Shown: positions 1 through 64,000 of the stretch, piece after piece
Layout of the letters: the number at the start of each line of letters is the position of its first letter
Numbering within the stretch: position 1 is the first letter of the stretch
Origin: Salipiger thiooxidans
GTDB lineage: Bacteria; Pseudomonadota; Alphaproteobacteria; Rhodobacterales; Rhodobacteraceae
DNA: 64,000 nucleotides
Direction: 5' to 3'
NCBI RefSeq assembly: GCF_900102075.1
Contig: NZ_FNAV01000008.1
Span: 62,001-126,000 of the forward strand
Translations under genes and position numbers: made by a program
The notes under the pieces: model-generated
Told to the model about the DNA's origin: nothing
Databases searched by the model: none
The model's input: only the letters and a program-made list of their open reading frames with translations

Positions 1-577
1 CCGAGAAGCCGAGCGCCCGGCAGGCCTGCGCGTATTCCCGGTCGCGCTGCGTCATGACCCCGGCGCGGGCGATGCGGGCGAAAGCCGGCGTCGCGGTGAA
101 CGCGATGGCGATGATGATGTTGCCCATCGTCGCCCCGATCAGCGCCACCAGCGCCAGCCCGAGGATCAGCGCCGGGAAGGCAAGGATCACGTCCATCACC
201 TGCATCAGCACGATATCGGTGCGCCCGCCGAGGAAGCCCGCGATCATGCCGAGGAAGGTGCCCACGATCATCGCCACCACGATGGCGAAGATGCCGATGG
301 TCAGCGAGTAGCGCGCGCCGTAGAGCAGCCGCGCCCAGATGTCCCGCCCGTACTGGTCGGTGCCCAGCAGGTGGCCGTCTCCCGGGGGCGAGAGCTGGTG
401 CAGGATGTTCTGCTTCGAGGGCGAATACTCGGTCAGCCACGGCGCGAAGATCGCCGCCAGCACCAGCGCCACCACGATCACGAGGCCGATCCAGGTCGAG
501 AGGTTGAGCCGCCGCAGCAGCCCCAGGCGCGCACGGCGCTTCGCGGGCGCGGCGGGCGGGTGTGCCATATCGGTCAT
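1..577 (-). CDS. Dipeptide/oligopeptide ABC transporter permease, DppC/OppC type (partial)
   Basis: Inner-membrane permease subunit of a peptide-type ABC importer. Only the first 192 residues are present because the gene runs off the left edge. It opens with a short basic cytosolic tail, then a membrane segment at about residues 30-48, the family hallmark GTDQYGRDIWARLL at 72-85, three more hydrophobic stretches, and the start of the cytoplasmic EAA loop (EYAQACRALG, 181-190) that contacts the ATPase. The ATG at 577 overlaps the stop codon of the neighbouring DppB-like gene by 4 bp (ATGA), so the two are translationally coupled. The binding protein and ATPases of the system are not in the window, and the substrate (peptide, opine, sugar or nickel) cannot be read from the permeases. 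Confidence 0.9.
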   Translation of the reverse strand, partial: MTDMAHPPAAPAKRRARLGLLRRLNLSTWIGLVIVVALVLAAIFAPWLTEYSPSKQNILHQLSPPGDGHLLGTDQYGRDIWARLLYGARYSLTIGIFAIVVAMIVGTFLGMIAGFLGGRTDIVLMQVMDVILAFPALILGLALVALIGATMGNIIIAIAFTATPAFARIARAGVMTQRDREYAQACRALGFS

Positions 578-1515
578 TTGTACTGGATCCTCGGGTCGAG
601 AAGGCCATAGGTCAGGTCGGTGGCAAGGTTCACCACCACGACCATCAGCGTGTAGACGACGATCATGCCCTGCAGCAGCGTGTAGTCCCGCTGGGTGAGC
701 GCGGTCAGGATCAGCTTGCCGAGCCCGGGGCGCGAGAACACGATCTCGGTCAGCACCGAGTTGCCGATCAGGATGCCGAGGTAGAGCCCCACCACCGTGG
801 TGATCGGGATCAGGCAATTGCCAAGCGCATGGGTCCAGACCACCCGCGACGGCGACACGCCCTTGGCCCTCGCGGTGCGCACGAAGTCCTGGCTCAGCAC
901 CTCGAGCATGGCCGAGCGGGTGACCCGGGTGATGTAGGCCATCATGATGAGCGCCAGCGCCAGCGTCGGCAGCGCCATCTGCCGCAGCCGCTCGGTCAGG
1001 GTCTCGGCATTGCCCGCCGAGATCACCGGGAACCAGCCGAAGTGGATGGCGAAAACCATCATCAGGATGATCGCCGCCACGAAGGCGGGCAGCGACAGCC
1101 CGATGAGCGACACCAGCCGCATCAGGTAGTCGGGGATGCGGTTGCGCCGCACCGCCGCCCAGACCCCCGCCGGCACCCCCAGCACGGTGCCGAGTACCAG
1201 CGCCGCGAAGGTCAACTCCAGCGTGTATGGCAGCACGTTGAGGATCTCCGACGTGACCGGCCGCCCGGTCACCATCGAATTGCCGAGGTCGCCCTGCAGG
1301 GCGCGGCCGAGAAAGCTCGCGTATTGCACGAGGATCGGATCGTTGAGCCCCAGCCGGTCGCGCAAGGCGGCCACGCTGTCGGGGCTGGCCTGATCCCCGA
1401 GGATCACCAGCGCCGGGTCGCCGGGCAGGATCCGCACGACCAGGAAGACCAGCGTCAGCACGCAGATGAGCGTGATGAGCGCGAACCCCAGTCGCTTCAG
1501 GATGAAAGTCAGCAT
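574..1515 (-). CDS. Dipeptide/oligopeptide ABC transporter permease, DppB/OppB type
   Basis: Full-length (313 aa) partner permease of the DppC-like protein. It begins with the typical first membrane helix (residues 8-28) followed by RILPGDPA, which is diagnostic of the DppB/OppB family, and the GDLGNSMVTGRPV region that precedes the permease core. About six membrane segments are visible. The EAA loop ARAKGVSPSRVVWTHALGN is the docking site for the ABC ATPase, and the C-terminus DLTYGLLDPRIQYK is also standard. It is the first gene of a leftward unit, separated by 211 bp from a divergent IclR regulator that probably controls it. Several ligands are possible for this permease class. Confidence 0.92.
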   Translation of the reverse strand: MLTFILKRLGFALITLICVLTLVFLVVRILPGDPALVILGDQASPDSVAALRDRLGLNDPILVQYASFLGRALQGDLGNSMVTGRPVTSEILNVLPYTLELTFAALVLGTVLGVPAGVWAAVRRNRIPDYLMRLVSLIGLSLPAFVAAIILMMVFAIHFGWFPVISAGNAETLTERLRQMALPTLALALIMMAYITRVTRSAMLEVLSQDFVRTARAKGVSPSRVVWTHALGNCLIPITTVVGLYLGILIGNSVLTEIVFSRPGLGKLILTALTQRDYTLLQGMIVVYTLMVVVVNLATDLTYGLLDPRIQYK

Positions 1516-1683
1516 GTCGTTCCCTGTCGTCGTCTCCGTCCCGGTTGTCCGGGCCGGACCGCATGCGTCCTCAGGCCCCCCTGCCCCTGTGCCGGGGCTT
1601 CGGGCGGCGACGCCGCGTCAGGGGTGATCGAACGCAATTGACTCACCCACGTCAACAAATTCTTATAAAGATAATTGGATGGG

Positions 1684-1706
1684 CCGATAAATTCCGGTTA
1701 TCGGAA
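1684..1706. promoter_or_regulatory. Overlapping dyads in the IclR/ABC divergent promoter
   Basis: Two perfect inverted repeats overlap here: CCGATAA-N7-TTATCGG (1684-1704) and TTCCG-N5-CGGAA (1692-1706). They lie 20-43 bp before the IclR start and about 170 bp before the divergent permease start, next to an A/T-rich stretch (about 1656-1680) that stands out in GC-rich DNA. The position suits an IclR autoregulatory operator; which dyad is bound is inference. Confidence 0.55.
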
Positions 1707-1726
1707 CTCATGGAGGGCATCTGGTC

Positions 1727-2488
1727 ATGAAAGACGCGCGGTCGTCTTCCAACGCCGAACGCGCGCTCGAGATTCTGCTGATCCTCGGCGATGCCACCGC
1801 CGAAGGTTTCAGCCTTGCGCAGATCTCCGAGCGGCTGGGCTGTGCCAAGTCGGTGGCCCACCGCAGCCTCAGCGCGTTGCGGGCCAAGGGCTTTGCCGAG
1901 ACCGCCGGGCGCTACGGCCACTACCGGCTCGGGCCCTCGATCCCGGCGCTCACCAAGCGCCAGGACCGGCTCGAGCCGCAGGCCCGCAAGCTGCGCCCCG
2001 GCATGACCGAGTTCGCCCGGCACAGCGGCCTCACCGTCTACCTGATCCTGCAGGCCGGGCTCGACGCGGTCTGCGGCGAGATGATCAGCCGCTCGAGCCG
2101 CCGGCATTTCACCATGGGCGTCGGCGCCCGCATCCCGATGGGCGTGCAGGCCGGCAGCGTGGCGCTGCTGTCGCTGCAGGACGACGAGGCGGTGAGCCGG
2201 GTGCTCGACGCCAACGCGCACCGCTTCCCGGTCTTCCCCGCCTGCCAGAAGGTCGACCGCGAGGTCGTGGCGGCGCAGGTCGCCGACGCCCGGCTCCGGG
2301 GCTTCGCGGTGAACATGGGCTACTACCTTCCGGGCGAAGGCGGGCTCGGCCTGCCGATCCCCGCCCAGGGCGCCTACGAGGCCGACGTCGCGGTCTCCTT
2401 CACTGCGCCGATCGAGCTCATGTCCGAGGAATGGATGGTCCGCACCATCGACGAACTGCGCGGCTTCCTCGCGGTCGGCGCCGGCTGA
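1727..2488 (+). CDS. IclR family transcriptional regulator
   Basis: 253-residue regulator with the two-part IclR plan. The N-terminal winged helix-turn-helix (about 10-70) contains FSLAQISERLGCAKSVAHRSLSAL as its DNA-reading unit, and the C-terminal effector domain (about 85-250) has the usual alternation of strands and helices. IclR proteins normally control a neighbouring catabolic or transport operon in response to a small acid, sugar or peptide-like ligand. Here the gene is divergent from the DppB/DppC permeases, and the shared intergenic region holds two dyads, so regulation of that transporter plus itself is the simplest reading. The ATG at 1727 follows GGAGGGCATCTGGTC, an acceptable Shine-Dalgarno arrangement. 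Confidence 0.88.
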   Translation: MKDARSSSNAERALEILLILGDATAEGFSLAQISERLGCAKSVAHRSLSALRAKGFAETAGRYGHYRLGPSIPALTKRQDRLEPQARKLRPGMTEFARHSGLTVYLILQAGLDAVCGEMISRSSRRHFTMGVGARIPMGVQAGSVALLSLQDDEAVSRVLDANAHRFPVFPACQKVDREVVAAQVADARLRGFAVNMGYYLPGEGGLGLPIPAQGAYEADVAVSFTAPIELMSEEWMVRTIDELRGFLAVGAG

Positions 2489-2644
2489 TCCGGGGTGCAT
2501 TCCAGGGTGTTTCGGTCCCTCCGGGGGGCGTGCGCCGGTTTCGATGTCGGGATGGCGGTGCGTGGGCCTCGGGGACCTGACGGAACGAAAATCATCTTTT
2601 TGTTCCGTCACTTCGGCAAATGCCTGTGCCCTGCCCTTTCCGAC

Positions 2645-2756
2645 CCTCTGGGCCTCTGGGCCTCTGGGCCTCTGGGCCTCTGGGCCTCTGGGCCTCTGGG
2701 CCTCTGGGCCTCTGGGCCTCTGGGCCTCTGGGCCTCTGGGCCTCTGGGCCTCTGGG
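2645..2756. repeat. 8-bp tandem repeat, 14 copies
   Basis: Fourteen uninterrupted, identical copies of CCTCTGGG. The period is not a multiple of three, so all frames stay open across it and give spurious repeat proteins. There are no spacers, so it is not CRISPR. It may be an expandable microsatellite or an iteron-like element of the replicon; nothing in the sequence shows which. Confidence 0.95.
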
Positions 2757-2922
2757 CTTTGAGGACCTTGCCGTGTGCCCCGGCGCAAGGCCCGGTCCGC
2801 GTCCTCGTTCTATATAGTCCAGGCGCAGGAAGGTCACGGGGAAGTTCCCCGCTGCACGGATTTTCCGCCGCTCGGCCACCCCACCGAACCCGGTTCGGCG
2901 TCCCGGCCCCTGCCCGACAGCC

Positions 2923-2992
2923 TGTCCCCTGTCCCCTGTCCCCTGTCCCCTGTCCCCTGTCCCCTGTCCCCTGTCCCCTGTCCCCTGTCCCC
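2923..2992. repeat. 7-bp tandem repeat of TGTCCCC, 10 copies
   Basis: Ten perfect head-to-tail copies of TGTCCCC. This heptamer is exactly the left arm of the palindrome TGTCCCCGCGGGGACA found seven more times in and around parA and parB. The last copy is also the left arm of the palindrome at 2986-3001. The array therefore looks like clustered half-sites for the same DNA-binding protein, plausibly ParB. That function is inferred from shared sequence and location only. Confidence 0.9.
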
Positions 2993-3001
2993 ACGGGGAC
3001 G
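2986..3001. repeat. Partition-region palindrome 1 (AC centre)
   Basis: TGTCCCC-AC-GGGGACG, capping the TGTCCCC tandem array. It departs from the consensus TGTCCCCGCGGGGACA at the central dinucleotide and the last base. Candidate parS-like site. Confidence 0.65.
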
Positions 3002-3089
3002 ATCCCGCCACCGAGCCGGCCCGGCAAGGAGCTCTGACCAGATGCCGGTCTTCGCCACCGGCGAGGGCAGCTCGCGCGGTACCTTTCGC

Positions 3090-3105
3090 TGTCCCCGCGG
3101 GGACA
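3090..3105. repeat. Partition-region palindrome 2
   Basis: Perfect 16-bp palindrome TGTCCCCGCGGGGACA, downstream of parB. Candidate parS-like centromere site. Confidence 0.7.
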
Positions 3106-3126
3106 CCTGCGGCGATCCTCTCCCCC

Positions 3127-3142
3127 TGTCCCCATGGGGACA
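3127..3142. repeat. Partition-region palindrome 3 (AT centre)
   Basis: Perfect palindrome TGTCCCC-AT-GGGGACA. Both heptamer arms match the consensus and only the central dinucleotide differs, which suggests the arms are the conserved part. It lies 22 bp after palindrome 2. Confidence 0.7.
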
Positions 3143-3485
3143 CGGCCATCGGCCTGCCTCGCGCATTGCCCCGCAGGGTCTCCCGTCAATGTGCCGGAGG
3201 CCGCCCTGCCCCCGTCCACGACCCGCCATCGCCCGTCCCGTCCCCGTGGGTCTCAGCCGTCCTTGCCCGGCCATCCCGACGGCTCAGGGACCGTTGCCGT
3301 CCTCTCAGCCCACGACCGCAGGTCGGCTCTGCTCCGCCACCCTGCCCGTTCGCCTCACCGCACCGCCCGTGATCCGGCATCCCCGATCAATGATCCTCGC
3401 CCCTTGATCCGGGGCCCTCATGAAGCATCACCGCTCGCTCCAGCTCTCGCCTCACCTGACGCCGCGCCGTCCAGTCCTCATCGCC

Positions 3486-3501
3486 TGTCCCCGCGGGGAC
3501 A
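3486..3501. repeat. Partition-region palindrome 4
   Basis: Perfect TGTCCCCGCGGGGACA, 178 bp beyond the stop codon of parB (3679). Candidate parS-like site. Confidence 0.7.
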
Positions 3502-3678
3502 CTTCGTGGCTCTCTCGCGTACTCCCGAAAATCCACATCCCGAGACGGGCCCGGAACCCGCGCGCCATGGCGCAACGCCGCCACGCAATCGCCGAATACA
3601 CCCAACCCCCAAAGACACGAAAAGGCGGCGCGCGGGGTGTCCGCGGCGCCGCCCTGGCATCGTGTCGGAAGAAGGCGC

Positions 3679-4779
3679 TCAGTCGTCGAGCGCTGCCATG
3701 AAGGCCGCCACCGCGGCCTCGAGCCGGTGCCGGTCGATGCTCGAGAAATCGCGCTCCATCTGCAGCTCGACCTTGCCGTCGCGCGCGGCGCAACGGACTG
3801 TCCCCGCGGGGACAGTGCAGCGCAGCGTGGTCTTGGCAGCCGCGTTCTTGCCGCTGGGGCTGCGCGGCGCCGGCGCCGATTGCGTGGTCTTCAGCGCGTC
3901 CTGCAGAACCGCCACCTCGTAATCCGCCGAGCGCTCGCCCTGTTCGGAAAGCGCCTTGCGCAGCCGCGCCTCGAAGCCGCGCTCCGCGCTCATGCGCTTG
4001 GCGACGTCGAGCCCCAAGTTGCGCGAGATCGCCTCGGGGTGTTGCAGCACGTCGCCCAGCGTTTCCACCAGACCGGCAAAATGGCGGATGTAGCTGCGCT
4101 TCTGCCGGCCGGCGGAGGCGAAAAGCACGTCCACCGCCGAGGCCACATCCGCAGACGCCGTGCCCGGGTCCTCGGCGTAGCGCATGGCGAGCACCGCCAT
4201 TTCGGCAAACGAGATGTCGCGGCGCACGAGGTTCTCGTCGACCATCCGCCGGTACAGCCCCTCGAGCGCCTCGCCGGTCGCGACCAGGCCCGCCGGGATC
4301 CGGGCGAAGGCCTCGTCGCCGGTTTCCGCGAAAAGCTCGCGGTAGGCGCGCAGACGACGGAAGCCCTGGACCAGTTCGTAGCCGTCACCGACGGGCTCGA
4401 CCTGGATCGGGTTGGACAGCCCGATGGCGCGGATCGAGGCCTTCAGTTCAGCAATATCCGGGTCGGCGCCGGTGCCGCGGTCGCGGGTCAGCTTCTCGGT
4501 CCGGATCGCGTCGATGGCAATCAGGTCGGTGATCAGCCCGGCGCGCTTCAGCCGGACGTGCTCATGTGCGAGCCGGTCGTTCTCTTCCCGGATCGCGCGC
4601 TCGGCCTCGGCGCGCTCGCGCAGCGCGTCGGCGTTTTCCGAGATCGCCGCGGCCATGGGACCGCGCCGCGCCTCGGGTTTGGACGCGGGCGCGGGCGCCG
4701 AGGTCCGGCGTCCGCCGCCGGTGTAGACCCCGTCCTGCGTGCTGGGAAAGTCGATGTCGAAACCACGTCTCTTGCTCAT
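3679..4779 (-). CDS. parB: ParB-like partition protein (centromere-binding)
   Basis: 366-residue plasmid partition protein. After a basic, disordered N-terminus (1-45) and a charged, probably coiled-coil stretch (about 46-78), a ParB/Spo0J N-terminal domain runs from about 85 to 190. It is shown by IDAIRTEKLTRDR, the GLSNPIQVEPV strand pair and LVQGFRRLRAYREL, equivalent to the GERR-type nucleotide-binding loop of the family. A helical region that would carry the HTH follows, then a C-terminal tail. It starts inside the 3' end of parA (4-bp overlap), so the two form one operon. A 16-bp palindrome (3799-3814) lies inside the coding sequence and is read in frame as part of VPAGT. ParB proteins bind parS sites and, with ParA, move replicon copies apart. 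Confidence 0.92.
   Translation of the reverse strand: MSKRRGFDIDFPSTQDGVYTGGGRRTSAPAPASKPEARRGPMAAAISENADALRERAEAERAIREENDRLAHEHVRLKRAGLITDLIAIDAIRTEKLTRDRGTGADPDIAELKASIRAIGLSNPIQVEPVGDGYELVQGFRRLRAYRELFAETGDEAFARIPAGLVATGEALEGLYRRMVDENLVRRDISFAEMAVLAMRYAEDPGTASADVASAVDVLFASAGRQKRSYIRHFAGLVETLGDVLQHPEAISRNLGLDVAKRMSAERGFEARLRKALSEQGERSADYEVAVLQDALKTTQSAPAPRSPSGKNAAAKTTLRCTVPAGTVRCAARDGKVELQMERDFSSIDRHRLEAAVAAFMAALDD
3799..3814. repeat. Partition-region palindrome 5, inside parB
   Basis: TGTCCCCGCGGGGACA inside the parB 3' coding region. With its flanks it extends to the 20-bp palindrome ACTGTCCCCGCGGGGACAGT. The frame reads it as VPAGT, so the site has been tolerated as amino acids. Confidence 0.75.
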
Positions 4780-6080
4780 GCCTCATCCTCCAGCTTGTCC
4801 CACGCGGTCAGCGCGTGATCGCGGAATTCCTCGTAGGCCCGGTCGAAGCTGGCGCGGGCGCGGCGCCAGGTCTCGCGGGTCATCTCGCGATAGTCGATCT
4901 CGTAGATCGAGCTCAGGAACCGCCCGGATTGTTCGACGGCCCGGGTCATCTCGATCGGGTGCTGGGTCACTCTGTCTTCCCAGACCTTTTCAAAGGCCGA
5001 ACGCATCGCGCGGTGCAATTCGTTGCCGGGCTCGTAGCGGGTGAGCAGGAAGCGCACGTCCTGGAACACCTTGGGCAGTTGCAGTGTCCCCGCGGGGACA
5101 ACCCCCTCGAACCCCGAGAGATCGGCGAGCGCCTCGGAGAGCTGGCCGATGAACGAGGTGGTGGAATCGTATTCCCAGTAGCCCGGGCCGGAGGGGACGT
5201 AGAGCATGTCGGCGGCGAAGACCGCGTTCATGCTCTGGTAGCCGATGGCGGGCGGGCAGTCGAAGATCACCATGTCGTAGGCGTCGCGGGGCAGGGCGTC
5301 GAGGTAGCGCGACACGGCGGCGAAGAACGACCACTCGGGGTTCAGGTGGCGGTACTGGGCGCTGGCGAACTCGACGAAGGCCGCGTTGGCGCAGGAGGGG
5401 ATGATGTCGATGGTGGGCCAGGACGTCGGTTTGATGAAGTCGGCGACGCGCAGGTCGCGCAGGCCCATGTCGGTGATCGCCTCGGGCAGGCGGCGCTGGG
5501 GCAGGGCGGAGCCGCTCTCGGCGCCGCGCATGGCCGCGTTCATCCGGTCGGTCTCGCGGATCAGGTCGCGAGCCATGATGCCCCAGACCGTATATTCCTC
5601 GGTGATGTCCGAGAGCCCCATCGAGTGGCTGAGCGTCGCCTGCGGGTCGAAGTCGACGCAGAGCACCCGGTAGCCATCGAGCGCCGCGGCATGGGCGAAG
5701 TGCAGCGCCACGGTCGACTTGCCGGCGCCGCCCTTGAAGTTCGAGATCGCGACGCGGATCGCCCGCTTGCCCGCCGGCCGCCGCGGCATCAGGCTCTTGC
5801 GGTTGACCTTGAGCTTGCGGCGGATCTCGTTGATCTCCTCGAGCGCATACCAGCGCTGGCGGCCGTCTTCCTCGACCAGCCCCTGCGGCAGCGAGGGGTC
5901 GGCGGCCATGCGGCCCCGAAGCGTAGACTGGTTGACCCGGAGGATGAGCTCGGCCACCTCCCAGCTCGAGAACCGCCTGAGCCGCTTCTCGAGCTCCGGC
6001 GAAAAGGTCTGCTGCCGGATCCAGCCCTGCATCTTCAGGGACTGCGCCTGCATCCGCGCAAGGTCTTCGTGAGTGAACAT
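4776..6080 (-). CDS. parA: ParA-like partition ATPase
   Basis: 434-residue plasmid ParA. An N-terminal winged-helix-like region (about 1-100, including a MerR-like stretch near QRWYALEEINEIRR) is followed by a deviant Walker A motif KGGAGKS at 116-122, the A-prime motif VDFDPQATLS and the Walker B-like segment VIFDCPP. The long N-terminus is typical of plasmid ParA proteins that also repress their own operon. I chose the ATG at 6080 because AGGAGG sits 6 bp upstream. A longer frame back to 6185 would only translate two noncoding palindromes (6119, 6162). Another palindrome (5085-5100) lies within the gene at about residue 327. The gene is divergent from the initiator and overlaps parB. Confidence 0.93.
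   Translation of the reverse strand: MFTHEDLARMQAQSLKMQGWIRQQTFSPELEKRLRRFSSWEVAELILRVNQSTLRGRMAADPSLPQGLVEEDGRQRWYALEEINEIRRKLKVNRKSLMPRRPAGKRAIRVAISNFKGGAGKSTVALHFAHAAALDGYRVLCVDFDPQATLSHSMGLSDITEEYTVWGIMARDLIRETDRMNAAMRGAESGSALPQRRLPEAITDMGLRDLRVADFIKPTSWPTIDIIPSCANAAFVEFASAQYRHLNPEWSFFAAVSRYLDALPRDAYDMVIFDCPPAIGYQSMNAVFAADMLYVPSGPGYWEYDSTTSFIGQLSEALADLSGFEGVVPAGTLQLPKVFQDVRFLLTRYEPGNELHRAMRSAFEKVWEDRVTQHPIEMTRAVEQSGRFLSSIYEIDYREMTRETWRRARASFDRAYEEFRDHALTAWDKLEDEA
5085..5100. repeat. Partition-region palindrome 6, inside parA
   Basis: Perfect TGTCCCCGCGGGGACA inside parA, again read in frame as VPAGT (about residues 327-332), distal to the Walker motifs. Confidence 0.75.
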
Positions 6081-6118
6081 GGTGCCTCCTGCTCTGCCCG
6101 TCGTGCCGTCCCGGTGCC

Positions 6119-6134
6119 TGTCCCCGCGGGGACG
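6119..6134. repeat. Partition-region palindrome 7, parA leader
   Basis: TGTCCCCGCGGGGACG, one mismatch at the outer end, 39 bp upstream of the parA start codon. Together with palindrome 8 it could be the operator through which ParA or ParB represses the operon. Confidence 0.65.
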
Positions 6135-6161
6135 CTGGCTTGCGATGCCTGTCGTGGCGTT

Positions 6162-6177
6162 TGTCCCCGCGGGGACA
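6162..6177. repeat. Partition-region palindrome 8, parA leader
   Basis: Perfect TGTCCCCGCGGGGACA, 43 bp (about four helical turns) from palindrome 7, in the divergent region between parA and the initiator gene. Confidence 0.7.
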
Positions 6178-6663
6178 CCGGCCATCTTTGGAACATCGGG
6201 ACGCTAATTTTCTCTGCTCCACCATTTACGTTGATTTGCCAGAAATGCCAAAGCCTATTATGATGAAAGCATCGGATGTGGCGAAATCGCCAATTCCCGG
6301 TGAAACCAACGGAAACCCCGCGGGGGCAGGGCAACGACACCCCCTCGTGATTCGGCAAGGCTCTGGAGACTCTGGCCGAATACTGAGGGACACTCCGGGC
6401 GCTCCACCCAGATATTGGGGGACATTTTCACCGAATAAGGGGACAGCCAATATGTCCCCCAATACCTAGATACCCATTTTTTCATTCGAAAAAGGATTGG
6501 GATCAGGACGTAAATCCCTGACGCCTTGACAGAATCGGTTTTCCGGACGCAAATAGATCGAGATCACCAAAGAACGCTGAGTTGACGGCGCAAGGGATCT
6601 TCACGGGCCACCAAGAGCCCGGGATCGAGGCAGGCCCGCAGGGGCGAGACACGAGGGCAGCAT
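6178..6663. other. Putative replication origin region
   Basis: Gene-free 486 bp between the divergent parA and initiator genes, with A/T-rich blocks (6210-6290, 6470-6490) rare in this window. It contains a perfect 13-bp inverted repeat (TATTGGGGGACAT at 6413, ATGTCCCCCAATA at 6452) and GGGGACA-N7-TGTCCCC (6439-6459), which re-uses the partition half-site in everted order. There is also a bare CCCCGCGGGG core at 6316 and a possible -35 TTGACA at 6526 serving the initiator. The layout fits an oriV next to its initiator, but no DnaA-box series was recognised. Confidence 0.5.
6413..6464. repeat. 13-bp inverted repeat with internal everted half-sites
   Basis: TATTGGGGGACAT (6413-6425) and its exact complement ATGTCCCCCAATA (6452-6464), separated by 26 bp. 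Within the spacer and right arm lies GGGGACA-N7-TGTCCCC (6439-6459). It is a candidate binding site for the initiator or for ParB next to the replication gene. Confidence 0.75.
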
Positions 6664-7356
6664 ATGCTTGCCAGAAATCCGGCCGCGCGCAACGCCCCGG
6701 CCATGAAATACGACCTTCTCACGGTCATGGGAGCCTTTGCCCTGGCGCAGGACAAGGGCCGGCAGCGGCTCGTTCTGCGACTGATGACCCTGGTGACCGC
6801 CCGCTACAACTGGGGGCGCGACGAGCTGGCGGTGGGCCAGCGCGAGATCGCCCGGCTGTGGCTGGTGGACGAACGGACGGTCAAGCGCGAGATGGCGAAG
6901 CTTCGGGCGATGGGGTGGCTCACGGTGCGGAGGCAGGGCGCTCGGGGCCGCGTCACCGAGTACTCGCTGGCGATCGAACGCATCCTTGAGGACAGCCGCC
7001 CCCGCTGGGGCGACGTGGGGCCCGATCTCGAGCACCGGCTCAGCGCCACCCCCGAGGAGGCGCCGAAGGTGGTGCCGCTGCCGGTCAAGGGCAGGGTCGC
7101 GGCCCCCGAGGTCTCGGACGGCACCGAGTGGTCGCTGGCACGCGCGCTGCTGCACGCCGAGGACCCGGCGCTTTACGGGTCGTGGATCGCGGCGCTCGAG
7201 CGCCGCAGCAGGGCAGGGGGGCGGCTGACGCTGCAGGCGCCCTCGCGCTTCCACGCGAGCTACGTCGCCACCCATCTCGTGTCGCGGCTGCTCTCGGCCT
7301 GCCGCTCGGTGGACGGCAGCGTCGACGAGATCGTGGTGGGCAGCGCCGCGGGCTAG
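6664..7356 (+). CDS. DnaA-like plasmid replication initiator
   Basis: 230-residue initiator resembling the DnaA-like replicases of Rhodobacterales plasmids. The middle part contains a helix-turn-helix (VGQREIARLWLVDERTV, about 60-76, with the reading helix continuing to LRAMGWLTV). The C-terminal 80 residues (about 150-230) resemble the N-terminal domain of DnaA, with LYGSWIAALERR and the strand-helix APSRFHASYVATHL. There is no AAA+ ATPase domain, so it cannot act as a full DnaA. It probably binds the adjacent origin and recruits host replication proteins. It is divergent from parAB and its stop codon overlaps the end of the convergent cbiO by 4 bp. The start at 6664 is preceded by GAGGGC; an internal ATG at codon 14 is possible. 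Confidence 0.8.
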   Translation: MLARNPAARNAPAMKYDLLTVMGAFALAQDKGRQRLVLRLMTLVTARYNWGRDELAVGQREIARLWLVDERTVKREMAKLRAMGWLTVRRQGARGRVTEYSLAIERILEDSRPRWGDVGPDLEHRLSATPEEAPKVVPLPVKGRVAAPEVSDGTEWSLARALLHAEDPALYGSWIAALERRSRAGGRLTLQAPSRFHASYVATHLVSRLLSACRSVDGSVDEIVVGSAAG

Positions 7357-8003
7357 GACGGCACCAGTCTGCCGTCGCGCAGGTCGAGCGCGTCGGGGGC
7401 CAGGGCCGCGCGGAAGGCGGCGGAGTGGCTCACAAGCAGGATCGCCTGCGGCAGGGCGCGCAGGATCTCGAGCAGGCGCCCTTCGTTCTTCGGGTCGAGC
7501 GCATTGGTCGGCTCGTCGAGCAGCAGCGCCTCGGGTTCCATGGCGAGCACGGTGGCCAGCGTTACCAGCCGCTTCTCGCCGCCCGAGAGCTTGTGGGTGA
7601 TGCGGTCGCGCAGGTGGGCGAGGTCGAGATCGCCCAGCACCCGGTCGACGATGGCCAGCGCCTCGTCACGGCTGCGCCCGAGGTTGAGCGGACCGAAGGC
7701 AACGTCCTCGGCCACGGTGGGGCAGAAGAGCTGATCGTCGGGGTCCTGGAACACCAGCCCGATGCGGCGGCGGACCTCGTGAAAGTCGGCCTCCTGGCGG
7801 CGGGGCGTGCCAAAGGCGGTGACGGTGCCCGCGTCGGGGCGTTGCAGCCCCAGCGCGATGCGCAGCAGGGTCGACTTGCCGGCGCCGTTGGGACCGGTCA
7901 GCGACAGCCGCTGGCCGGGCATGAGCCGCAGCGAGACGCCGTCGAGCACCGGGGCGTGGCCGGGGTAGGCGAAGCGGATGTCGGAGAGCGCGATCAGGGC
8001 CAT
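7353..8003 (-). CDS. cbiO: Cobalt/nickel ECF transporter ATPase CbiO
   Basis: 216-residue ABC ATPase of an energy-coupling-factor importer. Walker A is GPNGAGKST (about 37-45), the Q-loop is VFQDPDDQLFCPTV (the DPDDQ signature is typical of ECF ATPases), the ABC signature is LSGGEKRL, Walker B is LLLDEPTNALD and the switch histidine is in LVSHS. It ends an operon transcribed leftwards behind a cobalamin riboswitch and overlaps cbiQ by 10 bp, so it should energise CbiM/CbiQ. A single ATPase gene implies a homodimer. It ends convergently with the replication initiator, with overlapping stop codons. Confidence 0.93.
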   Translation of the reverse strand: MALIALSDIRFAYPGHAPVLDGVSLRLMPGQRLSLTGPNGAGKSTLLRIALGLQRPDAGTVTAFGTPRRQEADFHEVRRRIGLVFQDPDDQLFCPTVAEDVAFGPLNLGRSRDEALAIVDRVLGDLDLAHLRDRITHKLSGGEKRLVTLATVLAMEPEALLLDEPTNALDPKNEGRLLEILRALPQAILLVSHSAAFRAALAPDALDLRDGRLVPS

Positions 8004-8782
8004 GCGAGATCGACGCCGAGGAGCGCGGTACAGAGGCCGCAGAAGACCACCGCGACGCGCCGGTCGCGGGCGGTGAGGGCAAAGTCGCCGAGCAGCGGAA
8101 AGCGCCCCGAGAAGCCGCGGCAGCGCATCGCCGAGAGGATGCGTTCGGAGCGTTCGATGGCCCGCACCAGCATCATGCCGACGAGGTAGCCGAAGCTGCG
8201 GTAGGTGTGCCAGTTGGTGCCCGGGCGGAAGCCCCGGACCTTCATCGCGGCGCGCAGGCGCAGGTACTCGTGCCGGAGCACCTCGATGTAGCGGATGGTG
8301 AACATCAGCAGGTGCACCAGCCGTTCCGGGCAGTGCAGCCGGTGCAGGGCGTGGCCCAGCGTCACCGGCTCGAGGGTGCCCACCAGCACCATCAGCGCGA
8401 GGATGACGGCGTTGGCGGTGAGCGCGATCTCTGTGGCCTGCCGGAGCCCCTGCCAGCTGGCGGTGAGGCCCCAGAGGCTGAAGATCGCGTCGCCGGGCAC
8501 GGTGAAGGGCAGCATCACCAGCATGAAGAGGATGAACCCGTCCATCATCGCCATGCGCCTGAGCGTGGGCCCCGGCGGCAGCTTCGACAGCGCCATGAGC
8601 CCCACCGCCATGGCCAGCGCCGCGGCCATGGCGGGCAGGGTGGTGAGCGCCACGGTGACGATGCCGAAGACCCCGGCCATGACGATGCGCAGCCGGGGGT
8701 CGAGCTGGCCCACGGTCCCGTACTCGGGCGCGGCGCCGGCCTCGGCCAGGGTCTTTTCGCTGGGCCTCAGCGCGTGGGCCAC
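7994..8782 (-). CDS. cbiQ: Cobalt/nickel ECF transporter transmembrane subunit CbiQ
   Basis: 262-residue T-component of the ECF importer. Hydrophobic helices occupy about 30-75, 85-110 and 120-145, with another at the C-terminus. The cytoplasmic coupling helices carry the two Arg-Gly motifs of the family, AMKVRGF and AMRCRGF, which contact the CbiO dimer. It sits between the CbiL-like gene and cbiO, overlapping the latter. The order from the riboswitch is DUF4198, cbiM, cbiL-like, cbiQ, cbiO. The long N-terminal cytosolic stretch (1-28) is unremarkable. Confidence 0.92.
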   Translation of the reverse strand: MAHALRPSEKTLAEAGAAPEYGTVGQLDPRLRIVMAGVFGIVTVALTTLPAMAAALAMAVGLMALSKLPPGPTLRRMAMMDGFILFMLVMLPFTVPGDAIFSLWGLTASWQGLRQATEIALTANAVILALMVLVGTLEPVTLGHALHRLHCPERLVHLLMFTIRYIEVLRHEYLRLRAAMKVRGFRPGTNWHTYRSFGYLVGMMLVRAIERSERILSAMRCRGFSGRFPLLGDFALTARDRRVAVVFCGLCTALLGVDLAWP

Positions 8783-8785
8783 GGC

Positions 8786-9358
8786 TCAGCCCGCGAGCTT
8801 GCGGCGCGCCGCGAGGTAGAAGCCGAGCCCGAAGAGGCCGACGATGTAGCCGATGCCGCCGAGGATGCTTTGCAGGTCGTTGTGTTCGCGGTAGGCGGCG
8901 ATCTCGCGGCGCAGGGGCCGGACCTCGTCGCGCACCGCCTCGGCGATGGCCTGTTTCTCGGCCGCACCGAGGGCGCCGCCGGCGGGGGAGGGGGCCTCGC
9001 CCGGCGCTGCGGGCGCAGGCGCGGCGGCCGGGGCGGCGCCGAGGATCCGCGCCACGTCCTCGGCGGGCATGGTGACCTCGGCCACGTGGCCGGCGCCGAG
9101 GTTGGCGTGGAAGCTGTGGGCCACCGGCGCCGTGGGGACATAGGTGAAGAACCCGTCGGCGTCGGTGCGGGTGCGGCCCAGCTCGGTGCCGTCGGGGCCG
9201 GTGACGACGACTTCGGTGTCTGCGGCCATGTCCCCGTTCGAGAACCCGAGCTCGCCCTCGATGGCCTCGCCCGAGGGGAAGACCCCGGCGATGACCTTGT
9301 GGGCGGCGGCGGGCAGGGGGGCGCAGGCCAGCGCCGCGATCAGGAGGAGGCGTCTCAT
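8786..9358 (-). CDS. CbiL/NikL-like periplasmic accessory protein of the ECF transporter
   Basis: 190-residue secreted protein anchored by one C-terminal helix. A signal peptide (MRRLLLIAALACAPLPAAA) leads straight into mature HKVIAG, so a histidine sits at or near the processed N-terminus, as in metal-binding accessory proteins. A beta-rich domain follows (about 25-105, GPDGTELGRTRTDADGFFTY), then an Ala/Pro-rich linker, a charged helix, and a membrane segment (about 165-185) ending in RRKLAG. The ATG at 9358 overlaps the stop codon of cbiM (ATGA); a longer frame upstream to 9625 would overlap cbiM and is rejected. This arrangement is known for NikK-M-L-Q-O type systems. Confidence 0.78.
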   Translation of the reverse strand: MRRLLLIAALACAPLPAAAHKVIAGVFPSGEAIEGELGFSNGDMAADTEVVVTGPDGTELGRTRTDADGFFTYVPTAPVAHSFHANLGAGHVAEVTMPAEDVARILGAAPAAAPAPAAPGEAPSPAGGALGAAEKQAIAEAVRDEVRPLRREIAAYREHNDLQSILGGIGYIVGLFGLGFYLAARRKLAG

Positions 9359-9966
9359 GCGGCGATCCCCCGGACGAAGAGCTCGGGCTTCACCTTGCGC
9401 GCCAGCAGCACCGCGAAGCCGGTGAGCACCGCCTCGATCGCCATGACGGGGATGTGGGCGAAGAACACCAGCTTCGCGGCGGGCAGGAAGCCCTCGCCCG
9501 AGAGCGCCAGGGCTGCGGCCACCATGGCGGTGGTGCCGGCGATGGCGAAGGCGCCGCCGAGGCCGCCCCAGACCGCGCCCTGCACCGGCGTGCCGCGGCC
9601 GATCAGCCGGCCGAAGAGCAGCCACGCCAGCACCGCGGGCAGCGCGATGTTGAGCGTGTTGACCCCCAGCACCGTGAGCCCGCCGAAGCCGAAGAACACC
9701 GCCTGCAGCAGCAGCCCGACGAAGAGCGCCGGGAAGGCGGCCCAGCCGAGCAGAAGCCCGGCCAGACCGTTGAGGATGAGGTGCACCGACGACGGCCCGA
9801 TGGGCACGTGGATCAGCGATGCGACGAAGAAGCTGGCCGACAGCACCCCGGCGGTGGGGATGCGGTCGAGGTCGAGGGTTTTCAGCCCGAGGGCGATGCC
9901 CCCGGCGGCGGCGACGGCGCCGCCGATCACCACCGGGTTGGAAAGCGCGCCGTCAACGATGTGCAT
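9355..9966 (-). CDS. cbiM: Cobalt/nickel ECF substrate-binding membrane subunit CbiM
   Basis: 203-residue S-component. The mature N-terminus MHIVDGALS is the metal-binding signature: in CbiM/NikM the free amino group and His2 coordinate Co or Ni. Further family features are HVPIGPSSVHLILNGLAGLLLG and six or so hydrophobic segments. The start ATG must be exactly at 9966 for the motif to be N-terminal. Family members carry cobalt or nickel. Here the cobalamin riboswitch upstream favours cobalt for B12 synthesis, although the DUF4198 and CbiL-like partners are best known from nickel systems. Confidence 0.93.
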   Translation of the reverse strand: MHIVDGALSNPVVIGGAVAAAGGIALGLKTLDLDRIPTAGVLSASFFVASLIHVPIGPSSVHLILNGLAGLLLGWAAFPALFVGLLLQAVFFGFGGLTVLGVNTLNIALPAVLAWLLFGRLIGRGTPVQGAVWGGLGGAFAIAGTTAMVAAALALSGEGFLPAAKLVFFAHIPVMAIEAVLTGFAVLLARKVKPELFVRGIAA

Positions 9967-9982
9967 GGGCCCGTGCTCCTGT

Positions 9983-10768
9983 CTATTCCAGGTCCCAGGC
10001 GCGGATCCAGATCACCGCGTCCTGGCTGAGCTCCTTGCCCTCGTGCTCGGTCACCGGGCCCGAGCCGAGCGCGGCGAAGCCCCAGTGCCCGGCCCGGGGC
10101 ACGCCGAAGGTGAAGGTGCCGTCGGGGCCGGTCACCGCGACCACCGAGCCGCCGGGCGGCGGGGTGACCACGGGCTGGGTCGCGGCGCCGCTCGTCATGT
10201 CGGGTTCGGCGGCCATGTACTCGATCTCGATCTCGACGCCCGCGGCGGGGGCGCCGTCGCGCAGCACCTGCCCGCTGAAGGTCGAGCCTGCGATGACGTT
10301 GTAGGGCTTGTTGAGCGGCACGATCTCGGTCGGCAGCCCCACCGGTTCGGCCCAGTCGGTGGGCAGCTGGTTGCGGTTCAGGAAGGCCTTGGTGATCTGC
10401 TGGATATAGAGATCCTCGGAGGCCTCAAAGTAGGGCTGCGGCACCGTCACCAGCACGTAGTCGCCCGAGCGCCGCACCGGCACCGCGCCGACGAGGGCCG
10501 CGCCCTCGTTCTCGCCGCCCGTGAAGGTGACCGGCTCGAGCGTGCCCAGCAGGTCGGTGCGCTCGCCGTTGTGGAGCACGAAGAACTCCTGCGGCATCTC
10601 GAGATCCATGACATGGCCGTTTTCGAACGGATGCCAGAAGATCAGCTTGACCGGCACCTCGCCGGGCGCCTCGATCATGGTGTCTTCGGTGTATTCCAGC
10701 AGGAAGTGGGCCGAGGCGGTGGCGGGAATCGCCAGCGCGGTCGCGGCCGCGAGAAGGATGGTCTTCAC
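9983..10768 (-). CDS. DUF4198 (NikK-like) periplasmic protein
   Basis: 261-residue exported protein, first gene of the ECF operon. A signal peptide (AAATALAIPATASA) gives a mature N-terminus beginning HFLLEYTEDTMI. Histidine as the first mature residue is characteristic of NikK/DUF4198 proteins thought to bind the metal outside the membrane. The rest is beta-rich with an Ig-like C-terminal part (GPDGTFTFGVPRAGHWGFAA). I chose the GTG at 10768, preceded by AAGGA. The longer frame to 10993 would translate the riboswitch and is rejected. The role is probably to capture cobalt or nickel and pass it to CbiM; there is no direct evidence of which ion. Confidence 0.82.
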   Translation of the reverse strand: MKTILLAAATALAIPATASAHFLLEYTEDTMIEAPGEVPVKLIFWHPFENGHVMDLEMPQEFFVLHNGERTDLLGTLEPVTFTGGENEGAALVGAVPVRRSGDYVLVTVPQPYFEASEDLYIQQITKAFLNRNQLPTDWAEPVGLPTEIVPLNKPYNVIAGSTFSGQVLRDGAPAAGVEIEIEYMAAEPDMTSGAATQPVVTPPPGGSVVAVTGPDGTFTFGVPRAGHWGFAALGSGPVTEHEGKELSQDAVIWIRAWDLE

Positions 10769-10924
10769 AGGTCTTCGTCCTTGTCCGATGCGCCACACCC
10801 GGCGCAGGTCAGTTTGGACGGCGGGACGGTCGAGCCCATACCGGGAGGCCGCGGTGCGGCAAGCCGGATACCAGCTCCGGCGCTCACCCCGACGCCCGGT
10901 GGAAACGCCCCTTCCGGGAGGCGT

Positions 10925-11085
10925 CGTCCGGCAGGTCTCCTGACTCGCGGGTCTCAGCTCGGGGCCGGCCTTCCCGGATTTCTCCAGTGGCATGATCGGC
11001 CCTGCTCACCGCTTACAGTTGCGGGGGCAGTTGCCGCATTGGCGCACGAGGCGCCGCACGGCATTCCCTCTTTCGCCCGAGGCGA
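10925..11085 (-). promoter_or_regulatory. Cobalamin riboswitch (B12 element)
   Basis: On the minus strand the conserved blocks appear in order: AGAGGGAATGCCGTGCG, then GCCAATGCGGCAACTGCCCC, CGCAACTGTAAGCGGTGAGC, GCCACTGGAG, GGGAAGGCCGGC, and the B12 box GAGTCAGGAGACCTGCC at about 10930-10946. This is a class-I type cobalamin aptamer. It precedes the ECF metal transporter by about 160 nt, so high B12 should repress uptake of cobalt. The outer boundaries are approximate. Confidence 0.95.
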
Positions 11086-11236
11086 TTGCTTCGGGACCGG
11101 ACATGGCGCAGTCATGGCAGAGAGTCCGCCCCCGCGTCAATCGCGGATTGCTGCCGGGCCGGAGGAGGGGCAGGGGCCCGGTCATCGGGGGAGCTGCGCT
11201 GCGGAAACTGGCGGGAGTCGTTGCGCCGCCACATGA

Positions 11237-11270
11237 AAAAGGCCCCCGGAGCGCTGTCCGGGGGCCTTTT
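11237..11270. terminator. Bidirectional intrinsic terminator
   Basis: Perfect 14-bp stem AAAAGGCCCCCGGA / TCCGGGGGCCTTTT with a 6-nt loop. It lies 50 bp beyond the stop codon of the leftward cytochrome c gene and also insulates the riboswitch region. Confidence 0.9.
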
Positions 11271-11320
11271 CGGGTCTGGTGGGCCCCGGTCACGACGGGC
11301 GTGACAGGGGCCGTTCGGGC

Positions 11321-12673
11321 TTAGTGCGAGGCTGCGCTGGCGCGGACCGCTGCGACGTCGGCGGCGCTGATGGCCGGGGCGTCGTTGCCCCATGCGCCGC
11401 GGAGCCAGGTCGCGAGTTCGGCGACCTCTTCATCCGACAGGCGGTCGGCGTAGCCCTGCATGCGCAGGGTCATCGGACGTTTCGCGGTCGAGGCGACCTC
11501 GGCGCCGTTCAGGATCACCGAGATCAGCGGCTTGGTCTCGGAGCCGTTGACCAGCCTGTTGCCCTGAAGCTCGGGGAAGATCTCGGGCGCGCCCTTGCCG
11601 GTGGCGAAGTGGCAGCCGATGCAGTTGTCGGTGTAGAGACGCGCACCGAGCGGCATGTCGGGATCGGAGTCGATGAGCATGGCGGTGTCCGCCTCGCCCG
11701 CCTTGTCGGCCTCGGGGACCTCGATCGAACCGGCCCTGGGGGCCAGCGTCTCGGGAACCTCGACCGCGTCGCCGTCAAGCCCCTTGAGGAAGGCGGCCAT
11801 GGCGATGTTGTCCTCGTCGGTCAGCTTCTGCAGCGAGTGCTCGACCACGAGGCCCATCTCGCCGTTGGCGGTGGAGTGGGCGTTGCGGCCGGTGGCGAGG
11901 TAGGCGGCGGTCTCGGAGACCGTCCACCTGTTCAGGTCGCTGTCCTCGCCGCGGAGCGCCGGAGCGTTCCAGCCGTTGATGACGCCGCCTGCGAGGAAGT
12001 TCGCGTCGTCCACGGTCACGCCGTCCTGCGACATGAAGGGCGAGCGCGGGCTGTGGCAGGCCGCGCAGTGGCCCGGGCCCTCGACCAGGTACTGGCCGCG
12101 GTCCTGCACGTCGGACACCTCGGCCGGGGTGAAGCCCGGGCCGTGGGTGAGCGCGAGCCAGTTCCACGCCCGGATGCCGAAGCGCAGGTTGAACGGGAAG
12201 GAGAGCGCGGTCTCTTCGACCTCGTTCTTCACCGGCTGAACCTCGGTCATCAGGTAGTCGTAGAGGGCGCGCATGTCCTCTTCCGTCATCAGACGGTAGT
12301 TCTCGTAGGGCATGGCCGGGTAGAGGTGGGTCCCGTCGGGCTCGACGCCGTCGATCATGGCGCCGCGGAAGTCGTCAAAGGACCAGTTGCCGATCCCGGT
12401 CTCGGGGTCGGGGGTGATGTTGGTCGACCAGATGGTGCCCATGGGAGAGGCGATGGCCTTTCCGCCGGCGAGGGTGCCGCCCTCGTCGGAGGTGTGGCAG
12501 GCTACGCAGTCCGAGGCGTTCAGGACATATTCGCCCTGGCCCGGTTCCGGCTGCCAGTCGGCGGGCAGTTCGGCCACCGGCTGCGTGCGCTGAACCGGCA
12601 CGAAGATGAAGGCCAGGAGCGCGATGCCCCCCAGCACGACGAGGCCCGCGACGATGCGGAGAAAGGTTTTCAT
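11321..12673 (-). CDS. Triheme cytochrome c subunit of a GMC-type membrane dehydrogenase
   Basis: 450-residue electron-transfer subunit. It has one N-terminal membrane anchor or uncleaved signal (about 5-27) and three c-type heme sites: CVACH (56-60), CAACH (about 199-203) and CIGCH (about 350-354). Together with the upstream FAD subunit and small subunit this is the three-component architecture of gluconate 2-dehydrogenase, fructose, sorbitol and FAD-glucose dehydrogenases. Electrons pass from FAD through the three hemes to ubiquinone in the periplasmic face of the inner membrane. The gene follows the FAD subunit by 11 bp and is closed by a strong terminator. The Ala/Glu-rich segment between the second and third heme domains is longer than usual linkers. 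Confidence 0.9.
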   Translation of the reverse strand: MKTFLRIVAGLVVLGGIALLAFIFVPVQRTQPVAELPADWQPEPGQGEYVLNASDCVACHTSDEGGTLAGGKAIASPMGTIWSTNITPDPETGIGNWSFDDFRGAMIDGVEPDGTHLYPAMPYENYRLMTEEDMRALYDYLMTEVQPVKNEVEETALSFPFNLRFGIRAWNWLALTHGPGFTPAEVSDVQDRGQYLVEGPGHCAACHSPRSPFMSQDGVTVDDANFLAGGVINGWNAPALRGEDSDLNRWTVSETAAYLATGRNAHSTANGEMGLVVEHSLQKLTDEDNIAMAAFLKGLDGDAVEVPETLAPRAGSIEVPEADKAGEADTAMLIDSDPDMPLGARLYTDNCIGCHFATGKGAPEIFPELQGNRLVNGSETKPLISVILNGAEVASTAKRPMTLRMQGYADRLSDEEVAELATWLRGAWGNDAPAISAADVAAVRASAASH

Positions 12674-12684
12674 GGGTATTCTCC

Positions 12685-14454
12685 TCAGACCAGCGGACGC
12701 GGGTTGGACAGGTACTGGGTGCGGATCGCGTTGACCGTGTGGTAGGCCAGCGCCCCGACGAGCCCGGTCGGGTTGTACTGGGTGTTCTGCACGAAGTTGC
12801 CTGCGCCCATGGCGAAGACGTTGTGCGCCTTCCAGGTCTGGCTGTAGCGGTTGACCACACCCTCGCGGGCGTTCTCGGACATGATGTGGCCGCCGGTGTT
12901 GTGCGTGGTCTGGTAGGGACGCACGTCATACTGGGCTCCGATGTTCTTGAAGCCCGCCTGCATGAGATCGGGGTTCATCGACGCCGCCAGCGGTTCCATC
13001 TTCGACTTCATGAACTGGTTCATCCGCAGGTCGTTGTCCTGCCAGTTGAACGTCATCCGCATCAGCGGCCGGCCGTGCCGGTCGGTGTAGGTCGGATCGA
13101 GGTCGAGGTGGTTGTTGGCGTAGGCCATGTGCGAGCCGTGCGAGCCGATCGACATGGCGTGGCCGTAGTTCTCGCCGATCGCCTGCTTCCAGCCCGCGCC
13201 CCAGGCCGGGGTGCCCGCAGGCAGCGGCATGTTGCGGATCGGCTGGCCGTTGAAGGTGCCGGAGCGCCAGTACGAGCCACCGATGAAGCCCTCGGCGCCG
13301 AAGTCGTTCTGGCTGATCGAGAAGTCGTCGATGACCATGCCGTTGGCGCCGTGGCCGACGAACGGGTTGAACTCTTCCTCGCGGAAGAACATCGTGATGC
13401 CGCCGTTCATCTGGTAGGCGTAGTTCTTGCCGAGCGTGCCTTCGCCGGTGAGCGGGTTGTAGGCTTCGCCGAGGCCCGACAGCAGCATCAGGTGCACGTT
13501 GTTGAGCTGGTAGCTCGACAGGATCACCATGTCGGCGGGCTGGAAGACCTCTTCCTGCGCCGCGTCGTCCCAGTAGGTGACGCCGGTCGCGGTCTTGCCG
13601 TCGGCGGCAAGCTCGACCCGCAGCACTTCGGACTGGGTGCGGTAGCTGAAGTTGGGGTAGCGCTTCAGCGCGTCGAGGATCGTCGTCTGCGGCGAGCTCT
13701 TCGAGTACTGGTAGCAGCCGAAACGCTCGCAGAAACCGCAGAAGTTGCAGGGGCCCATCTGCATGCCGTACGGGTTGACGTAAGCGGTCGACGCGATGCC
13801 CGCGGGGGCCGGGAACGGGTGGTAGCCCATCGCCTTGGCCGCGGCCTGGAACTTGGACGAGTCGTAGGTCGTCGGCAGCGGCGGCATCGGGTAGTCTTCC
13901 GAGCGCCAGCCCTCGAACGGGTTGCCGCCTTCGCGGATCTCGCCGTTCAGGTTGCCGGCGTAGCCGGAGATGCCCGCGACCTTCTCGAACTGGGTGAAGA
14001 ACGGCTCGAGGTCGTCGTAGCTCACCGGGTAGTCGCCGAGGTTCATGCCCTCGGGGATGATGCCCTCGCCCCAGTTCTCGACCACGTGCGAGCGCAGCTT
14101 CAGCTCGGCCGGCTGCGGACGCCAGTTGAGGCCGTTCCAGTGGGTGCCGGCACCGCCGACGCCGTTGCCGGGCAGGAAGGAGCCCAGCGAGCGGTAGGGC
14201 AGGGCGGTCTCGTCGCCGCTGCGGCGCACGGTCAGCGTCTGCTGCGACAGCTTCTGCATCATCTTCAGACGGACGCCGTATTTCAGCTCGTCGATCTGCT
14301 GGGGATACTGGAAGTCGGGGACGGTGTTCTGGTCATGGCCGCGTTCGAGCGCGACGATCTCGAGCCCTTCCTGCGCCAGTTCGATGCCCGCGATGGAGCC
14401 GGTCCAGCCGAGGCCGACGATGACCACGTCCTTTTTCTGTTCCTGACGTGCCAT
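12685..14454 (-). CDS. GMC oxidoreductase, FAD catalytic subunit (gluconate 2-dehydrogenase alpha type)
   Basis: 589-residue flavoprotein. The Rossmann FAD motif VIVGLGWTGSIAGIELA starts at residue 11. The C-terminal GMC domain carries the probable active-site pair: the histidine in HNTGGHIM (about 516) and the asparagine in QYNPTGLVGA (about 559). No signal peptide is visible; such subunits are usually exported by the Tat pathway in complex with the signal-bearing small subunit. A striking cysteine cluster, CNFCGFCERFGC (about 234-246), could hold an iron-sulfur centre like the 3Fe-4S cluster of FAD-glucose dehydrogenase. It oxidises a polyol, sugar or sugar acid; the substrate is unknown. 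Start ATG 14454, 3 bp after the small subunit. Confidence 0.9.
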   Translation of the reverse strand: MARQEQKKDVVIVGLGWTGSIAGIELAQEGLEIVALERGHDQNTVPDFQYPQQIDELKYGVRLKMMQKLSQQTLTVRRSGDETALPYRSLGSFLPGNGVGGAGTHWNGLNWRPQPAELKLRSHVVENWGEGIIPEGMNLGDYPVSYDDLEPFFTQFEKVAGISGYAGNLNGEIREGGNPFEGWRSEDYPMPPLPTTYDSSKFQAAAKAMGYHPFPAPAGIASTAYVNPYGMQMGPCNFCGFCERFGCYQYSKSSPQTTILDALKRYPNFSYRTQSEVLRVELAADGKTATGVTYWDDAAQEEVFQPADMVILSSYQLNNVHLMLLSGLGEAYNPLTGEGTLGKNYAYQMNGGITMFFREEEFNPFVGHGANGMVIDDFSISQNDFGAEGFIGGSYWRSGTFNGQPIRNMPLPAGTPAWGAGWKQAIGENYGHAMSIGSHGSHMAYANNHLDLDPTYTDRHGRPLMRMTFNWQDNDLRMNQFMKSKMEPLAASMNPDLMQAGFKNIGAQYDVRPYQTTHNTGGHIMSENAREGVVNRYSQTWKAHNVFAMGAGNFVQNTQYNPTGLVGALAYHTVNAIRTQYLSNPRPLV

Positions 14455-14457
14455 GGT

Positions 14458-15160
14458 TTATGCCCTTTCGCCGCTGATCGAAACCGGACCCAGCGGGTAT
14501 TTCACGTTGTGCCGCTCGGGCCATGCGCGATAGGCCGCGCGGGCACCCGGGAAGCCGATGTAGACCCACGACTGCATGCCGTGGTTGCCGCCGTAGATCG
14601 GGTCGGCGAAGTAGCCTTCCTTGGTGTTGGCGAGCAGGATGGTGAAGAAGTCGCGCAGCTCGGACGGAAGCCCGACGTCGCCTTTCTGCAGCGAGGTCAG
14701 CGAGGCGTCCTGCTGCTCGGGCGAGAGCTTGGCGAAGATCTCGCCGTGGGTCTCCTCGCACCATGCGTCGAAGGCGGGGATCGCCTGACGGTAGACCTCG
14801 GCCGGGTTCAGCGGGGACTGCCAGCCGCGCGCGGGCTCGGCGGAGGGGTCGTGCGGACCTTCCATGTACCAGTCGCCGGCGGCGCCGTAGTCACCGGCCA
14901 GCTGCAGGTCGATGAAGACGGGCACGCGGGTCTCGATGGCGCCGGGGCCATCGCCATCCGAGGGGATGAGTCGTGCGGTCGCGGCCATCACGAAGGCCCA
15001 TTCGTCGGCATTCAGATAGGCGCGGTCGTAGTCTTCGAGGGGAACGGGGGGGGGTGCTTTCCTGCGCTTGCGCGGAAGCGGCCAGCCCCGTGAATGCGAC
15101 ACCTGCGGCGGAAGCTTTGAGGAAGCTCCGGCGGCTCGGGTATCCGGGAAGGTCGGTCAT
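14458..15160 (-). CDS. GMC dehydrogenase small (gamma) subunit with Tat signal, frameshifted
   Basis: Small subunit of the GMC dehydrogenase (gluconate 2-dehydrogenase subunit 3 family), about 233 aa if intact. The Tat signal YPSRRSFLKASAAG and its cleavage region SAQAQ are read from the ATG at 15160. The conserved body from VPLEDYDRAYLNADEW onward is read in another frame. The two join at a run of nine G (15046-15054; C9 on the coding strand), and with eight the frame runs through as STPPVPLEDYDR. As it stands, the subunit is either truncated near residue 50 or made without its Tat signal. The whole complex depends on this signal for export, so a real frameshift would abolish activity. A sequencing error or slippage-prone tract is equally possible. 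Confidence 0.8.
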
Positions 15161-15332
15161 TTCGGGTGTCCTGCCGTATGAATCTGGTGGGAACGTCGGT
15201 GCACCGGGGAGGGTGCGACATCGTGCGCCTACGCCGCGTCACGCTGTCGCGCAAGCGGGGCTCAAGGGGGTGCAAGGCAGCTATGACGCAGGGTCATGCC
15301 CCTGTGGGATCGGTCTCTGGAATGTGATGCAG

Positions 15333-15346
15333 TGACCGAACGGTCA
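15333..15346. promoter_or_regulatory. TetR/RutR-like operator dyad
   Basis: TGACCG-AA-CGGTCA, a 6-bp dyad with a 2-bp centre, close in shape to TetR-family sites such as the RutR consensus (TTGACCA-NN-TGGTCAA). It sits next to a TATATA stretch in the divergent region between the GMC dehydrogenase and the oxidase/hydantoinase operon. No TetR gene is in the window. Confidence 0.45.
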
Positions 15347-15416
15347 AAAAGTCATATATAGTAGCGGTGGGAGCGGGAGCGACGGCGTCATGTTCGGGGT
15401 GCGGTCTGCATGTGAG

Positions 15417-15433
15417 CGCACAGTCACTGTGCG
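15417..15433. promoter_or_regulatory. Perfect dyad CGCACAG-TCA-CTGTGCG
   Basis: A 17-bp inverted repeat with a 3-bp centre in the 429-bp intergenic region 15161-15589. It could be an operator or a small hairpin; the regulator is unknown. Confidence 0.45.
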
Positions 15434-15513
15434 TTTCCGCGCCACCGCCATCGGCGCGCAGCCCCCGCCCCTCGGGAGGGGGGGTCGACTATAACAAAAT
15501 CGCATACAACGTG

Positions 15514-15533
15514 AACGCAATGATATTTGCGTT
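15514..15533. promoter_or_regulatory. Perfect dyad AACGCAA-N6-TTGCGTT
   Basis: A 20-bp A/T-leaning inverted repeat 57 bp before the oxidase start codon, in a position suitable for an operator overlapping the promoter of the oxidase-TRAP-hydantoinase operon. It overlaps the TTG that would open a longer frame at 15527, which argues against that start. Confidence 0.55.
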
Positions 15534-15589
15534 ATGGTCGCCGCGTCCCCTTAATCGCCCGGAGGTTTCTCAGCAACGAAAGGCGCCAG

Positions 15590-16702
15590 GTGACGGATCT
15601 GGGACATTGGGACATTGTCGTGGTCGGCGGCGGACTTGTCGGAACAGCGACGGCCCTGGGCATGGCGCGTGACGGGGCGCGGGTGCTGGTCCTCGATTCC
15701 TCGGACACCAGCTTTCGTGCCAGCCGCGGCAACTTCGGGCTGGTCTGGGCACAGAGCAAGGGCGCGGGCAACCGCGACTACGCCACCTGGACCCGGACGG
15801 CGGTGCGCGAATGGCGCGCGCTCGAGGCCGAGATCCGCGAGCTTTCGGGCGTCGAGACGCATTACGAGACCGGGCTCGGGCTGCACCTCTGCCTCGGCGA
15901 GGACGAGTTCGCCAAGCGCGCCGAGATGATCGGCCGGGTCGCAGCGCACCAGCTGCCGGGCGATGACGTGCGGATGATCCGCCGCGACGAGCTGCTCGAG
16001 ATCATGCCCGACGTGGGTCCCGGGGTGGTGGGCGCGTCGATGTCCTCGCTCGACGGGGCCTGCCAGTCGCTGGCGCTCTACCGCGGGCTCAGCATCGCGC
16101 TGCAGACGGCCGGCGCGAGGCTCGTCTCGAACGTGCAGGTCAGCGCCATCGAGCTGCAGGGCGACGGCTACCGGATCGAGGCCGAGGGGCTGCGGGCGAC
16201 CGCCCCCAAGGTGCTGATCGCTGCCGGGCTCGCCACGAACAGGCTTGCGGCGCCCTTCGGCATCCCCGAGATCGTCCGCAGCCAGAAAGGCCAGATCCTC
16301 GTCACCGAGCGCGCCCGCCAGATCCTCCCGGCGGTGACCTCGGGCATCCGGCAGACCGCCGAGGGCACCATCCTCATCGGCGACACCAAGGAAGAGACCG
16401 ACGAGGACCGCTCGACCGGGCAGGGCATGCGCCAGCTCGCGGCGCGGGCGGTGCGGCTGCTGCCCGAGATCGGAAACCTGCGCGTGGTCCGGAGCTGGGC
16501 GGCGCTGCGGGTGCTCACCCCGGACGGCAACCCGGTCTACGACGAGAGCCCCTCGCATCCGGGGATCTTCGTTGCGACGACCCACTCCGGCGTGACGCTT
16601 GCGCCGGCCCATCGCGGCCCGCTGGCGCAGTGGATCATGAACGGCCAGCGCCCGCCCGAGTTCGCGAGCTTCGGCGCGCAGCGCTTCGCCAAGACCAACT
16701 GA
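15590..16702 (+). CDS. FAD-dependent oxidoreductase, DadA/DAO family
   Basis: 370-residue flavoprotein of the D-amino-acid-dehydrogenase/sarcosine oxidase beta type. The FAD-binding motif is IVVVGGGLVGTATALGMA, right after the start. The C-terminal half contains the usual substrate and second flavin region, ending in FVATTHSGVTLAPAHRG. I chose the GTG at 15590 (AAAGG upstream). The alternative TTG at 15527 lies inside a palindromic operator and lacks a ribosome site. The gene heads an operon with a TRAP transporter and HyuA-HyuB, so its substrate is probably an imino or amino acid, N-methyl compound or hydantoin-derived product. It may also be the missing beta subunit for the FAD/[2Fe-2S] pair at 24.9-26.5 kb (inference). 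Confidence 0.85.
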   Translation: MTDLGHWDIVVVGGGLVGTATALGMARDGARVLVLDSSDTSFRASRGNFGLVWAQSKGAGNRDYATWTRTAVREWRALEAEIRELSGVETHYETGLGLHLCLGEDEFAKRAEMIGRVAAHQLPGDDVRMIRRDELLEIMPDVGPGVVGASMSSLDGACQSLALYRGLSIALQTAGARLVSNVQVSAIELQGDGYRIEAEGLRATAPKVLIAAGLATNRLAAPFGIPEIVRSQKGQILVTERARQILPAVTSGIRQTAEGTILIGDTKEETDEDRSTGQGMRQLAARAVRLLPEIGNLRVVRSWAALRVLTPDGNPVYDESPSHPGIFVATTHSGVTLAPAHRGPLAQWIMNGQRPPEFASFGAQRFAKTN

Positions 16703-16723
16703 ATGACCAACAGGAACACAACA

Positions 16724-17713
16724 ATGAAACATCTTCCACTCGCGTCCCTCACCATCGCCGGCCTGCTGGCTGCCTCCGCCGCAAGCGCCGACGTCACCTG
16801 GACCTTCGGCGGCATCAACCCGCCGGGCGCGCCGGTCACGCAGGCCTCCAAGCGCTTCGCCGAGCTGGTGAACGAGCGCACCGAAGGCCGCGTCACCATC
16901 AACTTCTACGAAGGCTCGCAGCTCGGCTCCGGCCCGGCCCAGATCGAGGCCATGTCGGTGGGCGCGCAGGACGGCTACATCTCGTCGGGCTCGAACGCCT
17001 CGAACCTCGTGAAGGAATTCGGCGTCGTCGACATTCCCTTCGTTTTCGCCAGCCAGCAGCACTTCCTGACCTTCATGGAGAGCGACCTCGCGGCCGAGCT
17101 CAAGGACGAGCTGCGGGACGATTTCAACGTCCGCATCCTTGCCACCAACTGGTTCCGCGAGCCGCGCGTCTTCATGACCAAGGGCGACTGCGTCCATGGC
17201 CCCGCCGACATCGCCGGCAAGCGCGTGCGCTCGCCGAACCTGCCGATGTTCATCGCCGGCTGGGAAGCCATCGGCACCGTGCCGGTCACCATCTCCTACG
17301 GCGAGACCTACATGGGCCTGAGCCAGGGCGTCGCCGACATGGCCGAGAGCGCCGGCGAGCAGGTGTTCTCGTCGAAGTTCTACGAGGTGCTGCCCTACGT
17401 CACCGACGCCGAGATGATGTACCCGCAGAACTCGGTCTACATCGCCGAAACCTCGTTCCAGCAGCTCTCGGACGAGGACAAGGAGATCGTCACCAAGGCC
17501 GCCGAGGACGCGGGCGACTACTTCGTGTCGCTGGTCGAGGAAGAGACCGCGCCGAACCGCGAGACCATGGAAGCCGAGGGCGTGACCTTCTGCGACATGT
17601 CCGACGAGGTGCGTGCCGAGTTCGCCGCCATGGTGGCCGACTCCGTCCCGACCTTCGAGGAGGAGGGCCTGCTGCCCGAGGGCTGGTGGGACCAGATCCA
17701 GGCGATGAAGTGA
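16724..17713 (+). CDS. TRAP transporter periplasmic binding protein, DctP family
   Basis: 329-residue solute receptor. The signal peptide MKHLPLASLTIAGLLAASAASA is cleaved before DVTWTFGG. The mature protein shows DctP-family features: INFYEGSQLGSGPAQIEAM near the N-lobe and VRSPNLPMFIAGWEAIG followed by ISYGETYMGLSQGVADMAE, the region that binds the carboxylate ligand through a conserved arginine. The ATG at 16724 is preferred over 16703 because it starts the signal peptide and has AGGAA upstream. It delivers ligand to the DctQ/DctM membrane pair that follows. Co-transcription with HyuA/B suggests a hydantoin, oxoproline or N-carbamoyl type acid. Confidence 0.9.
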   Translation: MKHLPLASLTIAGLLAASAASADVTWTFGGINPPGAPVTQASKRFAELVNERTEGRVTINFYEGSQLGSGPAQIEAMSVGAQDGYISSGSNASNLVKEFGVVDIPFVFASQQHFLTFMESDLAAELKDELRDDFNVRILATNWFREPRVFMTKGDCVHGPADIAGKRVRSPNLPMFIAGWEAIGTVPVTISYGETYMGLSQGVADMAESAGEQVFSSKFYEVLPYVTDAEMMYPQNSVYIAETSFQQLSDEDKEIVTKAAEDAGDYFVSLVEEETAPNRETMEAEGVTFCDMSDEVRAEFAAMVADSVPTFEEEGLLPEGWWDQIQAMK

Positions 17714-17805
17714 TCGCGCCGCGCCGGGCCTGACCCCGGCGCGCCCCCGAGCGACGGCGCGGGCCCGCGGCGGCCCGCGTCCCCCCACGTTTCCGGACCC
17801 CGACA

Positions 17806-18303
17806 ATGACCATGATCCTCAACGGTCTGCACCGGACCATGCTGTGGCTATGCGCCGCGCTGGCCATCACGATCATCGCGGCGCTCAGCGTCCAGATCAC
17901 CTCGCGGTACGTGTTCAACGCGCCGGTGCACATGACCGACAACATTGCCGAGATCTCGCTGATCTGGATGACCTTCCTCGGCGCCGCGGTGGTGTACCGC
18001 GAGGGCGGCCATATCGGGCTCGACCTGATGGCGAACCGCGTGTCGGCGCCGGTGCAGAAGATCCTGCGCATCGTGCTGCACGGGCTGGTGATCGCCGTGC
18101 TGGCCTATGTGCTGACGCAGGTGCGCCAGCTGCAGCCGCTGATGTCGCGGCTCGAGTTCGGCACCATCCCGAACGGCCCCCTTACCTCGAAATTCATGCT
18201 TGTCCTGCTGCCCTTCGGTCTGGGCGCGGGCACGACCATCCTCTTCGCGCTCGAGGCCATCTGGAGCGAGCTGCGGGGCGGCAAGGCGGAGGCTTCTGCA
18301 TGA
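17806..18303 (+). CDS. TRAP transporter small permease, DctQ family
   Basis: 165-residue membrane protein with four predicted helices (about 10-32, 45-65, 85-107 and 125-150), the size and topology of DctQ subunits. The family segment QITSRYVFNAPVHMTDNIAE and the following TFLGAAVVYREGGHIGLD are clearly recognisable. It lies 92 bp after the binding protein and overlaps the DctM gene (ATGA), so the two membrane subunits are made together. The 17714-17805 gap is GC-rich with no obvious terminator, consistent with one operon. Confidence 0.92.
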   Translation: MTMILNGLHRTMLWLCAALAITIIAALSVQITSRYVFNAPVHMTDNIAEISLIWMTFLGAAVVYREGGHIGLDLMANRVSAPVQKILRIVLHGLVIAVLAYVLTQVRQLQPLMSRLEFGTIPNGPLTSKFMLVLLPFGLGAGTTILFALEAIWSELRGGKAEASA

Positions 18304-19592
18304 CCACCGCGATCTTCCTGATCCTCTTCTTCGGGCTGCTCGTCCTCGGCCTGCCGGTGGCCTACACCATGCTGGTGACCTCGGCGGTCTACATCCTGCT
18401 GGCGGGCCTGCCCGAGATCCAGCTCACCATGCGCGCCTCGAACGGCATCGAGAGCTTCTCGCTGCTGGCCATCCCGATGTTCCTGCTTGCGGGTAACCTG
18501 ATGAACGGCATGGGCGTCACCGAGCGCATCTTCAACTTCGCGGGCGTGCTGGTGCGCCACATCACCGGCGGGCTCGGCCACGTCAACGTGGTGGCCTCGA
18601 TCCTCTTCGCGGGCATGTCCGGCTCGGCCGTGGCCGACGCAGGCGGGCTTGGCGCGGTCGAGATCAGGGCCATGGAAAAGGCCGGCTACTCGAAGCGCTT
18701 CTCGGCGGCGGTCACCGCGGCCTCGGCCACCATGGGCCCGATCATCCCGCCCTCGATCACGCTGGTGGTCTACGGTTTCCTCGCCGAGGAATCCGTCGGG
18801 CGGCTGTTCCTTGGCGGTGCCCTGCCGGGCCTGCTGACGGGCTTTGCGCTGATGGTCATCATCTGGATCCTGGTGAAGACCGGGCGCGAGGAGGCCCCGC
18901 GCCTGCCGCGTGCCGGCTTCCGCGAGGTGATCTGCGCCTTCTGGAAGGCGATCCCGGCGCTGATGGCCCCGGTGATCCTGCTCGGCGGCATCCTCGCGGG
19001 GGTGTTCACGCCCACCGAGGCCTCGGTGGTGGTGGTGCTCTACATCCTCGTGATCGGCACCCTCTCGATGGGCTTCGACCGCGCGCAGATCGTCGAGGCG
19101 CTGCTCGGCACCGTGCGGACCTCGGCGGCGACGCTCTTCATCATCGCGGTCTCGGCGGTGTTCGGCTGGATCATCTCGATCCAGCGCCTGCCCATCGCGA
19201 TGGTCGACATGATGCAGGACATGTTCGTGTCCAAGGCCGCCGCCATGGCGCTGATCATCGTGATCCTGCTGATCGTCGGCATGTTCATGGAGGTGCTGGC
19301 GGCGCTGGTGCTGCTGGTGCCGACGCTGCTGGCCATCGCCACGAGCTTCGACATCGACACCGTGCATCTCGGCGTGACCGTGGTCGTGACCATGATGATC
19401 GGCACCATCACGCCGCCTGTGGGGCTGGTGCTCTATACGGTGATGACCGTGGCCCGTGTCGGCATGGGCGATCTCACCCGGGCGCTGGCGCCCTTCTATG
19501 TCGCGATGATCGTGGTGGCGCTGCTTGTCGCCTTCGTGCCGCAGATCACGCTTTTCCTCCCGGACCTGCTGATGCCCCCGGCGCAGCGGTGA
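18300..19592 (+). CDS. TRAP transporter large permease, DctM family
   Basis: 430-residue, about 12-helix channel subunit that uses the sodium gradient for import. Typical motifs are IPMFLLAGNLMNGMGVTERI, AGMSGSAVADAGGLGAVEI, ATMGPIIPPSITLVVYG, the metal-binding-like IIPPS and TITPPVGLVLY near the C-terminus. The ATG at 18300 overlaps the dctQ stop; longer frames that extend upstream would translate dctQ out of frame. It is separated from hyuA by 24 bp with a new ribosome site, so the hydantoinase genes follow in the same transcript. Confidence 0.95.
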   Translation: MTTAIFLILFFGLLVLGLPVAYTMLVTSAVYILLAGLPEIQLTMRASNGIESFSLLAIPMFLLAGNLMNGMGVTERIFNFAGVLVRHITGGLGHVNVVASILFAGMSGSAVADAGGLGAVEIRAMEKAGYSKRFSAAVTAASATMGPIIPPSITLVVYGFLAEESVGRLFLGGALPGLLTGFALMVIIWILVKTGREEAPRLPRAGFREVICAFWKAIPALMAPVILLGGILAGVFTPTEASVVVVLYILVIGTLSMGFDRAQIVEALLGTVRTSAATLFIIAVSAVFGWIISIQRLPIAMVDMMQDMFVSKAAAMALIIVILLIVGMFMEVLAALVLLVPTLLAIATSFDIDTVHLGVTVVVTMMIGTITPPVGLVLYTVMTVARVGMGDLTRALAPFYVAMIVVALLVAFVPQITLFLPDLLMPPAQR

Positions 19593-19616
19593 CCAGACTG
19601 CAAAGGACCTGACCCA

Positions 19617-21641
19617 ATGTACCGTATCGGCTTCGATGTGGGTGGCACCTTTACCGACTTCACGGCCCTTGAGACCGGAAGCGGCAAGGCGATCCACTTC
19701 AAGACCTCCTCGACCCCGCACGACCCCTCGGAAGCGATCGAGACCGGCCTGCGTCACTACGTCGAGGAGCTGGGCATCGCCCCCTCCGACTTCGAGTTCG
19801 TCGGCCACGGCACCACCGTCGCCACCAACATGGTGATCGAGCGCCGCGGCGTGCCGACCGGGCTCATCACCACCAGGGGCGCGCGCGACGTGCTCGAGAT
19901 CGGGCGGCAGACCCGCCCGCATCTCTACGATTACTCGGTGACCAAGCCCGAGCCGCTGGTCGAGCGCTACATGGCGCTGGAAGTGACCGAGCGCCTGAAC
20001 GCCGACGGCGAGGTCCTGCAGGCGCTCGACGAGGCCGGGGTCCGCGCCGCCGCCGAGACGCTGCGCGAGGCCGGGGCCCAGGCGGTGGCAATCTGCTTCC
20101 TGCACGCCTACCGTGACGGCCGGCACGAGCGCCGCGCCGCCGAGATCGTGCGCGAGGTGCTGCCCGACGCCTACGTCTCCATCTCCTCCGAGGTGCTGCC
20201 CGAGTTCCGCGAGTTCGAGCGGTTCTCGACCACGGTGATCAACGCCTACGTGGGTCCGCGCATGGACCGCTATCTCGAGCGCTTCCTGCAGCGCCTTGCC
20301 GACATCGGCATCGAGAGCGCGCCGCGCACGATCCACTCCAACGGCGGTCTGATGTCGGTGGACACGGTGCGCAGCTTCCCGGTCCGCACCTGCCTTTCGG
20401 GCCCCGCGGCGGGCGTCGTGGGCGCGGCCAAGGTGGCCGGCGTCTCGGGCTTTTCGAACATCGTGACCTATGACGTGGGCGGCACCTCGACCGATGTGTC
20501 CCTGGTCGAGGCCGGGCGTCCGGCCTTCACCACCTCGCGCCTCGTCGCCGACTACCCGGTGCGTTGCCCGATGCTCGACATCAACGTGATCGGCGCCGGT
20601 GGTGGCTCCATCGCGGCGCTGGACGACGCCGGCGCGCTCAAGGTCGGGCCGCGCTCGGCCGGTGCCTCCCCGGGCCCCGTGGCCTACGGGCAGGGCGGCA
20701 CCGAGCCCACCACCACGGACGCCAACCTCGTGCTGGGCCGGCTCGATTCCGACACGCTGCTGTCGGGCCGGATGCAGGTCGACAAGGCCGCCGCGCGCGA
20801 GGTCATCGAGAGCAAGATCGCCAGGCCCCTCGGGCTCGGCGTCGAGGAGGCCGCGCTCGGCATCCTGCGCATCGCGGTCGCCAACATGGGCCGCGCCATC
20901 CGCGCCGTGTCCACCGAGAAGGGCCACCGCCTGCAGGACTTCGCGCTCTTCGCCTATGGCGGCGCGGGCCCGCTGCACGCCGCTGCCGTGGCGGTCGAGA
21001 CCGGCATGAAGACCGTGATCGTCCCCGCCCAGCCCGGCACCATGTGCGCCCGGGGCATCCTGCTCTCGGACGTGGGCTTCGACTTCGTGCGCACCGGGGT
21101 CTCGACCGCCAGCGCCGGGAGCTGGCCCGCCATCGGCGCGGCCTTCGGCCAGATGCGCCAGGACGGCAACGACTGGCTCGCGGGCGAGGGCGTGGCCGAG
21201 GATCGCCGCTCGATGCAATACGTGGTCGATGCCCGCTACGACGGCCAGAACCACGAGGTTCAGGTCGTGCTCGACGGCCCCGACGCTTCCTATGACGCCT
21301 TCCTCGAGGGTTTCCGCGCCGCCCACCGGCAGGAGTACGGCTACGACATCGAGAACCGCGCGGTCGAGATCGTGAACCTGCGGCTCTCGGTCAAGGGCGC
21401 CTCGGCGGCAGCCCCCGACGCGGAGTACACCGCGCAGGACGGCGACGCGGTGATCGGCTCGCGGCAGGTCTATTTCGACGGCGGCTGGTACGAGACCGCG
21501 ATCTACGAGCGCGCGCGCCTGCCGGTCGGGCCCTATGTTGAAGGCCCCGCCATCATCCAGGAAATGTCCTCGACCACCATCGTGGAGCCCGGTCAGCGGC
21601 TGCGCGTGGACGGGTCGGGCACCATGCTCATCGAGGTGTGA
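19617..21641 (+). CDS. hyuA: Hydantoinase/oxoprolinase family protein, subunit A (HyuA)
   Basis: 674-residue ATP-dependent amidohydrolase subunit. It starts with the actin-like ATPase phosphate motif GFDVGGTFTDF and contains FVGHGTTVATNMVIERRG, NGGLMSVDTV, YDVGGTSTDVSLV and VIGAGGGSIAALD, the chain of signatures of the HyuA/5-oxoprolinase N-terminal superfamily. With HyuB it would open a hydantoin, N-methylhydantoin or 5-oxoproline ring, or act as an acetone-carboxylase-like carboxylase; the exact substrate cannot be told. AAAGGA lies 12 bp before the ATG. It follows the TRAP importer, so the substrate is probably imported by it, and HyuB starts 4 bp after its stop. Confidence 0.9.
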   Translation: MYRIGFDVGGTFTDFTALETGSGKAIHFKTSSTPHDPSEAIETGLRHYVEELGIAPSDFEFVGHGTTVATNMVIERRGVPTGLITTRGARDVLEIGRQTRPHLYDYSVTKPEPLVERYMALEVTERLNADGEVLQALDEAGVRAAAETLREAGAQAVAICFLHAYRDGRHERRAAEIVREVLPDAYVSISSEVLPEFREFERFSTTVINAYVGPRMDRYLERFLQRLADIGIESAPRTIHSNGGLMSVDTVRSFPVRTCLSGPAAGVVGAAKVAGVSGFSNIVTYDVGGTSTDVSLVEAGRPAFTTSRLVADYPVRCPMLDINVIGAGGGSIAALDDAGALKVGPRSAGASPGPVAYGQGGTEPTTTDANLVLGRLDSDTLLSGRMQVDKAAAREVIESKIARPLGLGVEEAALGILRIAVANMGRAIRAVSTEKGHRLQDFALFAYGGAGPLHAAAVAVETGMKTVIVPAQPGTMCARGILLSDVGFDFVRTGVSTASAGSWPAIGAAFGQMRQDGNDWLAGEGVAEDRRSMQYVVDARYDGQNHEVQVVLDGPDASYDAFLEGFRAAHRQEYGYDIENRAVEIVNLRLSVKGASAAAPDAEYTAQDGDAVIGSRQVYFDGGWYETAIYERARLPVGPYVEGPAIIQEMSSTTIVEPGQRLRVDGSGTMLIEV

Positions 21642-21645
21642 CCCC

Positions 21646-23364
21646 ATGACCGAGATCAACAAACCCGCCCTCTCCGACCCCATCGCCATGGAGGTCTTCA
21701 CCAACCGGCTGCTCGCGGTCGCCGACGAGATCGGCACCTCGATGATCCGGGCCTCGTTCTCGTCCAACATCAAGGAGCGCAAGGACTGCTCGGTCGCGCT
21801 GTTCTCGGCGGACGGGAGGCTGATCGCGCAGGCCAGCCACATCCCGCTGCACCTGGGCTCGCTGATGGGCTCGGTCAACGCGGTGCTGGCGGCCTACCCG
21901 ATCGGGCGCATGGTCGAGGGCGACGTCTTCATCTGCAACGACCCCTACGCCGCGGGCGGCACCCACACGCCGGACATCTCGGTGGTGACGCCGGTCTACG
22001 CGGGCGGGCGGCTGCGCTACTTCACCGCCAACATCGGCCACCACTCGGACGTGGGCGGCACGGTGCCGGGCTCGATCCACGGCGGCGCCAAGTCGATCTT
22101 CGAGGAAGGCCTGCGGCTTCCGGTGATGAAGCTGTTCCGCGCCGGTGAGCTCGACGAGGACCTGCTGCGGATGATCTCGCTGAACTCGCGGTCCTCCGAG
22201 GAGCGCTGGCTCGACATCAAGGTGCAGGCGGCGGCGAACGAGCGCGGCGCTCGGCTGATGCGCGAGCTCGCCGACACGCTGGGCGCCGACAAGGTCGACG
22301 CGCTGGTCGAGGATCTTTTCGCCTACACCGCGCAGCGTCTGCGCAACCGCATCGCCGAGATGCAGGACGGCACCGCAACCTTCCACTCGAAGATCGAGAG
22401 CGACGGGCTCGGCCCGGTCGAGGTTCCGATTCAGGCCAACGTCACCGTCAGGGGCGACCGGCTGATCGTGGATTTCGAGGGCACCGGCCCCCAGGCGCGC
22501 GGCGGTCTCAACGTGGTGGCCTCGGCGCTCAACGCCTCGGTCTACTACGTGGTGAAGACGCTGCTCGACCCGTACCTGCTGCCGAACTCGGGCATGTTCG
22601 ACGGCGTCGAGATCTCGGCCCCCAAGGGCAGCCTGCTGAACCCGAACGAGCCGGCGGCCACCGGCGCGCGGTCGATCACCTGCAACAAGGTGGTGCGGGC
22701 GCTGATCGGGGCGTTCTCGCAGCTGCTGCCCGAGGACCGCGGCCAGGCGGCCGGCCAGGACATCGTTCCGGTGATGGTCTTCGCGGGCAAGCGCCGCGGC
22801 CGTGACGAGGGCTACGTCTACCTCGAGTCCATCGGCGGCGGGGCCGGGGCCCGGGCGCTGGGGAACGGCATGGACGGGGTGCACGTGCACGTCACCAACT
22901 CGTCCAACCTGCCGATAGAGCCGCTCGAGATCGAGTACGACCTCATCGTCGACGAATACGCGCTGGTCGAGGACAGCCCGGGCGCCGGCCGCTACCGCGG
23001 CGGCATGGGCATCGCCCGCCAGATCTCGGCCCCGAACGGCGACGTGGTGTTCACCGCGCGCTCGGACGGTCACCGCGAGGGCGCGCCGGGCGCCAAGGGC
23101 GGCACCGCCGGCCGCGAGGCGCATCTGGTGAAGAACGCCGGCACCGACGGCGCCGAAGAGCTGAGCCCGATGATCGCGGGGCTGACCCTCGGCAAGGGCG
23201 AGAACGTGCGGCTCGAGACCCCGGGCGGCGGCGGCTACGGCGCCGTGGCGGAACGCGACGTGGCGGCGCTTGCGGGCGACCTGCGCGACGGCCGCATGAG
23301 CCGGGCGCGGGCCGAAGAGCTCTACGGCGACGAAAAGGTGGCCGCGGCGCTGGCAGGCGTCTGA
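21646..23364 (+). CDS. hyuB: Hydantoinase/oxoprolinase family protein, subunit B (HyuB)
   Basis: 572-residue partner of HyuA. The HyuB core is shown by GTSMIRASFSSNIKERKDCS, FICNDPYAAGGTHTPDI, IGHHSDVGGTVPGSIHG, DFEGTGPQARGGLNV and the C-terminal ETPGGGGYG. The histidine and aspartate residues in NDPYAAGGTHTPD and GHHSDVGG are the likely metal-site ligands in this family. Length and start (ATG 21646) are normal. It is the last gene of the operon; a GC hairpin with a T-run follows 38 bp after the stop. Together with a DadA-like oxidase and a TRAP importer it suggests use of a cyclic amide or imide as a carbon and nitrogen source. Confidence 0.9.
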   Translation: MTEINKPALSDPIAMEVFTNRLLAVADEIGTSMIRASFSSNIKERKDCSVALFSADGRLIAQASHIPLHLGSLMGSVNAVLAAYPIGRMVEGDVFICNDPYAAGGTHTPDISVVTPVYAGGRLRYFTANIGHHSDVGGTVPGSIHGGAKSIFEEGLRLPVMKLFRAGELDEDLLRMISLNSRSSEERWLDIKVQAAANERGARLMRELADTLGADKVDALVEDLFAYTAQRLRNRIAEMQDGTATFHSKIESDGLGPVEVPIQANVTVRGDRLIVDFEGTGPQARGGLNVVASALNASVYYVVKTLLDPYLLPNSGMFDGVEISAPKGSLLNPNEPAATGARSITCNKVVRALIGAFSQLLPEDRGQAAGQDIVPVMVFAGKRRGRDEGYVYLESIGGGAGARALGNGMDGVHVHVTNSSNLPIEPLEIEYDLIVDEYALVEDSPGAGRYRGGMGIARQISAPNGDVVFTARSDGHREGAPGAKGGTAGREAHLVKNAGTDGAEELSPMIAGLTLGKGENVRLETPGGGGYGAVAERDVAALAGDLRDGRMSRARAEELYGDEKVAAALAGV

Positions 23365-23402
23365 GCCTCCGAACGGCCGGCATCACTCACGGAACGGGCC
23401 GG

Positions 23403-23432
23403 CGCCCCCTGCCGCAAGGCGGGGGGCGTTTT
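23403..23432 (+). terminator. Intrinsic terminator of the hyu operon
   Basis: Stem CGCCCCCTGCC / GGCGGGGGGCG with a GCAA tetraloop (one T-G wobble) followed by TTTT, 38 bp after the hyuB stop. Confidence 0.85.
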
Positions 23433-23452
23433 CCGTCGCGGGGGAGGGGCGG

Positions 23453-23770
23453 TCAGTTGGACGAGAGCTTCATCAGCACGAGGCCGGTGAGGATCAGCAG
23501 CGCCGCCGCAAGCCGCATCGGCGTCACCGCCTCGCCCAGCACGAGGATGCCCACGACGAAGGCGCCGAGCGCGCCGATCCCGGTCCAGACCGTGTAGGCG
23601 GTGCCGAGCGGAAGCACCCGCATCGCAAGCGACAGCAGCGCGAAGCTTGCCACCATCGCGACCAGCGTCACGACGCTGGGAATGAGCAGGGTGAAGCCCT
23701 CGGATTTCTTCATGAAATACGCCCAGACGATTTCGAGACATCCGGCGAGAACGAGCTGGAACCAGGCCAT
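23453..23770 (-). CDS. gdx: Guanidinium exporter Gdx (SugE-type SMR protein)
   Basis: 105-residue small multidrug resistance family protein with four helices. The family glutamate is E13 in LAGCLEIVWAY, followed by FMKKSEGFT. AYTVWTGIGALGAFVVGILV and the C-terminal LIGLI-like helix ending LMKLSSN match SugE/Gdx proteins. It functions as an antiparallel dimer exchanging guanidinium for protons. The ATG at 23770 has AGGAGGG 8 bp upstream, and immediately before that lie two ACGR-loop hairpins of a guanidine-II riboswitch. That assigns it to guanidinium export rather than general drug efflux. Longer upstream frames are rejected because they translate the riboswitch. Confidence 0.93.
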   Translation of the reverse strand: MAWFQLVLAGCLEIVWAYFMKKSEGFTLLIPSVVTLVAMVASFALLSLAMRVLPLGTAYTVWTGIGALGAFVVGILVLGEAVTPMRLAAALLILTGLVLMKLSSN

Positions 23771-23793
23771 GACTCGGCCCTCCTGACATTGGG

Positions 23794-23836
23794 CCGGGCC
23801 GTCCCGGGATGGAGCAACGGGCGCGGGTCGTCCCGC
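23794..23836 (-). promoter_or_regulatory. Guanidine-II (mini-ykkC) riboswitch
   Basis: On the minus strand two short hairpins occur in tandem: GCGGG-ACGA-CCCGC (23836-23823) and CCGGG-ACGG-CCCGG (23807-23794), joined by a 15-nt linker and followed directly by AGGAGGG of gdx. Twin stems with ACGR loops just before the ribosome site are the definition of the guanidine-II class. Guanidinium should hold the loops together and expose the Shine-Dalgarno. Confidence 0.93.
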
Positions 23837-23928
23837 ACGGCCACGGATATGGACCCGTGGCCGGTGGCGATCAAGCTGGCGGGGCCGGATGGCGGCCCGG
23901 GCGTGGCCCGGGGGCAACCCCCCGGCGT

Positions 23929-24231
23929 TCAGAGTTCGCGCAGGTAGGCCCACGAGACCCAGCCGCGCAGGCTGCGGGCGCGCTCGAGCGACACCTCGCA
24001 CCAGCGGGTGCCGCCGGTCTGGGTACATTCGTGCACGCGTACCACGGTGCCGTTGGGCAGCCCCACCCAGACGTCGAACCCGGTGCCGGGTCCGCCGCGC
24101 ATCTTCAGCATGTCGCCCTCGGCGACGCCGTATACCTCGAATTTCTCGCGCCAGGCCGCGGCGGCGGGCTGGGCGAGCACGATGGCCGACAGCACCCCGG
24201 CTGCCAGCGTCCTGATGGCTGGTCCTCGCAT
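23929..24231 (-). CDS. Secreted SH3-like domain protein
   Basis: 100-residue exported protein. A signal peptide (about 1-25, AGVLSAIVLAQPAAAA) is followed by a single bacterial SH3 domain (SH3_3 type): LKMRGGPGTGFDVWVGLPNGTVV, then a Cys-Cys pair in VHECTQTGGTRWCEV and the closing GWVSWAYLREL, the usual G-W-V-x-x-x-Y-L ending. Such domains bind peptidoglycan or act as small periplasmic adaptors; the two cysteines could form a disulfide. I chose the ATG at 24231 (AGGA upstream) over a frame starting 16 codons earlier. No operon link to its neighbours is apparent. Confidence 0.8.
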   Translation of the reverse strand: MRGPAIRTLAAGVLSAIVLAQPAAAAWREKFEVYGVAEGDMLKMRGGPGTGFDVWVGLPNGTVVRVHECTQTGGTRWCEVSLERARSLRGWVSWAYLREL

Positions 24232-24403
24232 GGTTTCGTCCTGTTTGTTTGTTGTGTCTTGTCGTCTGCCTCGGCGCACAGTCTACCGCGTCGCGCGTCG
24301 CAAGGAAACGCCGCGATGGGGTCCAGGCCCGGTCAGGGCGGAAGCGTGTCGCGCCGGTCGCGGGGGACCTGCCTGACAGACGGGCACGACCACACCCGGG
24401 CCA

Positions 24404-24433
24404 ACAAAAAAGGCCCCCCGCAAGGCGGGAGGC
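24404..24433 (-). terminator. Intrinsic terminator after ridA
   Basis: On the minus strand GCCTCCCGCC-TTGC-GGGGGGCC is followed by TTTTTTGTT, 30 bp after the RidA stop. The stem is imperfect but GC-rich. Confidence 0.8.
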
Positions 24434-24462
24434 AAGTGGGGAGACTTATTGGGGGGAAGAGG

Positions 24463-24807
24463 TTACTTCGACGCGACCGTCACGACCTCGACCAAGGTGC
24501 CCGGCGACAGCTCGGCGCCACCGATGTAGGCGCGGACGGGGAAGGTCTCGGGCGCGAGCCACTCGCACCATGCCTCGTTGAAGGCGTCCTTCTGGTCGAA
24601 GGCGGCGGAGTAGATCATCACCTGCAGCAGCTTCTCCTTGGAGGTGCCGGCCTGTGCCAGCAGCTCTTCGAGCTTGCCGAAGATTTCCTGCGCCTGGCCC
24701 TTCATGTCCTTGGTCTTGTCGGTGGCGACGAGGCCGCCGATGTAGACGGTGTCGCCGTGCTCGACGATGCGGTGGTGAATCTTGCCCTGGATGTGACGGG
24801 TGATCAT
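24463..24807 (-). CDS. RidA family enamine/imine deaminase
   Basis: 114-residue RidA (YjgF/UK114) protein. The domain is complete, including GDTVYIGGLVATD, AQEIFGKLEELLAQAG and the ending of the fold, FPVRAYIGGAELSPGTLVEVVTVA. The usual catalytic arginine (R-x-x-V/C) is in FPVRAYIG. RidA enzymes hydrolyse reactive imine/enamine intermediates to keto acids and ammonia, which fits its place directly downstream (56 bp) of an FAD-dependent amine or amino-acid dehydrogenase. It is the last gene of a leftward unit and is followed by a terminator. Confidence 0.9.
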   Translation of the reverse strand: MITRHIQGKIHHRIVEHGDTVYIGGLVATDKTKDMKGQAQEIFGKLEELLAQAGTSKEKLLQVMIYSAAFDQKDAFNEAWCEWLAPETFPVRAYIGGAELSPGTLVEVVTVASK

Positions 24808-24863
24808 GGGGAGACGTCCTTTTCTTGGGGTCGTGAGGGAGTGATCGTTCGGGGCGCGCGGGA

Positions 24864-26222
24864 TCAGTCGTCCCGCGCGGCCATCTCGCTGAGGGTCAGC
24901 GGCTTCAGCGGGGGACGGATGCGGAAATAGCCGGTGTCGTCTGGGCTGCGGCCGCTGCTCTGCGCGATGAGCCCGGTGACGGCGAGCCCGCAGGTGCGGC
25001 CCTGGCAGGGGCCCATGCCGGTGCGCAGGAAGGCCTTGACCTGGTTCGGACCCGGCGCGCCCGCGGTGGCGGCGGCGCGGATCTGGCCGGCGGTGATTTC
25101 CTCGCAGCGGCAGACCAGCGTGTCGTCGGACGGGGAGAGCGCCTGCGCGCAGGGCCGGTAGAGCGCCTCGAGCAGGGGGCGCACGGCGGCGTCCCTGGCC
25201 AGCGCCTGCACAAGCGGCGCGGTGACGCTGTCGGGCCTGCCCGCGATGCGCGCTGCCGCCAGCCGCCCGGCCAGCGCCGCCGAAACCGCACCGCGGATGC
25301 CCGCGCCGTCGCCCGCCACGAAGAGCCCCGGCACCGAGCTTTCGCCATAGGTGTCGCAGACCGGCGCGAAGGCGTGCTGGTCGGCGTTCCAGCGGTGCTC
25401 GCAGCGCATCAGCCGGGTGACCTGCTGGTTCGGCACGACGCCGTGATGCAGCCCCGCGGTGGTGGTCTCGATCCGGTGCCCGCGGCCGCCGCTGGTGAAG
25501 CGCACCGCCTCGAGCGTGGCGTCGCCCTCGAGCGCGATGGCCTGCGCGTCGCGGTAGATCGGCACGCCCGCGCGCCTGAGCTTCAGCAGCAGCCCCGCGC
25601 CCTTGGCGAGGTAGCCGAACCCGCGCAGGGCGCGCGGCAGGTGCTTGCCCGCCGCGAGGTAGTTCGCGGTGGGCACCGTCTCGACGATGGCGCGGGGCGG
25701 CCTGCCCGCCGCCACGAGCTGCGCCGCGAGCAGAAGCTGAAGCGGCCCGCAGCCCACCAGCACCACGTCCTCGGGCACGACGCCCGAGGTCTTGAGCAGG
25801 ATCTGCAGCGCGCCGGTGGTGGTGACGCCGGGCAGGGTCCAGCCGGGCAGCGGCATCGGGTGCTCGAGCGCGCCGGTGGCGACGATCAGCTTCGCCGCCT
25901 CGACCTGCGACGAGGCGCCGTTTTGCGAGTAGGAAAGAAGAAACCCGCCGTCCTCCTGCTCGATGTGCCAGACCGAGGCACCGCAGAGATGCTCGGCCCC
26001 GGAGGCGGCAAAGCGCGCGGCCAGTGCCTGACCGGCGGCATAGTCGGGCCCGAGGATCGCCAGCCGCGCCTCGCTGGCGCGGGTCACGTCGCGGTAGATC
26101 TGGCCGCCGGGGCGCAGCGCCTCGTCGAGCACGGTGACGGAGAGCCCGGCGGCGCGGGCCTCGACGGCGGCGGCCATGCCCGCGGGCCCGGCGCCGATGA
26201 TGCAGAGATCGCGGCGGCTCAT
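24864..26222 (-). CDS. FAD/NAD(P)-binding dehydrogenase subunit with BFD-like [2Fe-2S] domain
   Basis: 452-residue flavoprotein like opine oxidase subunit A, HcnB or the alpha subunit of D-hydroxyproline dehydrogenase. It has an N-terminal FAD motif IIGAGPAGMAAAVEA, a redox helix region VLDEALRPGGQIYR, a second dinucleotide motif VLVGCGPLQLLLAAQL, and FVAGDGAGIRGAVSAALAGR for the FAD ribityl. A C-terminal BFD-like domain follows (CRCEEITAGQ ... GPCQGRTCG) with four cysteines for a [2Fe-2S] cluster. The ATG at 26222 overlaps the stop of the small ferredoxin-like gene (ATGA). These enzymes normally need a DadA-type FAD subunit; the nearest is at 15.6 kb. Confidence 0.9.
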   Translation of the reverse strand: MSRRDLCIIGAGPAGMAAAVEARAAGLSVTVLDEALRPGGQIYRDVTRASEARLAILGPDYAAGQALAARFAASGAEHLCGASVWHIEQEDGGFLLSYSQNGASSQVEAAKLIVATGALEHPMPLPGWTLPGVTTTGALQILLKTSGVVPEDVVLVGCGPLQLLLAAQLVAAGRPPRAIVETVPTANYLAAGKHLPRALRGFGYLAKGAGLLLKLRRAGVPIYRDAQAIALEGDATLEAVRFTSGGRGHRIETTTAGLHHGVVPNQQVTRLMRCEHRWNADQHAFAPVCDTYGESSVPGLFVAGDGAGIRGAVSAALAGRLAAARIAGRPDSVTAPLVQALARDAAVRPLLEALYRPCAQALSPSDDTLVCRCEEITAGQIRAAATAGAPGPNQVKAFLRTGMGPCQGRTCGLAVTGLIAQSSGRSPDDTGYFRIRPPLKPLTLSEMAARDD

Positions 26223-26500
26223 GCGGGCCCCCTCTGGCGGGTGACCACCATGCCGTCGCGCACCTCGGTCATGCAGGCCTGCCGGTTGGGCGTGCCGTCG
26301 ATGGTGACGAGGCATTCGAAGCACGCCCCCATCATGCAATAGGCGGCGCGGTCGCTGCCGCTGACGGGCGTGGTGCGGAATGCGCCGACATTGCCGGCCA
26401 GCAGGGCCGCAGCCAGCGTCTCGCCCGCCTCGGCCTGGAGAGGCTGGCCTTCGAAGCTGAACTGGACCGGCTGCCGCAGCGGTTCGGTACGGGTATACAT
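26219..26500 (-). CDS. (2Fe-2S) ferredoxin-like dehydrogenase subunit
   Basis: 93-residue protein of the HcnA / opine oxidase C / sarcosine-oxidase-alpha N-terminal type. The cluster cysteines are C55, C60, C63 and C76 (YCMMGACFECLVTIDG ... RQAC), the plant-type ferredoxin spacing C-x4-C-x2-C-x12-C. The preceding FSFEGQPLQAEAGETLAAALL is the conserved beta-grasp start. It probably wires electrons between the FAD subunits encoded by this operon and the oxidase homologue. I chose the ATG at 26500; an upstream ATG at 26566 lacks support. The gene is divergent from a LysR regulator. Confidence 0.88.
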   Translation of the reverse strand: MYTRTEPLRQPVQFSFEGQPLQAEAGETLAAALLAGNVGAFRTTPVSGSDRAAYCMMGACFECLVTIDGTPNRQACMTEVRDGMVVTRQRGPA

Positions 26501-26566
26501 GGGGCGGTGCGTGACTTTCAGAGCGTGGTTCGGGGCAGTTTCCTTGCAACGGGGGGCATAAATCAA

Positions 26567-26602
26567 ATAACAATACCCGCGACCTTTATGCGGGAATGTT
26601 AT
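26567..26602. promoter_or_regulatory. LysR-type operator in the divergent promoter
   Basis: Near-perfect dyad ATAACAATACCCGC (26567-26580) against GCGGGAATGTTAT (26590-26602), differing by one base and one indel and separated by 9 bp. It ends 4 bp before the lysR ATG, so binding would block lysR and could activate the dehydrogenase operon. Confidence 0.65.
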
Positions 26603-26606
26603 ACCG

Positions 26607-27512
26607 ATGCTGTCGCAACGCGCGCTGGAAGCCTTTCACACGGTTCTCGAGACCGGCAGCGTCTCGGGCGCCGCCGAGATCATGAACGTGTCGCAGCCCG
26701 CGGTGAGCCGGCTGATCCGCGATCTCGAGGAGCGCACGGGCCTGCGGCTCTTCATCCGCTTCGGCGGCAAGATCGTCCCCACCCCCGAGGCGCGCGAGCT
26801 CGCGGTCGAGGTCGAGCGCGCCTTCGTCGGTCTCTCGGCCATCGAGAAGACGGCGCATGACATCCGTCTCGGGCGGCGCAGCACGGTGTCGATCGCGGCG
26901 ATGCCGGCGCTGGCGCACACGGTGCTGCCCGATGCGCTGGCGGACCTGCTGGCGGCGCGGCCGAACTTCCGGCTCTCGCTGGAATCGATGCAGACCCACA
27001 ACGTCATCCGCCGGGTGGCGGCGCGGCAGAGCCAGCTCGGCTTCAACTCGCCCACCCGGCACGAACACGACGTCGACCTGATCCGCACCATCGATCTGCC
27101 CTATGTCTGCATCCTGCCGCCCGGCGACCCGCTGGCCGAGCGCGAGAGCATCGGCTTCGGGGACTTTCCCCGCCGGACGGTGGTGGGCTTCTCGGACAAC
27201 ACCGCGACCGGGGGCATGCTGAACCGCGAGTTCGCCAAGATGGGCGAGAGCCCCGAGATCGCGGTGCGCTCGCATCTCTCGACCATCGTCTCGGCGCTGG
27301 TGCTGCGCGGGCTGGGGATCTCGCTGGTGGATCCGTTCACCGCGCGCGAGCATGTGGCGCGGGGCGGGCTGGCGCGGCCCTTCGACGGGCCGCAGCGCTT
27401 CCGGCTGGCGATCATCCGGCCGCGCGGCATGTCTCTGGGGCCGGATCTCGAAGCCTTCCTCGAGGCCTTCGACCAGCGCGTCGCGAGCTACACCGAGGCA
27501 TGGCCGTCCTGA
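26607..27512 (+). CDS. LysR family transcriptional regulator
   Basis: 301-residue LysR protein. The N-terminal winged HTH (2-60) has the standard ALEAFHTVLETGSVSGAAEIMNVSQPAVSRLI pattern (helix 2-turn-helix 3 about 15-35). A linker helix and a two-lobed effector domain (about 90-290) follow. The sequence has the flavour of OccR/NocR-type regulators of opine and amino-acid use, which fits its divergent neighbour, an opine-oxidase-like dehydrogenase with RidA. The leader is only a few bases long after the dyad at 26567-26602, implying tight autorepression. Confidence 0.9.
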   Translation: MLSQRALEAFHTVLETGSVSGAAEIMNVSQPAVSRLIRDLEERTGLRLFIRFGGKIVPTPEARELAVEVERAFVGLSAIEKTAHDIRLGRRSTVSIAAMPALAHTVLPDALADLLAARPNFRLSLESMQTHNVIRRVAARQSQLGFNSPTRHEHDVDLIRTIDLPYVCILPPGDPLAERESIGFGDFPRRTVVGFSDNTATGGMLNREFAKMGESPEIAVRSHLSTIVSALVLRGLGISLVDPFTAREHVARGGLARPFDGPQRFRLAIIRPRGMSLGPDLEAFLEAFDQRVASYTEAWPS

Positions 27513-27522
27513 CCGGCCCCCC

Positions 27523-27544
27523 CTTCAGTCTGGCTTCAGTTTGG
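27523..27544 (+). promoter_or_regulatory. 11-bp direct repeat, OmpR-type box
   Basis: CTTCAGTCTGG followed at once by CTTCAGTTTGG, two 11-bp copies with one mismatch, 36 bp before the response-regulator start. An 11-bp period on one face of the helix is what OmpR/PhoB-type regulators bind as tandem dimers. A reverse-complement version occurs at 29626. Confidence 0.65.
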
Positions 27545-27579
27545 CCGACTATGGGGCGGGTACCGCTGCCGGAGAGCTC

Positions 27580-28233
27580 ATGCGCATTCTGCTGATCGAA
27601 GACGACGCCATCGTGGGCGATGCGCTGGTCAAGAGCCTTGGCCGCGACCGCGCCGATGTGGTCTGGAGCCGCGACGGGCTCGAGGCCGAGGCGATGCTGC
27701 GCGGTGGCGGCTTCGATCTGGTGGTGCTCGACCTGGGGCTGCCGGGGCAGGACGGGCTCACGCTCCTGCGCGGGCTGCGGGGGCGGGGCGACGTGACGCC
27801 GGTGCTGGTGCTGACCGCGCGCGACGGTGTCGAGGACCGGATCCGCGGGCTCGATCACGGCGCCGACGACTACCTGCTGAAACCCTTCGACACCGGCGAG
27901 CTGCTGGCGCGCTGCCGGGCGCTGCTGCGCCGGGCGCAGGGGCGGGGCGACGACCGCATCGAGCTGGGCCAGCTCACGGTGGATCTTCAGGCCCACACGG
28001 TGACCCTTGCCGGGCGCGTCCTGACCCTGCCGCAGAAGGAGTTCCGCCTGCTGGTCTACCTCGCCGAGCGCCGCGGCCGCGTCGTGCCCAAGCCCCAGCT
28101 CGAGCAGATGCTCTATGGCTGGGACGAAGGCGCCGAGAGCAACACCGTCGAGGTCTACGTCTCGGCGCTGCGCCGCAAGATCGGCGCCGCCAGCATCCGC
28201 ACCCTGCGCGGCGTGGGCTACATGATCCCGTGA
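27580..28233 (+). CDS. OmpR family response regulator
   Basis: 217-residue two-component regulator. Receiver domain (1-115): acidic pair D8/D9, phospho-acceptor D51 (VVLDLGLPG), T/S in LVLTARD and K101 in LLKPFD. C-terminal winged helix (about 125-217) with the transactivation and recognition segment NTVEVYVSALRRKIG and GVGYMIP end, typical of the OmpR/PhoB class close to QseB/TctD. I chose the ATG at 27580, preceded by GGAGAG. It overlaps the kinase start (GTGA). It probably controls itself and the RND operon downstream, since both have similar 11-bp direct repeats in front. Confidence 0.93.
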   Translation: MRILLIEDDAIVGDALVKSLGRDRADVVWSRDGLEAEAMLRGGGFDLVVLDLGLPGQDGLTLLRGLRGRGDVTPVLVLTARDGVEDRIRGLDHGADDYLLKPFDTGELLARCRALLRRAQGRGDDRIELGQLTVDLQAHTVTLAGRVLTLPQKEFRLLVYLAERRGRVVPKPQLEQMLYGWDEGAESNTVEVYVSALRRKIGAASIRTLRGVGYMIP

Positions 28234-29582
28234 CCCCGCCGCCCGCCGCCCCCTCCGGAACCGCCGCCCGGCTGAGCCTGCGCCGGAGGCTCTTCCGCGA
28301 GCTGCTGCCGCCGCTCTTCCTGCTGTGGCTGGTGGGCAGCGGCTTCATCCTCATGCGCAGCTGGGACGAGATCGGCGATTCCTACATCGACCAGCTCGAG
28401 CATCTCGCCTTCACCCTCGCGCAGGTGCTGGACGAGACCGCGATGACCGCCGAGGAGGCGGTCGAGAGCGTCCGGGCCCGGCGCGACCGCAACTTCTTCG
28501 TCATCGTCCTGCGCGAGGGCCAGCCGGTCCTGCGCAGCGCGCTCGCCCCCGAGGGCATGGTGGCGATGCCCGGGGACGGCTTCGAAACGCGGCGCTACTA
28601 CCTTGCCAGCGCCGAGGCGCGCGACGGCACGGTGCAGGTGATCACCGGGCTCAAGAAGGAAGAGGTGCGCCAGCTCACCACTGCCGTGGTCGGTGGTGCG
28701 GCGCTGCCCATGGCGCTGGTGATGATCGGCATGTGGGCGGTCATGTACGTGGGGGTTGGCCGGGCGCTGGCGCCGGTCGAACGGCTGCGGGCGCAGCTTG
28801 CGGCGCGCAGTCCCGGGGCGCTCGATCCGGTGGGCACCGAGGGCGTCCCCGAGGACCTGCAGCCGCTGGTGCGGGCGCTCGACGACCTGCTGTCGCGGCT
28901 GCGCGACGCCATCGCCAGCGAGCGCGATTTCGTCGCCGACGCCAGCCACGAGCTGCGCACGCCGCTGGCGGCGATCCGGGCGCAGGTCGAGACCATCGAC
29001 CGCGCCGCGCTCGATGCGCCGAGCCGCGAGGCGCTGGACCAGGTGCTGCGCGGCGTCGACCGTTCGACCCGGCTGGCCCAGCAGCTGCTGCGCCTTGCCC
29101 GCGCTGACCGGCTCGACCGCCCCGATGCGCCCGAGACCTGCCTGCACGAGGCGCTGGCCTCGGTGGTCTCCGAGCTGTTCCCGGCGGCGGTGCGGCAGGA
29201 CACCGAGCTCGAGCTTGCGGCCGATCCGGTGATGCTGCGCATCCGGCCCGAGGATCTTGGCATGCTGGTCGGCAACCTCGTCGAGAACGCGCTGCACCAC
29301 GGCGGCCCCGGCGGGCAGGTGCGGGTGAGCTGCGGCAGCGAAGGCGGCGTCGCGTGGCTGCGGGTCGAGGACGCGGGCCCCGGCATCCCCGAGGCCGAGC
29401 GTGCGCGCCTCTTCGCGCGGTTCCGGCGCGGCGACGGTGCGCGGGCGCATGGCGCGGGGCTGGGGCTGTCGATCGTCGATTCGGTCGCGGGCCGGATGGG
29501 CGCCACGGTCACGCTGGGCCGCTCCGCCGATCTCGGCGGACTTTCGGCCGAGCTGCGCTTTCCGCCGGAGGCCACCGTGTGA
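28230..29582 (+). CDS. Sensor histidine kinase (TctE/QseC type)
   Basis: 450-residue membrane kinase starting at a GTG that overlaps the regulator stop. Two membrane helices (about 24-43 and 152-175) enclose a periplasmic sensor of about 105 residues, without cysteines or recognisable metal motifs. The catalytic core has the H-box SHELRTPLAAIR with H240, the N-box NLVENALHHGG, G1 DAGPGI, an F-box and G2 GAGLGLS. The signal is unknown. Because an RND efflux operon follows with a shared repeat, the sensor probably detects a toxic or envelope-perturbing compound. Confidence 0.93.
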   Translation: MTPPPAAPSGTAARLSLRRRLFRELLPPLFLLWLVGSGFILMRSWDEIGDSYIDQLEHLAFTLAQVLDETAMTAEEAVESVRARRDRNFFVIVLREGQPVLRSALAPEGMVAMPGDGFETRRYYLASAEARDGTVQVITGLKKEEVRQLTTAVVGGAALPMALVMIGMWAVMYVGVGRALAPVERLRAQLAARSPGALDPVGTEGVPEDLQPLVRALDDLLSRLRDAIASERDFVADASHELRTPLAAIRAQVETIDRAALDAPSREALDQVLRGVDRSTRLAQQLLRLARADRLDRPDAPETCLHEALASVVSELFPAAVRQDTELELAADPVMLRIRPEDLGMLVGNLVENALHHGGPGGQVRVSCGSEGGVAWLRVEDAGPGIPEAERARLFARFRRGDGARAHGAGLGLSIVDSVAGRMGATVTLGRSADLGGLSAELRFPPEATV

Positions 29583-29625
29583 GCCTTGATTTGAGGCGGG
29601 CGTGCGACCTCGCAGTCTGCCGTGC

Positions 29626-29648
29626 GAAGCTGAGGGGAAGCTGAAGTG
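29626..29648 (-). promoter_or_regulatory. 11-bp direct repeat before the RND operon
   Basis: Two copies of GAAGCTGA at 29626 and 29637, i.e. an 11-bp period. On the minus strand this reads CTTCAGCTTCC-CCTCAGCTTC, similar in half-site and period to the repeat before the response regulator at 27523. It lies 120-142 bp upstream of the membrane-fusion gene. Confidence 0.55.
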
Positions 29649-29767
29649 CTTTCCGCAGGCCTCCACACGATAAGTTCGATTGTTCCCGCGCTGCGGACGC
29701 GCGAGTCTTGCACCGATCCCACCCTGTTGCCCGAGGACCCCCGCGGCCCTGAAGGAGACCCTTCGAC

Positions 29768-30850
29768 ATGCGTTCCCTGCGTATCCTGTTCGGCGTGGTG
29801 CTGCTCGTCGCCGCCAGCTTTTGCGGCTTCGTGCTGACCGGCGACATGCTCGCCGCGACCGACCCCGCCGCCGGCAACCGCCAGCGCGGCGAGACGGCGC
29901 TCGTGGTGCAGACCCGGCCGGCCGAGCTGCTGTGCTTCGCCGAAACCGTCGAGGCGGTGGGCAGTACGCTGGCGCGCCACGCGGTGACGCTGCACCCGTC
30001 GGCCTCGGGGCGCGTCGACGAGGTGCTGTTCTCGGCCGGGCAGCGGGTGCAGGAGGGCGATCTTCTGGTGCGGCTCGACGACGCCGGGGCGCGTGCGGCG
30101 CTGGCCTCGGCCGAGGCGACGGTGGCCGAGGCCGAGACCGCCTTCGCCCGGCTCGAGCGGCTGCAGACCACCGGCAGCGTCACCGAGGCCAACCTCGAGG
30201 CCGCCCGCGCGACGCTGCTGCGTGCCAATGCCGAGCGCGACTTGGCCGAGACGGTGCTGCGCGACCGCAGCCTCGTGGCGCCCTTCGACGGCGTCGTGGG
30301 TCTTTCGGATCTCGCGAGGGGGCAGCTGGTGGACAGCAGCACCGAGGTCACCACGCTGGACGATCTGTCGGTGATCCAGGTCGCCTTCGCGGTGCCCGAG
30401 CGCCACTATGCCCGCCTGCAGCGGGGGCAGGCGGTGGCGCTGACCTCGCCTGCCTTCCCCGACCGCAGCTTCACCGGCACCATCAGCGCCATGGCCACCC
30501 GGGTCGATCAGACCACGCGCTCCGTCGGGCTGCGCGCCGAGGTGCCGAACGAGGACGGGCTGCTGGCCGCGGGCATGTTCATGCAGGCAACGCTGACGCT
30601 CGACGAGCACGAGGCGCCGGCGGTGCCTGAGCGCGCGCTCAGCGTCTCGGGCGGGACCAGCTACGTGCATGTGGTGCGGGATGGCGTCGCGCGGCGCATC
30701 GCTGTTACCACCGGGCGGCTGCGGGACGGCATGATCGAGGTCGAGGGGCTCGAGCCGGGGGCGGCGGTGATCGTCACCAACCTCCAGCGCCTCTCGGACG
30801 GCGACCCGGTCGAGATCGAGCCGCTGCGGCAGGTCGAGGCGGGGCAATGA
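29768..30850 (+). CDS. RND efflux membrane fusion protein
   Basis: 360-residue periplasmic adaptor (HlyD/AcrA family). An N-terminal membrane segment (about 5-28) is followed by a lipoyl-like half (LHPSASGRVDEVLFSAGQRVQEGDLLVRLD), a helical hairpin with heptads (AEATVAEAETAFARLERL to about 165), the second lipoyl half (RSLVAPFDGVVG) and a beta-barrel domain (DLSVIQVAFAVPERHYARL). It links the RND pump encoded next to an outer-membrane channel; no TolC-like gene is in the window. Its stop codon overlaps the pump start (ATGA). It is likely induced by the two-component system upstream. Confidence 0.93.
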   Translation: MRSLRILFGVVLLVAASFCGFVLTGDMLAATDPAAGNRQRGETALVVQTRPAELLCFAETVEAVGSTLARHAVTLHPSASGRVDEVLFSAGQRVQEGDLLVRLDDAGARAALASAEATVAEAETAFARLERLQTTGSVTEANLEAARATLLRANAERDLAETVLRDRSLVAPFDGVVGLSDLARGQLVDSSTEVTTLDDLSVIQVAFAVPERHYARLQRGQAVALTSPAFPDRSFTGTISAMATRVDQTTRSVGLRAEVPNEDGLLAAGMFMQATLTLDEHEAPAVPERALSVSGGTSYVHVVRDGVARRIAVTTGRLRDGMIEVEGLEPGAAVIVTNLQRLSDGDPVEIEPLRQVEAGQ

Positions 30851-33800
30851 GCCTTCCGGACCTGTCCGTCCGGCGGCCGGTGCTGGCCACGGTTCTCAAC
30901 CTGCTGATCGTGCTGATCGGGGCGATGGCACTCAGCCGCCTGCCGGTGCGCGAGCTGCCGCAGGTGGACACCGCCGAGGTGACGGTTCGGGTGAGCTACA
31001 CCGGCGCCGCGCCCGACGTGATCGACAACCAGGTCGCCTCGGTGATCGAGGGCGCGCTGGCGGGGCTGTCGGGCCTGCAGAGCATGGAGACCGAGAGCGA
31101 GCGCGGCCGCTCGCGCACGGTGCTGATCTTCGAGCCCTCGCGCGACATCGACAGCGCCACCAACGACGTGCGCACCGCCATCGACCGGGTGGTCGGGGAC
31201 CTGCCCGACGGCGCCGACGTTCCCAGGGTCGAGAAGAACGATGACGAGGGCGACCCGGTGGTGCGGCTGGCGCTGTCCTCGCCCGGCATGACGCCGCTCG
31301 AGCTGTCGGATTACGCCGACCGCTTCCTCACCGACCGGCTGGCGCGGCTGCCCGGCGTCGCCAATGCGCAGATCTTCGGCGAGCGCGCCCGGGCGATGCG
31401 GATCTGGCTCGATGCGGGCCTGATGGCGGCGCATGGCGTCACCTCCGGCGACATCACCGCAGCGCTGCAGGCCAACAACGTCGAGCTGCCCGCGGGCGAG
31501 ATCGAGACCGGCGCGCGCCAGCTTCAGCTCCTTGCCCGGACCCGCTTCACCAGCGCCGACGAATTCGCCCGGCTGGCCATCCGCGACGACGGCGAACGGC
31601 CGCTGCGGCTTGGCGATGTGGCGCGCATCGAGGAGGGGGCCGAGAGGTCCGACAGCATGTTCCGCTCGGACGGGGCCACCGGCCTCGGCATGGGCATCCA
31701 GGCGCAGGCGCAGGCCAACACGGTCGCCATCTCCGACGCGGTGCGGGCCGAGATCGAGGCGATCCGCCCGACCCTGCCGGAGGGCATGTCGCTGCGCGTG
31801 ACCACCGACGAGGCGGCCTTCATCCGCACCACGCTCGACGAGGTGGCGCAGGTGTTCTTCGAGGCGGTGCTGCTGGTCACCGCGGTGATCTTCCTGTTCT
31901 TGGGCTCGGCGCGCCTGTCGCTGGTGCCGGTGGTGACCATCCCGGTCTCGATCCTCGGCGCCGCACTTGCCATGCTGCTCTTGGGCTTCTCGCTCAACGT
32001 GCTGTCGCTGTTTGCGATGATCCTCGCCATCGGGCTGGTGGTCGATGACGCCATCGTGGTGCTCGAGAACATCCAGCGCCACCGCGCCATGGGGCTCAGC
32101 CGGGCCGAGGCGGCGCGGCAGGGGGCCAACCAGGTGAATTTCGCGGTGATCGCCACCACCGCGGTGCTGATCGCGGTGTTCCTGCCGGTGAGCTTCATGG
32201 AAGGCGAGATAGGCAAGCTCTTCGGCGAGTTCGGCATCGTGCTGGCGGTGGCGGTCTCGGTCTCGGGGCTGGTGGCGCTCACCATGGCGCCGGTGCTGGC
32301 GTCGCGGCTGCTGCCGCGCGAGGGCAAGACCAACTTGCTGACCCGCGCCGTGGACGCGGTGCTGTCGCGCATCGAGCGCGGCTATCGCAGCGCGCTCACC
32401 GCGGTGCTGAAGGTGCCCGAGATCGTGCTCGGCGCGGCGGGCTTCGCCGTGGCGGCGAGCGCGGCGCTCTACCTCGCGCTGCCGCAGGAGGTCACCCCGC
32501 AGGAGGACCGCGGCCGTTTCGTCGTCATCGTCAGCGCGCCGCAGGGCACCAACCTCGCCTACACCAACGACGCGGTGGGCCGCATCGAGGCGGCGCTCGA
32601 GCCGATGCGCGACGAGGGGCTGGTCGAGAATGTCACCGCCATCGTCGGCGCCTTCGGCGAGCTCAACCGCGCGCTGATGTTCGTGGGGCTGGCGCCGTGG
32701 GATGCGCGCGACGTCAGCGTGCAGCAGGTCATCGCCCGGCTGCGCGGCGAGCTGTCGGACCTGACCGAGGTGCAGGTCTTCATGCGGCCCTCGGGCGGGC
32801 TCGGGATCTCGTCGGGGACCGGTGCGCTTCAGTTCCTGCTCGGCGGGCCCGAGATCGGCCAGGCCTCGGAATGGGCCGAGGCTCTGGCCGCCCGGCTCGA
32901 GGACGACCCGGACCTGTCGGGGGTCGAGGTCGACTACGACGTCAACCAGCCCGGCGCCACGCTCACCGTCGACCGGCTGCGGGCGCAGGACCTCGGGCTC
33001 GACGCCGAGACCGTGTCCTCGACGCTTCAGGTGCTGGTCGCCTCGCGAACGGTGGGGGAATTCAGCGACGGCGGGCGGCAGTACCCGGTGATCCTGCAGG
33101 CGGCGCCCGAGGACCGCGACAACCCGGCGGATCTCATGTCGATCCTGCTGCGCAACAGCCGCGGCGACCTGATCCCGCTCTCGGCCTTCGCCAGCATCGA
33201 GGACGTGGCGACGGTGCCCGCGATCACCCGCTACAACCGCATCCACAGCGTCGGCGTCGAGGCCGACCTCGCCCCCGGCGCCGATCTCGCGCAGGTCATG
33301 GACCGGGTCGAGACCGCGGCGCGGGCGCTGCCCGCCGGGGCCTCGCTGGCATGGGACGGGCAGGCGGCGGATTTCGCCCGCGCCTCGGGCGGCATGGCGA
33401 TGGTCTTCGGCATGGCGCTTGCCATCGTCTTCCTCGTGCTTGCCGCGCAGTTCGAGAGCTTCCGCACGCCGCTCGTCATCATGCTGACGGTGCCGCTGGG
33501 GCTGGGTGGGGCAGCGCTGACGCTCTGGCTCACCGGGCAGTCGGTCAACGTCTTCAGCCAGGTCGGGCTGGTGCTGCTCGTGGGGCTCATGGCCAAGAAC
33601 GGCATCCTGATGGTCGAGTTCTCGAACCAGCTGCGCGAAGAGGGCCACGCCCTGCGCGAGGCCGCCATCGAGGGCGCCGTCACCCGGCTCCGGCCCGTGA
33701 CCATGACCACCATCGCCACCATTCTCGGGGCGGTGCCGCTGGCGCTGGCCACCGGGGCGGGGGCCGAGAGCCGCGTCGCCATCGGCATGGTGATCACCGG

Positions 33801-33924
33801 CGGGCTGGCCTTTGCCTTCGTGCTCACCCTGTTCGTCACCCCCGTGATCTACCTTCTGATCGAAGGCGTCCTGCCAAGGCGCCGCGAGACGGAGGAAAAG
33901 GCCGCCGTCACCCCGGCGGAATGA
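30847..33924 (+). CDS. RND family efflux transporter permease (HAE-1 type)
   Basis: 1025-residue inner-membrane pump with the duplicated RND fold: a first helix (about 12-30), a large periplasmic loop to about 335, helices 2-6, a second loop and a final helix bundle. The proton-relay aspartate pair is in GLVVDDAIVVLEN and the matching lysine is in LMAKNGILMVEF; both are intact, so it should be active. It resembles the MexB/AcrB group and export of hydrophobic toxicants is likely. It is the last gene of the operon and overlaps the adaptor by 4 bp. The C-terminal tail is charged and short. Confidence 0.95.
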   Translation: MSLPDLSVRRPVLATVLNLLIVLIGAMALSRLPVRELPQVDTAEVTVRVSYTGAAPDVIDNQVASVIEGALAGLSGLQSMETESERGRSRTVLIFEPSRDIDSATNDVRTAIDRVVGDLPDGADVPRVEKNDDEGDPVVRLALSSPGMTPLELSDYADRFLTDRLARLPGVANAQIFGERARAMRIWLDAGLMAAHGVTSGDITAALQANNVELPAGEIETGARQLQLLARTRFTSADEFARLAIRDDGERPLRLGDVARIEEGAERSDSMFRSDGATGLGMGIQAQAQANTVAISDAVRAEIEAIRPTLPEGMSLRVTTDEAAFIRTTLDEVAQVFFEAVLLVTAVIFLFLGSARLSLVPVVTIPVSILGAALAMLLLGFSLNVLSLFAMILAIGLVVDDAIVVLENIQRHRAMGLSRAEAARQGANQVNFAVIATTAVLIAVFLPVSFMEGEIGKLFGEFGIVLAVAVSVSGLVALTMAPVLASRLLPREGKTNLLTRAVDAVLSRIERGYRSALTAVLKVPEIVLGAAGFAVAASAALYLALPQEVTPQEDRGRFVVIVSAPQGTNLAYTNDAVGRIEAALEPMRDEGLVENVTAIVGAFGELNRALMFVGLAPWDARDVSVQQVIARLRGELSDLTEVQVFMRPSGGLGISSGTGALQFLLGGPEIGQASEWAEALAARLEDDPDLSGVEVDYDVNQPGATLTVDRLRAQDLGLDAETVSSTLQVLVASRTVGEFSDGGRQYPVILQAAPEDRDNPADLMSILLRNSRGDLIPLSAFASIEDVATVPAITRYNRIHSVGVEADLAPGADLAQVMDRVETAARALPAGASLAWDGQAADFARASGGMAMVFGMALAIVFLVLAAQFESFRTPLVIMLTVPLGLGGAALTLWLTGQSVNVFSQVGLVLLVGLMAKNGILMVEFSNQLREEGHALREAAIEGAVTRLRPVTMTTIATILGAVPLALATGAGAESRVAIGMVITGGLAFAFVLTLFVTPVIYLLIEGVLPRRRETEEKAAVTPAE

Positions 33925-33978
33925 CCCCGGCCGGGCCCCCGGGCCCGCGCCGGATCACCAGAGAGGAGGAGGAAGACC

Positions 33979-34881
33979 ATGACACTCGATACCCCGAAGG
34001 CCCGCATGACCGCGCGGGATTTCTCGCCCGAGCTGCTCGAGCTCTACGACTTCTACGCCCACGGCATGATCACCAAGCGCGAGTTCCTCGAGCGGGCGGG
34101 CCGGTTCACCGCCGGCGGGCTCACCACCATGGCGGTGCTGTCGATGATGTCGCCGGATTACGCGCTGGCCGAGCAGGTGAGCTTCAACGATCCCGACATC
34201 AAGGCCAACTGGATCACCTATCCCTCGCCCAACGGCCACGGCGAGATGCGCGCCTACATGGTGCGCCCGGCGGGGGTCGAGAGCGCGCCCGGCGTGGTCG
34301 TGGTGCACGAGAACCGCGGGCTCAACCCCTACATCGCCGACGTGGCGCGGCGGCTGGCCAAGGCGGGGTTCATCGCCATGGCGCCCGACGGGCTGACCCC
34401 GGTGGGCGGCTATCCCGGCAATGACGAGGAGGGCCGGGCGCTGCAGCAGCAGGTCGATCCCGAGAAGCTGATGAACGACTTCTTCGCCGCCATCGAGTTC
34501 CTGATGGCCCACGAGGAGGTGACCGGCAAGGTCGGCATCACCGGCTTCTGCTACGGCGGCGGCGTGTCGAACGCGGCGGCGGTGGCCTATCCCGAGCTCG
34601 GCGCCGCGGTGCCCTTCTACGGCCGCCAGCCCGATGCCGCCGACGTGCCCCGGATCGAGGCGCCGATCCTGCTGCACTACGGCGAGCTCGACGAGCGGGT
34701 GAACGCCGGCTGGCCCGCCTACAAGGCGGCGCTCGACGCCAACGGCAAGACCTACGAGGCCTATATCTACGAGGGCGCCAACCACGGCTTCCACAACGAT
34801 TCCACCCCGCGTTACGACGCCGAGGCGGCCGAGCTCGCCTGGTCACGGACGGTGGAGTGGTTCCGCCGCTACCTCGTCTGA
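33979..34881 (+). CDS. Dienelactone hydrolase family protein (YghX-like)
   Basis: 300-residue alpha/beta hydrolase with an extended N-terminus (1-70) that includes a hydrophobic segment at about 43-60, possibly a signal or anchor. The catalytic domain has the DLH triad: nucleophile C191 in GFCYGGG, acid D238 in ELDER and H269 in NHGFH, plus the E111 of VVVVHENRG that orients the cysteine. The substrate is unknown; YghX-type members are annotated as carboxymethylenebutenolidase-like. A very strong GAGGAGGAGG precedes the ATG. It is not obviously part of the RND operon (54 bp gap) or of the cluster that follows. Confidence 0.87.
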   Translation: MTLDTPKARMTARDFSPELLELYDFYAHGMITKREFLERAGRFTAGGLTTMAVLSMMSPDYALAEQVSFNDPDIKANWITYPSPNGHGEMRAYMVRPAGVESAPGVVVVHENRGLNPYIADVARRLAKAGFIAMAPDGLTPVGGYPGNDEEGRALQQQVDPEKLMNDFFAAIEFLMAHEEVTGKVGITGFCYGGGVSNAAAVAYPELGAAVPFYGRQPDAADVPRIEAPILLHYGELDERVNAGWPAYKAALDANGKTYEAYIYEGANHGFHNDSTPRYDAEAAELAWSRTVEWFRRYLV

Positions 34882-34917
34882 GGGTCTGACGTCCGGCTGC
34901 CACGAAAGGACCCGGCG

Positions 34918-35181
34918 ATGACCCTTGCCCCCGCCGTCCCGGCGCCCGCCAGCTACTCGACCACCCAGAAGCTGCTGCACCGGGCGGTGGTGGCGCTGGT
35001 GGCGGCGCAATACCTGCTGCTCGACCGGATGGGCCGTGCCTTCCACGCGCCGAGGCGGGACGAGCCGGGCGCCTACGCCACGGTCACGGTGCTGCACATG
35101 ATCTGCGGCTCGCTGGTGCTGGGCGATGCTTTGGCGCAGCAGGTCCTGTGGCGGAACGAGGTGCTCCGGCGCATGATCTGA
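34918..35181 (+). CDS. Truncated cytochrome b561-like protein
   Basis: 87 residues that resemble the N-terminal half of a di-heme cytochrome b561. The first helix STTQKLLHRAVVALVAAQYLLLD contains a heme-ligand-type histidine (LLHR), and a second helix begins at TVTVLHMICGSLVLGDAL with another histidine. Normal members are about 170-190 residues with four helices. Here the frame ends after about two, with a non-family tail VLWRNEVLRRMI. The ATG has a good AAAGGA upstream, 36 bp after the hydrolase, so it may still be translated. It is either a decayed gene or a two-helix variant; decay is more likely. Confidence 0.55.
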   Translation: MTLAPAVPAPASYSTTQKLLHRAVVALVAAQYLLLDRMGRAFHAPRRDEPGAYATVTVLHMICGSLVLGDALAQQVLWRNEVLRRMI

Positions 35182-35213
35182 TCCTGCGCCCCGCGCAATC
35201 GCGGGGATCAGGA
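35182..35213. terminator. GC hairpin between convergent genes
   Basis: CCCCGCG-CAAT-CGCGGGG extended outward by TCCTG / CAGGA, between the b561 stub and the end of the GntR gene. There is no T-run, so a weak or factor-assisted terminator is the most that can be said. Confidence 0.4.
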
Positions 35214-35909
35214 CACCGAGACGAAATAATCGTGCTGGTCGGTGAGGCTCTGGCTGCTGCGCAGCTCGACCACCCGGTCCAGCACGTCGATGGCCCGGCG
35301 CCGCACCTCGAGCACCGGCGTCCCCGCGGGGACGCCGAGGGCCTTGGCGCTGGCCTCTGACACCGCGTGGGCGCTCAGCCGTTCGTCGGCGCGCACGATG
35401 ATCACCGAATAAGCCTGCTGGTAGAAGACGTAGAGCGTGTTGGGCAGCGGCACCCGGTCGGCGAGCCCTGGGAACAGCGCCGCCGACACCACCGAGACCT
35501 CGTGCGTCACCGGCCGCTGCGCGAGGCTGCGCACGCGCTCGATCTCGATCACCGACTCGGGCCGCCCGAAGAGCTCGGCGCGTTCCTCGGGGGTGGCGGC
35601 GCGGCGGCGCACGGTTTCCCACTCGAGCCGCGGGCTTTCCAGCGTGCCGTCGGGGTTGCGCAGGCGGAAGAAATTGAACAGCGAGGTCTCGGGCGTGCGC
35701 ACCGTCACGAAGGTGCCGCGCCCCTGCACCCGTTGCACCAGACCGCGCGCCTCGAGCTCCATCAGCGCCTTGCGCGCCGTGCCCTGGCTGACGCCGAGCT
35801 CGGCGCCGAGCTGGGTTTCGCTGGGGAGCATCGCACCTGAGGGCAGGCTGCCCGAGGCGATGCGGTCGACGATGGTGTTCATCACGACCTGGTAGAGCGG
35901 TGGCGCCAT
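35208..35909 (-). CDS. GntR family regulator (HutC subfamily)
   Basis: 233-residue regulator with an N-terminal winged HTH (about 5-70: LYQVVMNTIVDRIASG, ETQLGAELGVSQGTARKAL, RGTFV end) and a C-terminal UTRA ligand domain (about 90-230, with LGVPAGTPVLEVRR as the typical UTRA core). It is divergent from the sulfo-lyase operon with 140 bp between them, so it probably controls sulfolactate use in response to sulfolactate or a breakdown product. The core palindrome CGTCCCCGCGGGGACG at 35319 falls in the conserved UTRA codons and is probably coincidental. Confidence 0.88.
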   Translation of the reverse strand: MAPPLYQVVMNTIVDRIASGSLPSGAMLPSETQLGAELGVSQGTARKALMELEARGLVQRVQGRGTFVTVRTPETSLFNFFRLRNPDGTLESPRLEWETVRRRAATPEERAELFGRPESVIEIERVRSLAQRPVTHEVSVVSAALFPGLADRVPLPNTLYVFYQQAYSVIIVRADERLSAHAVSEASAKALGVPAGTPVLEVRRRAIDVLDRVVELRSSQSLTDQHDYFVSVS

Positions 35910-35960
35910 TCATGATCCTCCGTGTGGTCATCCGGTGTTAGCATCCCTGCGCCACCGGCA

Positions 35961-35990
35961 ACAAGTTTTATATAATTAGTCTTGTATAAG
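35961..35990. promoter_or_regulatory. A/T-rich divergent operator/promoter of the sulfolactate cluster
   Basis: ACAAG (35961-35965) and CTTGT (35981-35985) form a dyad around TTATATAA (35968-35975), and CTTGTATAAG follows. In otherwise GC-rich DNA this supplies -10-like elements for both directions and a plausible HutC-type operator (CTTGTAT half-site). Confidence 0.5.
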
Positions 35991-36049
35991 TATTGATGTA
36001 GATGTTACGCCTTCCGCCAGGAGAGATTCTGGGCAGAGGAGGGCCTGAC

Positions 36050-36337
36050 GTGGGCAAACCACATCTTCTTGTGCACGACCGCGAGGACAACGTGGGGGTC
36101 GTGGTGGTCGAGGGGCTGACGGCGGGGACGGAGATGCTCTGCGTGGTCACCGAGGACAATTCCGACTTTTCGCTGGTGGCCAACGCCGACATCCCGATCG
36201 GCCACAAGGTCGCGCTCCGGGATCTGACCGAGGGGGAGACGGTCATCAAGTACGGCGAGGACATCGGCAAGATGGTCGGCGCCGCCGAGAAGGGCGGTCA
36301 CGTCCACATCCACAATTGCAAGACGAAACGGTGGTGA
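36050..36337 (+). CDS. suyA: (R)-sulfolactate sulfo-lyase small subunit SuyA
   Basis: 95-residue SAF-domain protein (N-terminal domain of the UxaA altronate dehydratase family). Beta-rich segments [28 protein letters not shown] and VIKYGEDIG are typical. I chose the GTG at 36050, 6 bp after GAGGAGGG, over an ATG at 36002 without a ribosome site. Followed directly by the large subunit, it matches the split organisation of sulfolactate sulfo-lyase, which eliminates sulfite from (R)-3-sulfolactate to give pyruvate. SAF/UxaA pairs can also be altronate or galactarate-type dehydratases; the neighbouring slcC, comC and exporter genes decide for sulfolactate. Confidence 0.85.
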
Positions 36338-36342
36338 CCGGA

Positions 36343-37524
36343 ATGGCATTCGATATCAGCAACATCACCGTGAATGCGTGGCGCCGCGAGAACGGCCGCG
36401 TGGGCGTGCGCAACCACGTGCTCATCCTGCCGGTGGACGACATCTCGAACGCCGCCTGCGAGGCGGTGGCCAACAACGTCAAGGGCACGCTGGCGATCCC
36501 GCATGCCTATGGCCGCCTGCAGTTCGGCGAGGATCTCGACCTGCATTTCCGCACCATGATCGGCACCGGCGCCAATCCCAACGTGGCCGCCGTGGTGGTC
36601 ATCGGCATCGAACCCGAGTGGACGCAGGTGATCGTCGACGGCATCGCCGAGACCGGCAAGCCGGTGACCGGCTTCTCGATCGAGCAGAAGGGCGATTTCG
36701 AGACCATCCGGCAGGCGAGCTGGAAGGCCAAGGAATACGTCCACTGGGCCACCGAGCTGCAGAAGGAGCCGTGCCCGATCTCGGACCTGTGGATCTCGAC
36801 CAAGTGCGGCGAGAGCGACACCACCACCGGCCTGTCGTCCTGCCCGACCGTGGGCAACATGTACGACAAGCTGCTGCCAGAGGGCATCTACGGCTGCTTC
36901 GGCGAAACTTCCGAGATCACCGGGGCCGAGCACATCTGCGTCAAGCGCGCGGCCACCCCCGAGGCGGGCGAGGCCTTCATGAAGATCTTCCAGGCCTACC
37001 AGGACGAGGTGATCGAGCCCTACAAGACCTCTGACCTTTCCGACAGCCAGCCCACCAAGGGCAACATCCTCGGCGGCCTGACCACCATCGAGGAGAAGGC
37101 GCTCGGCAATCTCGAGAAGATCGGCAAGAGCTCGTCCTACATCGACGCGATGGGCCCTGCGGTGGCACCGAAGAAGGGGCCGGGGCTCTATTTCATGGAC
37201 ACGTCCTCGGCGGCGGCGGAATGCGTCGTGCTGATGGCGGCGGCGGGTTACGTGATCCACACCTTCCCGACCGGGCAGGGCAACGTGGTCGGCAACCCCA
37301 TCGTTCCGGTGATCAAGATCTCGGGCAACCCGCGCACCCTGCGCACCATGTCCGAGCACATCGACGTGGACGTCACCGGCGTGCTGACCCGCGAAATGAC
37401 CATCGAGGATGCCGGCGACGCGCTCATCGACATGATCGTGCGCACCGCCAACGGCCGCAACACCGCCGCCGAGGCGCTGGGGCACCGCGAGTTCTCGCTC
37501 ACCAAGCTCTACCGGTCGGCCTGA
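36343..37524 (+). CDS. suyB: (R)-sulfolactate sulfo-lyase large subunit SuyB
   Basis: 393-residue UxaA-family hydro-lyase large subunit, about the length reported for SuyB. Family marks are [21 protein letters not shown], the cysteine motif [18 protein letters not shown], and [21 protein letters not shown] near the C-terminus. The cysteines probably hold the catalytic iron. With SuyA it would desulfonate (R)-3-sulfolactate to pyruvate and sulfite. It starts 5 bp after suyA and is followed 4 bp later by the dehydrogenase slcC, so the catabolic genes form one transcript. The general UxaA call is certain; the sulfolactate assignment rests on cluster context. Confidence 0.85.
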
Positions 37525-37528
37525 CCGG

Positions 37529-38461
37529 ATGCGGGTGGTCGTCTCGGAATTCATCGACGAGGCCGCGCTGGCGAAATTCGGGCCGGAGATCGCGGTGACC
37601 TACGATCCGGGCCTCGTCGACGACCGGGAGGCGCTGCTCGCGGCGCTTCCCGGGGCGCAGGCGCTTATCGTGCGCAACCGCACGCAGGTCGACGCGGCGG
37701 TGCTGGAGGCGGCGCCGGGGCTGCGGGTGATCGGCCGGCTGGGCGTCGGTCTCGACAACATCGACCTCGGGGCCTGCGCCGCACGCGGCGTCGTGGTCCA
37801 TCCCGCCACCGGGGCGAACACGCTTTCGGTGGCGGAATACGTGATCTCGGTCACGCTGTCGCTGCTGCGCGGGGTGCATGGCGCCAACGCGGCGATGATC
37901 GCGGGCAGCTGGCCGCGCAACGCGCTGATCGGGGCCGAGGTCTCGGGCCGGGTCATGGGGCTGGTGGGCTACGGCGGCATCGCCCGGGCCGTGGCCGAGC
38001 GGGCGCGGGCCATGGGGATGCAGATCGCCGCCTTCGATCCCTACCTGCCCGACACCGACCCGGCGTGGCAGGACGTGCGGCGCTGCGATCTCGGGACGCT
38101 GCTCGCCAGCGCGGACGTGATCTCGCTGCACGTGCCGCTGACGCCCGAGACCCGCGGGCTGGTGGGACCCGAGGCCATCGCCTCGATGAAGCCCGGCGCC
38201 GTGGTCATCAACACCGCGCGCGGCGGCATCGTCGACGAGGCGGCGCTCGCCGAGGGCCTGCGCAGCGGGCGGCTTGGCGGGGCGGCGCTCGACGTGTTCG
38301 AGACCGAGCCGCTGACGGCAGAGGCGGCAGAAAGGTTCGCCGGGCTGGAGAACCTCGTGCTCACTCCGCACGTTGCCGGGGTCACGCAGGAGGCCAACGT
38401 GCGCGTCAGTGCCATCACCGTCGAGAACGTGCTGCGGGAGCTTGCCCATGCCGACGCCTGA
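37529..38461 (+). CDS. slcC: (S)-sulfolactate dehydrogenase SlcC (D-2-hydroxyacid dehydrogenase family)
   Basis: 310-residue NAD-dependent 2-hydroxyacid dehydrogenase. Complete catalytic set: NAD motif GLVGYGGIA, arginine in NTARGGIVDEAAL, glutamate in DVFETEPL and histidine in LTPHVAGVT. In sulfolactate-degrading bacteria SlcC oxidises (S)-sulfolactate to sulfopyruvate, and ComC reduces it back to the (R)-isomer that SuyAB can cleave, so the pair acts as a racemase. Here the two genes are adjacent and overlap by 14 bp, directly behind suyAB. On sequence alone it could be a phosphoglycerate- or hydroxypyruvate-type enzyme. Confidence 0.82.
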   Translation: MRVVVSEFIDEAALAKFGPEIAVTYDPGLVDDREALLAALPGAQALIVRNRTQVDAAVLEAAPGLRVIGRLGVGLDNIDLGACAARGVVVHPATGANTLSVAEYVISVTLSLLRGVHGANAAMIAGSWPRNALIGAEVSGRVMGLVGYGGIARAVAERARAMGMQIAAFDPYLPDTDPAWQDVRRCDLGTLLASADVISLHVPLTPETRGLVGPEAIASMKPGAVVINTARGGIVDEAALAEGLRSGRLGGAALDVFETEPLTAEAAERFAGLENLVLTPHVAGVTQEANVRVSAITVENVLRELAHADA

Positions 38462-39464
38462 TCGCGTCATGCGCCGCGACGAGGCCGAGGCGCTGATCCG
38501 GCGGGTGCTCGAGGCCAACCGGGTTTCGGCGCGCAACGCCGCAAGCGTGGCGCGGGCGCTGGTCGCGGCCGAGATCGACGGCCAGCGCGGCCACGGCTTC
38601 TCGCGCGTGGCGGCCTATGCGGCGCAGGCGCGCTCGGGCAAGGTCAGCGGCGCGGCCTGTCCGGTGGCCGAACCGGGCGGCACGGCGCGGGTCGACATCG
38701 ACGCCCGCGACGGCTTTGCCTTTCCCGCCATCGACCTCGCCATCGAGGAGCTTGCGGCGCGCGCCCCCGAGACCGGCGTCGCCGTCGCCGCGATCCGGCG
38801 CTCGCATCACTGCGGCCAGCTCGGCGCCCATGTCGAACGGCTGGCCGGGCGCGGTTTCGCGGCGTTGATGGTCGCCAATTCGCCCCGGGCCATGGCGCCC
38901 TGGGGCGGCAGCGCGGCGCTGTTCGGCACCAATCCCATCGCCTTCGCGGCCCCGCGTCCGGGCAAGCCGCCGCTGGTCATCGACCTGTCGCTGTCGCGGG
39001 TCGCGCGCGGCAAGGTCATGGCCGCCGCCAAGGCCGGCACGCCGATCCCCGAGGGCTGGGCGCTCGATGCCGAGGGCCGGCCCACCACCGACCCGGCGGC
39101 GGCGCTGCAGGGCACCATGGTGCCCGCGGGCGATGCCAAGGGCGCGGCGCTGGCGCTGGTGGTCGAGATCCTCGCCGCCACCCTCACCGGCGCGCGGCAT
39201 TCGGACGAGGCGGCGTCGTTCTTCGACGCCGAAGGGCCGCCGCCCGGGGTCGGGCAGCTCATCCTCGCCTTCGACACGTCGCGGGTTCCGGGCGCGGGCT
39301 TCGGTCCGCGGCTCGAGACCCTGCTCGACGCCATTCTCGCACAAGAGGGCACAAGACTGCCCGGCGAGTCTCGCCTGCAGGCCCGGCGCGCCCTGGAGGA
39401 GGGCGCGGGTCTGCGGGTTCCGGGGCATCTTCTGGAGGAGATCGAAGCCCTGGCGGGCGCCTGA
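38448..39464 (+). CDS. comC: (R)-sulfolactate dehydrogenase ComC (Ldh2/malate dehydrogenase family)
   Basis: 338-residue member of the malate/L-lactate/sulfolactate dehydrogenase family, which has a non-Rossmann NAD(P) fold. Seen are the N-terminal helical domain (LIRRVLEANRVSARNAASVARALV), the catalytic SHHCGQLG segment and NSPRAMAPWGGSAALFGTNPIAFAAPRP. The ATG at 38448 lies inside the end of slcC with GGGAG upstream; an ATG at 38469 is less likely. Its role in this cluster would be NAD(P)H-dependent reduction of sulfopyruvate to (R)-sulfolactate. The same family in archaea makes coenzyme M precursors, but no other coenzyme M gene is present. Confidence 0.82.
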   Translation: MPTPDRVMRRDEAEALIRRVLEANRVSARNAASVARALVAAEIDGQRGHGFSRVAAYAAQARSGKVSGAACPVAEPGGTARVDIDARDGFAFPAIDLAIEELAARAPETGVAVAAIRRSHHCGQLGAHVERLAGRGFAALMVANSPRAMAPWGGSAALFGTNPIAFAAPRPGKPPLVIDLSLSRVARGKVMAAAKAGTPIPEGWALDAEGRPTTDPAAALQGTMVPAGDAKGAALALVVEILAATLTGARHSDEAASFFDAEGPPPGVGQLILAFDTSRVPGAGFGPRLETLLDAILAQEGTRLPGESRLQARRALEEGAGLRVPGHLLEEIEALAGA

Positions 39465-39507
39465 GCCCGCCGCAACAGACCGTCTCATGACTCAGGGAGG
39501 AGATCAT

Positions 39508-40455
39508 ATGAGAAAGTCCATCATCCTGGCCGCGGCGCTCGCGGCATTCACCGGCACGGCACAGGCGCAGGAGTTTCCGCCCGGTCCGGTCGATTACGTC
39601 ATCCCCTTCGGGCCGGGCGGCGAGTCGGACGTGACCGCGCGCATGCAGCAGCCCTACTTCAAGGCGCTCTACGACGAGGAACTCGTGGTCTCCTACAAGC
39701 CCGGCGGCGGCGGGGCCGTGGGCTGGTCGCAGCTCAACTCCATGGCCGCGGACGGCTCGGTCATCATGGGGGTGAACCTGCCCCACATCATCGTGCAGCC
39801 CGAGCAGGGCAACGTCGGCTTCACCACCGATGACATCGCCTCGGTCTACTGGTTCCACTACACGCCCGACGCCATCGTGGTGCGCGAGGACAGCCCGTTC
39901 CAGACCCTCGACGACCTGATCGCCGCCGCCAGGGAGACACCCAGGCAGGTGACCTTCGCGGGCTCGGGCAAAGGCTCGGCCAACCACCTCGTGCAGGTCA
40001 AGTTCGACCAGCTCGCGGGCGTTGAGACCACCTACGTGGCCTTCAAGGGCACCGGCGCCGCGGTGACCGCGATGCTCGGCGGGCAGGTCGCGGCGGAATG
40101 GGGCTATACCACCGTGGGCGTGGGGCAGGAGGGCAAGGCCCGGCTGCTGGCCGTGGCCACCGAAGAGCGCCACCCGGCCTTCCCCGACGTGCCGACCTTC
40201 CGCGAGCTCGGCTACGACATCGTCTCGGGCGCCTATCGCGGCATCGCCGTGCCCTCGGGCGCCTCGGAGGAGACCCGTCAGCAGGTCTCGGACGCCATCG
40301 CGGCGATCAACCGGGACGAGGAGTTCCGGCAGAAGATGATCGACGGCGGCTACGCGCTGGTCGACGTGCCCTACGGCCCCGAGATGGACGCCTTCATGGC
40401 CGAGCGGTCCGAGGAATACATCGCCGCCGCCAAATCCGCCGGCGTGCTGAACTGA
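39508..40455 (+). CDS. Tripartite tricarboxylate transporter substrate-binding protein (TctC/Bug family)
   Basis: 315-residue periplasmic receptor. The signal peptide MRKSIILAAALAAFTGTAQA is cleaved before QEFPPG. TctC-family features include VDYVIPFGPGGESDVTAR, YKPGGGGAVGWSQLN and FAGSGKGSANHLVQVKFDQLAGV. The start ATG has GGGAGGAG 7 bp ahead. Located between the sulfolactate dehydrogenases and the TctA-type permease, it most likely binds 3-sulfolactate; a related three-part importer accompanies sulfolactate genes in Chromohalobacter. Bug proteins bind many carboxylates, so specificity is inferred from position. Confidence 0.88.
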   Translation: MRKSIILAAALAAFTGTAQAQEFPPGPVDYVIPFGPGGESDVTARMQQPYFKALYDEELVVSYKPGGGGAVGWSQLNSMAADGSVIMGVNLPHIIVQPEQGNVGFTTDDIASVYWFHYTPDAIVVREDSPFQTLDDLIAAARETPRQVTFAGSGKGSANHLVQVKFDQLAGVETTYVAFKGTGAAVTAMLGGQVAAEWGYTTVGVGQEGKARLLAVATEERHPAFPDVPTFRELGYDIVSGAYRGIAVPSGASEETRQQVSDAIAAINRDEEFRQKMIDGGYALVDVPYGPEMDAFMAERSEEYIAAAKSAGVLN

Positions 40456-40583
40456 CAGACCTGAGCGACGGGTGCCGCGGAATGGCTGCGGCGCCCGTCC
40501 GTGATGCCGCGCGGCCGGGTCCCTCGGGCACCGGGACCGTGGCGGCCGGCTGACACAGGCGTTGCGTCGCACGGGATCCTTTC

Positions 40584-42554
40584 ATGCTCGATTACCTGAT
40601 CGCGGCGATGTCGCCGCTCAACATCCTTCTGGCCCTGCTGGGCGTCGCCGCGGGCACCATCATCGGCTCGATCCCCGGGCTGACCGCCACCATGGCGGTG
40701 GCGGTGCTGGTGCCGGTGACCTTCGCCATGTCGCCCGACAGCGCACTGATCCTGCTGGGCGCGATCTACACCGGGGCGATCTACGGCGGCGCCTACGCGG
40801 CCATCCTGCTCAACACGCCGGGCACGCCTTCGGCCATCGGCACCACCTTCGACGGCTACCCGATGGCCAAGAAGGGCGACGGGGATCTCGCGGTCTCGGT
40901 GGCCTGCCTGTCGTCGCTGGTGGGCGGGATGGTGGGCGCGCTGGCGCTGCTTCTGCTCGCCCCGCCGCTGGCCGAGGCGGCGCTGGCCTTCGGCCCGGTG
41001 GAGTACTTCTGGCTCGCGGTCTTCGGCCTGTCGCTGATCGCGGCGCTGTCGACGGGGGATTTCCTCAAGGGGCTGATCGGGGCGGGGTTGGGGATTCTCA
41101 TCGCCATGATCGGGATTTCCGAGACCAGCGCCGAGGTGCGCTTCACCTTCGGCTCGAACACGCTGCTCGGCGGCATCGAGACGGTCTCGGCCCTCATCGG
41201 CCTTTACTGTGTGCCGGTTCTGATGGAGCTGGTGGCCCGCCCCGAGCGCCATCTCGAGCAGCCCGAACAGTCGCGCGGCTTCCGCCTGCCCGAGGCGGTG
41301 GCGATCATGCTGCGCGAAAAGGTCAACCTGCTGCGCAGCTCGGTCATCGGAACGCTGGTGGGCGCGCTGCCGGGTGCCGGCGGCTCCATCGCGGGGCTCG
41401 TGGCCTATTCCGAGGCGCGGCGCACCGGGCGCGGCGAGCCCGCCTACGGGCAGGGCAACCCGGGCGGCATCGTGGCGACGGAATCCGCCAACAACGCCAC
41501 CGTGGGCGGCGGCTTCATCCCGACGCTGGTGCTGGGCATTCCCGGCACGCCGCCCGACGCGGTGATCCTCGGCGCGCTGCTGGTGCAGGGCGTGCGCACC
41601 GGGCCGACGCTGTTTTCCGAGGGCTCGAGCATCGTCTACACCTTCATCTTCGGGTTGTTCCTCGCGACCCTGCTGATGCTGCCGGTGGGGCTGCTGATCG
41701 GACGCTTCGCCTACCGCGCCATCGTGCAGGCGCCCAAGGCCGGGCTGGTGCCGGTGGTGGCCTTCATGACGGTGATCGGCAGCTTCGCGATCCGCAACAG
41801 CCTTGCCGACGTGGGCGTCATGGTGGTGCTGGGCATGATCGGCTGGCTTGCCACGCGCCGGGGCTTCTCGGTCTCGCCCATCGTGCTGGGCCTGATCCTC
41901 GGGCGCATCGCCGAGGAGGCCTTCGTGCAGAGCTGGACCATCGGCGACGCCATGGGCAACGTGGCGGGGCAGTTCTTCGGCCGGCCGCTGTCGATGGTCA
42001 TCATCGCGCTGACCCTGCTGAGCTTCATCTACCCGTTCATGCCGCGGATCCGGCAGATCGTCACCCGGCAGACCCCGCTGGAAATCGCCGAGCGCGTCAC
42101 CGCCTCGCCCGCCGCCATCGCCCGTGACCTCGTGGGCATCGGCGTCATGGCCGCGGTGGCGGCGACCGCGCTGGTGCAAAGCGCCTCGCTCAACCCCGAG
42201 GCGGCGGTCTTCCCGCGCACCATCGCCATCGCGATGCTGGTGTTCTGCGCGCTGGCGGCGCTCAACGCCGTGGTCACCCGCCACGTGGTCGAGGACCGCT
42301 CGGACGGCTCGACCCCGCGCCGCCTGGCCGTGCCGGTGGCGATGGCGGTGGGCGTGATGCTGGTGCCGGTCCTGGGCTTTGCCTGTGCGGGCATCGTCAT
42401 GGGGCTGGCGCTGATGGTCTGTGCCGAGCATGAGCGCCGCAGCGCCGGAAGCTGGGCGCTGCTCGCGGGTGGCGTGGCGGCGATCATCCTCGCCTTCACG
42501 CTGGGCTTCCGCGAGATCCTGTCGGTGCCGCTGCCCGGCGGCCGGCTGTTCTGA
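40584..42554 (+). CDS. Fused TctA-TctB permease of the tripartite tricarboxylate transporter
   Basis: 656-residue membrane protein. Residues about 1-500 are a complete TctA (GSIPGLTATMAVAVLVPVTF, TGAIYGGAYAAILLNTPGTP, ALPGAGGSIAGLVAYSEA and GNPGGIVATESANNATVGG are the conserved repeats). From about 510 to the end come four more helices with the NPEAAVFPRTIAIAMLV start of a TctB small subunit. Normally these are two genes, tctB preceding tctA; here they are one polypeptide in the order A-B, giving fixed stoichiometry. It should import the ligand of the preceding receptor, probably sulfolactate, using the proton or sodium gradient. Confidence 0.9.
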   Translation: MLDYLIAAMSPLNILLALLGVAAGTIIGSIPGLTATMAVAVLVPVTFAMSPDSALILLGAIYTGAIYGGAYAAILLNTPGTPSAIGTTFDGYPMAKKGDGDLAVSVACLSSLVGGMVGALALLLLAPPLAEAALAFGPVEYFWLAVFGLSLIAALSTGDFLKGLIGAGLGILIAMIGISETSAEVRFTFGSNTLLGGIETVSALIGLYCVPVLMELVARPERHLEQPEQSRGFRLPEAVAIMLREKVNLLRSSVIGTLVGALPGAGGSIAGLVAYSEARRTGRGEPAYGQGNPGGIVATESANNATVGGGFIPTLVLGIPGTPPDAVILGALLVQGVRTGPTLFSEGSSIVYTFIFGLFLATLLMLPVGLLIGRFAYRAIVQAPKAGLVPVVAFMTVIGSFAIRNSLADVGVMVVLGMIGWLATRRGFSVSPIVLGLILGRIAEEAFVQSWTIGDAMGNVAGQFFGRPLSMVIIALTLLSFIYPFMPRIRQIVTRQTPLEIAERVTASPAAIARDLVGIGVMAAVAATALVQSASLNPEAAVFPRTIAIAMLVFCALAALNAVVTRHVVEDRSDGSTPRRLAVPVAMAVGVMLVPVLGFACAGIVMGLALMVCAEHERRSAGSWALLAGGVAAIILAFTLGFREILSVPLPGGRLF

Positions 42555-42573
42555 ACGGGCGGAGGGCATGGCG

Positions 42574-43608
42574 ATGCGATCTCCGGGCCTGACCCTGCCG
42601 CGCCGTGCTGCGCTGGCGTCCACGGTGCGCAGCCACTGGCCGGGCGTGCTGGTCTGCGGCCTCGCGGCGCTGGCGGCGCAGTTCCTGTCGGACCATTACG
42701 GCGCGCCCGCGATGCTGATGGCGCTGCTCATCGGGCTGTCGCTGCATTTCCTCGTGGAAGAGGGCGAGCGCTGCGCCGCGGGCATCTCGGTCTCGGCCCG
42801 CACCGTGCTGCGCATCGGCGTGGGACTCCTGGGCGCGCGCATCAGCTTCGAGGTCTTCGCAGAGCTCGGCCCCGGCGTCATCGCGCTGGTGGTGGCGGCG
42901 CTGGCGGCGACCATGGCTTTCGGCTGGCTGGCGGCGCGGGTGCTGGGGCGGGGCTGGCGGCTGGCGATCCTCACCGCGGGCTCGGTGGCGATCTGCGGCG
43001 CCTCCGCCGCCATGGCGATCGCCGCGGTGCTGCCGAAGAACCCGCTGTCCGAGCGCAACCTCAGCTTCACCGTGTTCTCGGTCACGCTGCTCAGCACGCT
43101 GGCGATGATCCTCTACCCGATCCTCGCGCAGGCGCTGGGGCTGGGCGAGCTGGCCTCGGGCGTCTTCCTCGGCGGCACCATTCACGACGTGGCGCAGGTG
43201 GTGGGGGCGGGGTTCTCGGTCTCGGACACGGTCGGAGAGACCGCCACCACGGTCAAGCTGATCCGGGTCTCGATGCTGGCGCCCTTCGTGCTGATCCTGA
43301 CGCTGGCCCTGCGCCGCGCCGGGGTCGAGGACCGCCACGGCAGCGCCCGCCCGCCCGCGGTGCCGGGCTTCGTGCTGTGCTTCCTCGTGCTGGCGATGGT
43401 CAACTCGCTGGGCTGGCTTCCCGAGGCGCTGCGCTCGCTGCTCTGGGCGGCGTCGAAATGGGCGATGCTCACCGCCATCGCCGCGGTCGGCATGAAGACC
43501 GAGCTGAAGCGCATTCTAGAGGTGCCGCGCCAGTCGGTGGTGCTGATCGTGCTCGAGACGGTGTTCATCGCCATGTTCGTGCTGGGCGGGACGCTGCTGC
43601 TGACCTGA
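42574..43608 (+). CDS. Putative sulfate/sulfite exporter, YeiH family
   Basis: 344-residue membrane protein with about ten helices. Family landmarks are ALLIGLSLHFL, VGLLGARISFEVF, ICGASAAMAIAAVLP, ERNLSFTVFSVTLLSTLAMILYPI, VFLGGTIHDVAQVVGAGF and AAVGMKTELKRI. The family is classed as putative sulfate exporters. It directly follows the sulfolactate uptake and desulfonation genes, and sulfite release by SuyAB makes export of sulfite or sulfate necessary, so that role is likely here (compare the exporters SuyZ, TauZ and CuyZ of other sulfonate clusters). I chose the ATG at 42574 because GGAGGG then has proper spacing; 42568 is the alternative. Confidence 0.83.
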   Translation: MRSPGLTLPRRAALASTVRSHWPGVLVCGLAALAAQFLSDHYGAPAMLMALLIGLSLHFLVEEGERCAAGISVSARTVLRIGVGLLGARISFEVFAELGPGVIALVVAALAATMAFGWLAARVLGRGWRLAILTAGSVAICGASAAMAIAAVLPKNPLSERNLSFTVFSVTLLSTLAMILYPILAQALGLGELASGVFLGGTIHDVAQVVGAGFSVSDTVGETATTVKLIRVSMLAPFVLILTLALRRAGVEDRHGSARPPAVPGFVLCFLVLAMVNSLGWLPEALRSLLWAASKWAMLTAIAAVGMKTELKRILEVPRQSVVLIVLETVFIAMFVLGGTLLLT

Positions 43609-43692
43609 CCGCCCCGCGCGCGGTGGTTGGCGTTTGCGGCAAGGCTGTGAAAGGATGGCCGGACGTCCCCTTTTCCCACGCCCGGTTCCCCG

Positions 43693-44712
43693 ATGCAGCA
43701 GGCCCGATCCGACCTGACCGACGCCGCCCGGCCCCAGGCCGCGCTCGGCGACGTGTTCCGCGCCGAGATCCTCGCCGCGCGGCTCGAGGGCGCGCTGCGC
43801 GCCGATGCCGAGCTGGCGGCGCTGTGGCGCGGTCAGGCGGCGGTGCAGGAGGCCTGCGCCTCGGCCTGGCTCGAGGACCTGCCGGTGACGCCCGAGGACC
43901 TGCTCTGCCGCAGCTTCCGCGACCGGGTGGGCGATGCCGACCGCGACCGGGCCTCGGTGACCGCGGCGGGTCTGTTGCGCGGGCTGCATTCGCCGGGACC
44001 GCTCGAGACCGACCCCGAAGAGGTGCTGACCCGGCTCTGGACGCTGGCGGCGGGCGACCGCGTGCCGCCCTTCCTGCCCGAGGATTTCGACGCGGTGCGT
44101 GCGGTGCTGGCCGGGGCCGAGAGCCCCATCCTCGGCGCGCTCTCGGTCGCGCGGCTGGTGGGCTACGCCACCGAGGGCCGGGCACCTGCGGTCGAGCGGC
44201 TGGCCTTCGTCGCCGCCGACCACGCGCTGCGCGGCTCGGGGCGGTTCATGCTGGGCGAGGCCGAACCTCATGCGCTGGTCGCCGCGCCGCGCGGGGTGTG
44301 GGTGCTGCAGCCGGCGCTGGGGCTGGTGGACAATGGCTTCCGGCTCTGGTCGGTGGCGGGCCCCGAACGCACGGCCGAGCTGCTGGCGGGGCTCAGCCGG
44401 ACGCTGGAGCGCGGGCTCGGAGCGCTGCCGATGCTGCGGCGCTGGCTCGAACAGGCGGGGGCGGCGAGTGGCGGCGCCCATGGGGCCTCGCGCCTGCCGC
44501 AGTTCCTCGACCTGCTCAAGACCCGGCCCATCGTCACCGGGCCCGGCGCGGCGCAGGCATTGCAGATCACCCCGCGCGGGGCGCAGAAGCTCATCGACCA
44601 GGCCGCCGAGCTGGGCCTCGTCGCCAAGATCACCCCGCGCGCGAGGTGGCGGGCCTGGGCGGTGACGCCCTTCGCGCGGATGCTGGGCCGGGGGCCGGTG
44701 CAGGCCCCCTAG
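43693..44712 (+). CDS. RHE_PE00001-like (DUF1612/HTH) protein of plasmid type
   Basis: 339-residue soluble protein without catalytic motif. A helical N-terminal domain (LGDVFRAEILAARLEGALRADAELAALWRG) leads to a C-terminal winged-helix stretch (ITPRGAQKLIDQAAELGLV, then RARWRAWAV), the arrangement of the RHE_PE00001/DUF1612 family seen mainly on Rhizobiales and Rhodobacterales plasmids. These proteins are presumed DNA-binding but their role is unknown. The middle part is rich in Ala, Gly and Leu. It sits 84 bp after the exporter and converges on the outer-membrane protein, with no link to either. I recognise the fold pattern more firmly than the family name. Confidence 0.6.
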   Translation: MQQARSDLTDAARPQAALGDVFRAEILAARLEGALRADAELAALWRGQAAVQEACASAWLEDLPVTPEDLLCRSFRDRVGDADRDRASVTAAGLLRGLHSPGPLETDPEEVLTRLWTLAAGDRVPPFLPEDFDAVRAVLAGAESPILGALSVARLVGYATEGRAPAVERLAFVAADHALRGSGRFMLGEAEPHALVAAPRGVWVLQPALGLVDNGFRLWSVAGPERTAELLAGLSRTLERGLGALPMLRRWLEQAGAASGGAHGASRLPQFLDLLKTRPIVTGPGAAQALQITPRGAQKLIDQAAELGLVAKITPRARWRAWAVTPFARMLGRGPVQAP

Positions 44713-44722
44713 CACCGGCCTC

Positions 44723-45490
44723 TTACGGAGACAGCACCTTCACGGTGAAACCCCAGACGTCCTCGGGTCCGTTGCCGTCGTCGTAGAAATTGTACTCGTA
44801 GCTCAGGCCAAGCTGGACCGGCGTTGAGCCGAAGGTCACCAGCTTGCTGAGCTGCAGGCCGACGGGGATCGAGACGAACTCGTCCTGTTCCCAGTCGTAG
44901 GTGAAGGACATGTCCGAGCTGCCGATAGACCAGCCGTCGTTCAGTGTGACCGAGAAGATCGGCTGCAGCACCGAGACATTGACCGGGTCGCGGTCGCCGT
45001 CGCCACCCATGTCGATGATGTTCTGGTTGAACAGGCCCCAGATGCCCCAGTTGGCCTGCGCAATGAAGCCCGCCGCCGGGCCGAGGCCCCAGCGGTCGGT
45101 GGTCAGGTCGTCGTCGCCCACCGGCAGCAACGCCACGGCGCCGAGCCCGAAGCGGCCCCAGCTGCGGTCGAAGGTGGTGAGGTTGAAGACCGTGGCGTCG
45201 GACCAGCCCTCGGTGTCGCCGGGGCTCGAGGTCACGTAGGGGAGGGTCAGGCGGAAGATGTTGTTGGTGCCGCCCAGCGTGTAGGGAATGGCCAGCCGGA
45301 ACTGAAGCCGGTTGCCGTCGGCGTCGTCGAGCCCGTGATAGCGCGACGTGTAGAAATCCTGAAACACGTAGGCGGTGAGCGAGGCGGTCGGATCGCTTGC
45401 CGCCTGGTTGAGGTCCTGGCCGCCGTCCTGTGCCGTGGCCGCGGTGCCGAGCACTCCGGCAAGCACCACGGTTGAGATAAGACTACGCAT
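44723..45490 (-). CDS. Outer-membrane beta-barrel protein
   Basis: 255-residue secreted protein. The signal peptide (about 1-20, STVVLAGVLGTAATA) is cleaved before QDGGQD. The remainder alternates short amphipathic strands with Gly/Asp turns and ends with GFTVKVLSP, as in barrel proteins. Segments such as RLQFRLAIPYTLGGTNNIFRL and GLGAVALLPVGDDD resemble the phenol-degradation MetA/transporter-like barrel families. It probably forms a small-molecule pore. The ATG at 45490 follows AAAGGA. The stop is close to the 3' end of the convergent plasmid-type gene, with no terminator in the 10-bp gap. Confidence 0.7.
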   Translation of the reverse strand: MRSLISTVVLAGVLGTAATAQDGGQDLNQAASDPTASLTAYVFQDFYTSRYHGLDDADGNRLQFRLAIPYTLGGTNNIFRLTLPYVTSSPGDTEGWSDATVFNLTTFDRSWGRFGLGAVALLPVGDDDLTTDRWGLGPAAGFIAQANWGIWGLFNQNIIDMGGDGDRDPVNVSVLQPIFSVTLNDGWSIGSSDMSFTYDWEQDEFVSIPVGLQLSKLVTFGSTPVQLGLSYEYNFYDDGNGPEDVWGFTVKVLSP

Positions 45491-45739
45491 GCGAGATGTC
45501 CTTTGTCCGTGCGGGGCGGGGCCTCGGGCGGCGGGGCGGTCGTCCTGCCGGTGAAGCCTTGTCCCGGGATGCCCTTCGCGCGGAATCCGCGCCAGCGTCA
45601 TTCTATCATAGCGTGTGCCTCGCGTATCGCGCTTTTCACACGCCTTGCGGAGGTATGGGGCCACCGTCTCCCCGCGATCACGGTTGCCCCGGAGGGGCCT
45701 GTGCCTTTGCACGGGATGCAACCGCCGCGCCGATGGCCC

Positions 45740-46637
45740 GCCCGCTGGGGCGGTCACCTTCCTCTCGGCCGAGAACCTCTCGGACAAGTGGGACCCCTGC
45801 AACCACATGCTGCTGTCCTGCGGGGGCCCGGAGATATCGCCCGCCCACGTGGTGGATGCGGGCACGCTCGACGAGACGTTCGTCGGCACGGGCCCCTTCA
45901 CGTGGCTGTCCTGCGAGGGCGAAGAGGCCGGCGTGAAGCTCGAGGCCAACACCGGATAATGGGACGGCACGCTGCACCTTGCCGGGTACGTCTTCCGCTT
46001 CGTCGGGGACAGCCAGACCCGCCGTGCCACGCTGCGGGCCGGGCAGGCGCAGATCATCGACCGGGTCGAGCCGGACAGGATCCCGATGATCGAGCCCGAC
46101 CCGAACCTCGGCGTGGGGCGGGTGAAAAGGGTCGAGAGCAAGTGGCTGACCTTCCGCGTCGCCAAAGAGCCGATGAACACCCTCAAGCTGCGTCAGGCCA
46201 TCGCCCACGCGATCGACGTGGCGTCGATCATCGAGAACATCATGATGGGCTCGGGCGAGGCCAACAACGCGTTCCTGACCGCCTCGCACATGTTCGCGGG
46301 CGCCTCCGACAGCTTCCCGACCTATGCTCCGGAAAGGCCATGGCGCTGCTTGCCGGGGCCGGCTACCCGAAGGGCGAGGGGCTGCGCGAGCTGACCTGCC
46401 ACGTCACGGTGGGGTTCCGCCCGAGGACCAACGAATACGGTCAGTTCATCGTCCAGACCCTTGCCGACATCGGCATCAAGGTGACCCTGCAGGCCCTTGA
46501 GGCCGCCAAGTACAACCAGATGCTCTTCGGCCCCAGGGCGGGCGATCTCTTCGAGCACGGCTGGTTCATCGCCACCACCGACCCCGAGGTGCTGCTCTCG
46601 TCGCTGCTCCGCGCCACCCCTATTCCGAGGGGCTGAT
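45740..46637 (+). pseudogene. Decayed ABC transporter substrate-binding protein (SBP family 5)
   Basis: Remnant of a peptide-type solute receptor. Recognisable pieces are FVGTGPFTWLSC ... VKLEANTG, then an in-frame TAA exactly where the family has Tyr (N-x-x-YWDGT), then WDGTLHL. Next comes the family helix KLRQAIAHAIDVASIIENIM, then after Phe-Pro-Thr-Tyr (46317-46325) a frame change to CSGKAMALLAGAGYPKGEG and YGQFIVQTLADIGIKVTLQ. One nonsense codon and at least one frameshift are present and the N-terminus is missing, so no functional receptor can be made. It is continuous with an ATPase remnant, suggesting a collapsed transporter operon. Confidence 0.75.
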
Positions 46638-47041
46638 CCGCCCGGTGCCCTCCGAGAGCGTGGGCCAGCCGTCGAACTTCCTGATGCGGGTGCCGGGGCA
46701 GTTTTCCGGCGGCCAGCGCCAGCGCGTCGCCATCGCGCGGACGCTGGTGCCCGAGCCGGAGCTGCTGCTGCTCGACGAGCCGGTCACGGCGCTCGACGTG
46801 TCCATCCGGGCGCAGGTGCTCAACCTGCTGGCAGATCTGCGTCGGGATCGCGGGCTCGGCTACCTTGCGGTGTCGCATGACCTTTCGGTCCTGCGCTTCC
46901 TGTCGCACGATGTCGGCGTGATGCACGGGGGCCGCATCGTCGAGCGCGGCAGCGTCGAGCGGGTCACCACCGCGCCGGAACACGACGACACGCGCCGCCT
47001 GCCCGAGGCGGCGCCGACCATCGCCCGCTCGCTGGATCGCT
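46638..47041 (+). pseudogene. Truncated ABC transporter ATPase (OppD/OppF-like C-terminal part)
   Basis: Carries only the second half of an oligopeptide-type ATPase: signature [15 protein letters not shown], Walker [19 protein letters not shown], switch region [16 protein letters not shown] and the C-terminal [14 protein letters not shown]. Walker A and the Q-loop are gone. The frame is open but begins abruptly inside the receptor remnant, so a deletion fused the two genes. It has no ribosome site of its own. Confidence 0.8.
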
Positions 47042-47064
47042 GGCGGCAAATACGGAGAGCCAGA

Positions 47065-47316
47065 ATGTGTGACACCATGATCGCGATGGGCACGATCACC
47101 GGGACCGGGCGAACCAGCCTCGCCAAGACCTCGGACCGAGAGCCGAACGAGGCGCAGTATCTCACCCCCACCCCCGCTGCCGTGCGCACCCTTACGGCGA
47201 CGGCGGGCGCGTTGCAGGCCGACCGCCTGCCGCCGCGCGGAGACGATCCGCGCGGGCCGTACCTGAAGGAGGTCGCCGCCCCGGCGCCCGCAACCGCAGT
47301 GAAGGAACCCGCCTGA
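47065..47316 (+). pseudogene. Fragment of a C69/secernin-type dipeptidase
   Basis: Starts [15 protein letters not shown] and continues [15 protein letters not shown], the classic N-terminus of the peptidase C69/secernin family, in which Cys2 is the N-terminal nucleophile. A GGAGAG lies before the ATG. After about residue 33 the family sequence stops and an Ala/Pro-rich tail of about 50 residues follows to the stop codon, so the catalytic domain (normally several hundred residues) is lost. It is immediately followed by the glutamine-synthetase-like gene. Confidence 0.65.
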
Positions 47317-47317
47317 C

Positions 47318-48637
47318 ATGGATGCGACGACAGCGACACATCTCACCGAGTACGACGACCTGCACGTGGGGATCTTCGATCTCGACGGATTGTTCCGGCA
47401 CAAGCTCGTGGACGCGAAGAAGGCGGCGAAGCTGATCGACAAGGGCTACAGCTTCTGCGACGTCATCCACGCCTGGGACAGCGCCGAGATGCAGTGGGAG
47501 GACGACCGCACCTACATCGACCGTCCCGCCAGGGTCTATCCCGAGACCATCCGCCACTGGCCCTTCGGCCCGCGCGCCGGGGTGGCCATCGCCGATTTCA
47601 CCGGAGAGTACGGCGAGAATTCGCCCCGCAACCAGCTTGCGCGCCAGCTCGACAGGGCCGGGGCCATGGGCCTCGAGGTGACCGCGGCCTTCGAGTACGA
47701 GTTCTTCCTGCTCGACGAGACCGCCGACAGCCTGCGCGCCAAGGACTACCGGGACCTGCAGCATTTCGCCAAGGCCAACCGCACCTATTCGCTGCAATCC
47801 GCCGCCTCATACGGCGATCTCTTCGACGGGCTGCGCGCCTGCATGAAGACGCTGGGCATCGGGCTCGACAGCCTCCATACCGAGCTCGGGCCGGGCTGTT
47901 TCGAGGCCCCGCTGGCCGCCGTGCAGGGGATCCGCGCCGCCGATGACGCGGCGCTCTTCCGCAACTTCGCGCGGGCCTATTTCGCGCGCGCCGGGCTGAC
48001 GACGGTGTTCATGTCGAAGCTCGATCCGGGGCTCTCGGGCCAGTCGGGGCATTTCCACGTCTCGCTGCAGCGCGCCGGTGCGCCGGTGTTCCATGATCCC
48101 GACGCCCCCGACGGGCTGTCTCAGGACGCGCGGCATTTTATCGGCGGGCTGCTGCGCCTGACGCCCGAGATGCTGGTGCTGACGGCGCACACGGTCAACG
48201 CCTACAAGCGGCTGGTGCCGGGGGCCTGGGCCCCGACCTGGGCGAGCTGGGGCGTGCAGAACCGGACCGCTGCGGTGCGCATCATCAACGACAGCCCCGA
48301 GGCGACGCGGGTCGAGTTCCGCGTGCCCTCGGCGGATTCCAACCCGCACGCGGTGATGGCCATGTGCCTCGCCGCCGGGCTCTGGGGCATCGAGAACCAG
48401 GTCGACCCCGGGCGGCCGCTCGACGGCAGCGCCTACGAGGTCACACCCGCGCCCGAGACCCGCTTCCCCCGCGATCTCGTGGAGGCGGCGGACCGGCTCG
48501 AGGCCAGCGACACTGCCCGGACGCTGTTTGGCGATGCCTTCGTCGATCATTTCGTCCGCTCCCGCCGCCACGAGGTCAAGGACTACCTCCGCCAGGTCAC
48601 CGACTGGGAGATCCGGCGCTATCTCGAGCTGTTCTGA
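47318..48637 (+). CDS. Glutamine synthetase family ligase
   Basis: 439-residue GS-type ligase. The N-terminal beta-grasp region (DLHVGIFDLDGLFRHKLVD) and the catalytic domain with EYEFFLLDE (metal site), GPGCFEAPL (metal site), SGQSGHFHVSLQ (glutamate/ammonia loop), NRTAAVRI and EFRVPSADSNPHAVMAMCLA are complete. The motifs diverge from true glutamine synthetase and are closer to gamma-glutamyl-polyamine or amine synthetases. It follows the decayed dipeptidase fragment by one base and precedes an iron alcohol dehydrogenase, so an amine or glutamyl-compound catabolic role is possible but not shown. Confidence 0.87.
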   Translation: MDATTATHLTEYDDLHVGIFDLDGLFRHKLVDAKKAAKLIDKGYSFCDVIHAWDSAEMQWEDDRTYIDRPARVYPETIRHWPFGPRAGVAIADFTGEYGENSPRNQLARQLDRAGAMGLEVTAAFEYEFFLLDETADSLRAKDYRDLQHFAKANRTYSLQSAASYGDLFDGLRACMKTLGIGLDSLHTELGPGCFEAPLAAVQGIRAADDAALFRNFARAYFARAGLTTVFMSKLDPGLSGQSGHFHVSLQRAGAPVFHDPDAPDGLSQDARHFIGGLLRLTPEMLVLTAHTVNAYKRLVPGAWAPTWASWGVQNRTAAVRIINDSPEATRVEFRVPSADSNPHAVMAMCLAAGLWGIENQVDPGRPLDGSAYEVTPAPETRFPRDLVEAADRLEASDTARTLFGDAFVDHFVRSRRHEVKDYLRQVTDWEIRRYLELF

Positions 48638-48672
48638 CCCCTCACGACACCCCAAATCTACCGGAGTTCCCC

Positions 48673-49839
48673 ATGCTGGATTTCTCTACCCGGCCCGACC
48701 GCAACTGGTCGTGGCCCACCGCCATCCGCTTCGGTGCCGGACGCATCGCCGAGCTGCCCGCGGCGCTGGCCGATCTCGGTGCATCAAACCCGCTCTTCGT
48801 GACCGACGCGGCGCTGGTCTCGCTCGAACCTGCGCAGCGCGCGCTCGGGGTGCTGCGGGACGCGGGCGTGCCCTTCGGCCTGTTCTCGGAGGTCCATCCG
48901 AACCCCACCGGCGCTGCGGTGGATGCCGGCGTCGCGGCGTTTCGCGCCGGGGGCCATGACGCGGTGATCGCCTTCGGTGGTGGCAGCGCGCTCGACGCGG
49001 CCAAGGCGGTGGCGCTGATGGTGCGCCAGACCCGCCCGATCTGGGATTTCGAGGACGTGGGCGACAACTGGACCCGCGTCGACACCGCCGACCCGGTGCC
49101 GGTGGTGGCGGTGCCGACCACCGCAGGGACGGGCTCGGAACTGGGGCGGTCGTCGATCATCACCGACACCGAGGCGGGCCGGAAGATGATCATCTTTCAC
49201 CCGATCATGATGCCCGGCGTCGCGATCCTAGACCCCGAGCTGACCGTGGGCCTGCCGCAGGGGCTGACCGCCAGCACCGGCATGGACGCGCTCTGCCACG
49301 CGCTCGAGACCTTCATCACGCCCAACTTCCACCCGATGGCCGACGGGCTGGCGCTGCAGGCGCTGCGGATGATCAAGGAGGCGCTGCCGCGCGCCTGCGA
49401 GAACGGCGGCGATCTCGAGGCGCGGGCCGACATGCTGGTGGCCTCGGGCATGGCCTGCGTGGCGCTGCAGAAGGGGCTGGGCGGCGTACACGCGCTGAGC
49501 CACGCGCTGGGGGCGGTCTACGACCTGCCGCACGGGCTGCTGAACGCCATCCTGCTGCCGCACGTCACGGCCGAGAATATCGAGCACGCGCGCCCGCGGC
49601 TGACGGAACTCGCGCAGCTTCTGGACCTGCCGGGGCGGCAGGCGGAAAGCGTGATCGCTTGGCTCGAGGGTCTGCGCGACCAGCTCGGCATTCCGTCGGG
49701 TCTGGCCGGGCTTGGCGTCGTGGCCGAACGGCAGGACGAGGTCATCGCGCTGGCGCTCAAGGACCCCTGCGCGGCGGCGAACCCCGCGCCCTTCGACGCG
49801 GCGCTGGCGACGCGGATGCTTGCCCGCGCCATGGGCTGA
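48673..49839 (+). CDS. Iron-containing alcohol dehydrogenase
   Basis: 388-residue group III dehydrogenase. N-terminal NAD(P) region: GAGRIAEL and the GGGSALDAAKAVAL dinucleotide motif. Metal site: the aspartate and histidines occur in STGMDALCHALETFI and GVHALSHALGAVYDLPHGLLNAILLPH. All family ligands appear intact. Substrate is unknown; together with the preceding ligase, oxidation of an amino-alcohol or aldehyde reduction is conceivable. CGGAG lies 7 bp before the ATG. A bidirectional terminator follows at 49871. Confidence 0.9.
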   Translation: MLDFSTRPDRNWSWPTAIRFGAGRIAELPAALADLGASNPLFVTDAALVSLEPAQRALGVLRDAGVPFGLFSEVHPNPTGAAVDAGVAAFRAGGHDAVIAFGGGSALDAAKAVALMVRQTRPIWDFEDVGDNWTRVDTADPVPVVAVPTTAGTGSELGRSSIITDTEAGRKMIIFHPIMMPGVAILDPELTVGLPQGLTASTGMDALCHALETFITPNFHPMADGLALQALRMIKEALPRACENGGDLEARADMLVASGMACVALQKGLGGVHALSHALGAVYDLPHGLLNAILLPHVTAENIEHARPRLTELAQLLDLPGRQAESVIAWLEGLRDQLGIPSGLAGLGVVAERQDEVIALALKDPCAAANPAPFDAALATRMLARAMG

Positions 49840-49870
49840 CGGGCTGACGGCAGCCCGCTGACATGAGGAA

Positions 49871-49898
49871 GGCCCCCTCGCAGCAGCGCGAGGGGGCC
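49871..49898. terminator. Bidirectional terminator between Fe-ADH and hmgA
   Basis: Perfect 11-bp stem GGCCCCCTCGC / GCGAGGGGGCC with a 6-nt loop, between two convergent genes. T-runs are short on both sides. Confidence 0.8.
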
Positions 49899-49920
49899 CT
49901 ATTTCACGAAGCGGAACGCG

Positions 49921-51300
49921 TCACTTCACGCCGGGCGTGCCGTCGAACTTCTTCTCGAGGTGATCCCAGACTTCGATGTATTCCTCCTGCATCGGCGCCT
50001 CCCTGGCGGCGAATTCGGTGAGGTGCTGCGGGAAGCGTGTCTCGAACATGAACGACATGGTGTTGTCGAGCTTCTCGGGCTTCAGCGCCGCGTTCGACGC
50101 ACCTTCGAAGGCATCCCGGTCGGGACCGTGCGGCAGCATGCAGTTGTGCAGGCTGATGCCGCCCGGCGCGAAGCCCTGCGGCTTGGCGTCGTAGACCCCG
50201 TAGATGTTGCCCATCAGCTCGGACATGATGTTTTTGTGGTACCACGGCGGGCGGAAGCTGTGCTCGGCCACCATCCAGCGCTCGCGGAACAGCACGAAGT
50301 CGATGTTGGCGGTGCCTTCCTGCCCCGAGGGCGCAGTCAGCACGGTGAAGATCGACGGGTCGGGGTGGTCGAACAGGATCGCGCCCACCGGCGAGTAGGT
50401 GCGCAGGTCGTACTTGTAGGCGCAGTAGTTGCCGTGCCACGCCACCACGTCGAGCGGCGAGTGCCCGATCCAGGTCTCGTGGAACTGGCCGCACCATTTC
50501 ACCACCACGCGCGAACGCACCTCGCGGTCCTCGTAGGCGGCCACCGGGCACTTGAAGTCGCGCGGGTTGGCAAGGCAGTTGGCGCCGATCGGGCCGCGGC
50601 CGGGCAGGTCGAACTTCTGGCCGTAGTTTTCGCAGACGAACCCGCGGCAGGGCCCTTCGAGCACCTCGACGCGATAGACCAGCCCGCGCGGGAGGATGGC
50701 GATTTCCTTGGGCTCGATGTCGATGACGCCGAGCTCGGTGCAGAAGCGCAGCCGGCCCTCCTGGGGCACCACCAGGAGCTCGCTGTCGGCGGAGAAGAAG
50801 TACTCGTCCTCCATCGAGGCGGTGACGAGGTAGACGTGGCTTGCCATGCCGACCTGGATGTTGACGTCCCCGGCGGTGGTGATGGTGCGCATCCCGGTGA
50901 TCCAGGTGAGCTCCTGCTCGGGCACCGGGATCGGGTCCCAGCGGTACTGGCCGAGGCTCATGATGTTCTGCCGGTTGGGATCGTGCGGCAGGATGTTGGG
51001 CGCGGTCTTCCAGTAGGGCACGTCGATCGGGCTGAAGCGGCCGGTGTGATGCACCGAGGGTCGGATGCGGTAGCACCAGGTCCGCTCGTTCTGGCCGCGC
51101 GGCGCGGTGAAGGCGGTGCCCGAGAGCTGCTCGGCGTAAAGCCCGTAGTTGCACTTCTGCGGGCTGTTCTGGCCCTGCGGCAGCGCGTCGGGCAGCGCCT
51201 CGGTCTCGAAGTCGTTGCCGAAGCCGGGCATGTAGCCCTCGTGCGTGCCGGTGGTTGCGGTGGCCCGGATCATGCCCTTGGGCAGGTCGTGTGCAGTCAT
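49921..51300 (-). CDS. hmgA: Homogentisate 1,2-dioxygenase
   Basis: 459-residue ring-cleavage enzyme that turns homogentisate into maleylacetoacetate. Typical opening [28 protein letters not shown], beta-rich cupin-like N-domain, then the iron-ligand segment [15 protein letters not shown] (His and Glu of the family) and [10 protein letters not shown] with the last histidine. The C-terminus after [10 protein letters not shown] is normal. The ATG at 51300 follows GAGGAGGACGCCAG. It is divergent from a MarR regulator with GTTGC dyads between. FahA and MaiA of the same pathway lie 5-6.5 kb away on the plus strand. Confidence 0.97.
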
Positions 51301-51325
51301 CTGGCGTCCTCCTCGCGAGAGATCA

Positions 51326-51411
51326 TTGCTCTTGCAACGAATATACCGTTGCCGATGCAACGAAGTCAATCCGGGTCTTGCCGCGACACGGTTTTTTGTT
51401 GTGATCGCAAC
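51326..51411. promoter_or_regulatory. Three GTTGC/GCAAC dyads in the hmgA-marR intergenic region
   Basis: TTGC-TCTT-GCAA (51326-51337), CGTTGC-CGAT-GCAACG (51347-51362) and GTTG-TGATCG-CAAC (51398-51411). GCAACGAA also occurs as a direct repeat at 51334, 51357 and 51407. These are likely operators of the adjacent MarR protein. The same half-site appears in front of fahA at 56118. Confidence 0.7.
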
Positions 51412-51444
51412 GAAATCCTGCCTTTCATTGGGAAAGGAGCCCCG

Positions 51445-51915
51445 ATGACGTTTCAACTCGACGATTTCCTGCCCTACCGCCTGTCGGTGGCCGCCTCTCA
51501 GGTCAGCCGCAGATTCGCCGCGCGCTACGGCGCCGAGGCGGGGCTGACGATCCCGGAATGGCGGGTGCTGGCGCATCTCAACCACTCGGGACAGGTCAGC
51601 GTGCGCGATATCCATGCGCGGGTGAACCTCGACAAGTCGATGGTGAGCCGGGCCGCGGCGCGGCTCGAGGGCGCGGGCTACCTGCGCAAGTCCGGGCACG
51701 AGACCGACCGCCGGCTGGTGGTGCTGGAACTCACCCCCGAGGGGCGGGCGCTGATGGAGCGGCTGGGGCGCATCGCCGAGGCTTTCCAGGCCGAGCTCAT
51801 GGCCGAGCTGGGGGAGGGGGCGTCTGTCCTCGAGGAGGCGCTGACCCGGCTCATCGCCATGCCTGCCGCCGCCGTCCCTGACGCGGAGGACGACGGCGCG
51901 GCGCCCGCGGCATGA
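51445..51915 (+). CDS. MarR family regulator of the homogentisate genes
   Basis: 156-residue MarR protein with the full winged-helix core: [68 protein letters not shown] (HTH) and the wing [19 protein letters not shown] chose the ATG at 51445 with AAAGGAG upstream. It is divergent from hmgA with three GCAAC dyads between, so it should regulate the homogentisate pathway, possibly with homogentisate or an aromatic acid as inducer. Its stop codon overlaps the next gene (ATGA). A second, similar MarR lies at 61088, on the far side of the island. Confidence 0.9.
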
Positions 51916-52215
51916 GCCCCGCGGCCGACAGCATCGGCGCGCTCGAGCTGATCGACGATTGCCTCGCCTGCTGCGGCCGCCCCGAGTTCCTGCCGCACCT
52001 CGCCGAACTGGTGCGCAGCCTCGGGCGGCTGGTGCTGATGCATTTCGAGGGCCTGCCGGCCAGCGCCACCCCTGCGCCGCTGGCCCTGCTCAGCGAGCGC
52101 GAGGCCCAGGTCTGCATGGGCATCCTCGACGGTCGCAAGGCCGAGATCATCGCGGGCGACATGGGCGTCACCGTCTCGACCGTCGCGACCTACCGGCGCC
52201 GGGCCTACGAGAAGC
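51912..52215 (+). pseudogene. Degenerate LuxR-type regulator fragment
   Basis: Coupled to the MarR gene by an ATGA overlap. About 100 codons are recognisable: a helical start ([24 protein letters not shown]) followed too soon by the Lux[20 protein letters not shown] and VSTVATYRRRAYEK. Compared with the full-length homologue at 55358 about 130 residues of the effector domain are missing, and the HTH breaks off after YEK, where the homologue continues KLGLSKSSDLL. Past 52215 the frame is antisense to an FAD-enzyme fragment. It is best read as a deleted paralogue. Confidence 0.6.
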
Positions 52216-52219
52216 ACCG

Positions 52220-52382
52220 AGCGTACGCCCTCACGCGCCAGCGCCAGCGCCGCGGTCATGCCGACGGGCCCGGCGCCGACGATGGCCACGGACGCGCCGG
52301 GGGCCGGGCGTCGGGCGGGTGTCTCGAACCTGGGGTAGGTGAAATAGAGCGAGTCGGTCTCGCTGCGGCCTGCCGGTCTCAT
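52220..52382 (-). pseudogene. N-terminal fragment of an FAD monooxygenase
   Basis: From an ATG at 52382, with GGGAGG upstream, the frame reads DSLYFTYPRFETPARRPAPG and the FAD motif VAIVGAGPVGMTAALALAREG, then runs into unrelated sequence. Only about 55 residues of a roughly 500-residue aromatic hydroxylase remain. It abuts the truncated LuxR fragment tail to tail, so one deletion probably destroyed both. Confidence 0.6.
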
Positions 52383-52435
52383 CGCATGTCCTCCCTCGTG
52401 CGTCTCGCCGGAGTCATAGCGGGGCAGACGGGGTC

Positions 52436-52466
52436 GGGTCTGTCCCCCGAAAAGGAGGACAGACCC
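52436..52466 (-). terminator. Hairpin downstream of the DUF2783 gene
   Basis: Stem GGGTCTGTCC / GGACAGACCC, with CCC/GGA and a GAAAA loop, 18 bp after the leftward DUF2783 stop. No T-run, so termination is uncertain. Confidence 0.4.
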
Positions 52467-52483
52467 CTGCGTGCGTGTCCGGC

Positions 52484-52687
52484 TCAGGCGGCGCGGGCCG
52501 CCGGGCGGGCAAGTGCGATGGCCTGGTCGATGGCCTCGCGGTCGCCGATGTGGTTGATCAGCAGCAGCGCCAGCCGCGACCATGTGCCGAGGCTCTCGGC
52601 TTCGGTCAGACCCTCGTGCAGGCCGATCAGGGCCTCGTAGATGTCGTCGTGCCCGGTCAGGTTCGGGGTGGTGATCAGTTGAGCCAT
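52484..52687 (-). CDS. DUF2783 family small protein
   Basis: 67-residue cytosolic protein matching the DUF2783 pattern: DDIYEALIGLHEGLTEAES and RLALLLINHIGDREAIDQAI, all predicted helical. Such proteins accompany aromatic monooxygenase genes in proteobacteria and their role is unknown; a small partner or stability factor of the hydroxylase is a guess. The ATG at 52687 lies inside the 3' end of the upstream hydroxylase (13-bp overlap) with GGGAGG in front, so the two are coupled. Confidence 0.8.
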   Translation of the reverse strand: MAQLITTPNLTGHDDIYEALIGLHEGLTEAESLGTWSRLALLLINHIGDREAIDQAIALARPAARAA

Positions 52688-54252
52688 GTCTTTCCTCCCT
52701 TGGCGCGTTGCAGTGCCGCCTCGATCCGCGCCGCGTCGGGCGTCAGCCAGCGCGCCGCCACGTATTGATCGGGCCGCACGAGACAGGCCGCGCCCTCGGG
52801 CAGCGCCAGCCGTTCGGCCGCGAGCCCGTCGACCGCGAGCACGCTCACGCCCGCGGGCACCGGCCCCTGCCATGCGTGGGTGATCAGCACGAAGTCGCCG
52901 CCCAGCCGGTCGAGCAGCCAGCCGTTGCCATGCGGCGCGTCGAGCACCGGCGCGCCGGGCGCCACGCCGCCCTCCCAAACGTCCTCATCGGGCGTCGAGA
53001 GCGCGCTCTGCGGGTAGCTCACCGGGGTCGAGAGCCGTCCGGAGTTGACGAAGGGCCGCGCGAAGGCATGGTCCTGCGCCAGTTCCAGCACCGCGTCGCG
53101 CAGCGCCCGGCTGGCGTCGGACTTGGGCGTCAGGAAGTCGGTGGAGCGGGTCGAGTTCAGGATGTTCTCGTCCGCCGTCGCCACCGCCTCGTCGTTGTAG
53201 GTGGCGATGAGCGCCTCGTCTGCCTCGCCGCGCAGCACGAGGTCGAGCTTCCAGCCGAGGTTGTCGATATCGGCGAACCCGCCGTTGCAGCCGCGCGCGC
53301 CGAAGGGCGAGACCAGATGCGCGCTGTCCCCGGCAAAGATCGTCCGGCCATGCACGAAGCGGGCCATGCGGCGGCACTGGAAGGTGTAGACCGAGTACCA
53401 TTCGCGTTCGAACTCGACGTCGCCGAGCATCGCACGGATGAAGGGCTCGACGTTCTCGGGCCGGGTCGCCGCGGCGCGGTCGATGTTCCAGCCGAGCTGG
53501 AAGTCGAGCCGCCAGACGTCGTCGGGCTGCTTGTGCATCAGCGCCGAGCGGCCGGGATTGAACGGCGGGTCGAACCAGAACCAGCGCTCGGACGGCATCT
53601 CCTTCTTCATGCGGATGTCGGCGATGAGGAAGTTGTCCTCGAACACCCGTTCCTCGAAGTCGAGGCCGAGCTTCTCGCGCACGGTCGAGCGCGAGCCGTC
53701 GCAGGCGATCAGCCACTCGGCCTCGAGGCTGTAGCGACCGGCGTCGGTCGACACCTCGAGCCGCGCGCCCGAGTCATGCGGCGTCACCTCTTCCACGCAA
53801 TGGCCCCAGCGCAGGTCGATGCTGGGCAGCGCCTGGCAGGCATCGAGGAGATATTCCTCGATGTAGTATTGCTGGATGTTGATGAAGCCGGGGCGCTTCT
53901 GGTCCTTTACCGGCAGCATGTCGAATTGGTAGACCGGCTCCTCGCCGGTGCCCCAGAACACCTTGCCGGTGTTCCAGGTGACGCCCTTCTCGACCGCCGG
54001 ATCGCCGGCGCCGAGCCGGTCGAGGATATCGAGCGAGCGCTTCGAGAAGCAGATCGCCTTCGAGGCGTGGGCGACGAAGTCGAGCCGGTTCAGCACCGTG
54101 ACCTCGTGGCCGCGCCGCCCGAGGTCCAGCGCCATCGCCAGACCCACGGGGCCGGCGCCCACGATCACCACCCGGGCGTGGTCCTCGGCCCCGGACGGGG
54201 CCGGGGTCGCGCCGATCTCCTTGTAGACAGGAATGCCTGCAACGTTTGCCAT
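52675..54252 (-). CDS. FAD-dependent aromatic hydroxylase (MhpA/PobA superfamily)
   Basis: 525-residue group A flavin monooxygenase. N-terminal FAD motif VVIVGAGPVGLAMALDLGRRGHEV; the conserved DG motif CDGSRSTVREKLGLDF; and the GD motif TIFAGDSAHLVSPFGARGCNGG, which contacts the flavin ribityl and NAD(P)H. A C-terminal thioredoxin-like tail (about 430-525) is present, as in MhpA-like enzymes. Placed between the homogentisate genes and their regulators, it probably hydroxylates an imported phenylacetate-type acid to homogentisate, for example 3-hydroxyphenylacetate. The exact substrate is not determined by sequence. Followed by DUF2783 with overlap. Confidence 0.88.
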   Translation of the reverse strand: MANVAGIPVYKEIGATPAPSGAEDHARVVIVGAGPVGLAMALDLGRRGHEVTVLNRLDFVAHASKAICFSKRSLDILDRLGAGDPAVEKGVTWNTGKVFWGTGEEPVYQFDMLPVKDQKRPGFINIQQYYIEEYLLDACQALPSIDLRWGHCVEEVTPHDSGARLEVSTDAGRYSLEAEWLIACDGSRSTVREKLGLDFEERVFEDNFLIADIRMKKEMPSERWFWFDPPFNPGRSALMHKQPDDVWRLDFQLGWNIDRAAATRPENVEPFIRAMLGDVEFEREWYSVYTFQCRRMARFVHGRTIFAGDSAHLVSPFGARGCNGGFADIDNLGWKLDLVLRGEADEALIATYNDEAVATADENILNSTRSTDFLTPKSDASRALRDAVLELAQDHAFARPFVNSGRLSTPVSYPQSALSTPDEDVWEGGVAPGAPVLDAPHGNGWLLDRLGGDFVLITHAWQGPVPAGVSVLAVDGLAAERLALPEGAACLVRPDQYVAARWLTPDAARIEAALQRAKGGKTWLN

Positions 54253-54273
54253 GGTCTCCTCCCTTCGCTCCGC

Positions 54274-55233
54274 TCAGTCCTGAAGCTTTGCCCAGACCTC
54301 GCGGTCGCGCTCGGCGGTCCAGATGCGCGGGTGCTCGATGCCGTCGAACTCGTCCCAGAGCCGCTGCACGTCGAAGGGCAGGCAGTGCTCGAAGATCGGC
54401 CAGGCGCCGAACTCGGGGGCCAGCGCGTCGCGGGTCGCCTCGAAGGCTTCCCTGAGGCTGCCGCCGGCCTTGTGGACGCGGCCGACGTTGTCGATCATGC
54501 CGTTGAGGAACTTGCGGGTCTGCTCGACCGCCGCGTCGGTTTCCTCGGTGCCGCGCGACACCGCCCCGCGGCCGCCGATCAGGTTCTCGGCGCGGTAGGC
54601 CTTGACGTTGTCGAGCGTGCCGGTCGCCCAGTCGAAGTGGTAGGCGTCACCGGTGTAGAGCGCGGCCTTGGATTCCACGAGATCGCCCGCGTAGAGCGTC
54701 CGGGTCTTGTCGTGCCAGACCGCGATGTCGCCGCCGGTGTGGCCACGGCCGAGGAAGCGGAGCTCGAGCTTGCCGCGATCGCCGCCGAGCTCGATGTCGT
54801 AGCTGTCCTTGAAGGTGATGGTGGGCCAGGTCAGGCCGGGCACCTCGTCGGCGTTCTTGGCAAGGCGCGGCATCCGGCCGAACTCGCTCTTCCAGTCCTG
54901 TTCGCCGCGCTCTTCCACCAGATCGCGCGAGGCTTCGGACATGATGATGTCGCCCGCGTCGAAGGCCGAGGCGCCGAGCACCCGCACCGCGTGGTAGTGG
55001 GTCAGGATCAGGTAGCGCACCGGCTTGTCGGTCTGCTCGCGCAGGATGTTGAGCCAGTCCCGCGACGCCGAAGGGGTGGCACGCGATTCGATGGCGACGA
55101 CGAAATCCTCGCCTTCGACCGCGCCCACGTTCGGATCGCCCTCGGCGGTCAGCGCGTAGACGCCGTCGCCAAGGATCTCCAGCGTATCGGTTTTCACGGC
55201 GGTGTCGGCCGAGGATGCAAAGGGTTTCGACAT
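54274..55233 (-). CDS. Metallo-beta-lactamase-fold protein with altered metal motif
   Basis: 319-residue MBL-fold protein. The fold is clear: GDGVYALTAEGDPNVGAVEG, YLILTHYH, FLGRGHTGGDIAVWH and LYAGDLVESKAAL, where the aspartate of AGDLV is the bridging ligand. However the canonical HxHxDH is HYHAVR (79-84): the first two histidines remain but Asp and the third His are Val and Arg. One metal site is therefore probably lost, or a different metal or none is used. Its stop is 21 bp before the hydroxylase start, same strand, so the two form an operon; a hydrolytic or thioesterase role in aromatic catabolism is conceivable. Confidence 0.85.
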   Translation of the reverse strand: MSKPFASSADTAVKTDTLEILGDGVYALTAEGDPNVGAVEGEDFVVAIESRATPSASRDWLNILREQTDKPVRYLILTHYHAVRVLGASAFDAGDIIMSEASRDLVEERGEQDWKSEFGRMPRLAKNADEVPGLTWPTITFKDSYDIELGGDRGKLELRFLGRGHTGGDIAVWHDKTRTLYAGDLVESKAALYTGDAYHFDWATGTLDNVKAYRAENLIGGRGAVSRGTEETDAAVEQTRKFLNGMIDNVGRVHKAGGSLREAFEATRDALAPEFGAWPIFEHCLPFDVQRLWDEFDGIEHPRIWTAERDREVWAKLQD

Positions 55234-55280
55234 GGTTCTCTCTCTCCCGATAGGGCTGCTGACGTGCAGCGGATTCGAGT

Positions 55281-55298
55281 TCGTTTCTAGTGAAACGA
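55281..55298. promoter_or_regulatory. Dyad TCGTTTC-TAGT-GAAACGA
   Basis: Perfect 7-bp arms with a 4-bp centre in the 124-bp divergent region between the MBL-fold gene and the LuxR regulator. The right arm GAAACGA recurs at 56140 before fahA, so it may be the LuxR-type operator. Confidence 0.6.
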
Positions 55299-55357
55299 TC
55301 TTGACCTGTATGTCATTAGGCGTATGGACAGAGGTGGAGGAGACGGGGGAGGACGTC

Positions 55358-56098
55358 ATGACAACGGTCGGATTGATCGACCCGGACCGTGCCGCGGTGC
55401 TGCTGGACGCGCGGGATCTTTCGGTGTTTTCAGAGCGCCTGCTGGACGCGGCGCATTCGGCGGCGGGGGTCGAGGAGCTTTACGCCTACCGCGCGGGGGA
55501 GGGCGCGCCCGAGACGCTGGCCTCGTCGAGCGATCTCGCCGACGTGGCCGAACGCGCCGCCGCCCATGCCCGGCGTTTCCACCGCAGCGACCCGGCGGTC
55601 GCGGCTTTGAAGGCGACGCCGCCGGGCAGCGGCTTTCTCTGCCGCATTCCCGCCGACAGCATCGAGCTTGCCGCCTACCGCGAGCTCTGCTTCGTGCGGC
55701 CGCGGTTCTCGGAGAAGCTCTGCTTCGGCTGGCGCTTTGCCGATCACAGCCTCGTGGTCACCTTCTACCACCGCGGCGCGAGCGGGGCCGAGATCGACAT
55801 GGCGCAGCTGGGAGCTCTGGCGCAGCTTGCCATCACCGGGCTCACGCGGCTGACGCGGCGGCCGGCCGAGACGCCGTCGCTGGTGGCCGAGCTCGAGTCG
55901 CGCCTGGCCGAGTCGCACCCCATCCTCAGCCGCCGCGAGCGCGAGGTCTGCGCCCGCACGCTCGCCGGGCGCACCGCCGCCGAGACCGGCGCCGAGCTCG
56001 GGCTGAGCCACGGCACGGTGCTGACCTATCGCCAACGGGCCTACCAGAAACTCGGGCTCTCGAAGTCCAGCGACCTGCTGGCCGCCGTCCTCGGCTGA
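55358..56098 (+). CDS. LuxR-type HTH transcriptional regulator
   Basis: 246-residue regulator. The N-terminal 180 residues form an effector or dimer domain that I cannot assign to a known sensor family. The C-terminal GerE/LuxR HTH is standard: HPILSRREREVCARTLAGRTAAETGAELG, GTVLTYRQRAYQKLGLSKSSDLLAAVL. The ATG at 55358 has GGGGGAGGA upstream. It is divergent from the MBL/hydroxylase operon and precedes fahA, and GAAACGA arms occur before both, so it probably activates the hydroxylase and fumarylacetoacetase units. A deleted paralogue follows the MarR gene at 51912. Confidence 0.85.
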   Translation: MTTVGLIDPDRAAVLLDARDLSVFSERLLDAAHSAAGVEELYAYRAGEGAPETLASSSDLADVAERAAAHARRFHRSDPAVAALKATPPGSGFLCRIPADSIELAAYRELCFVRPRFSEKLCFGWRFADHSLVVTFYHRGASGAEIDMAQLGALAQLAITGLTRLTRRPAETPSLVAELESRLAESHPILSRREREVCARTLAGRTAAETGAELGLSHGTVLTYRQRAYQKLGLSKSSDLLAAVLG

Positions 56099-56105
56099 TC
56101 GCGGA

Positions 56106-56146
56106 TTTCATTTCACCTGCAACAAAACTGGTTGCAAATGAAACGA
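56106..56146 (+). promoter_or_regulatory. Nested dyads before fahA
   Basis: Outer dyad TTTCATTT (56106-56113) / AAATGAAA (56136-56143) enclosing TGCAAC-N7-GTTGCA (56118-56136). The inner half-site equals that of the hmgA-marR dyads, and the right side continues into GAAACGA, shared with the LuxR promoter. Both regulators could meet here. Confidence 0.65.
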
Positions 56147-56240
56147 GATCGGGTAAGAGTCACGCCGGACCGGCCCCGCGCCGGCGAGCGCCCCCCGATT
56201 GGCGGGGCGCCCAGGAGGACCAGAATACAGGAGGCACGAG

Positions 56241-57458
56241 ATGCCACAGGGCGACATGCCGCGGCGCAGCTGGGTGGCTGCGGCGAACGATCCAGAGTGC
56301 GATTTTCCCATCGAGAACCTGCCCTTCGGCGTGTTCTCCACGGGCTCCGACGCGCCGCGCTGCGGTGTCGCCATCGGGGACATGATCGTGGACCTTGCCG
56401 CCTGCGAAGCGCGCGGACTGCTGTCGGCAGAGGGCACCTTCGCGGCGCCCCGGCTCAACGATTTCATCGCGCTCGGCCGTCCGGTCTGGGACGAGGTCCG
56501 CGCCCGCCTGACCGAGCTTCTGGCCGAGGGTGGCGACGAGACGCTGCCGCTGGTGGCCATGGCCGACGCCACGCTGCACCTGCCGGTGCGGGTCACCGAA
56601 TTCACTGATTTCTATGCCTCGAAGAACCACGCCTTCAACGTCGGCGCACTGTTCCGCGGCCCCGAGAACGCGCTGCCGCCGCAGTGGACCCACATGCCGA
56701 TCGGCTACAACGGCCGCGCCTCGTCGGTGGTCGTCTCGGGGACCGACATCCACCGCCCGATGGGGCAGGTGAAGGGCGAGAGCGGGCCGGAATGGACCGC
56801 CTGCCGCCGCCTCGACCTCGAGCTCGAGCTTGGCGCCGTCGTCGGCATGGACAGCACCATGGGCGAGCGCGTCAGCGTCGCCGAGGCCGAACGGATGATC
56901 TTCGGCTACGTGCTGCTGAACGACTGGTCGGCGCGCGACATCCAGGCCTGGGAATACCAGCCACTCGGGCCGTTCCAGTCCAAGGCGCTCGGCACCACCA
57001 TCAGCCCGTGGATCGTGACGCAGGCGGCGCTCGAGCCGTTCCGCAGCGAGGGTGCCCCCCGCGAGGTGCCGCTGCTGCCCTACCTGCAGGAAGAGCGCCC
57101 GGGCTTCTACGACATGACCATGGGCTGGACCATGAACGGCCAGCCGATGGGCGAGACCAACTACAACGTGATGTACTATTCGAGCGCCCAGCAGCTTGCG
57201 CATCACACGGGCTCGGGCTGCCCGATGCGGGTCGGCGACCTGCTGGGGTCGGGTACCATCTCGGGCCCCGCGCCCGAGCAGACCGGCGCGCTGCTCGAGA
57301 TGACCGAGGGCGGCAAGAAGCCGGTGACGGTGAACGGTGAAGAGCGCGTCTTCATTCAGGACGGCGACGAGGTCGGCCTCTATGCCCATGCGCAGGGGGA
57401 CGGCTACCGCATCGGCTTCGGCCCCTGCACCGGCACCATCCTTCCGGCCAGGGACTGA
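56241..57458 (+). CDS. fahA: Fumarylacetoacetase
   Basis: 405-residue last enzyme of the homogentisate pathway, hydrolysing fumarylacetoacetate to fumarate and acetoacetate. The N-terminal SH3-like domain (to about 115) is followed by the FAH fold. Motifs include the catalytic DFYASKNHAFNVG, metal-binding LDLELELGAVVG, LLNDWSARDIQAWEYQPLGPF and KALGTTISPWIV. Start ATG 56241 has AGGAGG 6 bp upstream. It is followed 2 bp later by maiA and then TRAP genes in one operon. Confidence 0.96.
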   Translation: MPQGDMPRRSWVAAANDPECDFPIENLPFGVFSTGSDAPRCGVAIGDMIVDLAACEARGLLSAEGTFAAPRLNDFIALGRPVWDEVRARLTELLAEGGDETLPLVAMADATLHLPVRVTEFTDFYASKNHAFNVGALFRGPENALPPQWTHMPIGYNGRASSVVVSGTDIHRPMGQVKGESGPEWTACRRLDLELELGAVVGMDSTMGERVSVAEAERMIFGYVLLNDWSARDIQAWEYQPLGPFQSKALGTTISPWIVTQAALEPFRSEGAPREVPLLPYLQEERPGFYDMTMGWTMNGQPMGETNYNVMYYSSAQQLAHHTGSGCPMRVGDLLGSGTISGPAPEQTGALLEMTEGGKKPVTVNGEERVFIQDGDEVGLYAHAQGDGYRIGFGPCTGTILPARD

Positions 57459-57460
57459 GC

Positions 57461-58135
57461 ATGGCGGGGGGGATCGTTCTTCGCGACTACTGGCGCTCGT
57501 CGGCCTCCTACCGGGTGCGGATCGCGCTGGCGCTCAAGGGCCTCGCCTACGAGAGCCGGAGCGTCGACCTCGTGGCCGGGGCGCAGCGCTCGGACGCGCA
57601 TCTGGCGCGCAACCCTCAGGGGCTGGTGCCGGTGCTCGAGACCGACGGCCTCCGGCTGACCCAGTCGCTGGCGATCATCGAGTACCTCGACGAGACCGTG
57701 GCCGCGCCCCCCCTGCTGCCCGCCGATCCGGCGGGGCGGGCGAGGGTGCGGGCCATCGCGCTCGCCATCGCCTGCGAGATCCATCCGGTCTCGAACCTGC
57801 ACGTGCTGAACCGGGTCGGCTCGCTCGGCGGGTCCGAGGCGCGCGAGGCATGGAACCGCGACAACATCGCCGGCGGTCTTGCCGCCGTCGAGGCCCTGCT
57901 CGCCACCCCGGCGCCCGAGGGCCCCTACTGCCACGGCGCCCAGCCGACGCTGGCCGACTGCGCGCTGATCCCGCAGCTCTACAACGCGACGCGCTGGGGG
58001 GTGGCCTACGACCACCTGCCGCGCATCTCGGCGGTGGCCTCGGCCTGCGCCGGGCATCCCGCCTTCCAGGCAGCTCATCCCCGAAAATTCGATCCCTCGC
58101 GGGAGGCGAGGGAGACTGAGGAGGAAAGACCATGA
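57461..58135 (+). CDS. maiA: Maleylacetoacetate isomerase (zeta-class GST)
   Basis: 224-residue glutathione-dependent isomerase converting maleylacetoacetate to fumarylacetoacetate. The zeta signature appears as YWRSSASYRVRIALALKG, with Ala where eukaryotic enzymes have Cys, a common bacterial variant. NPQGLVPVLETDGLRLTQSLAIIEYLDE supplies the glutathione site and NLHVLNRVG and PTLADCALIPQLYNA the H-site domain. It starts 2 bp after fahA and overlaps the TRAP receptor start by 4 bp, so the enzyme genes and the importer share one transcript. Confidence 0.94.
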   Translation: MAGGIVLRDYWRSSASYRVRIALALKGLAYESRSVDLVAGAQRSDAHLARNPQGLVPVLETDGLRLTQSLAIIEYLDETVAAPPLLPADPAGRARVRAIALAIACEIHPVSNLHVLNRVGSLGGSEAREAWNRDNIAGGLAAVEALLATPAPEGPYCHGAQPTLADCALIPQLYNATRWGVAYDHLPRISAVASACAGHPAFQAAHPRKFDPSREARETEEERP

Positions 58136-59136
58136 AGACCCTGAAGACCGCGCTTGCCGCGCTGCTCCTGTCCTCGACGCCGCTGATGGCCGAGGAACTG
58201 ATCATGTCGTCGTGGCTGCCGCCGAAGCACCCGATCGTCGTCAACGCCTTCGAGCCCTGGGCCGAAGAGGTCGAGAAGGTGACCGACGGCCGCGTCACCG
58301 TGCGCATCATGCGCAAGCCGCTGGGCAGCCCGCCGGCGCACTTCGACATGGCGCGCGACGGCATCGCCGACGTGACCTACGGCCTGCATTCCTTCACCGA
58401 GGACGACCGTTTCAACCGTGCGCGGCTGGGGCAGTTCAGCTTCCTCGGCGATGACGCCATCGCCAACTCCAAGGCCTACTGGAGCATCTACGGCGGCGAA
58501 CTCGACGCGGCCGCAGAGCACGAAGGCACACACCTGCTGGGCCTGTTCATGCACGGGCCGGGCCTGCTGCACAACAACCTGCGCAAGATCGAGACGCCCG
58601 CGGATCTCGAGGGCATGAAACTGCGCGTGCCCGGCGGCTACGTGGGCGACCTGGTGTCGACGCTCGGCGCGGCACCGCTCTTCATGTCCTCGACCGAGGT
58701 CTACGAGAAGCTGTCGCGCGGCGTCATCGACGGCGTGGCCTTCACCTACGAGGCGATGACCGCGTTCAACCTCGTTGACTACATCAAGTACTCGATGACG
58801 GTCCCGGGCGGCATCTACAACACCACCTGGTTCTTCGTGGTGAACGAGGACAAGTGGAACAGCCTCTCGGAAGAGGACCGCGCCGCCATCGACGCGATCT
58901 CGGGCGAGGCCTTTGCCGAGCGCGTCGGCCAGGCGTGGAACGACGCCGACACCGCCGCACAGGACGTGGTGGGCGACAAGGTCGAGTTCTACGCCGCAGG
59001 TCCCGAGGTGGTGGGCGCGCTGCGCGACGCCGCCGGCACGCTCGAGGCCTCGTGGGCCGAAGGGCTGGGCGAAGGCTATGACGGCGCCGCGGCGCTGGAA
59101 GAGTTCCGCGCGATGACCGGGGTCTCGGTCGAATGA
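58132..59136 (+). CDS. TRAP transporter periplasmic binding protein, DctP family
   Basis: 334-residue receptor. Signal peptide TLKTALAALLLSSTPLMA is cleaved before EELIMSSW. Family features: WLPPKHPIVVNAFEPWAEEV, DMARDGIADVTYGLHSF, MKLRVPGGYVGDLVSTLGAAP with the ligand-binding arginine, and EVYEKLSRGVIDGVAFTYEAM. The ligand is not known. Because the gene is in an operon with fahA and maiA, an aromatic acid feeding the homogentisate route, such as a hydroxyphenylacetate, is the best guess. Overlaps maiA and dctQ by 4 bp each. Confidence 0.92.
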   Translation: MKTLKTALAALLLSSTPLMAEELIMSSWLPPKHPIVVNAFEPWAEEVEKVTDGRVTVRIMRKPLGSPPAHFDMARDGIADVTYGLHSFTEDDRFNRARLGQFSFLGDDAIANSKAYWSIYGGELDAAAEHEGTHLLGLFMHGPGLLHNNLRKIETPADLEGMKLRVPGGYVGDLVSTLGAAPLFMSSTEVYEKLSRGVIDGVAFTYEAMTAFNLVDYIKYSMTVPGGIYNTTWFFVVNEDKWNSLSEEDRAAIDAISGEAFAERVGQAWNDADTAAQDVVGDKVEFYAAGPEVVGALRDAAGTLEASWAEGLGEGYDGAAALEEFRAMTGVSVE

Positions 59137-59648
59137 CCCAGCCTGACGCAGGCGGCACCGCCCCGTCCCCCGCAAGCTCCGGGGGACGGTGGGGGCACCG
59201 GCGGGCGCTCTGGTACCGGCTTCTGGCCGATACCTCGGCGCTGCTGATCCTCGCATTGATCGGCGTGACCTGCGTCGACGTTGTGGGCCGCTACCTCTTC
59301 AACCATCCGTTCGGCGGCGCCTACGAGCTCACCCAGATGCTGCTCGCGGCGCTGGTCTTCGCGGCGCTGCCGCTGACCAGCATCGACGGCGGTCATGTCG
59401 AGGTCGACCTGGCGCTGCACCTGCTGTCGCGCCCGGTGCAACGGGTGCTCGGGCGCCTCGCCGGGGCGGTCTCGGCCGTGGCGCTCGCCTACTTCGCCTA
59501 CCGTCTGGTGCTGATCGGCCTCGACCAGATCCACGACGGCACCCGCAGCGCCTCGCTCGCGCTGCCCATGGCACCGCTCGCCTTCCTCGCCGCCGCCAGC
59601 TGCGCAGTGTCGAGCGTTGCGATGATCCTGCGCCGGGAGACCCAATGA
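59133..59648 (+). CDS. TRAP transporter small permease, DctQ family
   Basis: 171-residue four-helix membrane protein after a proline- and glycine-rich N-terminal tail (1-25). Conserved DctQ pieces are IGVTCVDVVGRYLFNHPFGGAYELTQ and ALPLTSIDGGHVEVDL. It overlaps both neighbouring genes by 4 bp, an arrangement that ties expression of the whole importer to the homogentisate enzymes upstream. Confidence 0.92.
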   Translation: MTQPDAGGTAPSPASSGGRWGHRRALWYRLLADTSALLILALIGVTCVDVVGRYLFNHPFGGAYELTQMLLAALVFAALPLTSIDGGHVEVDLALHLLSRPVQRVLGRLAGAVSAVALAYFAYRLVLIGLDQIHDGTRSASLALPMAPLAFLAAASCAVSSVAMILRRETQ

Positions 59649-60955
59649 CCATCTCGCTGATCGCCCTCGCCATCCTTCTCGGACTGGTGTTCATGCGCGT
59701 GCCGATCGCCTTCGCCATGGCCATCGTCGGCGGCATCGGCTTTGCCCTGCTGCGCGGCTGGGCCCCGGCCGGCGCCATGGTCGGCAACGCCGTGTTCGAG
59801 ACCGGGCTGAACTATTCGCTTTCTGTGGTGCCGCTCTTCATCTTCATGGGCAACGTGCTCGCGGGCTCCGGCATCGCGCAGGGGCTGTTCTCGGCCGCCG
59901 ACCGGATCTTCGGGCGGATGCGCGGCGGGCTCGCCATGGCCACGGTGCTGTCCTGCGGCGGTTTCTCGGCGGTCTGCGGCTCGTCGCTCGCCACCGCGGC
60001 CACCATGTCCAAGGTCGCCATGCCCTCGATGCGGCGCTTCGGCTATTCCGACAGCCTCGCCACCGGCGCCATCGCCGCGGGCGGCACGCTGGGCATCCTG
60101 ATCCCGCCGTCGGTGGTGCTGATCATCTTCGGGCTGCTGACCGAGGCCGACATCGGCAAGCTCTTCCTGGCGGGGATCATTCCCGGCATCCTTGGCATTA
60201 TCGGCTACCTGCTGGCGGTGATGGTGGCGGTGCGGCTGAAGCCTGAGCTCGCCCCAAAGGTCGGCGAGGTCCACCCGATGACCCGCGCGGACGCGATCAG
60301 CGTCGCCGCGGTGCTGGCGCTCTTCGTCTTCATCATGGCGGGAATCTACGGCGGCTTCTTTACCCCCATCGAGGCCGCGGGCATGGGCGCCGCCGCGGCG
60401 CTGGTCATCGCCTTCCTCACCGGCGGGCTCAGCCGCCACGTGCTGTGGCAGGCCTTCGTCGAGAGCGCCAGCGCCTCGGCGATGATCTTCGCCATCGTGA
60501 TCGGCGCCGAGATCTTCAGCAACTTCGTGACCTTCGCCGGGCTGCCGGACGCGCTCGCGGACATCGTCGAGGATCAGGGCATGTCGCCCTGGCTGGTGCT
60601 CCTGCTGATCGTGCTGATCTACATGGTGCTGGGCTGCTTCCTCGAGAGCCTGTCGATGATCCTGCTCACCGTGCCGGTGTTCTACCCGCTGATCTCGGGG
60701 CTCGACTTCGGTGTCGAGATCCTCGCCGATCCGGACGCGCTGGTGATCTGGTTCGCGATCATCGTGGTGGTGGTGACCGAGATCAGCCTGATCACGCCAC
60801 CCATCGGAATGAACGTCTTCGTGCTGCGCTCGGTGCTGCCGGACGTGTCGCTCGGGACGATCTTCAGCGGTGTCTACGTGTTCTGGGTCGCCGACATCAT
60901 CCGGCTGGCGCTGATCATCGCGCTGCCGATCCTGTCGCTCTACCTGGTCGCATGA
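59645..60955 (+). CDS. TRAP transporter large permease, DctM family
   Basis: 436-residue channel subunit with about 12 helices. Motifs are PLFIFMGNVLAGSGIAQGLF, CGGFSAVCGSSLATAATMSKVAMP, GTLGILIPPSVVLIIFG and ITPPIGMNVFVLRSV. The start ATG 59645 overlaps dctQ; a frame beginning earlier would run antisense to logic through dctQ and is rejected. It closes the aromatic-acid importer. A 132-bp gap without an evident terminator separates it from the second MarR gene. Confidence 0.95.
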   Translation: MTISLIALAILLGLVFMRVPIAFAMAIVGGIGFALLRGWAPAGAMVGNAVFETGLNYSLSVVPLFIFMGNVLAGSGIAQGLFSAADRIFGRMRGGLAMATVLSCGGFSAVCGSSLATAATMSKVAMPSMRRFGYSDSLATGAIAAGGTLGILIPPSVVLIIFGLLTEADIGKLFLAGIIPGILGIIGYLLAVMVAVRLKPELAPKVGEVHPMTRADAISVAAVLALFVFIMAGIYGGFFTPIEAAGMGAAAALVIAFLTGGLSRHVLWQAFVESASASAMIFAIVIGAEIFSNFVTFAGLPDALADIVEDQGMSPWLVLLLIVLIYMVLGCFLESLSMILLTVPVFYPLISGLDFGVEILADPDALVIWFAIIVVVVTEISLITPPIGMNVFVLRSVLPDVSLGTIFSGVYVFWVADIIRLALIIALPILSLYLVA

Positions 60956-61087
60956 CCTGCGGGGCAGCCCCGCCGGGCTGCCCTTCCGCCCGCGTCACGC
61001 TTGCCTTTGCGGGCCCGGGCGATCATTCAGGAAGACCATGACCCAGACGAGACAGCCAGACCCAGAAACCAGGACGACGAACCGGAC

Positions 61088-61576
61088 ATGCGCCTAGAAA
61101 AGTTCTTTCCCTACCGCCTGGCCGTCGTCGCCGAAGCGTTCTCGCGCCAGCTCGTCGCCGTCTATGGCCGCGGTCATGGCCTCTCGCGCGAGGAATGGCG
61201 GCTGCTGTTCCTGCTCGAGGATGCCGAGACGCTGGATTCCCAGCGGCTGTCGCAGCGCACCTCTCTCGACAAGGTGCAGGTCAGCCGCGCCGCCTCGCGG
61301 CTCGAGGCCAAGGGGTTCATCCTGCGCGAGGTGCTGGGCGCCGACCGCCGCAAGCGCAACTATGCCATCACCCCCGAGGGACGGGCGCAGTTCCGGGCCG
61401 TCTTCGGCGATGTCGAGACGCGCGCCAACGAGATCCTCGCGGCGATGCCCGACGAGGACCGGGCCGCGCTCGAGCAGGGCATCGCCGCACTCGACAAGGC
61501 CATCGCCACGGTGACCCAGCCCGAGACCGGCCACGGCACCTCGTTTCCCCGGCCCGACCGGGCCGAGACCCGCTGA
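61088..61576 (+). CDS. MarR family regulator (second copy)
   Basis: 162-residue MarR protein similar in layout to the one at 51445: EKFFPYRLAVVAEAFSRQLVAVYG, LSREEWRLLFLLEDAE, LSQRTSLDKVQVSRAASRLEAKGF and the wing GADRRKRNYAITPEGRAQF. The ATG at 61088 is used because the domain starts there; the ribosome site is weak. It lies at the right end of the homogentisate island downstream of the TRAP genes and may regulate them or cross-bind the GCAAC dyads. Its C-terminal tail is rich in charged residues. Confidence 0.88.
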   Translation: MRLEKFFPYRLAVVAEAFSRQLVAVYGRGHGLSREEWRLLFLLEDAETLDSQRLSQRTSLDKVQVSRAASRLEAKGFILREVLGADRRKRNYAITPEGRAQFRAVFGDVETRANEILAAMPDEDRAALEQGIAALDKAIATVTQPETGHGTSFPRPDRAETR

Positions 61577-61612
61577 ACCGACGCCTTTGGTTTCTTCACA
61601 GGCGCCCGGGGC

Positions 61613-61914
61613 TCAGCCCGCCGTCCAGACCCGTCCACCCGCAGCGAGCTGCCGGTGACAAGTGCCGAGGCATCGGAGGCGAGGTAGAGCACCGCGCCCA
61701 TGATGTCCTCGACCTCGCGGGTGCGGCCGAGCCTGATCTTCTCCTCGATCCACGCGAGGCGGTCGGGATCGGTCAGGGTCTGCTCTGGCAGCGGCGTGTG
61801 GACCGGGGTCGGGCAGGGCGTGTTGACCCGGATGCCGGGCGGCCGCCATTCGATGGCCATGCCCTTTACCGTGCCATCGAGCCTGTGCTTGGTGGTGCAG
61901 TTGACCGCCCGGTC
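61613..61914 (-). pseudogene. C-terminal remnant of a short-chain dehydrogenase (SDR)
   Basis: About 100 codons corresponding to the last third of an SDR. The catalytic helix is present as AVNCTTKHRLDGTVKGMAIEW: the Lys is kept but the Tyr of YxxxK is Asn. It continues with GIRVNTPCPTPVHTPL, then EEKIRLGR, then VLYLASDASALVTGSSLRVDG. Near the end a +1 shift moves the terminal GGWTAG into another frame. The Rossmann half is absent. It is antisense to the long frames on the plus strand. Confidence 0.7.
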
Positions 61915-62578
61915 GACGCCGCCGACGTGGCCCATCTGCCCCGCAGCCGCGCCGGCGGAGGGGCTCGTGAGCGCGTTGTCGTGGTGGCGGCCACCGAAAG
62001 CAGCCACGCCCGAATGTGCGTCGGTTGAGGGCGCCCGTCCGCCCCGGCCCGGGAAGAGCGTGGCTTGTTTTGACGCGTCACCCGCTCTGTCTTCGCGGAT
62101 GAGGCGAAGAAATCCCGCGGAGAGCGGAGGTTTGGCGGAACCGGAACCGCTCTTGCGGGGTTCTTCCAACGGTCGGCCCCGCCGGTCCCGTTCTGTTTCT
62201 CTCTCTGCCATGACGACCTCGTCGCCTTGCCGACCCGCAGGCCTCCGCTCTCCGACACCCAGACCCCGAGACATGCCCGGCACGCATCGCGACCCAGCCC
62301 CTCATCGTGCCCCGACGTCCTGCCCGCCCGAAAGGGTGCGCGGGTGAGCCGCGTGCGCGGGGCGCCCGCGCCGCGCCCAAGAGGGCGCTGGACAGGACTC
62401 CAGCCAGGCCGCAGGCTGGCGGCGGCACTGTCCGGCTCAGGGCCGGCTCGGGACCGGCACGGGCCGGGCGCAGGGACCAAACCTGGGCCGAACCAACGGT
62501 CCCCGCACGCCCGGCCTCCCGCCGGGCGCCCGACGCAGACGCCTTCTCCCTCCGTTCCCTCATCGCTGGAAAGCTGAC
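61915..62578. other. Gene-free stretch before glgX
   Basis: 664 bp in which I find no supported gene, RNA or repeat. Frames on both strands are Arg/Pro-rich GC translations. A few GC-rich inverted stretches (for example CCGGCACGGGCCGG near 62453) are unremarkable. A promoter for glgX presumably lies within it but cannot be located with confidence. Confidence 0.5.

Positions 62579-64000
<1,422 letters not shown>

Follow-up and report, generated by a model that had tools for sequence, protein, structure and literature searches.

Palindromes in the parA–parB region of a DnaA-like I replicon of Salipiger thiooxidans as probable parS sites, and a tandem array of one palindrome arm beside them

We analysed a window of 64,000 nucleotides of Salipiger thiooxidans DNA, in which replication and partition genes lie together with a set of palindromes and short tandem repeats (Table 1). 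The host is a marine bacterium, and the carrier is described as a large plasmid. The replicase of the window carries a DnaA N-terminal domain, and its ParB is 59% identical to that of NC_018291.1 (L004), which corresponds to a DnaA-like I plasmid described in PMC4148982. The ParA, a Walker ATPase, adjoins a ParB with an N domain of the CTPase type, assigned by sequence, and conserved palindromic sites track this ParB in a comparison of sequences only. Upstream of rep, three exact copies and one decayed copy of a 7-mer are regularly spaced (32, 21 and 14), as is expected of iterons near a replicase gene. An Rfam search of window positions 1-10000 returned nothing at the gathering score. The region is best explained as the core of a DnaA-like I plasmid or chromid, responsible for its replication and partition.

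Table 1. Genes, palindromes and repeats of the replication and partition region, with positions in the window
Feature	Position	Strand	Remarks
Perfect 8-bp array (CCTCTGGG) x 14.1	2645..2757		Found by TRF; unrelated to the TGTCCCC array; same intergenic region
TGTCCCC x 10, perfect head-to-tail	2923..2992	+	Final unit forms the left arm of the 2986 site
parS-like TGTCCCCACGGGGACG	2986..3001		Two mismatches; 3′ of parB
parS-like site	3090..3105		Exact 16-mer
parS-like TGTCCCCATGGGGACA	3127..3142		Two mismatches to the 16-mer; itself a perfect palindrome with shifted centre
parS-like site	3486..3501		Exact; intergenic, 3′ of parB
parB	3679..4779	-	366 aa
parS-like site	3799..3814		Exact; within parB, C-terminal part, between two predicted strands; reads VPAGT
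parA	4776..6080	-	434 aa Walker ATPase; PF13614; TIGR03453 match below its cut-off
parS-like site	5085..5100		Exact; within parA; reads VPAGT; core intact in 78/85 loci
parS-like site	6119..6134		One mismatch; upstream of parA
parS-like site	6162..6177		Exact; upstream of parA
Iteron-like cluster	6386..6459		GGGGACA at 6418 and 6439; inverted TGTCCCC at 6453; decayed copy at 6386
rep	6664..7356	+	DnaA-like replicase, 230 aa; winged helix and DnaA domain I

The first-pass annotation had placed eight palindromes around parA and parB, and all were found at its coordinates, five exact, one with one mismatch and two with two mismatches to the 16-mer. At up to three mismatches the 16-mer occurred nine times in the window versus a mean of 1.11 and a maximum of 4 in shuffled sequences (n=100), the ninth match being CGTCCCCGCGGGGACG at 35319, 29 kb off. 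The exact 16-mer had five copies in the whole 5.87 Mb genome, every one at the par locus, and the 14-bp core had seven, six at the par locus plus the one at 35319; by this whole-genome count, a chromosome-wide scatter of sites of the Noc kind was not found in the window's own genome. A literature search with the letters of the palindrome gave no match, and the palindrome does not appear in the available parts of PMC9025767, PMC5613091, PMC9040568, PMC3910702, PMC9426580, PMC4572655, PMC9044938, PMC3832669, PMC6052148 and PMC4148982.

For the comparison of loci, 80 of 386 relatives were kept, with L095 used for gene order alone. The TCCCCNNGGGGA core was present in at least one copy in all 85 par loci compared (window included), with a range of 1-19, and in five of these loci whole palindromes were partly arranged as tandem repeats. 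Dispersed full sites had been called unusual; on these counts, several dispersed sites of this putative parS type are instead usual in the DnaA-like I family. The site within parA was the most codon-conserved five-codon stretch of the gene in an analysis of 84 of the 85 loci (one was dropped for an internal stop), the mean share of the commonest codon being 0.898 versus 0.595 for the median stretch; the second separate stretch by this measure was VWGIM (0.883). The glycine codon of the site was GGG in 83/85 loci versus 26% gene-wide, and the threonine codon was ACA in 67/77 versus 12%. The C-terminal parB site showed no special codon conservation, and the N-terminal parB sites varied in position among loci. 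The best explanation is that selection on DNA keeps the parA site, and that both par genes carry their sites at places where VPAGT is tolerated in the protein. A literature search on parS within coding sequence found nothing related.

Both arms of the palindrome were altered jointly, from GTCCCC..GGGGAC to TTCCCC..GGGGAA, in eight of the 85 loci, and the switched parA sites of these eight encode FPAGK or FPTGK. ParB carried R225 in 77/77 unswitched loci and in 0/8 switched loci; together with the conservation of the core and of the parA site, this coincidence of the arm switch and the loss of R225 in the same eight loci makes it very probable that the palindromes are parS sites. Among 50 further ParB loci, GTCCCC sites lay nearby in 44 of the 44 with R225 and in none of the six without it, in a set of which 30 came from genomes chosen for carrying the palindrome and several belonged to strains already among the first 85 or to close relatives of these. 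K261 and two more ParB columns also separated switched from unswitched loci, and because the tree shows the switch as one event, R225 and the site word may be linked by descent alone. A class-matching ParB was found in 46 of 48 palindrome-bearing genomes searched (27/27 and 19/21); G402, with five core copies, had no class I ParB match at E 1e-60, and the only ParB match in G400, with four, was of class II type. Ten palindrome-less genomes had a ParB match, and the five of these that were examined all lacked R225 (G006, G023, G032, G034 and G035 were left out). Taken together, the comparison across loci strongly supports the earlier proposal that the palindromes serve as partition sites.

The tandem array was as perfect as first described, ten copies of 7 bp with the last entering a palindrome, and TRF reported it at 2921-2992 with 10.3 copies and 100% matches. 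The 8-bp array at 2645-2757 and the 7-mer copies upstream of rep (6418-6459) come in addition to what the first-pass annotation listed. A search of other DnaA-like I loci, of the kind suggested with that description, recovered the palindrome core throughout but not the array, which was found in one of 394 family genomes and one of 20 genus genomes, in each case the window's own, and at no other locus examined. Given its privacy to one genome, its position beside an unrelated array and the identity of its unit with the iteron core, the view that it forms part of the centromere is not supported. Recent slipped-strand expansion is the likeliest origin of the array; some ParB or Rep might nevertheless be drawn to it, and a private array may still be functional. 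We consider it unlikely that the array is a working half-site platform, on which many weak contacts would concentrate ParB locally and reinforce the partition complex. The unit is identical to a parS arm, three units make 21 bp or about two helical turns, and the array abuts a parS 3′ of parB, where clusters of whole sites occur in several relatives, but no other genome or locus shares it, its ten units are co-oriented whereas ParB dimers are expected to require inverted arms, and the tandem repeats of the five loci in relatives consist of whole palindromes, not arms.

Rep is a rival candidate binder of the array because the 7-mer is also the core of the iteron-like cluster. Bound by Rep rather than ParB, the array would serve as one more iteron-like block, titrating the initiator and tuning copy number or incompatibility. 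This appears improbable, since most natural copies are flanked by AT-rich sequence (such as ATATTGGGGGACA), which the array does not have, and since the array adjoins a parS, not the origin cluster. In these comparisons, 6 of the 85 loci had no usable rep–parA interval, and five loci without an anchor were left out for the flanks.

The earlier proposal was to be refuted if the palindrome proved equally frequent away from the par locus; this is not so in the window's genome, but holds in part for some relatives, which carry tens of copies elsewhere than at that locus. Six congeners had 33-57 core copies genome-wide, par locus included, with the plasmid par locus intact. G063 had 89 core copies and a ParB adjoining the photosynthesis genes bchI-bchD-bchO, with no class I parA or rep within 13 kb; G247 had 62 copies of the 16-mer and a ParB next to a RepABC set, with neither class I parA nor rep within 11 kb. 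Both genomes thus combine genome-wide sites with a ParB lacking class I parA and rep alongside, as would be expected of a Noc-like system. When G404 was compared with G409, at least nine of the 15 G404 sites examined (15 loci of 52 copies, among them L245, known to be unshared; the G409 set held 20 regions plus L107, with 25 of 53 places listed) were intact at orthologous places, the expected intact fraction being 0.045, an estimate that draws solely on the sequence flanking the nine shared pairs. One of these pairs (L247/L243) has flanks 95% identical and is little informative, and four of the nine compared copies resemble terminator stems (L252, L255, L258 and L260) and may be kept as hairpins. 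At a coding site (L114) compared in 14 genus genomes, with no indel in the stretch, the palindrome was present in five, and the other nine, the window's genome included, had other bases in the same codons; an intergenic site (L107) was present in one of eight genomes (G409 only). To judge from these two sites, it seems that palindromes can arise in place rather than by insertion of a mobile palindrome.

A second ParB as the cause of the scatter in the genus was rejected: in seven loci it lies with a parA and a rep of its own in a locus of class II type, and genomes with 0-6 core copies carry it too. TAACCC..GGGTTA was a repeated perfect palindrome in two of these seven loci (L157 and L161; only repeated palindromes were scored). 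We suggest, as a tentative reading that we would not put foremost, that plasmid ParB proteins of this class were recruited more than once to chromosome-wide service, either Noc-like or nucleoid organising, the locus in the window representing the condition before such spread and its array a fortuitous side product. A role of the palindromes as sites of some other factor or as hairpins, with ParB uninvolved, is highly improbable in spite of the four terminator-like copies and of G400 and G402, since ParB is present in nearly all palindrome-bearing genomes searched, the site word varies in step with a ParB residue, there is no space for a loop within the palindromes, and conservation of the parA copy extends to its letters.

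We favour, at a probability of roughly 70%, the reading that the eight palindromes would act as parS and that the array arose by recent slippage of the left arm of one of them and is probably dispensable for partition. If the system works like CTP-dependent ParB systems, dimers of ParB would load at each palindrome and spread across the 3.2 kb region, and ParA would separate the ParB–DNA complexes when the cell divides. Autoregulation would probably be a further role of the sites upstream of parA. With a site in coding sequence, a joint switch of both arms and a ParB residue that tracks it, the family offers a natural experiment on the co-evolution of a centromere with the protein that binds it. 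Should the plasmid ParB bind the scattered chromosomal copies, a Noc-like system would have originated a second time, here from a plasmid, or alternatively the copies would be a means for the plasmid to tie itself to the chromosome. The 7-bp word that replication and partition have in common in class I suggests possible cross-talk between them.

The window shares gene order, DnaA_N replicase, ParA and ParB with the DnaA-like I plasmids of Rhodobacterales, from which the half-site array is its own difference. Petersen et al. (2011), writing on DnaA-like plasmids, reportedly mention class-specific parS sites in their abstract. The Leisingera aquimarina plasmid pAqui_F126 is of the DnaA-like I type according to PMC3910702. 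In repABC plasmids several parS lie near the rep and par genes, some within ORFs, and their authors hypothesise selection on parS even in coding sequence (PMC9040568). These plasmids have another ParB family and another site, GTTNNNNGCNNNNAAC, whereas the sites of the window lie within parA and parB themselves. Noc of Firmicutes is related to ParB, and its site and parS differ in two positions (PMC7383237). It is chromosomal with genome-wide sites, whereas the ParB of the window belongs to a plasmid par locus with local sites. One of the two differences between the Noc site and parS presumably falls on the second base of the 16-mer, the same base that switches here. DnaA-like II loci, a type to which L092 is assigned in PMC9025767, have the gene order of the window and a similar cluster of iteron-like copies, but their site is GTAACCC..GGGTTAC (3/3), and their iteron word, GGTGACA-like, is unlike their parS word. 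A shared iteron and parS word as a general feature was thus rejected; because the words of DnaA-like II differ, one word for both iterons and parS is a property of class I only, of the two classes.

Every one of the eight palindromes, together with the half-site array, that the first-pass annotation had placed around parA and parB was recovered at its coordinates by pattern and repeat search. The exact 16-bp palindrome (16-mer) occupied five of the eight sites, with one mismatch at 6119 and two each at 2986 and 3127; shuffled windows gave approximately one match on average and four at most. In the whole genome (5.87 Mb), the exact 16-mer was found five times, always within this par locus, and its inner 14-bp core seven times, six copies being in the par locus and one at 35319. 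The scatter of the core over the chromosome seen in some relatives was not observed in this whole-genome count. A second partition locus of the same genome (L094, on contig C68) carries GTTTCGCGCGCGAAAC three times, with two copies near the 3' end of a parB-like gene; this word differs from the palindrome of the window though both are present in one cell.

We then compared 85 par loci, comprising 80 from genome contigs, four from plasmids and the window. The core TCCCCNNGGGGA was present in the fetched stretch of all 85, at 1 to 19 copies per locus, and the recurrent positions were 5' of parA, within it, close to either end of parB, and 3' of that gene. This comparison suggests that the window palindromes are very probably parS. 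The partition role first proposed for them was right in kind, and several dispersed sites turned out to be the usual arrangement of the family. A class I (DnaA-like I) ParB was detected in 46 of the 48 palindrome-bearing genomes searched (27/27 in one set and 19/21 in another). Genome G402 had five core copies, yet gave no class I ParB match at E 1e-60; G400, with four copies, gave none at the same threshold and contained only a class II-type (DnaA-like II) ParB.

Coordinates of features in the window and of ParB genes in relatives
Feature	Coordinates	Remarks
14 perfect copies of CCTCTGGG, a unit with no relation to the palindrome	2645-2757	shares its intergenic region with the half-site array, ~165 bases away
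Half-site array, TGTCCCC	2923-2992	ten head-to-tail units
Iteron-like cluster, GGGGACA word in common with parS	6386-6459	spacings 32, 21 and 14 bp
Isolated CGTCCCCGCGGGGACG	35319-35334	UTRA portion of a GntR/UTRA regulator gene (35208-35906, -)
ParB of genome G063	L151:6289-7434	49% identical over the matched part; beside bchI, bchD and bchO
Class I ParB of genome G247	L152:3748-4986	47% identical; adjoins a RepABC set
Further ParB match (E 3e-89)	G034:C1:3419980-3420852	on a large contig; the 16-mer is absent from this genome

The site within parA was intact in 78 of the 85 loci. No other five-codon window of the gene is as conserved as its VPAGT codons (0.898 compared with 0.595 for the median window); the runner-up among separate windows, VWGIM, reached 0.883 (84 loci in each case). 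The glycine codon of the site was GGG in 83/85 loci, against a gene-wide use of 26%, and the threonine codon was ACA in 67/77, against 12%. In eight loci the peptide was FPAGK or FPTGK and the DNA TTCCCC..GGGGAA, i.e. both arms had moved together. At this site conservation acts on the DNA rather than on the peptide, and DNA-level constraint inside parA is one of the new points. Codon conservation of such strength was not found at the C-terminal parB site, and the N-terminal parB sites varied in position within a tail of low prediction confidence.

Arg225 (R225) of ParB, where the predicted recognition helix begins, was present in all 77 non-TTCCCC rows and in 0/8 TTCCCC rows; K261 and two other columns likewise separated the GTCCCC and TTCCCC groups. 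Among 50 further ParB loci, 30 of which were from genomes chosen for carrying the palindrome and several of which duplicate strains of the first set, GTCCCC sites were found in 44/44 with R225 and in 0/6 without it. Two of these six (G010 and G027) had TTCCCC sites; L223 (G031) and L227 (G002) had one copy each of a third word, CTTACCCGCGGGTAAG, with Y225 and T226 in ParB; and in the R225-less G410 and G039 GTCCCC, TTCCCC and CTTACCCGCGGGTAAG were all absent. ParB was matched in 10 of 31 genomes without the 16-mer, and R225 was absent from all five ParBs examined out of those ten. Since the GTCCCC/TTCCCC switch is a single change on the tree, the independent events are few. Site and ParB change together, and a ParB residue tracking the site is a new point. 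The base that switches is at position 2 of the 16-mer and is presumably one of the two bases separating parS from the Noc site. Such a separation by two bases is described in PMC7383237.

The core was found in 17 of 20 genus genomes, six of which held 33-57 copies with the par locus counted in, and at least 34 of the 52 copies in G404 were on contigs other than that of the plasmid. G063 contained 89 copies of the core and 79 of the 16-mer, and G247 62 of the 16-mer. A reversed control pattern gave no match in 19/20 genus genomes, one in G396, and none in the 16-mer count that covered G063 and G247. No class I ParA or Rep was detected within the 13 kb examined near the G063 ParB, or in the surrounding stretch examined for that of G247; PMC6052148 describes DnaA-like I modules at a fixed position in photosynthesis clusters. 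One G063 copy lies inside a gene, in the RAMA domain of a methylase (L106). Another palindrome-bearing gene (L114) we take, from reading its sequence, to be MarR-like. The L114 site was intact in five congeners and had other bases, without an indel, in nine, including G409 and the window's own genome. At least 9 of 15 G404 sites had an intact counterpart at the orthologous position in G409, with flanks 71-95% identical; four of the nine have terminator-like flanks and may have been conserved as terminators instead. Chromosomal spread of the palindrome in relatives is itself a new point. G404 also has a class II-type locus (L161) coexisting with class I; this locus and one in G401 (L157) each contain TAACCC(GC or AT)GGGTTA twice.

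Tandem TGTCCCC of at least three units, with one mismatch allowed, was found in 1/394 family genomes and 1/20 genus genomes, on both occasions the window's own genome only, and in none of the other loci of the 85-locus set. Five relatives (L001, L002, L007, L009 and L010) had whole palindromes in tandem instead of half-sites, with periods of about 24-30, 55, 123 or 166 bp. A private expansion is the likeliest account of the array; that it is perfect, private and next to a second perfect array points to recent slippage.

In the interval from rep to parA, 79/79 loci had the exact 7-mer one or more times and 73 had it two or more times. The pattern has four positions, at offsets 0, 14, 35 and 67, one of them inverted and three direct; all four were filled by exact copies in 22 loci, three in 30, two in 20 and one in 7, with decayed copies at many of the remaining positions; the window cluster has three exact copies and one decayed. 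Half-site density was 5.63 per kb in this interval compared with 0.146 elsewhere in the loci. All eight TTCCCC loci retain at least one exact copy here, which argues that a factor different from ParB, with Rep the simplest candidate, maintains the 7-mers at the origin. That class I iterons share their word with parS is a new point. DnaA-like II has a similar cluster, but its words are GGTGACA-like and its parS is GTAACCC..GGGTTAC; thus the sharing of one word by iterons and parS is not general.
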